From assembly GCA_903642325.1 (NCBI GenBank), contig CAHJWM010000051.1, positions 1-34,985 on the forward strand: a stretch of 34,985 nucleotides of DNA. Reading direction: 5' to 3'. The notes under the pieces are model-generated. The model was not told where the DNA came from, did no database searches, and was given only the letters and a program-made list of their open reading frames with translations. The translations under genes and the position numbers were made by a program. This document shows positions 1 through 34,985 of the stretch, in pieces. Source of the stretch: Myxococcales bacterium. GTDB lineage: Bacteria > Myxococcota_A > Polyangia > Polyangiales > Polyangiaceae. Position 1 is the stretch's first letter; each line of letters begins with the position of its first letter.

Positions 1-232
1 CGGCGGCCGCACCGGCCACGCCGGCGGCGCCCGTGGCACCCGCATAGCGTCGGCGGAAGCGGTCGACACGACCCTGCGTATCCATCATGCGCTGCTTGCC
101 CGTGTAAAACGGGTGACACGCCGCGCACACGTCGACCTGAAGCTCGGTCTTGGTGGAACGAGTCTCGAACTTGTTGCCACAAGCGCAAGCCACCGCGACC
201 GTGTTGTATTCCGGGTGAATGCCGTCTTTCAT
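1..232 (-). CDS. rpmE: 50S ribosomal protein L31, C-terminus beyond window
   Basis: Ribosomal protein L31 of the large subunit, zinc-binding form. The 77 visible residues begin [10 protein letters not shown]. They carry the CxC...CxxC zinc ribbon at C16, C18, C36 and C39, followed by the family's HPFYTGKQ segment (H40-Q47). The ATG at 232 is preceded by AGGAG about 8 bases upstream. The conserved L31 core ends near residue 63 (RFRRRY). After that the frame continues into an Ala/Gly-rich tail that is still open at the left edge, so this L31 is longer than the usual 66-70 residues. The tail could be a lineage-specific extension. Its true end cannot be seen here. Confidence 0.95.
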
Positions 233-507
233 CGCGACTCTCCTGAAGCCTTCTCGGCTGCCCTGGCCACGCGCCAGGGTGTGCGAAAAGGACGCGCAGG
301 CTAGCTTGCGTCGTCGATCCGTACAAGCAAGCCCTTGCGGCGGCGCCCTCTGAGCGCCGGCTGGTTCGAACACGCGGCCGAACGACGCACGACGTGAACG
401 ACCCGCGAGCGTCGAAAATCGCATTCGAATCAATGGGTTAGACCCGCTTTATCGGTTGCGGCCCGGAACTTGACCGGTGCCCGTTTTTCCATCAAGGATC
501 GCGCCGC

Positions 508-1482
508 ATGTCGGACTCGTCGCGTCGCGAGGCGCTGAAGCGCATCGGGCTGGCCGGTGCCGCCCTAGGCGGCGCTGTAGTGACGGCGAAACTGGCCTAC
601 GATCCGGGCGGCTTCGGCTTGGCGGAGGCCGCAGGCAAACGGGAAGTGCGCGACTTTCGGATCCATGCGCCCGGGTCCGCCGCGGACCCCGTGTTTGCGA
701 TCGCCAAGAGCACCACCGATCCGGCCGAGCTAGTGCGGAGGGCGGTCGCTGCTCTCGGTGGCATGAAGCGCTTCGTGTCCCGTGGCGACGTGGTGGCGGT
801 CAAGCCGAACATCGGTTGGGATCGCATGCCGGTGCATGCAGCCAACACCAACCCCCTCGTCGTAGCCGAGGTAGTAAAGCTTGCCTTCGACGCGGGCGCC
901 AAAGAAGTGATCGTCACCGACGCGTCTTGCAACGAGGCGAACCGCTGCTTTCAACGCTCCGGCATTTGGCGAGCCACCTACGCCGTGGGAGCGAACGTCA
1001 TTTTGCCCTCCGCTCATCGCTTTCGCGACATGCGCATGAAGGGCGAGGTGCTCGACCAGTGGCCAGTGTACTTGCCGCTCGTGAATGCGGACAAGGTGAT
1101 CAACGTGCCCATCGCCAAGCATCACAACTTGTCGAAGTTCACCTGCGGCATGAAGAATTGGTACGGCATCCTCGGCGGCCGGCGCAATCGTCTGCACCAG
1201 AATATCGACGTCTCTATCGCTGACTTGGCGACCTTCATGCGTCCTACGCTCACGATCGTAGACGCCACGCGTGTGCTCCTCAGGAACGGCCCGCAAGGCG
1301 GCAATATCGATGACGCCAAAGACATGCATCAAGTGATCGCCGGCCTGGATCAGGTGGCGGTCGATGCCTATAGCTGCACGTTGATCGGTGAGAGTCCCGC
1401 GAACGTGCGCTATCTGAAGCTCGGGCACGAGCGCGGTATTGGTAACATGTTTTGGCAGCAAGTCCCCCACGTGGAGGTCTGA
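508..1482 (+). CDS. Tat-exported DUF362 domain protein
   Basis: A 324-residue protein of the DUF362 family, whose biochemical role is not established. The N-terminus has a twin-arginine export signal: S5-R6-R7-E-A-L10-K11 followed by a Gly/Ala-rich hydrophobic stretch to about residue 30, so the mature protein should be periplasmic or membrane-anchored. The body shows DUF362-like segments: VVAVKPNIGWDR (about 93-104), a VIVTDASCNEA segment, and VINVPIAKHHNLSKFTCGMKNW (about 200-221). The ATG is preceded by AAGGA about 10 bases upstream. The stop lies 56 bases before the start of the polyferredoxin, so the two are probably co-transcribed. DUF362 proteins are often found beside or fused to ferredoxin domains; here the iron-sulfur part is a separate membrane protein. 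The link to electron transfer is inference. Confidence 0.85.
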   Translation: MSDSSRREALKRIGLAGAALGGAVVTAKLAYDPGGFGLAEAAGKREVRDFRIHAPGSAADPVFAIAKSTTDPAELVRRAVAALGGMKRFVSRGDVVAVKPNIGWDRMPVHAANTNPLVVAEVVKLAFDAGAKEVIVTDASCNEANRCFQRSGIWRATYAVGANVILPSAHRFRDMRMKGEVLDQWPVYLPLVNADKVINVPIAKHHNLSKFTCGMKNWYGILGGRRNRLHQNIDVSIADLATFMRPTLTIVDATRVLLRNGPQGGNIDDAKDMHQVIAGLDQVAVDAYSCTLIGESPANVRYLKLGHERGIGNMFWQQVPHVEV

Positions 1483-1537
1483 TGTCGACGACCCGTACCG
1501 GCTCGATCGAGCGGCTAGGGATGGCGCGGGGAGAGCG

Positions 1538-3475
1538 ATGAACGAGGAGCTGCCCGCGCCCATTCCCTGGCTCGGCAACGCCGGTAAAGTCGCGCCCCTC
1601 GACCGCGTCGAGGCAGCGGCGGCGACGCCCCAATTGATTCAGATTCGCAAAGCGGCGAAATCAGCGCCGGCTCCGGCGCTGTATGCGGCCACGTCCGCGT
1701 CCGCCACGATGACGAACAGTGGCGGGCCGAGCGCCCCCACCAAACCCAAACCGGTCGCTAAGAAGCGGCCCGGTTCCGGCATTCCGGCGCGCAAAGTGAT
1801 CCGGATCCTGGTCTGGGTTCGGCGCGCGGCGCAGGTCGGTTTCTTGGGCTTGTTTCTGTATTTTTTGGCGAGCACCGCTTTTCGCGGCACCTTCGCCGCT
1901 ACCGCCGGCGAGCCCGTGCGCTTGCCCCTGCCGGTCGAAGGTTTTTTGCTGGCTGACCCGTTCGTGGGCGCGATGACCCTGCTGAGCACGCACACCATCT
2001 ACCGAGGTCTGGCTTGGTCGCTGGTAGTGCTCGCGCTCACGCTCGTGTTCGGGCGCGTTTTCTGCGGTTGGATTTGCCCGTTCGGGACGCTGCACCACTT
2101 CTTCAGCTGGATTTTTCCGAGCCGCTACTTGCGCGGCAACAAGCGAGTCGAGACGAATCGCACGCATTGGTGGCAGGCCGGCAAATATTACATCATGTGG
2201 GGCTTCATTGGCGCGGCGGTCGTCGGGAGCTCCATCGGCGGGTTGCTCGACCCGATCTGCGTTGCCGTGCGCACCATTGGCCTGGGCGTCATTCCGGCCT
2301 TGCAATACTTCGGGGTGCGTTCGGCCGCGGTGGTTGCCAGCAGCAACGTGCGCACGCTGCAGAACGCGACCGATACCGCTCAGGATTTTTTGGCGCGCAC
2401 CGTGTGGACCGCCAATCAGGGTTACTTCCACCAAACGTGGTTGATCGTTTTCTTCCTGGTGGGCGTGCTCTTCATGAACCGGTTCATTCCGCGGTTCTGG
2501 TGCCGAGCGCTGTGCCCACTCGGCGCCTTTCTAGGCGTTTTCTCACGCTTCTCGCTGTTTGGAATGGAGAAGGACCACGCCAAGTGTACGGACTGCAATC
2601 TCTGCCTCGTCAATTGTCAGGGCGCTGACAACCCCCAGGGCGGGGTGAAACATCGCCAAGACGAATGCCACATGTGCCTGAACTGCGAGAACGCCTGCCC
2701 GGAGGATGTGATCAAGTTTCGCTTCTTGCCCAAGCGCACGAGCACGATCTCCAAGCCGGACCTGCAGCGCCGCACGCTGGTCGCCGCGACGGCCGCCGGC
2801 GCCGTTTGCATCCCTGGCCTGCGCATCGCCAATTGGCCCGACAAAGCTTACAGCGAGAAAGTGATCCGGCCGCCGGGTGCGGTGGAAGAACGCGCGTTCC
2901 TCGAACGCTGCATTCGTTGCGCCGAGTGCATGAAAGTGTGCCCCAACAACGCCCTTCACCCGGCCTTCTTCGAGGCCGGTATCGAAGGCCTGTGGACGCC
3001 GATCCTGATCCCGCGCATCGGCTACTGCGAGTTTTCGTGCGTGCTCTGCGGGCAGGTGTGCCCGACCGGCGCCATTCAGAAGATCACCGAGAAGCAGAAG
3101 ATGGGCATTGGTCAGAAGCCGATTTCTGTCGGCACGGCCATGTACGATCAGGGGCGCTGCTTGCCCTGGGCAATGGCCACGCCCTGCATCGTTTGCGAAG
3201 AGTTTTGTCCGACTTCACCAAAAGCAATTTGGCCGGAAGCGGTCGAGGTACCGAAGCGCGACAGCAAGTATCAAAAAGAGGGGGAACAAGCCGCGATGCT
3301 GACCGTGAAGGTGCAGCGTCCACATGTAGACCCAGGGCTGTGCGTTGGCTGCGGCGCCTGCGAAAAGGTGTGCCCCATTGTCGACAAGCCGGCGGTTTAC
3401 GTCACGAACGCGGGCGAGACACGCTCCAAAACCAACGTAATTTTGCTGGAAAATACCGCATACGGCCAGTCCTGA
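1538..3475 (+). CDS. NapH/MauN-NapG/MauM-like fused membrane polyferredoxin
   Basis: A 645-residue membrane iron-sulfur protein. Residues 1-75 are a low-complexity cytoplasmic-type leader. A multi-pass membrane part follows (about 85-340) with the two NapH/NosR-type motifs C176-GWI-C180-P and C322-RAL-C326-P. Two 4Fe-4S motifs come next: C350/353/356/360 and C377/380/383/387. Residues 409-425 then show a buried twin-arginine-like stretch (R411-R412 plus an Ala-rich hydrophobic run). After it is a NapG/MauM-like ferredoxin with cysteine groups at C458/461/464/468, C497/501/504/508, C550/553/557 and C602/605/608/612. This looks like NapH joined to NapG in one chain. By family analogy it would pass electrons from quinol toward a periplasmic acceptor. 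The acceptor is unknown; the upstream Tat-exported DUF362 protein is the obvious candidate partner. The frame stays open upstream to 1439, but the ATG at 1538 has GGGGAGAG just before it and is preferred. Confidence 0.88.
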   Translation: MNEELPAPIPWLGNAGKVAPLDRVEAAAATPQLIQIRKAAKSAPAPALYAATSASATMTNSGGPSAPTKPKPVAKKRPGSGIPARKVIRILVWVRRAAQVGFLGLFLYFLASTAFRGTFAATAGEPVRLPLPVEGFLLADPFVGAMTLLSTHTIYRGLAWSLVVLALTLVFGRVFCGWICPFGTLHHFFSWIFPSRYLRGNKRVETNRTHWWQAGKYYIMWGFIGAAVVGSSIGGLLDPICVAVRTIGLGVIPALQYFGVRSAAVVASSNVRTLQNATDTAQDFLARTVWTANQGYFHQTWLIVFFLVGVLFMNRFIPRFWCRALCPLGAFLGVFSRFSLFGMEKDHAKCTDCNLCLVNCQGADNPQGGVKHRQDECHMCLNCENACPEDVIKFRFLPKRTSTISKPDLQRRTLVAATAAGAVCIPGLRIANWPDKAYSEKVIRPPGAVEERAFLERCIRCAECMKVCPNNALHPAFFEAGIEGLWTPILIPRIGYCEFSCVLCGQVCPTGAIQKITEKQKMGIGQKPISVGTAMYDQGRCLPWAMATPCIVCEEFCPTSPKAIWPEAVEVPKRDSKYQKEGEQAAMLTVKVQRPHVDPGLCVGCGACEKVCPIVDKPAVYVTNAGETRSKTNVILLENTAYGQS

Positions 3476-3510
3476 GCACGCGTTACGCGGGCACCCCGGA
3501 CCGCGTCAGC

Positions 3511-3677
3511 GCGGTCGGCGCCACCATCGATCGCCGTGGACGACAACGGCTCATGCGCGATTGCACTTGCGGCAACGGGGTCTGGGTAGCCTGTACGATT
3601 TCCCTCATAACTGTGGCGAAGAGTGCAAGACCTCGTGCGGTAACGGCAACTGCGACGGTCTCGGCGCTTGCCAGTAA
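3511..3677 (+). pseudogene. Cys-rich secreted-type domain remnant, frameshifted
   Basis: No single frame is convincing, but pieces of one Cys-rich domain line up across three frames. The pieces in order are: VGATI (from 3514), VDDNGSC (3536-3556, next frame), DCTCGNGVWVAC (3559-3594, first frame again), then YDFPHNCGEECKTSCGNGNC and DGLGACQ (3594-3674, third frame) with stop TAA at 3675. A single -1 step at the TGT/TAC junction (3592-3596) joins the last two pieces smoothly. The spacing resembles Cys-rich repeats common in myxobacterial secreted proteins (general impression, not a search result). It may be a decayed gene between the polyferredoxin and the FHA gene, or a gene broken by indel sequencing errors. 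I see no clear start. Confidence 0.35.
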
Positions 3678-3723
3678 AGGGGTAGTTACCGAAGCGGGGG
3701 CAAGCTAAGCTCGCCCCAACGCG

Positions 3724-5124
3724 ATGACGGCAGACGCCAGCATATCAACATTGCGCACGCAGGCGGGGCGCGTCGCCGAGTGGTTGGTCGAGAAGGCGCG
3801 CCCGGACGAGGCGGTGGCGCTCCTGAGTGCGTGGGCCGCCAATGGCCCAAACGATGCCGAGGGCCAACAGCTACTGGCCGAGGCGCTGCGCATCGATCCT
3901 GGCGCCCGCGTGGCGCAGCTCGCTTTCGAGCGAATGGAGGGAGTTGGCGGTGATCAGGCCGATCTCGGCGCCGCGGTAAGCCGCTACTCGCCAACCGAGC
4001 TTGCCAAGCTCGAAGCCGAAATGAAGCGGCCGAGCTTTCGGCGCGCGCAGATGGGCTTCAACAACAACATCAAGTTTCGTGAAACCGTGTTTCACGTTCA
4101 GACTGAGGACTCCGGTCTCGATCAGCCGCACATCATCACGCACCTCTTTGCCGATGGCGGTCGTGTGGTCAAGAGCCACAAACGTTCGTATGGTGATCAC
4201 GTCGCGCGCCCCGACATCGCCGAGTACGTGCGCAAGCTGATGAAGGCGCAACACCTAGAGATGGTGATGGCGCTGCGCGACGGCGCATTCGACAACGTTC
4301 TGGCGGGCCGCGAGCTAGGTGGGGTCTCTTTGCTGACGCATGAGCCGACGGTGCCGACGCGGGTCAACAAGGGGCAAGGCGTGTCGACCGCCGGGGCGGC
4401 GGCAGGTGCCGAGGTACCCCCCGCGTCGAACCCCGCCGCCATTGTGACCGCGGTAGAAGTGCCCGAGCCGCAGAAGGCAGTCTTCACGCTGCACGTGCGG
4501 CGTTCGTTGTCGGGTGGGCCAGAGCGCTACGATCCGACCGGCAACGAGGCGGTCATCGGCTCGCTCGGCAGCATTTCTTTGCCGGGAGAGCACTTCTGTC
4601 ATCCGCGAGAGGCGCGGCTCAGCGTCCGTGACGAGCGGCTTTGGCTCGAAGACCTGGCCGGCGGCAACGGGGTATTTTTGCGCATCCGCACCCCGGTCGC
4701 GTTGGAGCTGGGAGATGAATTCGTGGTTGGGGACCAGCTGCTACGGATCGAAAAGAACCCAGTGCCCGACGACGGTCCGGACCCGGCGCCGACCTATTTC
4801 TATTCCTCGCCCAAGTGGCCGTCTTCCTTCCGCGTGCTTCAGATCTTCGAGGGCGGAGCCAACGGCTGCTGTGTCGTCGCCAGAGGAAACACGCTGCAGG
4901 TGGGATCGGCCATCGGAGATCTCGTTTTCCCCGACGACCCGCTCGTGGACGAACAGCACTGCCTCATCGAGGAGCAGGCCGGCACCGTGGTGTTGACGGA
5001 CATGGGCTCGCGCACCGGCGTCTTCGTCCGCGTGCGCGGCGAGCAGGAGCTGAATCAAGGCGATGAGCTTCTGATCGGTCGGACCCGATTGGTCGTGGAC
5101 CTCAAGCGCAAATCTGCCGCTTGA
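3724..5124 (+). CDS. Double FHA-domain protein
   Basis: A 466-residue cytoplasmic protein with no signal peptide. Residues 1-75 form a TPR-like helical repeat (EKARPDEAVALLSAWAANGP...). Residues 100-195 are a separate conserved-looking block (NNNIKFRETVFHVQTED, then HIITHLFADGG) that I cannot name. An Ala/Pro linker follows. Two FHA folds come next: about 270-360 (LPGEHFCHPREARL, then LEDLAGGNGVFLRI) and about 375-460 (FPDDPLVDEQHCLIEE, then LTDMGSRTGVFVRV). FHA domains bind phosphothreonine, so this protein probably reads Ser/Thr kinase output; a Hanks-type kinase is encoded at 22417-24051. The canonical FHA GR-S core is degenerate in the first copy. The start ATG has only a weak ribosome site. 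Confidence 0.85.
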   Translation: MTADASISTLRTQAGRVAEWLVEKARPDEAVALLSAWAANGPNDAEGQQLLAEALRIDPGARVAQLAFERMEGVGGDQADLGAAVSRYSPTELAKLEAEMKRPSFRRAQMGFNNNIKFRETVFHVQTEDSGLDQPHIITHLFADGGRVVKSHKRSYGDHVARPDIAEYVRKLMKAQHLEMVMALRDGAFDNVLAGRELGGVSLLTHEPTVPTRVNKGQGVSTAGAAAGAEVPPASNPAAIVTAVEVPEPQKAVFTLHVRRSLSGGPERYDPTGNEAVIGSLGSISLPGEHFCHPREARLSVRDERLWLEDLAGGNGVFLRIRTPVALELGDEFVVGDQLLRIEKNPVPDDGPDPAPTYFYSSPKWPSSFRVLQIFEGGANGCCVVARGNTLQVGSAIGDLVFPDDPLVDEQHCLIEEQAGTVVLTDMGSRTGVFVRVRGEQELNQGDELLIGRTRLVVDLKRKSAA

Positions 5125-5160
5125 GCCTCAATCACAGGCCGTGCGCGGAGCAAATAACAA

Positions 5161-5190
5161 CAGCCAGATGAGCTTCTGCTCATCTGGCTG
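5161..5190 (-). terminator. Perfect 13-bp hairpin terminator
   Basis: A perfect inverted repeat: a 13-base arm at 5161-5173, loop TTCT at 5174-5177, and a 13-base complementary arm at 5178-5190. On the minus strand the stem is followed by TTGTTATTT, which fits an intrinsic terminator for the small lipoprotein gene ending at 5219. Being symmetric, and lying 36 bases after the FHA gene's stop, it may serve both converging genes. Confidence 0.8.
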
Positions 5191-5218
5191 CTGGCAAAGC
5201 GACTCGCTCTGCCTCAGA

Positions 5219-5458
5219 TCACTTCGCGGGAGCCGAAGCGCCCGTCGACGAAGTGCCGGTGGCCGGCGCGCCGGTCGTCGGAGCGTCAGCACCGGAAGCG
5301 TCGCCGGCAGGGGTATCCGTAGCCGGGGCGTCCCCCGCGGGCTTCTGCTCGCCCGCCGCGGCACCTTCGGGCGCCGCTGCATCCGGAGTGGCGCTGCCGC
5401 CACAAGCAATAGCCATCGCGCACACCGGGACCAGAGCAAACAACTTGGACATGGACAT
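5219..5458 (-). CDS. Small low-complexity lipoprotein
   Basis: A 79-residue protein with a short signal peptide (MSMSKLFALVPVCAMAIAC) ending in a lipobox-like AIAC. The lipidated cysteine would be C19, with GGS after it. The rest is Ala, Pro, Thr, Gly and Asp with PAGDA/PATGT-type imperfect repeats and no recognisable fold, which suggests a flexible surface or periplasmic peptide. AGGAG lies about 8 bases before the first ATG (5458), which decides that start over the second ATG two codons later. It is divergent from the sigma-factor operon and closed by the hairpin at 5161-5190. Function unknown. Confidence 0.8.
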   Translation of the reverse strand: MSMSKLFALVPVCAMAIACGGSATPDAAAPEGAAAGEQKPAGDAPATDTPAGDASGADAPTTGAPATGTSSTGASAPAK

Positions 5459-5573
5459 TGTTCAGACTCCTCTTGCCGACCCACACCGTAGTGAGCTCGG
5501 AACGAGGACCAGACGCGCCATTGCCGCGAAGCGGCTCACGAAAAGTGCACGCTTTCATGGACCTGCGGGGAAT

Positions 5574-5588
5574 CGGTAATGTTTACCG
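5574..5588. promoter_or_regulatory. Inverted repeat upstream of sigma operon
   Basis: CGGTAA-TGT-TTACCG, six-base arms around a three-base centre. It lies in the 220-bp divergent space between the lipoprotein start (5458) and the sigma factor start (5679), about 90 bases before the latter. Its symmetry and AT-richness relative to its surroundings suggest an operator for a dimeric regulator. Inference only. Confidence 0.35.
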
Positions 5589-5678
5589 CCCTCTACACAT
5601 CTTTTCTGGGCGCGTGAGCCGAAAAGCGCGACACTCGCGTCTCAGAACGGTGTCGAGTCCGGCCCGCGGAGTTGCTCG

Positions 5679-6314
5679 GTGAAGTTCGAAGCGCTTGCCC
5701 CCCATTTACGCCTGGTCTCGGCCAGCGCCGCGCCGTGCGAGCCCAATCCGGAGTCAGACGTCGAGGACGAGCGGCTGGTCGCCCGCGCTTGCAGTGGCGA
5801 GCTACTCGCCTTCGAGCTGCTTTACCGCAGACACGCCGGCTTCGCGCTGAGCTTGGCCGTGCGCATTCAAGGCTCCGCCACCGACGTGGAGGACATCGTG
5901 CACGATGCATTTCTCAAAGCCAGCGAGCGGATCGCCGAGCTTCGGGACGGCTCCGCATTTCGCTCGTGGCTTGGCAGCATCGTCGTGCGATTGGTGCGAA
6001 CGCGCTTACGACGACGGCGCTTGCTGAGCTCGCTTGGCCTTGCCAGCGCCGAGCCGGTCGAGCTCGATGCGATCGCCTCGCCGAATGCCGACCCGGAGAG
6101 CCGGGTACTCTTGGCGCAGATCTATTCACTTCTGCAAACCTTGCCGGCAGACGACCGCATCGCCTGGACGCTGCGCTACGTCGATCACCACCGCTTGGAA
6201 GTCGTGGCGACGCTCGTGGCATGTTCACTCGCCACGGCCAAGCGCCGCATTGCTCGCGCGCAACGCTATCTCACCGATCATTTCGTGCCAGCTTTTGCCG
6301 GGAACGCGAAATGA
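5679..6314 (+). CDS. ECF-type RNA polymerase sigma factor
   Basis: A 211-residue sigma-70-family factor of the ECF layout. Region 2 covers about residues 35-95 (LLAFELLYRRHAGFALS, then DVEDIVHDAFLKASERI, the region 2.2 signature). Region 4 covers about 148-200 (LLQTLPADDRIAWTLRYVDH, then a helix-turn-helix ending ATAKRRIARAQRYL). Regions 1.1 and 3 are absent. It directs RNA polymerase to a specific promoter set. The start is GTG at 5679, with GGAG 7 bases upstream. Its stop overlaps the next gene's ATG (ATGA), so it is translationally coupled to a single-pass membrane protein. That arrangement is typical of a sigma factor with a membrane partner. The inducing signal is unknown. Confidence 0.9.
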   Translation: MKFEALAPHLRLVSASAAPCEPNPESDVEDERLVARACSGELLAFELLYRRHAGFALSLAVRIQGSATDVEDIVHDAFLKASERIAELRDGSAFRSWLGSIVVRLVRTRLRRRRLLSSLGLASAEPVELDAIASPNADPESRVLLAQIYSLLQTLPADDRIAWTLRYVDHHRLEVVATLVACSLATAKRRIARAQRYLTDHFVPAFAGNAK

Positions 6315-7327
6315 GCCGGCGGCGGCTGCCAGAAATTCCAAAGCGCGCGCTGCGTGACTACGCCGGCAGCGAACATTTGGCCCCGGTGTGGCGTCGGCTA
6401 AAAACGGAGCTCCGTCAGGAGCCAGCGCGCGTCCGGCGTTCGCCGTTGCTGTGGACCTGGGGCTTGGCGCTGTCCGCCGCCTTGTTCGGCTCGGGAGTAC
6501 TAGTCGGTGCCCGATTCGTTCGGCCGCAGGTGCTGCCCGGCATGCAAGCCGAGCCTTCAACGCAGCACACTCGGTCAGCCGGTGCAGTGACTGCGCAAAA
6601 TGCCGCCGAGCCTGAGCTTTCGACGCCTAGACCCAAAGCGCTGCCGGCGCGGTCTCGCCGTCGCGTTGGCGCAGGCTCTTCGGCAAGCGAGCCTCTCGCA
6701 GACTCGTTCGGCACTGTCCGGCCCTCGCTATCGGGCGCCGTACCCGTATCGCCGGAGTGGCAGCGCTTGGTGGAAGCCGGCGACTTTTCCAGCGCTCGCC
6801 GCGCCCTCGATCAGCAAGGCGGCTTCGACGTTGCGATTTCACATGCCTCGCCCTCGGAGCTGATGAGCCTGGTCGACATCGCGCGAGCCTCCGGCGAGCG
6901 CCTGCAAGCGATGAGCGCGCTTCGTCAAGTATTGGCGCACCCCGAGGCACCGGAGGCTCCGCTCGCCGCGTGGACCCTAGGCAATTTGCTGGACCAGGCG
7001 GGCGACCAACCCGGCGCAGCCCAGGCCTTTGCCCTGTATCGGCGCTTGTCTCCGGCCGGCGACTTCGCCGAAGATGCGGCGGCTCGCCAAGTGGACGTGG
7101 CGCTCGCAGCGGGCAACGCCGAGCTGGTCACGCAATTGGTCGCAGATTATGCGCGCGACTTTCCCCACGGCAGACGGCTCGGCGAATTTCGCAGAGCCGA
7201 GAGGGCGCTCACGAGCGGGGACGCCGGTCCCAGCGCAAAGACCGAAGCCGCGCGTGACGAGCCCGAAGACGAGACGGACGAGGCGCAGTCGCCCGAGCAC
7301 GGCGCGTCGTTCCCCGGTTCGCACTGA
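6311..7327 (+). CDS. Single-pass membrane TPR-like protein (sigma partner)
   Basis: A 338-residue protein starting at ATG 6311 inside the sigma factor's stop (ATGA overlap). Residues 1-44 are basic and cytoplasmic, followed by one transmembrane segment (about 45-66, LLWTWGLALSAALFGSGVLVG). A Pro/Ser/Arg-rich linker leads to a helical repeat region (about 150-300) with TPR-like units such as EAPLAAWTLGNLLDQAGDQP. The tail is acidic. By position it is the candidate anti-sigma or signal-transmitting partner of the ECF factor. However, I see no zinc-binding anti-sigma motif (HxxxCxxC) in the N-terminal part, so the mechanism would be non-classical. The function is inferred from coupling and topology. 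Confidence 0.8.
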   Translation: MSRRRLPEIPKRALRDYAGSEHLAPVWRRLKTELRQEPARVRRSPLLWTWGLALSAALFGSGVLVGARFVRPQVLPGMQAEPSTQHTRSAGAVTAQNAAEPELSTPRPKALPARSRRRVGAGSSASEPLADSFGTVRPSLSGAVPVSPEWQRLVEAGDFSSARRALDQQGGFDVAISHASPSELMSLVDIARASGERLQAMSALRQVLAHPEAPEAPLAAWTLGNLLDQAGDQPGAAQAFALYRRLSPAGDFAEDAAARQVDVALAAGNAELVTQLVADYARDFPHGRRLGEFRRAERALTSGDAGPSAKTEAARDEPEDETDEAQSPEHGASFPGSH

Positions 7328-8306
7328 GTCGCCCTCCGCCGTCCAGCGGCGGTGGCTCCGCTCGCTCTTGTTTTTGGCCACGCTGCTAATCGGATCGCAC
7401 GTCGCAGCGGCAAAGGGCGGCCCGGTTCTGGTCGAAATCAGCGACGCAGCAGAAGTGCGGCTCGATGCGCGCGCTGCGCGCCGACTCGTCGCGCTCGAGC
7501 TCGCGGAGATTGACGTTCTGCCTCCGCCGAACGCTAAGCGTGGGGTCGACCCGCTATTTTTCCGAGTCGTGCAGCAGGGTTCTGATCTGAGGGTCGAGCT
7601 CTGGCAACGGGGGGAGGCCCACGGCGCGCGCCTGGTGTCGAGCACTGGCGCGAGCAGTCAGCTGAGCGCGCGGAGGGTGGCGCTCGCGGCCGCGGAGCTG
7701 GCGCGCCGCCTGCAAAAAAAACGACAGCTGTCAGCCCAGCGGGAACGCGTGGGCTCTGCCGAGCACGCTGTCGGGGCGGCGCAAGCGAACCGATGCGGAT
7801 GCGCTTCGCCGCTTGCGCTTCGGTCGAGCTTGGCTGCCGTCCGCGTAAGCGACGGGGCCACCGTGTTGGCGGGCCCGCGTATGCTGGCCCAATGGACCTT
7901 CGCGAGCCAAGCGCGGCTCGATCTCGGGCTCAGTTGGTTCGAGGGTCGCGCGCCCGACGCTGCACGCGCGGAATGGCTCGAGCTTTCGCTCGCCCCCAGC
8001 CGGCGCGTACCACTATCCCAAACCGTGGACCTCGACCTGGGCGTGGAGCTGGCCGCCGTTTGGGTGCGGTTGAGCCACGTGCGCGGGGTGGATTTGATCC
8101 CCAATCAAAACGAGACTTGGTCGGCGCGCGCGGCTGCGCTCGTGCGGCTCGAGCCTCGGTTGAGCCGCCGCGCGCGGCTGAGCGTCGGCGCCGCGGGCGG
8201 CATCTTGCTGCGCGAAGTGCCGTTCCAGCCGCTCGTGAGCGGCGGTCAGCGCATCGGCGGCCTGTGGCTCGGGTTGGATTTAGGTGTGGTCCTGACCGCG
8301 CTTTGA
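7254..8306 (+). CDS. Exported, likely outer-membrane/beta-rich protein
   Basis: The third gene of the sigma cluster, about 350 residues, family not recognised. The hydrophobic stretch LRSLLFLATLLIGSHVAAA is a signal peptide with probable cleavage after AAA. The first half of the mature protein has an LDARAARRLVALEL block. The second half alternates short polar and hydrophobic strands (ARLDLGLSWFEG, VDLDLGVELAAVWVRLS, RARLSVGAAGG) and ends in GLDLGVVLTAL, consistent with outer-membrane or beta-sandwich strands. The start is uncertain: the only GTG near the signal peptide is at 7254, giving a 74-bp overlap with the preceding gene; a TTG inside the signal peptide is the alternative. It may be the output or sensor of the sigma system (inference). 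Confidence 0.65.
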   Translation: MTSPKTRRTRRSRPSTARRSPVRTESPSAVQRRWLRSLLFLATLLIGSHVAAAKGGPVLVEISDAAEVRLDARAARRLVALELAEIDVLPPPNAKRGVDPLFFRVVQQGSDLRVELWQRGEAHGARLVSSTGASSQLSARRVALAAAELARRLQKKRQLSAQRERVGSAEHAVGAAQANRCGCASPLALRSSLAAVRVSDGATVLAGPRMLAQWTFASQARLDLGLSWFEGRAPDAARAEWLELSLAPSRRVPLSQTVDLDLGVELAAVWVRLSHVRGVDLIPNQNETWSARAAALVRLEPRLSRRARLSVGAAGGILLREVPFQPLVSGGQRIGGLWLGLDLGVVLTAL

Positions 8307-8347
8307 CGTTTCGCCGGCGGCCGACCCGTCTGCAGACGCCCAGGCGA

Positions 8348-8599
8348 TCAACACCCGAAGAGCCGTTCGCGCGCCGCTCGCGTGAGGCTCAGCAAACGGC
8401 CCACGATTTGGAACGGCAGCTCGTTCTCCGTCAGCTTTTTGCAGCCGCGGACTTTGACTTGAACGGACAGTCCGTCGTGCATCAGGGCCAGGGTCGATCC
8501 GGGAGGCGACGGCGCGCTCGATCGAAGGGTGATGTGGTCGCCGTCGTTTTCCACGATCATCGCCCGGCCGCCGCTCGCGAGCTGGAGCTGCACGTTCAT
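8348..8599 (-). CDS. Small PilZ-like protein coupled to smpB
   Basis: An 83-residue protein with a compact beta-rich pattern (MNVQLQLASGGRAMIVEND, LRSSAPSPPGSTLALMHDG, VKVRGCKKL). The layout resembles a shortened PilZ barrel, with the PPGS turn and the VKVRGC strand. The RxxxR and (D/N)xSxxG c-di-GMP binding motifs of full PilZ domains are missing, so ligand binding is doubtful. Its ATG (8599) overlaps the smpB stop as ATGA, so it is translated downstream of smpB. The C-terminus is a short helix (LLSLTRAARERLFGC). Function unknown; PilZ kinship is tentative. Confidence 0.65.
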   Translation of the reverse strand: MNVQLQLASGGRAMIVENDGDHITLRSSAPSPPGSTLALMHDGLSVQVKVRGCKKLTENELPFQIVGRLLSLTRAARERLFGC

Positions 8600-9081
8600 C
8601 CTTTGCGGCCTCGCTGCATCGCCGCGCGCGCTTCGCGCAGACCATCTTTTTCGCGCAAAGTCTGGCGTTTGTCATAAGCTTTTTTCCCGCGCGCCAGCGA
8701 AATCTCGAGCTTGACTCGATTGTTCTTGAAGTAGCACTTCGTGACCACGATGGTCATGCCTTCGCGGTGCACCCCCTCGCGCAAGTGCTCTATTTGCGCC
8801 TCATGCAGGAGCAACTTGCGGGTGCGCAGCTCTTCGTGCGCGAACGCGGCATGTTTGAGCATGGCGATGCGCATGCCCTTTACCCAAGCTTCTCCGCGCC
8901 GGTCGAGCTCGATCCAAGCTTCGACCAAGTTTGCCGGACCCTCACGCAAGGCGCGTACCTCACTGCCGATCAACACGAGTCCCGCTTCGATCGTCTCGCC
9001 CAGCTCGTAGTCGAAGCTCGCGCGGCGGTTCTTCGACACCAGTCGATCGCCCTGGTCGAGCTTTTTCTTCGGGGCGGCCAT
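8596..9081 (-). CDS. smpB: SsrA-binding protein SmpB
   Basis: A 161-residue tmRNA-binding protein that delivers SsrA to stalled ribosomes in trans-translation. It carries the family's N-terminal NRRASFDYELGETIEAGLVL and GSEVRALREG segments, the central LLLHEAQIEHL and the CYFKNNRVKLEISLARGKK strand. It ends with the basic KKAYDKRQTLREKDGLREA tail that inserts into the mRNA channel. Length is typical. The ATG at 9081 has no strong ribosome site. It lies upstream of, and overlaps, the small PilZ-like gene. The tmRNA gene itself is not in the window. Confidence 0.97.
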   Translation of the reverse strand: MAAPKKKLDQGDRLVSKNRRASFDYELGETIEAGLVLIGSEVRALREGPANLVEAWIELDRRGEAWVKGMRIAMLKHAAFAHEELRTRKLLLHEAQIEHLREGVHREGMTIVVTKCYFKNNRVKLEISLARGKKAYDKRQTLREKDGLREARAAMQRGRKG

Positions 9082-9390
9082 GGCGGGGCGAGCACTATGC
9101 CGTGCGCGCGTATCGGTGCAACTTCCGCTTCCACGGGGTGGGTTTTCGGCGGAAGATGGGCGCGGTTATGATCTTCTGGCACGGACAGAGCGCGCGTCTT
9201 GCGCGATTATATGCGGCCTTTTGTAGCACTCGCGCTGATGCAGTGACTGGACGCCGCCGCGCTTCGGCGGCCAAGGGCGCGGGAGCTCCGCCTCACGTTG
9301 GTTTGGCTGAGCGCGGGGATGAGCGCCACGGTTGCTGTTGGTACGAGCGGGGGCGACAGCGGATTGATCGTTCTTGGTATGGTGAGCGTG
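9082..9390. other. Intergenic region between smpB and lactonase
   Basis: A 309-base divergent spacer. The only clear structure is a GC-rich hairpin at 9253-9271 (seven-base arms GCCGCCG/CGGCGGC, loop CGCTT) with no T-tract. A TTG-initiated extension of the lactonase frame reaches 9298, but that segment reads poorly as protein. I found no convincing tRNA or promoter pair. Confidence 0.4.
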
Positions 9391-10398
9391 ATGGAACGTA
9401 GCCCCTTCGTCTACGTTGGCAGTACCAGCGGTGACATTCTGCTCTACGCGCTGAGCGGCGCGGTCGGGGAGCTCACTTTCGTGAAGGCCGTCGCCGCCGG
9501 TAATTACCCTTCGTTCCTGGCTTTCGACCCCGTGCTAGGCCACGCCTACGCTGTCAACGAGCCGGACGCCATGCTGGTTTCGTTCTCGATCAACCGACAG
9601 TCCGGCGAGCTTACGCAGTTGAATCGCGTCGCTTCTGGAGGAGCTGCGCCCGCATTCGTCGCCGTCGATCGCACGGGCGCCCACGCGATGGTAGCGAACT
9701 ACAGCGGCGGCACCATCCGCGTCTTTCCGATTCTGCAAGGCGGAGCATTGGGGCCGCCCACTGACGATCAGGCGCCCGGGCTGAAGTCGCACATGGTCAT
9801 CACCGATCCTGCGAACAAGTTCGTCTTCGTCATGAACCTCGGCTCCGACACCATCTCGCAATTCGTCTTCGATGCCTCTACCGGCAAGTTGAGCCCGAAC
9901 CGCGTACCTATCGTGAACACCGCCAAAGGGGCTGGGCCGCGCCACCTTGCGTTTCACCCAAACGGTAAGTTGGCATATGTCATCAACGAGCTCGATCATA
10001 CCCTGTCGGCTTACGCGTACGACCCCACGCTTGGCCGGCTGAGCGCGCTGCAAACCTCGTCGACGGTACCTCCGGACAATGACGCGACCGGGACGACCTG
10101 CGCGGAGGTCGTCGTCGCGCCCTCTGGCAATTTCGTCTACGGGTCGAATCGCGGGCACGATAGCATTGCGCGCTTTGCGGTTGACCGCGCGACTGGCACC
10201 CTCGAGTTGCTGGGCACGACGCCATCCGGTGGCAACGTGCCGCGCAGTTTCACACTTTCCGCGGACGGAACACTGATGCTCGTGGCCAACGAATCCGGCA
10301 ACATCACGTCCTTCTCGGTCGATCTCGGGAGTGGTGCGTTGTCTAAGCTCTGGAGCGTCGCTACTGCCCGAAAGCCCCAATTCGTAGCGATCGTCTAG
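9391..10398 (+). CDS. Lactonase-family seven-bladed beta-propeller protein
   Basis: A 335-residue protein of the 6-phosphogluconolactonase-like (YbhE/Pgl) beta-propeller family. Repeated blade motifs are visible: FVYVGSTSGDILLYAL near the start, GGAAPAFVAVDRTGAHAMVA, KGAGPRHLAFHPNGKLAYVI (the family's GxGPRH signature), APSGNFVYGSNRGHDSI and GGNVPRSFTLSADGTLMLVA. In characterised members the substrate is 6-phosphogluconolactone; many relatives act on other lactones or are uncharacterised, so substrate is not assigned. No signal peptide is evident from the chosen start. ATG 9391 follows GGTGAG four bases upstream; ATG 9379 is an equally possible start. It appears monocistronic. Confidence 0.85.
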   Translation: MERSPFVYVGSTSGDILLYALSGAVGELTFVKAVAAGNYPSFLAFDPVLGHAYAVNEPDAMLVSFSINRQSGELTQLNRVASGGAAPAFVAVDRTGAHAMVANYSGGTIRVFPILQGGALGPPTDDQAPGLKSHMVITDPANKFVFVMNLGSDTISQFVFDASTGKLSPNRVPIVNTAKGAGPRHLAFHPNGKLAYVINELDHTLSAYAYDPTLGRLSALQTSSTVPPDNDATGTTCAEVVVAPSGNFVYGSNRGHDSIARFAVDRATGTLELLGTTPSGGNVPRSFTLSADGTLMLVANESGNITSFSVDLGSGALSKLWSVATARKPQFVAIV

Positions 10399-10482
10399 GT
10401 ATGCACCGGCCCTCCGTCGCCGTGACCGCGACCCGGTGTGACTTTATTGCTGGCACACCGCACACGGCAGCGTAACCCGGGT

Positions 10483-10512
10483 TTGACTCGGCTCCCAGGA
10501 CCGCAGTATTAA
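10483..10512 (+). promoter_or_regulatory. Sigma-70-like promoter of DUF3015 gene
   Basis: TTGACT (10483-10488), an 18-base spacer, then TATTAA (10507-10512). The matches to TTGACA/TATAAT are 5/6 and 4/6. The predicted transcript start is about 30 bases before the GGAGG ribosome site (near 10540) of the gene at 10550. Confidence 0.6.
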
Positions 10513-10549
10513 CCCGTTCTCGTTTGAGAAATTTATTGGAGGATCGCAG

Positions 10550-11143
10550 ATGCGTAATATCGTGACGATGCTGAGTGCAGGCTTGCTCTTGATTACTTTC
10601 AACGCTGCGGCCGAAGACAAGGCCGACAAGGCGGCGGACGACAGCAAGAACGGGCTCGAGAAAGCCAAAGAAAATACCCAAGAGGCTGCCAACAAGGCCG
10701 GAATCCAGGGCTCGATGCCCTCTGCAGGCGCCAAGTACGGGCCCGCCGGCTGCGGTTTGGGTTCATTGATCTTCAAGCCCGACTCTGGCTTCACCCAGAT
10801 TCTCGCGGCGACCACCAACGGCACCTCCGCGAACCAAACGTTCGGCATCTCCTCGGGCACCAGCAACTGTGATACTGGTCCCGGCAACTCCAAGAGCGCA
10901 AAGGCCTTCGTGGAAACGAACCGTGCCGCTTTGGCCAAGGACATCGCCCGCGGTCGCGGTGAGACCATCTCGAGCTTGACGGCGCTGGCTGGCTGCTCTG
11001 ACCCTCGCGCGGTGGGCATGAAGCTACAGCACAGCTTTCGCACCATCTTCAGCAGCGCTAAGGCGACCGATGATCAGGTGAGCGACTCGGTGGTCAACGT
11101 GCTGTCGAGCGACTCCTCCCTCAGCTGCTCGAACCTGGGCTGA
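10550..11143 (+). CDS. DUF3015 family secreted protein
   Basis: A 197-residue protein of the DUF3015 family (function unknown). The signal peptide covers residues 1-21 (MRNIVTMLSAGLLLITFNAAA). A charged, Lys/Asp/Glu-rich linker (22-50) resembling a short coiled coil follows. The family core starts at about residue 60 (KYGPAGCGLGSLIF) and continues through SGFTQILAATTNGTSANQTF and GISSGTSNC. The remaining helical part includes ETNRAALAKDIARGRGETIS, and paired cysteines (for example AGCSDP, LSCSNLG) fit an oxidised periplasmic protein. It has a strong GGAGG ribosome site, its own sigma-70-like promoter (10483-10512) and a strong terminator (11161-11189), so it is a stand-alone, probably well-expressed gene. 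Confidence 0.92.
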   Translation: MRNIVTMLSAGLLLITFNAAAEDKADKAADDSKNGLEKAKENTQEAANKAGIQGSMPSAGAKYGPAGCGLGSLIFKPDSGFTQILAATTNGTSANQTFGISSGTSNCDTGPGNSKSAKAFVETNRAALAKDIARGRGETISSLTALAGCSDPRAVGMKLQHSFRTIFSSAKATDDQVSDSVVNVLSSDSSLSCSNLG

Positions 11144-11160
11144 GCTCTCGACTGTGCTTT

Positions 11161-11189
11161 CGGGCCGCGCGTCGGCGCGGCCCGTTTTT
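11161..11189 (+). terminator. Rho-independent terminator after DUF3015 gene
   Basis: A perfect ten-base stem (arms 11161-11170 and 11175-11184, all G/C), loop GTCG, followed by TTTTT (11185-11189). It starts 18 bases after the stop codon. The convergent DUF4105 gene ends immediately beyond the T-run, at 11190. Confidence 0.92.
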
Positions 11190-13136
11190 CTAGAAGTACA
11201 TGTACGACGTGAGCTCGAGCGATTGCGTGCGCGGGAAGACTCGGCCTTCTGCGCCCAGCGCGAAGTTCTTCCAATAACTCACCCGCAGTTGCCCAGAAAT
11301 ATCGTAGGTTTGCATCGGGTGCTGCCCAGGCAAATACGACCACTGGCCGGTGACCAGCAGCGTGGAGATGTCGCCGAATCGCATGCGCATTCCGCCGTAT
11401 GGCCCTACGGCGAGCCGAAACACATCGAAGTAGCCCGAAGAATTCGGGGCTTCTAGCTCGCTTGTACCGAGCGCGAAGACGGTCAGAAACGGAAGCGGCT
11501 GCAAGGAAAAGCCACCTCCGACGCGTCCGAATGCAGCGTAGCACTTGTCACAGCCGGCGTCGTGGATTCGGCGCGAACCGGCGTCGACCAGCCAAGACCA
11601 CGCACGGTTGAAGCGCGCGAGCGGCGTCAATGATTTTACGCGGATCAAGGACAGCTCTTCGAGGCTGAGTTTTGGTGACTCCACGTAGTAGCGAAGTCGG
11701 AAGGGCAAAAATTCGATTTCAGATCCATCCGGAAAGCCCGCGCCGGCATCACTCAGGTCGTGCAATGCGAGACGGAAGCCGAGCGAATGAAAGTAGCCGC
11801 GCTGGTGGTCGTAACCGGAAGCCAAGCCTAGGCGCTGCGAGCCGTGCCCCAGATGCGGCATTTGCTTTTCAGGCGGTGGATAGTGCGGCTCATCGGTTTG
11901 GATGTCGTACGCCGCACGGCGTTCGAGCAGCGTTTGCTGGCGTTCGGCGCCGGCCTGGTCGATCTCGGCGCGCGACTTCACGGTATCGCGGACTAGCTGA
12001 ACGTCGGTCAGATCCATCGCCGCGTCGAGCACGCGTACTTGTTGGGCGGTGCTCAGGTTGGCCGGCAAACGCGCATGTGCGTCGCTCATCAGCAGTGCAA
12101 CTGCGTCCGCTTCTCCCGGGGTCAAGCTCGACATGCGCTGGCGAAATTGTGTGCGATTGGACGGGCGATATTTGATCCTCCGCACGAGGCCGGGGTTCTG
12201 GAACAGGGCTTTGACGGTGTCGGCCGGGATGACAGGCGTGCGCAGCCCCTTGAGTAGATGCAGCTTGGGGTTCGCGACCTCGAGCGCGGCGAGCATGTGA
12301 TACGAGCAATTTTCGGTCAGGTAGTAGTAAGCGAAATACGTCGAGCCGAGCTCCCAGATGTGGGCCACCACGCGGTCCACTTCCTTCTTCGACAACTCGA
12401 GATCGTATTCCCAAAGATCGCGCGATTCGAAGTCACTGTATTCGCGCACTTTGTAATAAAACGGTACGCGGTGAAATGTGCCCGGAAACAAGCCGAGCAT
12501 GCCCTTCGCGGCGTATAGAATGGCATTGCCAGTGTCGACAGTGGCGGAGTAGTCGACCCCATAGTCGAGCAGCTCGCGGGACTCGTCCTCCGCCTTCGAT
12601 GATTGATCGATGCGCAAAAACGTGTGTCCGAATGCGGACGCGGGATTGTTCAAATAGTAGGAGGAGAAGACGAGCGTGATGCCTTGCGGCCGAAGGAGAT
12701 TCAAAAATTCCCGGTAGCGCTTGCAGTCGACCTGCGGCAACTGGCTCCAGTCGAAGTGCAGCTGTTCGTCCAGCCAGGCGAAGCGCGCAGGAAACCGGCA
12801 GATTGGGTGCTCGAGCTTGAGGTCTCGCGGGGCGGGGCCAAAAAATCCGCGTACGGTCGCCTCGAGCTCTGCTTCGGGATTACTCTTGCCGTCTACGGCA
12901 TTGAAAAATGGCTCGCCGTCGGCTTCGCTCTCCCAATTTCCGAAGAGCGTTTTCCGATAATGCATCAGCCGGATCCACTGCTCCTCCCGTGACAGGTGCT
13001 GGTCCCGGGCGAGCTGCACGATTCGATCGACGTACGCGGTGCGGGCTCGAGTTCGAGCCTGGGCCTGAGCGGAGCGGCTCGAGCCCAGCGCGATCAACGC
13101 CGCGGCCAAGGCGAAGTAGCGCTTCAAAACACGCAT
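11190..13136 (-). CDS. DUF4105 (Lnb N-terminal-like) periplasmic protein
   Basis: A 648-residue exported protein. The signal peptide is residues 1-25 (MRVLKRYFALAAALIALGSS, cleavage after SAQA). The DUF4105 domain covers about 80-300, with FSSYYLNNPASAFGHTFLRI, DYGVDYSATVDTGNAILYA, GLFPGTFHRVPFYYKVREYS and YYYLTENCSYHMLAALE as recognisable blocks. The conserved Cys/His residues are typical of the NlpC-like fold proposed for this family (family knowledge, not tested here). The C-terminal half (about 430-648) is strand-rich and ends in an aromatic residue (LELTSYMYF), as in outer-membrane barrels. The frame is open further upstream, but ATG 13136 starts exactly at the signal peptide and lies about 40 bases below a good promoter. 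It is divergent from the giant uvrA-like gene. Confidence 0.85.
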   Translation of the reverse strand: MRVLKRYFALAAALIALGSSRSAQAQARTRARTAYVDRIVQLARDQHLSREEQWIRLMHYRKTLFGNWESEADGEPFFNAVDGKSNPEAELEATVRGFFGPAPRDLKLEHPICRFPARFAWLDEQLHFDWSQLPQVDCKRYREFLNLLRPQGITLVFSSYYLNNPASAFGHTFLRIDQSSKAEDESRELLDYGVDYSATVDTGNAILYAAKGMLGLFPGTFHRVPFYYKVREYSDFESRDLWEYDLELSKKEVDRVVAHIWELGSTYFAYYYLTENCSYHMLAALEVANPKLHLLKGLRTPVIPADTVKALFQNPGLVRRIKYRPSNRTQFRQRMSSLTPGEADAVALLMSDAHARLPANLSTAQQVRVLDAAMDLTDVQLVRDTVKSRAEIDQAGAERQQTLLERRAAYDIQTDEPHYPPPEKQMPHLGHGSQRLGLASGYDHQRGYFHSLGFRLALHDLSDAGAGFPDGSEIEFLPFRLRYYVESPKLSLEELSLIRVKSLTPLARFNRAWSWLVDAGSRRIHDAGCDKCYAAFGRVGGGFSLQPLPFLTVFALGTSELEAPNSSGYFDVFRLAVGPYGGMRMRFGDISTLLVTGQWSYLPGQHPMQTYDISGQLRVSYWKNFALGAEGRVFPRTQSLELTSYMYF

Positions 13137-13176
13137 GCGCAGAGAATAATGAAGCAACCGTACGATCCTCGCGCGC

Positions 13177-13205
13177 CTCATACGGGCGGGGCGCTGGCCA
13201 GTCAA
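13177..13205 (-). promoter_or_regulatory. Sigma-70-like promoter of DUF4105 gene
   Basis: On the minus strand: TTGACT (13205-13200), a 17-base spacer, then TATGAG (13182-13177), matching consensus at 5/6 and 4/6. It would start transcription near 13170, about 35 bases before the ATG at 13136, which also supports that start choice. Confidence 0.55.
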
Positions 13206-13285
13206 TGATGGCGCGTGGATCCCCGCGTCGGCTGCGTCGATAGTCCTGGCAGTTCGCCGCTTCTGTCCCAGACTGGCTCCGCCGA

Positions 13286-16200
13286 ATGCTACCGACGATT
13301 CTGGAAGGCGCACAGACTCACAACCTAAAGAACCTCGACCTAGAGCTCCAGCCCGGCGAGGTGGTGGTCATCACGGGTGTTTCCGGGTCGGGCAAGAGTA
13401 GCCTGGCGATGGACACGTTGTACGCGGAAGGGCAGCGCCGGTTCGTCGAAAGCTTCAGCCCGTATGCGCGCCAATTTTTGGAGCGCTTGGAGCGTCCGCC
13501 GATGAAGCGGCTCGAGCCTGTTCCGGCGGGCATCGCGGTGGATCGCCGCGCCCCCGTCAAAAGCTCGCGTTCGACGGTTGCGACGATGGCGGACCTCGAG
13601 CCGTACCTGTCCGCATTATTTTTGCGCGAAGCGCGCCCCGTGTGTCCCGATCACGGCTTCGAAGCGCGCACGCTCGACGTAGCAAGCGCCGCGCGGAGCG
13701 CCGCGCAACACACCGGGAATGCGCGCGCGGTAGTCACTTATCCGGTGCGAGTTCCGGGCACCGAGGCGTATCTGGAGGTGCGAGAGGGGCTTTTGCGCGA
13801 CGGTTACCGGCGCCTGTGGTTGGCCGGCAAAGCCGAAGACCTCGATACCCTGAAGCCTTCGGCGGCCATTCAAAGTGGTCAGCTTGCAGTAGTGGTCGAT
13901 CGCGTGGCTAGCGGCAAGGACCAGCCGCGTCTCGCCCAGGGCATTGAAGCGGCCTGGCTCCGCTCGGGCGGCGTCGCCCATATCCATTCAGAAGCCGGAG
14001 AGCTCCATCTCAAACGCGGCCTGTCCTGCCCCGAGTGCAGCCGTGAGCTGTTGCCGGCTCGCCCCGGCATGTTTTCCTACGAGTCTCCGCTCGGCGCTTG
14101 TCCCGCTTGTCGCGGCTTCGGTCGCACGCTCGGCGTAGACATCCCCAAGGTAATCCCAGACGAGTCTCGCAGCCTAGAAAAGGGCGCAGTGCGGCCCTGG
14201 CGCGGCGCTTCCACCAAGTCGGAGCGAAGCGAGCTCGGCAAGCTTGCCCGCCGTCACGGAATTCCCATGGACAAGCCGTGGCGTTCGTTGTCGGCGGCTC
14301 ACAAAAAGATCGTGCTGGGCGGCGACGGCGGTTGGGAAAAGGGCGCCTTTCCCGGCGTACTTGGTTGGTTCAAATGGCTCGAAACCAAAACCTATAAAAT
14401 GCACGTGCGGGTACTGCTCGCCCGCTACCGTTCGTACGACCAATGTGAGGCCTGTCATGGCAAACGTCTGAACGCCACCGCGCTCGGCTATCGCGTAGCG
14501 GGAGTTAGCTTGGCCGACTTTCACGGTTTGGAAATTCGTGAAGCCAAGCATCAGGTTGGTCTTTTGAAGTGCGAGTCCGCGCAGGGCGAGCTCGCACGCA
14601 AGGAGCTTTCGAATCGGCTCGACTATTTGGATCGAGTGGGGCTCGGCTATCTGACGCTCGACCGTCAAGCGCGCACCTTGTCTGGCGGTGAGGCACAGCG
14701 CGTGACGCTGACCGCGGCCCTCGGCACTTCACTGTGCAGCGCACTGTTCGTGCTCGACGAACCCACTGTCGGCCTGCATCCGAGCGACGTAGAGCCCTTG
14801 AACGAGATTTTAAAGGAGCTCGCGCAGCGGGACAACATGGTGCTCGTGGTCGAGCACGACCCCGCCGTCATTCGCGGTGCCGATCGCGTCATAGAGCTCG
14901 GCCCAGGCGCGGGCAATGATGGTGGCCGCATCGTGAAAGACGCCCCGCCGAGTGCCTTCGACGACGCGAGTACTGCGACCGGGCGCGCGCTCGGCGCGGC
15001 ACCAGCCGCGAAACGTGAACCGCGTCAGCCTACCGGCTGGCTAGCGGTGAAAGGTGCGACCGCCAATAACTTGCGCGCTATCGACGTCGAGTTGCCGCTC
15101 GGCGTGGTGTGCGCCGTCACCGGGCCGAGCGGTTCGGGCAAGAGCACCTTGGCGGTCGACATCATTTACCGTTCTTTGGCTAGAAACCTGGGCGATTTCG
15201 ACGAAGAGCAGCCGGGCGCGTGCGCCGGCATCGACGGTTTGTCGCAGATAAAATCGATCACCCTGGTCGACCAGTCCCCCCTCGGAAGAACCTCTCGTGG
15301 CAACGCCGCCACGTACACGAAGGCGTGGGATTTGGTGCGCTCGCTCTATGCGAAGCAACCCGAAGCCGGTGCTCTTGGCCTGAGCGCGTCCGACTTTTCG
15401 TTCAACGTGGAAGGGGGGCGATGCGACGCTTGCTCCGGGGAGGGCTTCGAGACCGTCGAGATGCAGTTCTTGGCCGACGTGCGTTTGGTCTGCCCGGCCT
15501 GCCGCGGCAAGCGCTTCAAGAGTGCGGTGCTCGCGGTGTCGAGGAACGGTGTGAGTATATCCGATGTTTTGGACATGACCGTGACCGCAGCGCTCTCGCA
15601 TTTCGCTTCAGAGGTTGGGTTGCAACGTGCGCTCGGGCCCGTCGATCGCTTGGGCCTCGGGTACTTGCGGCTGGGGCAATCGCTCTCGACCTTGTCGGGC
15701 GGTGAGGCCCAGCGCCTGAAGCTCGCACGGGCGCTCAGTGAGAAACATGCGGGCGCCCTATTCGTTCTGGATGAACCGAGCGCAGGGCTGCATGCGGACG
15801 AAGTCGCGCGCGTGCTCTCAGCGCTTGCGGTGATCGTCGAGGCCGGTGGCAGCGTAGTCGTGGTCGAGCATGATTTGGATATGGTCGCCAGTGCGGATTT
15901 CGTGCTCGATTTGGGACCGGAAGCCGGGGTTGGGGGTGGGCAGGTAGTGGCGAGTGGCGCGCCGCGCGACGTGGCGCGGGTGCATGAGTCGCGCACTGGG
16001 CGCGCCCTCGCGTTGCACTTTGCCAATCGGGAGCAGAAGCGTAACCCCGCCGAGTCGAGACGCGCGGGGCGCGTCATCGCGCCCGCGCGACCGAAGCATG
16101 TTCAAAAGCTCTCTGTCACGCGAGCACGCGAACACAACCTCCACGACGTAAGCGTGGACATCCCCCACGGCGCGCTGACCGTGGTCACGGGTCCTAGTGG

Positions 16201-18595
16201 CTCGGGTAAAAGCACGCTCGCTTTCGACGTGGTGTTCGCGGAGGGGCAGCGCCGCTTCCTAGAAACGCTGACCCCTTACGCGCGGCAATTTTTACCCACG
16301 ATGCCCCGCCCCGACGTAGACAGCGTCACCGGTGTCCCGCCGAGCATCGCCCTGGAGCAGCGTACCTCGCGCGCCGGCGGCAAATCCACGGTGGCCACCG
16401 TCACCGAGGTCGCCCATTACCTGCGCTTGCTTTACGCAAAGCTCGGTGTCGCGCATTGCCCAACGCATGACGCGCCCATTTTACGCTCGAGTCCAGAAGC
16501 GATTTTTCGTAGCGTGCGGGCCGCGCGTGGCAAGGTCTCCCTGCTCGCGCCCGCGGTTCAGGCCAGAAAAGGCACCTATCTCGAGGTGTTTTCGGCGGCG
16601 GCACGGGACGGCATCGAGAGCTCGTATGCGGACGGCGAGCTCGTGTCCAATGACGATCCGCCGCGTCTCGCGCGGAACCAAGAGCACACCATCGATCTGG
16701 TCATCTGCCAGCGCGTCGATGCGGTGGCGATCACGGATGAGGAGCTGGCGCGAGCGCTCCGCTGGGGCAGCGGCGCGCTGAAGCTCCGCGTGGGCGCCAA
16801 GGAGACATTGCACTCCACCCTCAGCGCTTGTCCGAAATGCGGCTTTTCGGTGCCAGAGCTCGATCCGCGTTGGTTCTCGTTCGCGACCAAGCAGGGGCGC
16901 TGCGAAACCTGCGACGGTAACGGCGTAATTTTGGCGGAGGCGAAGCGCGGTCGTAAGAAGAAGGTCGGGTCCGAGCCAGTTCCGGAGGTCTGCCCGGAAT
17001 GTGCCGGCGCGCGCCTATCGCCAATCCCGCGCGCCGTGCGTGTCGCGGGCGAGCGCTATCACGAGCTTTCCGCTCGTTCGATTATCAATGCCAGCGAAAG
17101 AGTGGCGGCTCTCGCGTTTTCGCGTGAGCAACTGCCGATCGCGACTCCGATCCTCGGCGAGCTTCGTCGAAGGATGGACTTCTTGCGGGACGTAGGGCTC
17201 GGCTACCTGTCGCTCGACCGCGCCGCGCATACGCTTTCCGGCGGAGAAATGCAGCGTTTGCGCCTAGCCGCCCAGCTAGGCGCTGGCCTCACCGGCGCGC
17301 TCTACGTGCTCGACGAGCCGACGATTGGGCTACACCCTCGGGATACCGGTCGCTTGCTCACGAATCTGCGTAATCTAGTCAACCTGGGTTCGACGGTGCT
17401 GGTGGTCGAGCACGACACGGAGACGATCCGCGCCGCCGATCACTTGATCGATCTGGGACCAGGCGGCGGATCGCGCGGAGGACGCGTGATCGCTCAAGGT
17501 ACGCCGACGCAGGTGCTGAAAATCGCGGAGTCGCCTACGGGCCGCGCGCTGGCCGCGCCGGCCGCCCTCCGCGCGCCCAAGCCCATCCAACGTGGTGGGC
17601 CCGAGCTCGTGATCTCTGGCGCTAGCGCGAACAACCTCAAAGACGTTGAGCTTCGCATTCCGCTCGGACACTTCACGGTCGTGGCGGGGGTAAGCGGGTC
17701 GGGCAAGAGTACGCTGGTACGGCACGTGCTGTTACCGGCGTTGCGGCAAAAGCTCGGGCTCGTGACAGAACCTCCGGGAAAGTTTCAGAGCATGCGCGGC
17801 CAACACGACCTCGAGCGGGCGGTGGCGGTCGATCAGTCGCCAATTGGGCGCACCCCGCGCTCCACGCCGGCCACATTTTTGGGGATCTGGGATGCGATCC
17901 GTAAGCTGTTTGCCGCCAGCAATGGCGCGAAAATCGCGGGCTTCGAGGCGACTCGATTTTCATTCAACAGCAACGGCGGCGGCCGCTGCACGACTTGTGA
18001 AGGCCAAGGCGTGATCACGCACGAGATGAGCTTCTTACCGGACGTCGTCACGCCGTGCCCGACGTGTGACGGCATGCGTTTCGAGGGTCAAACGCTCGAG
18101 ATCAAGTACCTCGGGCGCTCGATCGGCGAAGTGCTCAAGCTGACGGCCGAAGAGGCCGCGGAGCTGTTCGCGAATCATGCGACGGTCGCCGCGCCCCTAC
18201 AGACACTTTCCGACCTGGGCGCCGGCTACATCACGCTCGGTCAGGGCTCGCATACGCTGTCCGGCGGCGAAGCTCAGCGACTCAAGCTCGCCGCCGAGCT
18301 GACAGCTACGCGGCACCACGAAAAAACGCTGTACGTACTGGACGAGCCCACCACCGGCCTGCACATCGCCGATGTCGCAAAGCTGATGAGCGTGCTGGGC
18401 CGCCTCGTTGCCCGCGGCGACACGCTGATCGTGATCGAACATCACCCCCAGGTCATCGCCGGGGCGGACTACCTGGTCGAGCTGGGACCCGAGGGCGGCT
18501 CCCAGGGTGGGAAAATCGTGGCTGCGGGAACGCCCGCGGCTGTCGCTAAAGGCAAGACGGCGACGGCATCCGTCGTGCGCCAATTGCTGGCCTGA
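13286..18595 (+). CDS. uvrA: Tandem-duplicated UvrA-like excinuclease subunit (four ABC modules)
   Basis: A single 1769-residue ORF carrying two full UvrA units. Unit 1 has Walker [10 protein letters not shown] (31-39), signature LSGGEAQR (465-472), Walker [10 protein letters not shown] (613-621) and signature LSGGEAQR (803-810). Unit 2 repeats the order with Walker A at 969-977, LSGGEMQR (1317-1324), Walker [10 protein letters not shown] (1468-1476) and LSGGEAQR (1658-1665). Walker B motifs ([52 protein letters not shown]) follow each signature. Zinc-finger cysteines ([34 protein letters not shown]) are present. Normal UvrA is about 940 residues and works as a homodimer in nucleotide-excision damage recognition. 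This chain would be a covalent dimer whose halves have diverged, so it may be specialised for a different lesion or role. No SOS box is evident upstream. Confidence 0.93.
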
Positions 18596-18606
18596 GTAGC
18601 CCGGCT

Positions 18607-18624
18607 CCCGCCCGAAGTGGCGGG
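18607..18624. terminator. Weak GC hairpin between convergent genes
   Basis: Six-base arms CCCGCC (18607-18612) and GGCGGG (18619-18624) around CGAAGT. It lies in the 57-base gap between the ends of the uvrA-like gene and nagZ. There is no T-tract on either strand, so it is at best a weak bidirectional terminator. Confidence 0.3.
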
Positions 18625-18652
18625 GATGCTCTAGGGGCCGTTCTACGAGCGA

Positions 18653-19810
18653 CTAGACGGCAGCGCGGCCGGCGCGTTCAACGCGCACCCGCTCCATGAT
18701 TTCCGTCGGGTCGTGGCCGATGGCACTGACGGCCGGATCGACGCTCCGAAGGACGCGTTCGATGACGGCCAGGTGCGCTTCGCTGCGGATGCAGCTGAGG
18801 TCGATCGTGTCTTGCGCAGGGCGTGCATAGCGGTGGCTGAAGGCTGCGATGCGGCGGTTCGCGGTGGCCAATACCTCACGGCTCACGGTGCCGCTTTCGA
18901 CCGCTCGAATCACCGCCTCGATCGCGCGATGAGCCAGATCGGCCGTGTGGCAGCACAAGAAGTGATCCACTCCGGCATTCAGGCCGCGCACGACCGTCTC
19001 CTCTACACCGTAGTGGTCAGCGATGGCGCGCATCTCGATGTCGTCGGTCACGATCATGCCGTCGAACGCCATCTTTTCACGCAGTAAGCCGTGAAGAACG
19101 GCGCGGCTCATGGTGGCCGGATACACTGAGTCGAGAGGTTCGAAGACGACGTGCGCGGTCATCAGAGATGGGATTTTGGCCCGAACTGCCGCGGCGAATG
19201 GCTTCAGCTCGACTTGCTCCAAACGTTCGAGCGAGTGCGGCAGGCGCGGTAGCTCGAGGTGAGAGTCCTGACTCGTGTCGCCATGGCCGGGAAAGTGCTT
19301 GCCACAAGCGCCTACGCCCGCGCTTTCGAGGCCCGCCGCCAGCGCGACGCCCAGTTCGCTCACGAGCTCCGGGGTGCGTCCGAACGAGCGCGCAGCGATG
19401 ATTGGATTGGCGGGGTTCGTGTCGACGTCGAGCACCGGCGCATAGTTCATATCGAAGCCGACGGCCCGCACTTCACGGCCGATCAATGCACCCACCTCAC
19501 GAGCCAACACAGCGCTGCCGGTTGCGCCGATGGCGCGCATGGGCGGCAGCTCGGTGAAACCTTGCTTCAGGCGGGCCACGGGCCCTCCCTCCTGATCGAG
19601 GGCGATGAACAGCGGACGGCCCGCGCGACGCTTGATCGCATTCGTGGTCTCGACCACCTCCGCGGGCAGCCCCACGTTGCGCGAAAAGAAGATGACCCCA
19701 CCCACGCCCCGCGCGACGAGCTTACTCAGGTCATCGGTCACGGCTTTCCCGTAGAACCCGACGGTGAACAGCCTTGCTGCCATGGTTTCGAGATCATGCG
19801 TAGTCGGCAT
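18653..19810 (-). CDS. nagZ: Beta-N-acetylhexosaminidase NagZ (GH3)
   Basis: A 385-residue glycoside hydrolase family 3 enzyme that removes terminal N-acetylglucosamine from peptidoglycan fragments during cell-wall recycling. Visible motifs are LDQEGGPVARL (71-81), the NagZ loop KHFPGHGDTS (171-180) with the acid/base His176 of the Asp-His dyad, and IVTDDIEM (253-260) with the nucleophile Asp256. RSFG (141-144) and MTAHVVF (218-224) also match the family. No signal peptide is present, so it should be cytoplasmic like most Gram-negative NagZ proteins. It is the last gene of the minus-strand block, 168 bases after the DUF2325-like gene, and converges on the uvrA-like gene. Confidence 0.93.
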   Translation of the reverse strand: MPTTHDLETMAARLFTVGFYGKAVTDDLSKLVARGVGGVIFFSRNVGLPAEVVETTNAIKRRAGRPLFIALDQEGGPVARLKQGFTELPPMRAIGATGSAVLAREVGALIGREVRAVGFDMNYAPVLDVDTNPANPIIAARSFGRTPELVSELGVALAAGLESAGVGACGKHFPGHGDTSQDSHLELPRLPHSLERLEQVELKPFAAAVRAKIPSLMTAHVVFEPLDSVYPATMSRAVLHGLLREKMAFDGMIVTDDIEMRAIADHYGVEETVVRGLNAGVDHFLCCHTADLAHRAIEAVIRAVESGTVSREVLATANRRIAAFSHRYARPAQDTIDLSCIRSEAHLAVIERVLRSVDPAVSAIGHDPTEIMERVRVERAGRAAV

Positions 19811-19978
19811 TGGACGGAAGGTAGCATCCCGGGCGGCCCCCTTCTGGCCGTTTCAGCGCATGTTCATGGCTCTTTTCGACTCCGCCGCGCGCTGCACGGC
19901 CGCGGCAAGCGCGCCTGAAGACCCATCGGAGACCTCGACGTCGTCGGCATCAGACCCAAACTCGATGCCGGTGATCAA

Positions 19979-20632
19979 TCAGCTCCGTTGGCGGCGCATG
20001 TCGGCGATCTGCTGAAGCGCGCGCAGCAGGGACGCTCTGCCGCCCTGTCCCGCGAAAGCGATTGGTACCTTGGCATCGCGCGCGGCGGCGACGACAGGCT
20101 CGGTGTGCTTGTGTGAGACCACGCGATCCAAAATCACGACCCCACTGACGCGGCCCTGACGGATGCGCTGGGGCAGGTTGCCTACGGCATGCACGCCATC
20201 GCGTTCGGTGTCGATCCACTCCGCGTCCGTCGCAAGCTCGGCCGGCAGCGCCGCCTTCTTTTCGCGGCCTGATAGAGCGCCAATGATCACCAGCCGACCC
20301 GCGCTCGCGCTTGGCCGTGACCGAGCTGGCTCGGGCTCACTGCGGATAGGTTTTTCACCACTCGGAGCGGGCACGTCGATCTCCGATAACTCGGGCAGAG
20401 AAGCGACGGCGCGCACGAGCTTCCGTGCCGCATCCGCGGCGCGCTCGACCGGCGATGGCTGCCTCAGCTGGTGAGCTTCGGCGAACGCCAACGCGATTTC
20501 GCCCTCGACGGCGCGCTCGTACCCTCGGAGCGCGGCCTCGATCGCCGCGCTCCGTTGCGACAGCTCATTCCGTTTGGCGTTGAGCGCCGAGCGCACGGAC
20601 TCGACTACGTCGTCGAAGGCGGATGGGGGCAT
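19979..20632 (-). CDS. DUF2325-like protein with coiled-coil N-terminus
   Basis: A 217-residue cytoplasmic protein. Residues 1-85 are helical and charged (coiled-coil-like, AKRNELSQRSAAIEAALRGY), followed by a Pro/Ser/Glu-rich linker to about 110. The C-terminal domain (about 112-212) has LVIIGALSG, VSGVVILDRVVSHKHTEPVV and KVPIAFAGQGGRASLLRAL. The order of a SH motif, a K/R-rich helix, a hydrophobic strand and a GxxSLLRAL helix resembles DUF2325, a Rossmann-like family of unknown function. The assignment is tentative. The gene lies 60 bases after the TPR-like gene and is probably co-transcribed with it. Confidence 0.65.
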   Translation of the reverse strand: MPPSAFDDVVESVRSALNAKRNELSQRSAAIEAALRGYERAVEGEIALAFAEAHQLRQPSPVERAADAARKLVRAVASLPELSEIDVPAPSGEKPIRSEPEPARSRPSASAGRLVIIGALSGREKKAALPAELATDAEWIDTERDGVHAVGNLPQRIRQGRVSGVVILDRVVSHKHTEPVVAAARDAKVPIAFAGQGGRASLLRALQQIADMRRQRS

Positions 20633-20692
20633 AGGCGGAGCTCATGCGAGCTTCGCACGGCGTCCGTCGTCAAGTCGAGCGTCTGAGACGCT

Positions 20693-21274
20693 CTAAGAGC
20701 CGAGCGCGGTGCGCGAGCGCACCCCCAGCTCGGACAGAGAACGGGGCGTGACGTCGATGACTCGGCTTTCCGGTGCCTCCTGCTCGCCGTTGAGAGGGAC
20801 GCGATCGGCGCAGCCACACGAGACCAATGCCTGATTCGCATTCGCGATCGAAACTATCCCGTCCGATCCGAAGCCGAGGTCGCGCTGCACTTGAGCGAGC
20901 TCGAGCGTTAGGGTGACGAAAGCATTGGCCTCCGCGGGCAACGCAGCCATGCTCGATTGCCAGGCATTGCGCAGTGGTGCCAGCGCTCGCTTCGGAAATC
21001 CTGCCGCGACGAAAGCGGCGGCCGCGCGCCGATAATGAAGCACTGCGACCTCCAGTTGTTGCAGCTTTCGCGCGAGCTCCGCCGTACGGAGTTGAAGCCA
21101 GGGCGCGCCGAGCATCAAGTCGGCTGCCTGCCGATAGCTGTCGAGCGCTCCGGACGCGTCGCCGGCAACGCTTTGCCTTTTCGCTTCTGCCGCCAGCTGT
21201 TCGACTCGAGACTGCACTGAGTCGTTAATCCTGATCCGGAGTTGGCTCACGAGCGTGGTCATTGCAGAGAGCAT
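20693..21274 (-). CDS. TPR-like hypothetical protein
   Basis: A 193-residue mainly helical cytoplasmic protein. Residues 20-110 contain three TPR-like helix pairs (KRQSVAGDASGALDSYRQAA, RKLQQLEVAVLHYRRAAAAF, FPKRALAPLRNAW), suggesting a protein-interaction scaffold. The C-terminal third has a short Cys pair (SCGCADR) and no known motif. The ATG at 21274 follows AAAGGGG 6 bases upstream, which favours it over the internal ATG at 21262. It precedes the DUF2325-like gene by 60 bases. I do not recognise the family. Confidence 0.7.
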   Translation of the reverse strand: MLSAMTTLVSQLRIRINDSVQSRVEQLAAEAKRQSVAGDASGALDSYRQAADLMLGAPWLQLRTAELARKLQQLEVAVLHYRRAAAAFVAAGFPKRALAPLRNAWQSSMAALPAEANAFVTLTLELAQVQRDLGFGSDGIVSIANANQALVSCGCADRVPLNGEQEAPESRVIDVTPRSLSELGVRSRTALGS

Positions 21275-21573
21275 GCCGGTCCCCTTTTTGTGTTCCTACG
21301 CGCGACAGACCCTCGATTCGCCGGCGTTTTCGATAGGAGCGCGCCGTTCCGACAGGCTCATTTGCACGGATCTGAGAACGGCATCGTCCCGTACCGAGAA
21401 AGGTCGCCAGAGCATCGGCGTCCGATGGCATGCGTTCATCCGGTCTTACGCACGAATGATGCACTGCCAGCGGTCGTCGTAAGCGCCTAAATGTCGAGTC
21501 GGTCGCGCGCGGTCCGTATCGGCGCGTCGCCTCAGCCGCACATCGGGAGCGCGGCACGGAAGAGGGTTGGGCT
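21275..21573. other. Spacer between ACT gene and TPR gene
   Basis: A 299-base non-coding stretch inside the co-directional block, and the largest gap between nagZ and cdnL. It probably carries a separate promoter for the TPR/DUF2325/nagZ group, but I could not identify a convincing -35/-10 pair. Open frames crossing it have atypical composition and no motifs. Confidence 0.4.
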
Positions 21574-22350
21574 CTAGGACCGGAGCTGAGCCGAGGCTGG
21601 CTGCAGGTCACCCACCGGGTCTACCGCGGAGATGACGGCGACCTGGATATCCAAACGCCGGGATGAGCTGATGGGAGAGCCGTCGAACTCGACGATATGG
21701 AAGCGGTCGAACACCCGCGTTCCCGTGGTTTTCACTTGCGAGCCGATGATCTGAACGCGCTGCTGAAAGAGCGCTTGGGCGAGAGCCAAAAGCAAACCGG
21801 AACGATCGCCGGTCTCGACCTCGAGCGTACTGAACACCCCATCCTCTCCCTCGATGAAGCGCACGACGGTCTCGGATGCGGATGGCGTTGGCGGTGGGCG
21901 CACGCTGGGATCCGCCCGGCGGCGATCGAGCTTGCCCTCCAAAAGGCCGATTAGGGTCGTGCGCAGCAGATCGATCTCGTCCTTGCTGACGCGAAGCTTC
22001 CGTTGCGCTTCTCGCTCGTGTCGCACCCAGAACACGTCGACCGCTTCGTTGGTTCGATCGACGACACGACGGGTATAGGCTTCAGCCTCGATGACGTCCA
22101 AGCCGCAGAGCACCAGCGCCGCGCTGATCGTCGCGAGCAACCCGGGTCGGTCATCGGCAACGACGCAGACCGCGGATCCGGGAACGCGGCTCGAAAAGAA
22201 GCTGCCGACGTTGGCCGGCGCGGACTCCCGTTCGCGGGCTATCTTGCTGTGAGCGCCGATCGCACTCAGATCGAAGTTTCGGCGATAGCTCTCGGGCAGA
22301 GTCGCCGCAAAGGCGCGTACGTCCTCGGAATCATCGGGAGAAGTGCTCAC
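21574..22350 (-). CDS. Two-ACT-domain protein, GlnD C-terminus-like
   Basis: A 258-residue protein. The first ACT domain (about 55-130) has the motif VCVVADDRPGLLATISAALV, then LDVIEAEAYTRR. A Pro-rich linker follows. The second ACT domain (about 165-235) has TLEVETGDRSGLLLALAQAL and VQIIGSQVKTTGTRVFDRFHI. The DRPGLL/DRSGLL helices and the T-x-G-x-R-x-x-D-x-F strand match the paired ACT domains at the end of GlnD uridylyltransferase, which sense glutamine. The nucleotidyltransferase and HD parts are absent, so this is a free-standing sensor or regulator. Amino-acid binding is inferred. The start is GTG at 22350. Confidence 0.85.
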   Translation of the reverse strand: MSTSPDDSEDVRAFAATLPESYRRNFDLSAIGAHSKIARERESAPANVGSFFSSRVPGSAVCVVADDRPGLLATISAALVLCGLDVIEAEAYTRRVVDRTNEAVDVFWVRHEREAQRKLRVSKDEIDLLRTTLIGLLEGKLDRRRADPSVRPPPTPSASETVVRFIEGEDGVFSTLEVETGDRSGLLLALAQALFQQRVQIIGSQVKTTGTRVFDRFHIVEFDGSPISSSRRLDIQVAVISAVDPVGDLQPASAQLRS

Positions 22351-22416
22351 GGGCCCAGCCTACCTCGGAGAAAAGACAGGCGCCTTTCATTCCTGTTTCT
22401 AACGTGTGTTCTCGCG

Positions 22417-24051
22417 TTACAGGCCTGCATCCTTGCCGGCGCGGCGGAACGGAAAGCCGGGGATGGAAGGAAAATTGGACGGCAATGCGGTCGGAAACCC
22501 AGCCGGAAAACTCTTGGGCAAAGGCGGAAAAGTGCTGGGTAGGGGCGGGAGAGTGCTCGGCAGAGGAAATGGAAAGGGAAACGTGGCTCGCCCGGCATCG
22601 GTCGCGGGCGTCGCACCCGCGTCGGCTGGGTGCGGCTGAGGCGAAGTGGTGCCCGACGCCGGTCGCCCGGGCGACACGGTTGCAACACTCGTCGGGATCG
22701 GCGGCGCCTGAGCGGCAACTCCCGCATCGATCAGTGGGCTGACGGTTGTCTCCGGCGTCGAAGTTTCGGCAACTAGCGGCGCGTCGCTCGCGCTCGGTTG
22801 ATGTTGCCCGTAGAAGACGGCGGCTAACGCCGCTCCGCCGAGGCCAAGGAGACCAAGCAGGCTCAGCGCCGCCCACAAGCCGGTGCGCGAACGCCGTCGA
22901 CGAACGGCGGGCGCCGCCCCGATGGCCGCCGGGTTTGGCACATAGCCAAAATTCACGGGCGGCGGGTAGCCGGGCACCGAGCTCTGGCGTAGCGCTTCGC
23001 GCACTGCATCGTCGGACACGCGCTGCGTGCTGCCCTTGAGGTCATCCAAACTGGGATCCGCCTCGGGCGGGAGCGTCTTGGGCACAGGGCGCTCGGCATC
23101 GAAGACCTGAGAGGGGCCGGTCAGGTGTGGGATCACTGCGGGACCGGGCGGATGAACGATCGGGTCCGAGCTTGCCGCCAAACGGCCCGCGTGACTGAGG
23201 GCGCCCGCGAACGGCGCCAGCGCCTGCCGCATCTCCAGCGCTGTCGCAAAGCGTCTTTCGCGGTCGGGCTGCAGTGAGCGCTCTACGACCGCAATCAATC
23301 CGGGGGCGAGACCCGGCTCGAGCTCCGCCAGATGTCTTACCCGGCCCGAGGTGACGGCGGCCACGATTGTGTCCACATCATCGCCATCGGCCGGGCGACG
23401 ACCGGAGAGCATCTCGAACAAGATGACACCGAGCGAATATAGATCTGCGCGGTGGTCTACGCTCTCTGCCGAAAACAACTGCTCGGGCGCCATGTACTCG
23501 GGGGTGCCCATGATCACACCTGCGCGCGTCAAGCCCTTTTGATATTCAGTGCTGGCACGCAACTTGGCGATCCCGAAATCGATCAGTTTCAGAAGGGGCC
23601 CGCCGGTGGCCGGAACGATGAACACGTTGTCAGGCTTGAGGTCGCGGTGCACGACGCCGATAGCGTGCGCCGACTCCAACCCGGACAGGATCTGAAGCGC
23701 GAAGTCGACAGCCTGTTCGGCGGGCAGCTTGCCCACGCGATCCATGGCCTGCTGGAGCGGCTCGCCGTGCAATAGCTCCATCACCAAATAGGGTGAGCCA
23801 TCCGCGGTCTGATCGACGTCCGTTACGTGTGCGACGTGAGGGCTGCGAATGCGGGCCGAGACGCGAGCTTCTTGCAGAAAGCGTGAGCCGAGCCCGGCGC
23901 GCTTGGCGAGCTCGGCGTGCAAGAATTTGAGCGCTACCGAAGTCTCCAAGAACTCGTGGTGGGCCTCGTATACGGTGCCCATGCCGCCATCCCCGATTAG
24001 CCGCACGATGCGATACTTGCCGCCGATGACGTCACCTGGCGCCGGTCTCAT
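22417..24051 (-). CDS. Hanks-type Ser/Thr protein kinase, membrane-anchored
   Basis: A 544-residue kinase. Key residues are the Gly loop GDGGMG (20-25), ATP-binding Lys42 (VALKFL), Glu61 in helix C, catalytic HRDLKPDN with Asp137, DFG 158-160, and GTPEYMAPEQ in the activation segment. The kinase domain ends near residue 275. A linker follows, then one transmembrane helix (about 391-415, LWAALSLLGLLGLGGAALAA). The extracytoplasmic tail is Pro/Thr-rich and finishes with a Phe-Pro-Leu run at about 476-520 (PFPFPLPSTLPPLPSTFPPL) that has no known fold. Its ATG overlaps the def stop (ATGA), so it is coupled to peptide deformylase. It probably phosphorylates partners read by FHA proteins; substrates are unknown. 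Confidence 0.93.
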   Translation of the reverse strand: MRPAPGDVIGGKYRIVRLIGDGGMGTVYEAHHEFLETSVALKFLHAELAKRAGLGSRFLQEARVSARIRSPHVAHVTDVDQTADGSPYLVMELLHGEPLQQAMDRVGKLPAEQAVDFALQILSGLESAHAIGVVHRDLKPDNVFIVPATGGPLLKLIDFGIAKLRASTEYQKGLTRAGVIMGTPEYMAPEQLFSAESVDHRADLYSLGVILFEMLSGRRPADGDDVDTIVAAVTSGRVRHLAELEPGLAPGLIAVVERSLQPDRERRFATALEMRQALAPFAGALSHAGRLAASSDPIVHPPGPAVIPHLTGPSQVFDAERPVPKTLPPEADPSLDDLKGSTQRVSDDAVREALRQSSVPGYPPPVNFGYVPNPAAIGAAPAVRRRRSRTGLWAALSLLGLLGLGGAALAAVFYGQHQPSASDAPLVAETSTPETTVSPLIDAGVAAQAPPIPTSVATVSPGRPASGTTSPQPHPADAGATPATDAGRATFPFPFPLPSTLPPLPSTFPPLPKSFPAGFPTALPSNFPSIPGFPFRRAGKDAGL

Positions 24052-24641
24052 GAGCTGACCAGCGCTTTCCCTCGATCACGAATTCGCGAATCGGACGGCA
24101 CGAAGCGTTCGTACTCGCGCAGAAAGGTCAACGTCTTCGGATCCGCGCGGTCCACGTACAACGTGCCGAGCAAATGGTCGGTCTCATGTTGCACGACCAC
24201 GGCACGAAAACTTTCCCACACGAAATCCAACGCACCGCCTGCGCGATCCAAAGCCTGCACGCGCACCTTGCGGGCACGGGCGACTTGTCCGCGCATGCCC
24301 GGGACCGACAAGCAGCCCTCGTACATTTGAAAGCTGTCTTCGGGGGCGAGCACGCCTTCAGTGCCGACCAGTGGAGTTACAACTGGATTGATCAGCACGG
24401 TCAACGGGATGGGCTCGAATTGGGGGTAGCGCGGGTTCTTGCCCACCTCAATCACGCACAATTGAAGGGACTCGTAAACTTGAGGTGCGGCGAGCCCTGC
24501 ACCATCCGCGTCGTGCATGGTCTCGATCATGTCGTCGATTAGTGTTTGAATTGCAGTCGAACCGATGCGACCCGGATCGATTAGCTCTGCCTTGCGTCGC
24601 AGCACCGGCTCGCCCATTTGCGCAATCTTGCGAATCGCCAC
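24048..24641 (-). CDS. def: Peptide deformylase
   Basis: A 197-residue metalloenzyme that removes the N-formyl group from nascent proteins. All three family motifs are intact: GAGLAAPQ (motif 1, GxGLAAxQ), EGCLS (motif 2, metal-binding Cys), and QHETDHLLG (motif 3, HExxH with the two metal-binding His and catalytic Glu). The start is GTG at 24641, with AGGATGG upstream. It is followed by the Ser/Thr kinase with a 4-base overlap, an unusual partner; in many bacteria def precedes fmt instead. No fmt is seen in the window. Confidence 0.97.
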   Translation of the reverse strand: MAIRKIAQMGEPVLRRKAELIDPGRIGSTAIQTLIDDMIETMHDADGAGLAAPQVYESLQLCVIEVGKNPRYPQFEPIPLTVLINPVVTPLVGTEGVLAPEDSFQMYEGCLSVPGMRGQVARARKVRVQALDRAGGALDFVWESFRAVVVQHETDHLLGTLYVDRADPKTLTFLREYERFVPSDSRIRDRGKALVSS

Positions 24642-24710
24642 GACGCCATCCTAGTTCAAACTAGGTCCGAGGCACGCATTCGTCTTCGAGAGCGCGGCAT
24701 TTTGCCCCGT

Positions 24711-25259
24711 TCAGCGAGCGCGCCAGGGAACCTCGACCGTGCCGACGAGATGGTTCTCGTAGCGTGCGAGCACGAATAAGAGGTCACTCAGACGATTCAA
24801 GTAGATCACGACCAGTGGCCGCACCGGTGCCAACCGGCCTGCTCTGAGCGTGCGCCGTTCGGCCCTACGGCAAACCGTGCGCGCTCGATGCAGCTCGGCA
24901 GCGGCGGCGCCGCCACCGGGCAAGAGGAAATTCTCGAGGGGCGCGAGTGGCGCCTCGCTTTGATCGATCGAGTTCTCGACGCGTTCGATGTCCGCCTCGC
25001 TGACGAGCACCATGCGCAGTTTTTGTTCCTGACCCGGCACGCAGGCAAGCTCGGCGCCGATTGTAAACAAGTCGCTTTGGATGCGGAGGAGGCACTCGTC
25101 CGTAGTCGGCGATACGCCGAGGGCGCGCGCCACCCCGATGCACGAGTTCAGCTCGTCCACCGTGCCGTAGGCTTCTACACGAGCGTCGTCCTTATCGACG
25201 CGCGCTCCTCCGAACAACCCCGTCTCTCCGCCGTCGCCCGTCCGCGTATAGATCTTCAT
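24711..25259 (-). CDS. pduO: PduO-type ATP:cob(I)alamin adenosyltransferase
   Basis: A 182-residue enzyme (from ATG 25259) that transfers the adenosyl group of ATP to cob(I)alamin, producing coenzyme B12. The ATP-binding N-terminus KIYTRTGDGGETGLFGGARV and YGTVDELNSCIG are diagnostic. The later helices include RIQSDLFTIGAELA, LENFLLPGGG (FxLPGG motif), LHRARTVCRRAER and YLNRLSDLLFVLAR, all matching the PduO/MMAB family. A GTG 30 bases upstream (25289) would add ten residues; the family usually begins with MxIYTRTGD, so 25259 is preferred. It lies 68 bases after the PilZ protein gene and 69 before def. No cobalamin riboswitch is seen. Confidence 0.93.
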   Translation of the reverse strand: MKIYTRTGDGGETGLFGGARVDKDDARVEAYGTVDELNSCIGVARALGVSPTTDECLLRIQSDLFTIGAELACVPGQEQKLRMVLVSEADIERVENSIDQSEAPLAPLENFLLPGGGAAAAELHRARTVCRRAERRTLRAGRLAPVRPLVVIYLNRLSDLLFVLARYENHLVGTVEVPWRAR

Positions 25260-25327
25260 GGGCACGAGCGTAGCTGCTTTGCCGGACACCTTCAGTCCGA
25301 GGGCGTTCGCCTTGCCGCCGTTCGAGC

Positions 25328-26416
25328 TCAGCCCAGCGCTTCGCAGATCGCCGTGTACGCGTCGTTCCAGGCCTGCAGGTCACCCTTGGCGCCGTCCACG
25401 ATGCTGAGACCAAAGCCCGGCGGGACGGTCGCGAACTCGTTGTGATTGAAGCGCCGCCGCCATGCGACCTTACCGACCAAGCGGACGCGGCGCTCGCTGC
25501 GTGGTGGGCACATTTCCACCCACACCTCGTCGTCTTCAGGCGCGGCAAGTGTGCGAACGTACAATCCGCCTTCGCTCACGTTATAGCAGAAACCAAAGTC
25601 GTCCTTCTCGCGACCAGCGCCGCGGAAAGCGACGGTGGTTCCATACAGAATGCGCGGACTGCGGCGGTTGTTGACCGAGCCGCCTTTGAGCTCGTTGGAG
25701 GCAAAGAGAACGTTTTCTGGGGGCGCGAACGCATCAATCACGCCTACGCCAAGCGCCCCGTCGAGCTCCGCCCGGATCGCCTTTAGGTCGCGCGGGTTGG
25801 CGCAAACGATGAAGTTCGCCTTGCTGCCGACGTTGCGAGCCGCTTCGATGGTCGCCGAATAATCGTCGGCGAGCTCGGCGTTGAGCACCGCCAAGGCGAT
25901 GTCTTCCTGCACTGCGAAGCGCGCGGCGTCGTCCTTGGTCACCGCGAACATGACGGAGTAGCCCGCGTTTCGCAACACACGGCCGACCACCGTGCGCCGC
26001 GCCTTGTCGCTTTCCGCAACGAGCGCGGTCCCACGGCCCGAAGCCGGCAAGGTTGCAACTTCTCGCGGCAAGCTGCGAAGGCGCGTCAGCAGTGGGCGGG
26101 TCACACAAAGTGGCAGTACGTCGTCTGCGCCCCAGCTGAAGGCGTTGCTGAAACACAGGTCGCCCATCTCGCGCGCCAGAGCGATCATGGGCAGCCGCGC
26201 GTGACGTGCGCTGCTGCGCGTCTGCACGGCTAGTGATTCGGAGGCTTCGGTGTCGAGCAGCATCGCCATCGCATCGTGCGACTCGAGCCAGCGACCGGCT
26301 TCCTCCGCGGAGTCCGCCGTGTGCAACGTAAACGCTGCCTGCTCGGCAACGACCGACAGCGCCATGCGCTCCTCGCGCCGAAATCGTCCGAACGCGAGGA
26401 TTTCCCGGGTTTCCAT
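25328..26416 (-). CDS. Double pseudo-receiver PilZ-domain protein
   Basis: A 362-residue cytoplasmic protein. Residues 1-110 and about 125-240 each look like a response-regulator receiver fold (for example ALVAESDKARRTVVGRVLRN followed by ALAVLNAELADDYSATIEAA). The second keeps an ESD at the acidic pocket, but the phosphoacceptor Asp region (VLNAEL, LLDTEA) is altered, so both are probably degenerate receivers. The C-terminal PilZ domain (about 255-355) retains the RRSPR (RxxxR) and NVSEGG ((D/N)xSxxG) motifs needed for c-di-GMP binding. It is therefore a likely c-di-GMP effector. ATG 26416 is used; a GTG at 26491 is possible. It lies 98 bases after cdnL in the same direction. Confidence 0.82.
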   Translation of the reverse strand: METREILAFGRFRREERMALSVVAEQAAFTLHTADSAEEAGRWLESHDAMAMLLDTEASESLAVQTRSSARHARLPMIALAREMGDLCFSNAFSWGADDVLPLCVTRPLLTRLRSLPREVATLPASGRGTALVAESDKARRTVVGRVLRNAGYSVMFAVTKDDAARFAVQEDIALAVLNAELADDYSATIEAARNVGSKANFIVCANPRDLKAIRAELDGALGVGVIDAFAPPENVLFASNELKGGSVNNRRSPRILYGTTVAFRGAGREKDDFGFCYNVSEGGLYVRTLAAPEDDEVWVEMCPPRSERRVRLVGKVAWRRRFNHNEFATVPPGFGLSIVDGAKGDLQAWNDAYTAICEALG

Positions 26417-26514
26417 AGGCTTCAAAACGGACGCTTTCGGCCGGTCTAAAGCCCATTGTTGCTCCCGTACGACGCGCCGCCGCGGGGACACCAGCCTGGC
26501 TTTTCAGGCGGCGA

Positions 26515-27024
26515 TCAGGCCGAGAAGATCTGCTGGATCTCGCCTTCCATAGCCGCGGGTAAGATCTTTCGGGCAATCGCCAACTCTTGAACCAATAGGC
26601 TCCTGGCTTGATCGAGCAGGCGACGCTCGCCGAAAGATAAATCCTTGTCGAACTTCAGCCGGTACATGTCCCGAAGAACCTTGGCGATTTCCGACGGAAG
26701 GCCGCTTTTCAACATTTCCGTGTACGCGCGAAAACGGCGATTCCAGGGTTGCAAATCGACAGCGACTTCTGGTGCTTTGAGGATTTCCAAAATGGTTTGG
26801 GCCTCCTTCTTCTTCATCACCGGACGCAGCCCGACGCGAGCCGCGGCTTCTGTCGGTACCATCACCTTCAGCCCGCTGTCCTTGATCTTGATCACGTAAC
26901 AAGTCGTTTTTCGACCGCCTAGGTCGCGGTCCTCGAGCTCCACCACCTCACCGACGCCATGCGCCGGATGCACTGCCATATCACCAGCTTTGAACGTGTA
27001 GCGCGTGACGACTTCTGTATTCAC
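26515..27024 (-). CDS. cdnL: CdnL/CarD-family transcription regulator
   Basis: A 169-residue protein of the CarD_CdnL_TRCF family. Residues 10-65 form the Tudor-like RNA-polymerase beta-subunit binding domain (FKAGDMAVHPAHGVGEVVEL, then YVIKI, GLKVMVPT). Residues 75-165 are the helical DNA-contacting domain, with the conserved Trp in DLQPWNRRFRAYTEMLKSG. In Myxococcus xanthus the about 164-residue CdnL is essential and stabilises open complexes at sigma-A promoters including rRNA promoters. This protein has that size and lacks the HMGA-like tail of CarD, so CdnL is the better name. The start is GTG at 27024, preceded by GAGAGGG. The upstream region 27025-27395 is long. Confidence 0.93.
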   Translation of the reverse strand: MNTEVVTRYTFKAGDMAVHPAHGVGEVVELEDRDLGGRKTTCYVIKIKDSGLKVMVPTEAAARVGLRPVMKKKEAQTILEILKAPEVAVDLQPWNRRFRAYTEMLKSGLPSEIAKVLRDMYRLKFDKDLSFGERRLLDQARSLLVQELAIARKILPAAMEGEIQQIFSA

Positions 27025-27395
27025 CGACGATTGCCCTCTCGCATGGGAGCAAAGGTGCGACAGCCACCGAGGTCGCGCACCTTCGCAGCGCCGTGGCGAG
27101 CGCTTGACCTAAGTCAGCGCCGCTCACAGCGAGAAACCCTCCTGCACTCACGCGAAGGCCGTCCTAGCTTCTACCCGACCGCCGCAGTGCAGCACGGCAA
27201 GGTCCTAGCACTCAATGGAAGCTTTGGTCAATTGCGCTTTATGGTTTGACGTAACTTGTTTGGACGCAGGAGGGCTTGAAAATTCAGATGTTTCGCGTGG
27301 CATTCGGGTGACCTGCGACTCACTCGACTCCGCGCCTTCACCGACGCCTACGTAAACATGAGTGCTTGTCCTACTTACCACTACGTAGTGTTGAA
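27025..27395. promoter_or_regulatory. Upstream regulatory region of cdnL
   Basis: A 371-base gap without a believable gene. On the minus strand, TTGACC (27231-27226) with an 18-base spacer to TAGGAC (27207-27202) is a possible promoter, though its -10 is poor. The octamer GTCCTAGC occurs twice (27161-27168 and 27202-27209), 41 bases apart, about four helical turns. A perfect 12-base palindrome CACTACGTAGTG lies at 27379-27390, next to the end of the lipoprotein gene. The long leader suggests regulated transcription of cdnL. Confidence 0.4.
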
Positions 27396-28400
27396 TTAGT
27401 TGCGCGGCGCAAGCGCGGGCGGCGCGCCGCTTGGCAAACGTAGGATCTGCGTGATGTCGCCGAGCACCGATGCGCGCAGGCCGCGCACTAGCGGCGCGAG
27501 CTCGAGCGTTACACGCAGTGTGAGTAACTCGCCCGTGGCCGTGACTTCTGCGCTCTCGGGTAAGGCGAACAGCTGCCCCGTTGCACTCCGCGCAAACACG
27601 GTCCACGCCAAACTCATGCGGTCTGCCGCCGCGCGCGCGGCGTCCCCCCAAGCGCCCGACAAGCAGATCGTCGTGGCGATCTGGCCATGGCCTTTTGGTT
27701 GGGCCGCGATCGCAACCGCCACCGTGGATTGTAGGAGGCCCCCGGCCGCGAGTTGCCACTCATCCGCAAACGGACCGGGGGCCAACAGTACCGCCACGTT
27801 ATCGGCATACAGGTCGGGCAAGCTTTCGAGAGCGGCGCCGCGCAGCGCTCGCGGCGAGCTCTTCAATCGCTCTAGCGCGTAGGCCTCGGCGACCTTCGCC
27901 GGCATCGGATCCCCGACGGCGACAACGAGGGCTCGCTCACCGACGGTGAGCATGGTTTCGGGGGTTTGCCCAACTACGCCGGTGATACGAACGAGCGCGG
28001 GGTGGGGGTGTTTGGTCGCGGCGCCAGCGAGCAGCCGATCAGCAAAGTCGACACGCGCTCGCGCTGCGACTCCGCTCGGGACTTCCGCCAGGTATAGCGT
28101 TGAATACGGGAAACCGGCGATGGCCGCCGAAGGCAGCGCTCGCAAGTCGACGCCGCTCGACTCCTCGAACGCCTCGAAGCGCCGCGCCGGGACGATCTCG
28201 AAGACCGCCGGGCCGAGCTCTGGGTCCGACAGGATCTGTCGCGGGCGAATCAGCAATAGCCAGCGCAGGCCAGCGGCGGCAACGAGGTCGCTGAGAGGGC
28301 CGGCATGGATCGCACGGACCGTGACTTGGGGTACGGCCGGCGGTGGCGCGGCGGGGGACGCACAGGCGCCGGCCCAAACCACCAAGGGCAGTACCCTCAA
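27396..28400 (-). CDS. Putative lipoprotein of unknown function
   Basis: About 334 residues. The N-terminus MRVLPLVVWAGACASPAAPP has a short basic n-region, a hydrophobic core and a lipobox-like AGAC at C13, followed by a Pro/Ala linker, so it is probably lipidated and periplasmic. The body has LRWLLLIRPRQILSDPELGP, GFPYSTLYLAEVPSG, LTVGERALVVAVGDP and a final region RVTLELAPLVRGLRASVLGD. I do not recognise a family. The start is not decided: TTG at 28400 fits the signal peptide and follows the upstream IHF-like stop by 28 bases, while ATG 28490 in the same frame would overlap that gene by 62 bases. Confidence 0.7.
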   Translation of the reverse strand: MRVLPLVVWAGACASPAAPPPAVPQVTVRAIHAGPLSDLVAAAGLRWLLLIRPRQILSDPELGPAVFEIVPARRFEAFEESSGVDLRALPSAAIAGFPYSTLYLAEVPSGVAARARVDFADRLLAGAATKHPHPALVRITGVVGQTPETMLTVGERALVVAVGDPMPAKVAEAYALERLKSSPRALRGAALESLPDLYADNVAVLLAPGPFADEWQLAAGGLLQSTVAVAIAAQPKGHGQIATTICLSGAWGDAARAAADRMSLAWTVFARSATGQLFALPESAEVTATGELLTLRVTLELAPLVRGLRASVLGDITQILRLPSGAPPALAPRN

Positions 28401-28428
28401 AGCGTTTCGGAGAGCAACGCCGCCGCGC

Positions 28429-28758
28429 TCAATCGTCCGAGTCGTCGTCGCTTTCGTCACCGCCGGTGATCGGCGTGTGCCGACTCGCATTGACGAGCTC
28501 TTTCAGCTCTTTGCCGACTTTGAAGAATGGCAAACGCTTCGCCGGTACGGGCACGGGCTGCCCTGTCCGTGGGTTGCGCCCAGCATAGGGCTTGTAGGGT
28601 CGCACGGTGAAGCTGCCGTAACCGCGGATCTCAATGCCTTCGCCACGTTGCAGCGCTTCCGTCATTGCGTCGAACACGCAATTGACGACCATTTCTGCGC
28701 GTGCCTTGGTCAGCTCCCCTCGGGCGGCAATGGCCTCGATGAGCTCACTTTTGGTCAT
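28429..28758 (-). CDS. IHF/HU-family DNA-binding protein with acidic tail
   Basis: A 109-residue nucleoid-associated protein. It begins MTKSELIEAIAARGELTKAR. The core contains IEIRGYGSFTVRPY and the DNA-inserting beta-arm GRNPRTGQPV, where the Pro that intercalates in IHF/HU is present. PFFKVGKELKELVN ends the fold; this ending and the N-terminus are closest to the IHF beta subunit. After residue 93 there is an acidic tail (GGDESDDDSDD) absent from typical IhfB or HU. Ribosome site GGGAGG precedes ATG 28758, and a sigma-70-like promoter lies at 28794-28822. The lipoprotein gene follows closely. Confidence 0.92.
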   Translation of the reverse strand: MTKSELIEAIAARGELTKARAEMVVNCVFDAMTEALQRGEGIEIRGYGSFTVRPYKPYAGRNPRTGQPVPVPAKRLPFFKVGKELKELVNASRHTPITGGDESDDDSDD

Positions 28759-28793
28759 CTGCTCGTTGCCTCCCTCAGCGCGTTAATCAAAGG

Positions 28794-28822
28794 ATCGTCT
28801 TCTCTAAAGCCTCAATTGTCAA
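28794..28822 (-). promoter_or_regulatory. Sigma-70-like promoter of IHF-like gene
   Basis: On the minus strand: TTGACA (28822-28817, perfect -35), a 17-base spacer, then GACGAT (28799-28794, 3/6 match to TATAAT). It sits about 35 bases before the ATG at 28758, in the 136-base gap after the membrane-protein pair. This makes the IHF-like gene the head of its own unit. Confidence 0.6.
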
Positions 28823-28894
28823 CGCCTTTTCAGGAACGACGGCTGCCCACGTTGTGTGCTAACGAACGCTCGACTCCTACACTCGCCAAACGCG

Positions 28895-30898
28895 CTATGG
28901 CCTCACTTCCACGTAATCCAGCATGCCGAGTCGCGATGCGGTGAGTCGAAAACGCTGCGCGCCGCCGGGCACGGTAACGAGACCGAAGTCGAGCTCCAAA
29001 CACGCAGGCGCTCCCCCCGCTACTTGCAACGACGCTGCTCCCGGCATCAGCCCCTGCTCCTCTGCCGGTCCCGGCACGACATCCGCCGTTCCTGGGCGAA
29101 GCGTCAGCGTGGTGGGCGGCCCCGCCGCGCGGATCCAGCCGAGGTAAAGGGTATGGGGGGAGCTGTCAGGCGCCAGGAGCTCGAAATCGACCGACATGCC
29201 GGCCGGTGAGCTGGACGGTTGGAGGTGAAGGCTGCGGCCGCTCGAAGCGCACGGAAAAAAGTCAGGCTGGGCCCAGCCGCCGCGCACTGCGAGCGGCGGC
29301 CACTCGGACTCGGCTTCCGTTCGGAAACGAGCCGCGTCGGGTGTGTACGGTAGGAGCTCGGGGTGGCCGTCGCTTGCGGAGGGCTGGTACGAGTAGCGGT
29401 AGCTCGCGGGGCGGCCGAGGCGATTCCAGAGTACGAGGTCGTGGGCGTCGTGCTCGTAGCGAGCGATGACCAGACCGCGCTGGGCATTCGCTTGCCCCGG
29501 GTCATGCCCCAGATTGAAGCCGTGATCGGTGTCGACGAAGATCAGGCCATGGGTGACATGCGCGCGCGTCAACACCTCGGTTTCGAACATAGGACGGCCA
29601 CCCTCACGTTCCGCGAGGGCACGGTGCGAAAAGCTTGCGTGTAGCGCGAAGCCGGCGAGCGAAAGGGGCAGGGCGAAGGCGCGCAGACGCAAGTGCACGA
29701 CCGCCAGGGCCAAGAGCACGTGCTCGAGCGGCAGGAGATCCGCGAACAGCCGCGCCCCTCCACCCGGGTAACTTGCGTCGAAATAGAATGGCGCGTAGGC
29801 GAGCACTAAGCCCAAGCAGCCAAAAAAAATCGTGGGCACGCCGCGAGCTTTCCGGCCCAGCCAAGCTCCGGCCGGAATCAAGAGCGCGAGGGGCGCTGCG
29901 TTGGCGATGTCGATGCTGTGGACCGCGAGCCGTCGTAGCGTCACGCGCAATGCTTGGCTCGGGCCGTAGCCGTTCGGTAAACGCGCGCGAACGTATTCGC
30001 CGTGCTCGAACAGGCAGCCAATTCGGGGCCCAAATCCGTAACGGAAGCAGCCTGGTGGGCCGTCGGCGAGCGCGTAGTATGCAAGCTGCGTAGAGCCCCA
30101 GAAGCTGCCAGTCGTAGCGCGCTGATAGCAAAGCAAGAGGAGCGTGCCTGGGATCAATCCAAGGGCGAAACACAGGGCGCGACGCGGGCTCCGTACTAAC
30201 AGGCTAGCGCTGAGCACGAGGGCGACCAGGCCCGTGATGGGCCGCGTCGCCAATAACCAGCCGCAGCCAAGCCCGCAGAGCAAGGCGTCCGAGCGCCGAG
30301 CCCGAAGTGCGAGCCACGTAGTGCCGCACAGCAACAGCCCGCTCAGGCCGTGCGACATGGTGTCGGCGGTGTGATAGCGCAGCGCGGCGCACACCACCGA
30401 CAGGCCGGCGGCCAGCAACGCGACGTCGCTTCGACCGCTCACCTCGCGCGCGAGCGCATAGGTGCATAGCACGATCAGCGCCGCCAAAAACGGCCCGACC
30501 GCCATCGGAGCATGGATCAAAAACCCTGCCGCGAGCAGCGCTGCGTAGCCGGGAGGAAAAATCACCGCCAACGAATGGTCGCCGGGAGCAAGTAGAAATC
30601 GCCCGCGAAAGGAGCCCGAAGGCGCTAGGAGTGGGAACGAGAAGTAGCCGTGCGCCATGGCGCGGGCTTGCAGGTAATAGCTCGTGGCATCGATGATGCG
30701 CGGACCGCCGCGCAGATAGTGAGCGATGTAGCCAAACGATAACAGCGACGCGCCAAGCGCAAGCGCCGGAAGCAGTCCACGCCGTGACGCACCGGATTGA
30801 CGCATTCGCATGATGGGAACGAGCACGCACGCTGCCGCCAGCGCAGCCCATGCCACACCGTCAGGAGGCAAGCCGAGCGTCGTGTAGGGCGAGCTCAA
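28895..30898 (-). CDS. GT-C-like multi-pass membrane protein (second of pair)
   Basis: About 667 residues. At least ten hydrophobic segments lie in residues 15-480 (for example VAWAALAAACVLVPIM, LLAAGLSVVCAALRY, GLVALVLSASLLVRS, ALCFALGLIPGTLLLL). A soluble C-terminal part of about 190 residues follows and ends in a beta-rich domain. Near the first long loop, IIDATSYYLQARAMAHGYF (D70) and VIFPPGYAALLAAGFL recall GT-C polyprenyl-phosphate-sugar transferases (ArnT/PMT-like), where an early Asp is catalytic. The start is TTG 30898 overlapping the upstream stop as TTGA; GTG 30856 is the alternative. It is probably involved in cell-surface glycosylation. The acceptor and sugar donor are unknown. 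Confidence 0.72.
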   Translation of the reverse strand: MSSPYTTLGLPPDGVAWAALAAACVLVPIMRMRQSGASRRGLLPALALGASLLSFGYIAHYLRGGPRIIDATSYYLQARAMAHGYFSFPLLAPSGSFRGRFLLAPGDHSLAVIFPPGYAALLAAGFLIHAPMAVGPFLAALIVLCTYALAREVSGRSDVALLAAGLSVVCAALRYHTADTMSHGLSGLLLCGTTWLALRARRSDALLCGLGCGWLLATRPITGLVALVLSASLLVRSPRRALCFALGLIPGTLLLLCYQRATTGSFWGSTQLAYYALADGPPGCFRYGFGPRIGCLFEHGEYVRARLPNGYGPSQALRVTLRRLAVHSIDIANAAPLALLIPAGAWLGRKARGVPTIFFGCLGLVLAYAPFYFDASYPGGGARLFADLLPLEHVLLALAVVHLRLRAFALPLSLAGFALHASFSHRALAEREGGRPMFETEVLTRAHVTHGLIFVDTDHGFNLGHDPGQANAQRGLVIARYEHDAHDLVLWNRLGRPASYRYSYQPSASDGHPELLPYTPDAARFRTEAESEWPPLAVRGGWAQPDFFPCASSGRSLHLQPSSSPAGMSVDFELLAPDSSPHTLYLGWIRAAGPPTTLTLRPGTADVVPGPAEEQGLMPGAASLQVAGGAPACLELDFGLVTVPGGAQRFRLTASRLGMLDYVEVRP

Positions 30899-33114
30899 GG
30901 AGTCGCTACTGCCCAGATCTGGAACAAGGCTCGTTCGCCCGCGCCACCGCCGAAGACTACCGTCACGCGGTCTGCATGCGGCGCAGGTAGGGTGACGCGG
31001 GTCTCCAGCCAGCCATCGTTCGGATGCAGCTGCACGTGTCCCGCGAGCCTGTCCGAAAACCAAATGTCGAATTCGGTAGCTACCGTAGGAGCACTCCGAA
31101 TCAACAGCGTGAGCGGCTTTTCGGGCGGCAAATGCCCCAATCGAAACGTCTCGGTAACTCCGGGCGGTACGAGTCGGGCGGCGTCCCACAGGTCTTCACG
31201 AGGCCGGCTCGGATTTTCGAGCAGCTTCATGAACACGAAGCCAACATGCTTTTCCGAAAGCGTGTAGCCGTGCTCGCGCTCACTGACCAAGTCGGCTTGG
31301 TCGACTGAATCGACGATGCGCTCACCTGGCCGCAAGGAGAATGGCACACCGCTTTGATCGAGCGCATCCCAATGCGGTCTATACAGAACCTTGCTCGTGC
31401 CGCCGCAGATCACGTTGCCACGGACCGGCACCTGAGCGACTCGAGTGCCGAACCAAATCGGGAAGTCGCCCCACCAGCTCGGATAGATCGCCAGCAGGTC
31501 GGGCCGCTCCGCTTGCGGAATACGTTCGATGAGCTCGAGCGCGGCGGCAATGCCGATGCGTGTCGCGCGCGCGAAGGGTAAGCCGTGAAAACCGCCCAGA
31601 CCGATCACGTCCAACGCAGGCACATCGGAAGCGTACGGAATGGCGCCTGCGTCGCCGACCAGCACGCGCTTCGACCTCAGCGCGGGGTCCTGGCGGATCA
31701 AAGCCCCGGCCGTCAGATGCTGGTCCAAAATGTTGCGCGCGGCGCGCCCGAAAAACCAAATTTGCTGACGAAAGCGAGGAATTTGATGAAATACGAAGCC
31801 CCCGGTGGTGAGCAGCGCAAGAGCGGCACCGAGGACGTTCGAGCGAGTTCGCGAGCGTGCGGCGCGCGACAGAAGCGTGCCGAGGCCCAAGCCTGCGGAC
31901 AAGAGCAACCAAGCCACTGCTGGCATGGTGTAGCGCTCGTTTTGCCAGCGCACTTGGCCGTTCAACGCCACGATCATCAGCCAGCTCAGCACGCTGGCCC
32001 AAAGCACGAGCCCGACGCGTCGCGTGGCCGTGCAAAAGAGCGGCACGGCCGCTAGCGCCCAGACGATCCAGCCGAACGCGGCAACGTCCGCGAAGTGATA
32101 CTGGGTGACGCGCAAGATCTGATACTTGAGGTGAAAGAGCCAGGCGTCCCAGACGCCTTTCGGGGTGAGGAACGGATGATTGAGCTCGAGCTTGACCAGG
32201 GCGCCAGCGGCGCTGGATTCGCCGGTCAGTAACCGATTGGCCAGGCCGTGTGCCAGCAACACGCACACGGCGGGTCCGCCCGTCAGCGCGAGCAGCCTGA
32301 ACACTTCGCGTAGGCCACGCGCTCGTGCGAGCCAGACCGCCGATGCCGCAAGCACGATCAGCGCCGCGGCGCCCTCGGGTCTCGTTGCAACGAGGGTCGC
32401 GCCCCACGCGCCGAGTAGAGCGGCAGGCTTGCCGAGAGCGCGCTCCGGGGCGCGCGCCGCGGCGCTGAGGTCGTCCCAGGCGATCAGGGCTCCCCCCCAC
32501 AAAGCTAGGAAAAAAGCCACCTCCATGCCGCTGAATAAAGACCAATCCAGAGCACCTACACACAGCAGCCCGGGCGGGAACAAGTAGCTGACCGCGGGTG
32601 GCAGCCCAGCACACAGGCGCCGCGCCGCGACCAGTAATCCAAACACGCCGACACAGGCGATGATCGCCGCCCAGGCCATCAGCTCGAGCTTTCGGAAGCC
32701 GAGCACGTAGCCAAGAGCGAGGACGAACGGGTAAAGCAAACTGGTCCCGCCGCTGGAATAACCCGCGCCCTCCGACCATTGAAAGGGGTGGCCGCGCGCC
32801 GCCTCACGAGCGAAGTCGAAATGAATGAATACGTCGTCTAGCGGCGCAGACCAGCTGCCGAGGACCCGCTCGCGGGCAAAGAATTGATACAGGTCCGGGC
32901 GTGCCCACGCATAAGCGTACAAAGTTTGAAGCTTGACGGCGGCATAGAAGCGACACGCCACGAATAGCGTGCAGCCGCCTGCGAACGCCAAGTAAAGCAT
33001 CGGCTCGTAGCGGTGGAAGCTCGGGCTCAGGTACGAGCGTACGGAGCGCGCCGCGAGACCGGCCGCACCGACGCCTGCGGGGTGTGGGGAAGCAGATCTA
33101 TCGAGTTCGGCCAT
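30895..33114 (-). CDS. GT-C-like multi-pass membrane protein (first of pair)
   Basis: 739 residues from ATG 33114. About eleven transmembrane segments lie between residues 36 and 460. The first extracytoplasmic loop contains PLDDVFIHFDFAREAARGHP (D93-D94) and EGAGYSSGGTSLLYPFVLAL, a layout typical of GT-C mannosyl- or arabinosyl-type transferases, in which a DD or DE pair binds the metal and lipid-phosphate sugar. A soluble C-terminal part (about 480-739) ends in a beta-sandwich-like region (PLTLLIRSAPTVATEFDIWF). A similar C-terminal layout occurs in the gene after it. Translation is coupled to that gene by a 4-base overlap. The family is an inference from topology and motifs. Confidence 0.75.
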   Translation of the reverse strand: MAELDRSASPHPAGVGAAGLAARSVRSYLSPSFHRYEPMLYLAFAGGCTLFVACRFYAAVKLQTLYAYAWARPDLYQFFARERVLGSWSAPLDDVFIHFDFAREAARGHPFQWSEGAGYSSGGTSLLYPFVLALGYVLGFRKLELMAWAAIIACVGVFGLLVAARRLCAGLPPAVSYLFPPGLLCVGALDWSLFSGMEVAFFLALWGGALIAWDDLSAAARAPERALGKPAALLGAWGATLVATRPEGAAALIVLAASAVWLARARGLREVFRLLALTGGPAVCVLLAHGLANRLLTGESSAAGALVKLELNHPFLTPKGVWDAWLFHLKYQILRVTQYHFADVAAFGWIVWALAAVPLFCTATRRVGLVLWASVLSWLMIVALNGQVRWQNERYTMPAVAWLLLSAGLGLGTLLSRAARSRTRSNVLGAALALLTTGGFVFHQIPRFRQQIWFFGRAARNILDQHLTAGALIRQDPALRSKRVLVGDAGAIPYASDVPALDVIGLGGFHGLPFARATRIGIAAALELIERIPQAERPDLLAIYPSWWGDFPIWFGTRVAQVPVRGNVICGGTSKVLYRPHWDALDQSGVPFSLRPGERIVDSVDQADLVSEREHGYTLSEKHVGFVFMKLLENPSRPREDLWDAARLVPPGVTETFRLGHLPPEKPLTLLIRSAPTVATEFDIWFSDRLAGHVQLHPNDGWLETRVTLPAPHADRVTVVFGGGAGERALFQIWAVATP

Positions 33115-33447
33115 TCGCGCCGCGCGCCATTTACCACCACCGGCGCCGAAGGCTCCGTAGTTACGATTTCCGCGCGGTTTCTCGGCAAGAAAGGCGCACG
33201 CTTTCGCGGCTGCGCACCGTCCGGCCGGCGCGCTACGGCGGCGCCCGAAGTGTACCCGAAACCCGCTCACTCCAGGCAAGTAAGCGGCCCATTATTCGGG
33301 CGCGAAAGGGTGCGGCAGAAGTTCGGAAAGGTTCGGAAATGAGTCGAGAAGAACGCGAAAGAAACCAGTGTTCGAGCTTGCGGGAGCGGCACGGAGGCGC
33401 TCTACTAGTGGTCTGGTTCTCTCAGCGGGTTCGAGCTCGAAACGGAT
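33115..33447. other. Divergent intergenic region
   Basis: A 333-base spacer between two diverging genes. A direct repeat of GTTCGGAAA (near 33319 and 33330) lies in it. Overlapping open frames on both strands have no ribosome sites or motifs. Promoters for both flanking genes should lie here, but I could not identify a clear pair. Confidence 0.4.
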
Positions 33448-34985
33448 ATGCGTTGGTTCGTCGAAGTATCCCGCGTAGGGGAGAGCAGTGTCGCTGAAGA
33501 ATATTGCGTCCAGGCGAAGCAATGGCAGGCCGCGTTGCAGGAAGCGCGCAAGTTACGCGGCGACAATGGTGCGCTGTCGCAATTTTCGATCGAGCTTCTC
33601 GACTACGGGTACCGCGCGGTCGACCCGACCCTGAAGCTCCGGTACCTCGTGACACAGGCGCCGGACACGGCGCGGTTGACGAGTGCTTCGAGCCATGGTG
33701 CGCCTGCGTTTAGCCCGTCAGTCGCTCCGCCCGTTTCTCTCGGCGCGTCCAACAACGTCATGCCGCGCTCGAGCTCGCGCATCCCGCCGCGACCGGCTTC
33801 GAATGCAGCTCCGCGCGCATCCTCAGTGCCGGGCTCTCAACAATTGGTCGTGCCCGACGACCCCGTCCCCCTGCCGCCGCCCGCCCCCGGTGCGGTCGCA
33901 GAGGCGCCGTCGGCGCCCATTGCCGCGGGCGAACCAGGCGAGCGCTTGCTTCCCAGCTTCGAGCTAGTGCGCGAACGCGCGGAAGAGCCGCGTGTGGACA
34001 GTCCGATCACGTATCGCGAGCTGGCGTTCGCCGTCGCGCCGGGGGTCACGCGCGGCCAGGTGGAGGCGCTGCTCAAAGATCGATACCGCGCAACCGTCGC
34101 CTCGCTGGAGCATCACCCGCCCGGTAAATTCGTGCAGTTGGCCGTGTTCGATCATGTGTTCAAGCGTCGGCCGGAACGCCCGCCGCTGGCCACCTTTGCT
34201 TGGAAGGATTGGCGGGGCGCGCCGGTCTTTGCGTTCCCTGGCTTTGGCGAAGCCCCGATGGGCCCGCTTTCGCAAGTGCCACCTGCTCCGAGCTCTTTTT
34301 CGAGCTTTCCACCCTCTAACGGCGTGTACACAAGTCCCTCTGCGCCACCGAGCTCGGCGGTCGGGTTGTCGCTCTTGCCGCTGCCCTCCGCATCGGCACC
34401 TATCACATCCGCGTCGAGCGACCGCTCGCAGGGCAGCCTTGCACCGTTGCCGATAGTGAAAGTCGAGATGCCGCGCTCGGAGGCGGCGCCGGCCGCTTTG
34501 CCCAAGCCATCCGAGCTAGCGGGCGCGCCCGTCGAGGCCTCGCCCGTCGAGGCCTCGCCCGTCGAGGCCTCGCCTTCGACCGTGCTGTTGGCAACACCAG
34601 TGATCCTCTTGGCATCGCCAGCGGTCGCCGACTCTTCACCCTCGCCCCCCCCGGTGGCAGTGGTCAACCCAGAGCGTATCGCGAAGCAAGGAGTGTCGCT
34701 CCGGCAATGGCTGCCGCCTCCGGCCGAAGCGCTCCCTCCGGGTGCTTCGCCCAGCGCAGAGCCGGTCGCGAGCGCAGAGCCCGTCGCGAACGCAGAGCCG
34801 TCCGCGAACGCAGAGCCGCCCGCGAACGCAGAGCCGCCCGCGAACGCAGAGCCGCCCGCGAACGCAGAGCCCATCGCGGTCGCAGAGCCCATCGCGGTCG
34901 CAGAGCCCATCGCGGTCGCAGAGCCCATCGCGGTCGCAGAGCCGCCCGCGATCGCAGAGCCGCCCGCGGTCGCAGAGCCGCCCGC
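33448..34985 (+). CDS. Pro/Ala-rich protein with two unnamed domains, 3' end missing
   Basis: 512 codons are visible with no stop before the right edge. Residues 1-75 (MRWFVEVSRVGESSVAEEYC, QAALQEARKLRGDNGALSQF, SIELLDYGYRAVDP) form a compact domain that I cannot name. A Ser/Pro-rich linker follows (about 80-180). A second folded block lies at about 187-267 (ITYRELAFAVAPGVTRGQVE, then HHPPGKFVQLAVFDHVFKRR and FAWKDWRGAPVFAFPGF). After that the chain is low-complexity: PVEAS repeated three times (34528-34572), and from 34756 a six-residue repeat AEP(P/V/I/S)A(N/V/S/I) that is still running at the edge. No signal peptide is visible. Codon use stays GC-rich throughout. The ATG at 33448 has a weak ribosome site. 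Function unknown. Confidence 0.75.
   Translation, partial: MRWFVEVSRVGESSVAEEYCVQAKQWQAALQEARKLRGDNGALSQFSIELLDYGYRAVDPTLKLRYLVTQAPDTARLTSASSHGAPAFSPSVAPPVSLGASNNVMPRSSSRIPPRPASNAAPRASSVPGSQQLVVPDDPVPLPPPAPGAVAEAPSAPIAAGEPGERLLPSFELVRERAEEPRVDSPITYRELAFAVAPGVTRGQVEALLKDRYRATVASLEHHPPGKFVQLAVFDHVFKRRPERPPLATFAWKDWRGAPVFAFPGFGEAPMGPLSQVPPAPSSFSSFPPSNGVYTSPSAPPSSAVGLSLLPLPSASAPITSASSDRSQGSLAPLPIVKVEMPRSEAAPAALPKPSELAGAPVEASPVEASPVEASPSTVLLATPVILLASPAVADSSPSPPPVAVVNPERIAKQGVSLRQWLPPPAEALPPGASPSAEPVASAEPVANAEPSANAEPPANAEPPANAEPPANAEPIAVAEPIAVAEPIAVAEPIAVAEPPAIAEPPAVAEPP
34528..34572 (+). repeat. 15-bp coding tandem repeat, three copies
   Basis: CCCGTCGAGGCCTCG occurs three times without mismatch, encoding PVEAS x3 in the linker of the gene starting at 33448. 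Confidence 0.9.
34756..34985 (+). repeat. 18-bp coding tandem repeat, 12 full copies plus partial
   Basis: The unit is GCAGAG-CC(n)-(n)nC-GCG-(A/G)(A/T/G)C, encoding A-E-P-x-A-x. In order, the last three variable residues of the units are VAS, VAN, SAN, PAN x3, IAV x4, PAI, PAV, then a partial PA at the edge. Runs of identical adjacent units (PAN x3, IAV x4) show recent local expansion by slippage or unequal exchange. The reading frame is preserved because the unit is a multiple of three. The array continues outside the window. Confidence 0.95.

Follow-up and report, generated by a model that had tools for sequence, protein, structure and literature searches.

Two adjacent genes in the stretch of DNA analysed here (34,985 nucleotides in full length, referred to as the window) likely form an electron-transfer unit. 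The upstream gene encodes a DUF362 protein with a twin-arginine N-terminus, and the downstream gene encodes a fusion of NapH and NapG, which is a polytopic polyferredoxin. The order of the two genes recurs far beyond chance, because DUF362 lies directly upstream of the fusion gene, or overlaps it, in 103 of the 106 distinct loci in which this can be judged. The best explanation is a quinone-linked electron line across the membrane that serves a periplasmic redox protein with the fold of LarA, the nickel enzyme lactate racemase, and a cofactor of the nickel-pincer nucleotide (NPN) type; its chances of being right or wrong are judged to be about equal. The link of DUF362 to the LarA fold and NPN and the pairing of DUF362 with the fusion appear to be the new elements, while the fusion itself has already been published (PMC5449189).

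The gene pair and its recurrence

The window comes from a 5.8-Mb draft genome; among named genomes it matches those of Polyangiaceae and other Myxococcota best. This genome has one copy of the fusion gene and two DUF362 genes. Fusion residues are numbered with Met as 1. The features of the pair are as follows.

508-1482 (+): DUF362 gene, 324 aa (Pfam PF04015, E 3.5e-47)
508-633 (+): twin-arginine signal region of DUF362, R6-R7 followed by an Ala/Gly/Leu-rich stretch (R6 in 99/109 and R7 in 98/109 proteins of the family alignment)
928-948 (+): C141-N142...C147 of DUF362, aligned near the LarA His108 position; C141 and C147 are kept in orthologues only
1123-1197 (+): H206-x9-K216-x13-H230 of DUF362, apparent counterpart of the LarA cofactor site His174/Lys184/His200, with the register taken from profile and structural alignments
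1538-3475 (+): NapH-NapG fusion gene, 645 aa (NCBIfam NapH and NapG models, 25-sequence alignment)
2063-2515 (+): NapH-type CxxxCP motifs C176/C180 and C322/C326, flanking membrane helices (Pfam Fer4_5; invariant)
2585-2698 (+): two [4Fe-4S]-type groups, C350-C360 and C377-C387, predicted on the cytoplasmic side (invariant cysteines)
2768-2830 (+): internal Tat motif R411-R412 and weakly hydrophobic fifth helix, residues 413-431 (RR invariant; hydropathy; basic residues after the helix)
2909-3373 (+): NapG-like domain with four [4Fe-4S]-type groups, C458-C468, C497-C508, C541-C557 and C602-C612, predicted periplasmic (NapG model; invariant cysteines)

The fusion gene starts at an in-frame ATG at 1538 and ends at 3475, so that the spacer after DUF362 is 55 bases and not the 56 given in the preliminary description. 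Upstream of the pair is a gene for ribosomal protein L31 (2-433, -). Directly after the pair lies a gene whose product combines an N-terminal RomY domain with an FHA domain at the C-terminus (3724-5124, +), and an ECF-type sigma factor gene is located further downstream (5679-6314, +). An open reading frame of 1769 aa at 13286-18595 (+) contains two UvrA interaction domains and is apparently a double-length UvrA. The preliminary description had stated that no gene for a nitrate reductase, methylamine dehydrogenase or cytochrome is nearby, and no such domain was detected among the main open reading frames of the remaining window (several short ones were outside the search). A promoter and terminator scan of 300-3800 gave no convincing signal, and no RNA families were found in the first 6 kb.

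Loci with the fusion were gathered from genome contigs, from relatives and from the phylum, using profiles for both proteins. DUF362 was found directly upstream on the same strand in 101 of the 110 distinct loci, and four loci end too early to tell. The other five were flagged as lacking DUF362, and two of them (L019 and L083) do have it, abutting or overlapping the start of the fusion gene. After this correction only L032, L170 and the weak homologue L173 are without an upstream DUF362. The 106 testable loci are nearly all from Myxococcota, plus one Acidobacteriota genome, and the pair is near-core in one myxobacterial family. Tabulating the neighbours had been named beforehand as the test of the two-gene unit, and the proposal passed it. 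A related arrangement was found in one record from the Bacteroidota. In Parabacteroides distasonis, only 6 bp separate a DUF362 gene (39% identity) from a downstream gene for a 4Fe-4S protein, which is 27% identical to the window fusion and likewise contains an internal RR (SRRTFL); this DUF362 keeps the same His-Lys-His triad. A literature search, which left out preprints and most subscription papers, returned no report of DUF362 paired with the fusion.

The NapH-NapG fusion

The N-terminal part of the fusion matches the NCBIfam NapH models with E values of 3e-22 and 8e-22, although the scores are below the curated family cut-offs (TIGR02163 and PRK09477, 79 versus 213 and 78 versus 234 bits). 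Residues 406-624 match the NapG model (PRK09476) with an E value of 1.6e-25, again below its cut-off (90 versus 269 bits), and NapG is the best match of the C-terminal half, where an unrelated ferredoxin family had been named as the alternative. In an alignment of 25 sequences, with homologues 52-79% identical to the window protein, all cluster cysteines and R411-R412 are invariant. The fused architecture with both CxxxCP motifs and six further cluster motifs, as first read from the window, is thus confirmed by the models and the invariant cysteines.

Polytopic polyferredoxins were found by Tooke et al. (2017) in a scan for internal twin arginines, and the protein Q1NSB0 of MLMS-1 was identified there as a NapH-NapG fusion (PMC5449189). 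In that paper, Q1NSB0 undergoes Sec/Tat dual targeting, with Tat-dependent export after the fifth helix demonstrated by reporters, and such proteins follow a rule that the last helix is weakly hydrophobic with basic residues after it (PMC5449189). The rule fits the window fusion, RRTLVAATAAGAVCIPGLRIANWPDKAYSEKVIR. In line with the earlier suggestion that R411-R412 marks the start of a NapG-type Tat signal, the RR is invariant and the NapG model begins at residue 406. Judged from its sequence, the fusion is a member of the polytopic polyferredoxin type, having a NapH-like part, a NapG-like part and an internal RR immediately ahead of the weakly hydrophobic helix. The architecture was also considered as a novelty, and this was rejected since PMC5449189 already describes it. 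The AlphaFold2 model of the fusion had a pLDDT of only 40, and its topology was therefore taken from motifs and hydropathy alone. By analogy with Q1NSB0, the window fusion would be assembled through both Sec and Tat.

The DUF362 protein and NPN synthesis

The DUF362 protein scores 161.5 bits against PF04015, for which the Pfam gathering score is 24 bits, and is a member of this family. Its N-terminus is of the twin-arginine type, MSDSSRREALKRIGLAGAALGG, and the protein is predicted to be exported by Tat, in agreement with the preliminary description. Across 109 DUF362 proteins, H206 and K216 are present in all and H230 in 108. Because an H-x9-K-x10..26-H pattern turns up in 13% of shuffled-sequence trials, the motif counts only through this family-wide invariance and through the alignment with LarA. 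An iron-sulfur DUF362 was rejected as the main idea, because the sole orthologue-conserved cysteines are C141 and C147, and C213 and C290 are not kept.

An AlphaFold2 model of DUF362 built from 36 sequences was of good quality (pLDDT 82.9, pTM 0.80). When the PDB was searched with this model by Foldseek, 19 of the 19 matches at E<=1e-3 were LarA-family structures. VIA-align superposed 202-211 of its residues on LarA at about 3 Å, with Z of 14.7-17.6, and the next unrelated match had a Z of 5.3. The aligned part is residues 67-297 of DUF362 on residues 35-270 of LarA, the N-domain that contains the NPN-binding residues. These results predict that the window DUF362 has the fold of the LarA (lactate racemase) N-domain. 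A profile comparison of DUF362 with LarA over 139 columns was weak (probability 11%, P 0.0026); its register places H206 and K216 on the equivalents of LarA His174 and Lys184, and N142 on His108. The structural alignment, which pairs 67 with 35 at one end and 297 with 270 at the other, has offsets that fit this register. Searching PDB sequences with DUF362 profiles gave no LarA match and no hit of any kind, and the LarA link therefore rests on the fold, the weak profile alignment and the published clan, in which Pfam unites DUF362 and the LarA domain (PMC11770544). At least one DUF362 paralogue (G032:C9) is also picked up by the Lar_N model. In LarA, NPN is bound through Lys184 and His200, and His108 and His174 form the acid-base pair (PMC7583248, PMC12611868); certain homologues of LarA likewise possess just one catalytic His (PMC12611868).

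The co-occurrence of four families was examined in 283 Myxococcota genomes of at least 90% completeness, counts which are not phylogenetically independent. LarC, which serves NPN synthesis, and DUF362 were found together in 181 genomes, LarC only in 24, DUF362 only in 10 and neither in 68 (odds ratio 51). The association is retained among the LarA-negative genomes (61, 14, 6 and 68, respectively; odds ratio 49), and in the same 283 genomes the odds ratio of LarC and LarA is 32. For the control, nickel hydrogenase, it is 0.5 with LarC and 0.9 with DUF362. One family (f5) provides a natural contrast, with 15 listed genomes having neither LarC nor DUF362 and two having both. In these two genomes, larB, larC, larE, a putative terpene-cyclase-like gene (so called from its repeats) and a DUF362 gene with a Tat signal stand in one row on one strand (L162, 3359-7952; L163, 2138-6810), and LarA was searched for and not found in either genome. 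In Streptomyces sp. NBC_01450 (NZ_CP109481.1, 38.3-46.4 kb; L186, 2278-10377), a larE-larB-larC row lies about 4 kb from a DUF362 gene that adjoins genes for a cyclase-family protein, a DAHP synthase and a chorismate-binding enzyme. DUF362 is thus linked to larBCE at the level of the family. The Streptomyces cluster also adjoins an apparent peptide synthetase gene and looks like a biosynthetic cluster using a LarA-fold protein. At another locus (L165, 1931-7675), larE and larC lie close to the gene of an uncharacterised LarA-like protein, of a ~550-aa type common in the phylum. The literature search gave no paper that connects DUF362 with NapGH or with the use of NPN, with preprints and most subscription papers outside its coverage.

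The genome of the window itself has the NPN-synthesis proteins LarB, LarC and LarE, plus a LarA-like protein. LarC is present in 66 of the 69 polyferredoxin-positive Myxococcota genomes, with LarA absent from 14 of these 66, and in 14 of 14 further genomes with the pair, including the acidobacterium. Three polyferredoxin-positive genomes are LarC-negative. G035 and G228 are 91-92% complete drafts, which can miss genes, and two congeners of G228 have LarC; in G225 the fusion is a weak homologue without DUF362. Among the control genomes, Synechococcus elongatus has DUF362 and LarC without LarA, and Bacteroides ihuae has DUF362 without LarC. The triad is also kept by four members of a ferredoxin-bearing DUF362 subfamily, all from LarC-negative genomes, so the triad alone is insufficient evidence for NPN. 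DUF362 is present in several copies in genomes with the pair, and with a LarA-like protein in the window's own genome, LarC may serve those instead. That the window DUF362 itself carries NPN is accordingly put forward as a tentative reading, somewhat short of an even chance.

Mechanism, alternatives and known systems

In the proposed mechanism, four helices of the fusion would be inserted by Sec, and the fifth, weakly hydrophobic helix would be handed to Tat, which would export the folded NapG-like domain with its four [4Fe-4S] clusters to the periplasm. The NapH part, by analogy with NapGH, may exchange electrons with quinone, and would have its clusters on the cytoplasmic side. The fusion would then connect the quinone pool with the separately Tat-exported DUF362, its dedicated partner, and the two proteins would exchange electrons. 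The H206-x9-K216-x13-H230 site of DUF362 would hold a pyridinium cofactor that is covalently attached and binds metal (NPN or a close relative) and that could be loaded in the cytoplasm before export. Export of DUF362 in the folded state by Tat suits such loading. The protein would perform hydride or electron chemistry on some small molecule. The preliminary description had offered three roles for DUF362, those of terminal acceptor, cofactor carrier and maturation factor; the two-gene unit holds up, and for DUF362 the evidence points to a redox protein of LarA fold in which a cofactor site of the LarA type is conserved.

The same electron-transfer unit could operate with a DUF362 that has no NPN and uses another cofactor, or binds its substrate directly in the LarA-type pocket, with the association with LarC arising from other DUF362 subfamilies and LarA in these genomes. 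This is given roughly one chance in three. It is consistent with the pair in Bacteroidota while the control Bacteroides ihuae is without LarC, with the triad of the ferredoxin-bearing proteins from LarC-negative genomes and with the several DUF362 copies per genome; the 66 LarC-positive genomes among the 69 with the polyferredoxin, the 14 of them without LarA and the acidobacterial genome all speak against it. An accessory role of DUF362, in which it would mature or repair other exported enzymes or deliver cofactor to them with electrons from the fusion, is improbable. No classical terminal reductase gene lies nearby among the main open reading frames of the window, and carriers of an NPN-type cofactor are conceivable, but the site, with its invariant Lys for attachment, looks like the active site of an enzyme, and a DUF362 gene beside larBCE in operons without LarA is more in keeping with an end user than with a carrier.

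MauM/N-type proteins pass the electrons of methylamine dehydrogenase to quinone. The flow in the unit may run in the same direction, with DUF362 oxidising a periplasmic substrate and the fusion sending the electrons to quinone, which is considered less likely than not. MauM/N are of the NapG/H kind, as reflected in the names of the NCBIfam models, and in the first step of LarA chemistry a 2-hydroxy acid loses a hydride (PMC12611868), both of which suit this direction; the well-studied NapGH, by contrast, oxidises quinol (PMC5449189).

Returning to the preferred reading of a quinone-linked unit with an NPN-type DUF362, the gene pair points to a periplasmic redox enzyme of a new kind, and an anonymous pair of genes becomes a defined hypothesis on periplasmic redox metabolism. 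More broadly, DUF362 may be a second large family of NPN proteins and the missing client in ~15% of larBCE-positive, larA-less genomes, with the unit of the window as an exported quinone-linked nickel-pincer oxidoreductase that performs net redox reactions with external electrons, not racemisation; we lean slightly against this wider proposal. It would provide a concrete candidate client for larBCE genomes without LarA, one with a LarA-like and not a distinct fold, and makes the question of the missing client directly testable.

Among known systems, NapG and NapH, the quinol dehydrogenase of periplasmic nitrate reductase, have the same modules and cluster motifs as the window fusion, but are separate proteins of the nap operon, whereas in the window they are fused and no reductase is found among the main open reading frames. 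Q1NSB0 of delta proteobacterium MLMS-1 is a fusion with an internal RR before a weakly hydrophobic fifth helix as in the window (PMC5449189); compared with it the window protein is longer at the N-terminus by a variable stretch of about 75 residues, and the available text of that paper mentions no DUF362 partner.

LarA and the window DUF362 have in common the N-domain fold and the His-x9-Lys with a following His, and by register the NPN-attachment Lys and the Ni-ligand His of LarA would be matched by K216 and H230. LarA has two catalytic His (108 and 174), whereas DUF362 has only H206, and N142 appears to replace the other. LarA is about 420 aa with a C-terminal domain, while DUF362 has 324 aa in all and its structural match stops at LarA residue 270. 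Unlike LarA, the window protein is predicted to be exported and is proposed to have an electron-transfer partner. With the cofactor side kept, the racemase chemistry partly lost and only the N-domain matched, DUF362 should therefore not be called LarA.

Npun_F2552 (NCBIfam NF052623), cyanobacterial by name, is a DUF362 relative that matches the window protein with an E value of 1.5e-16 and lar-operon DUF362 at 1e-35, although neither score comes near the family cut-off of 500 bits. The ferredoxin-bearing DUF362 subfamily has the DUF362 domain and triad as in the window, and likewise iron-sulfur clusters as partner, located within the same chain, unlike in the window pair. The four proteins examined (L178-L181), all from LarC-negative genomes, contain ferredoxin motifs and keep a LarA-like His-x9-Lys-x15-His. 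DUF362 and [4Fe-4S] carriers are thus joined elsewhere too.
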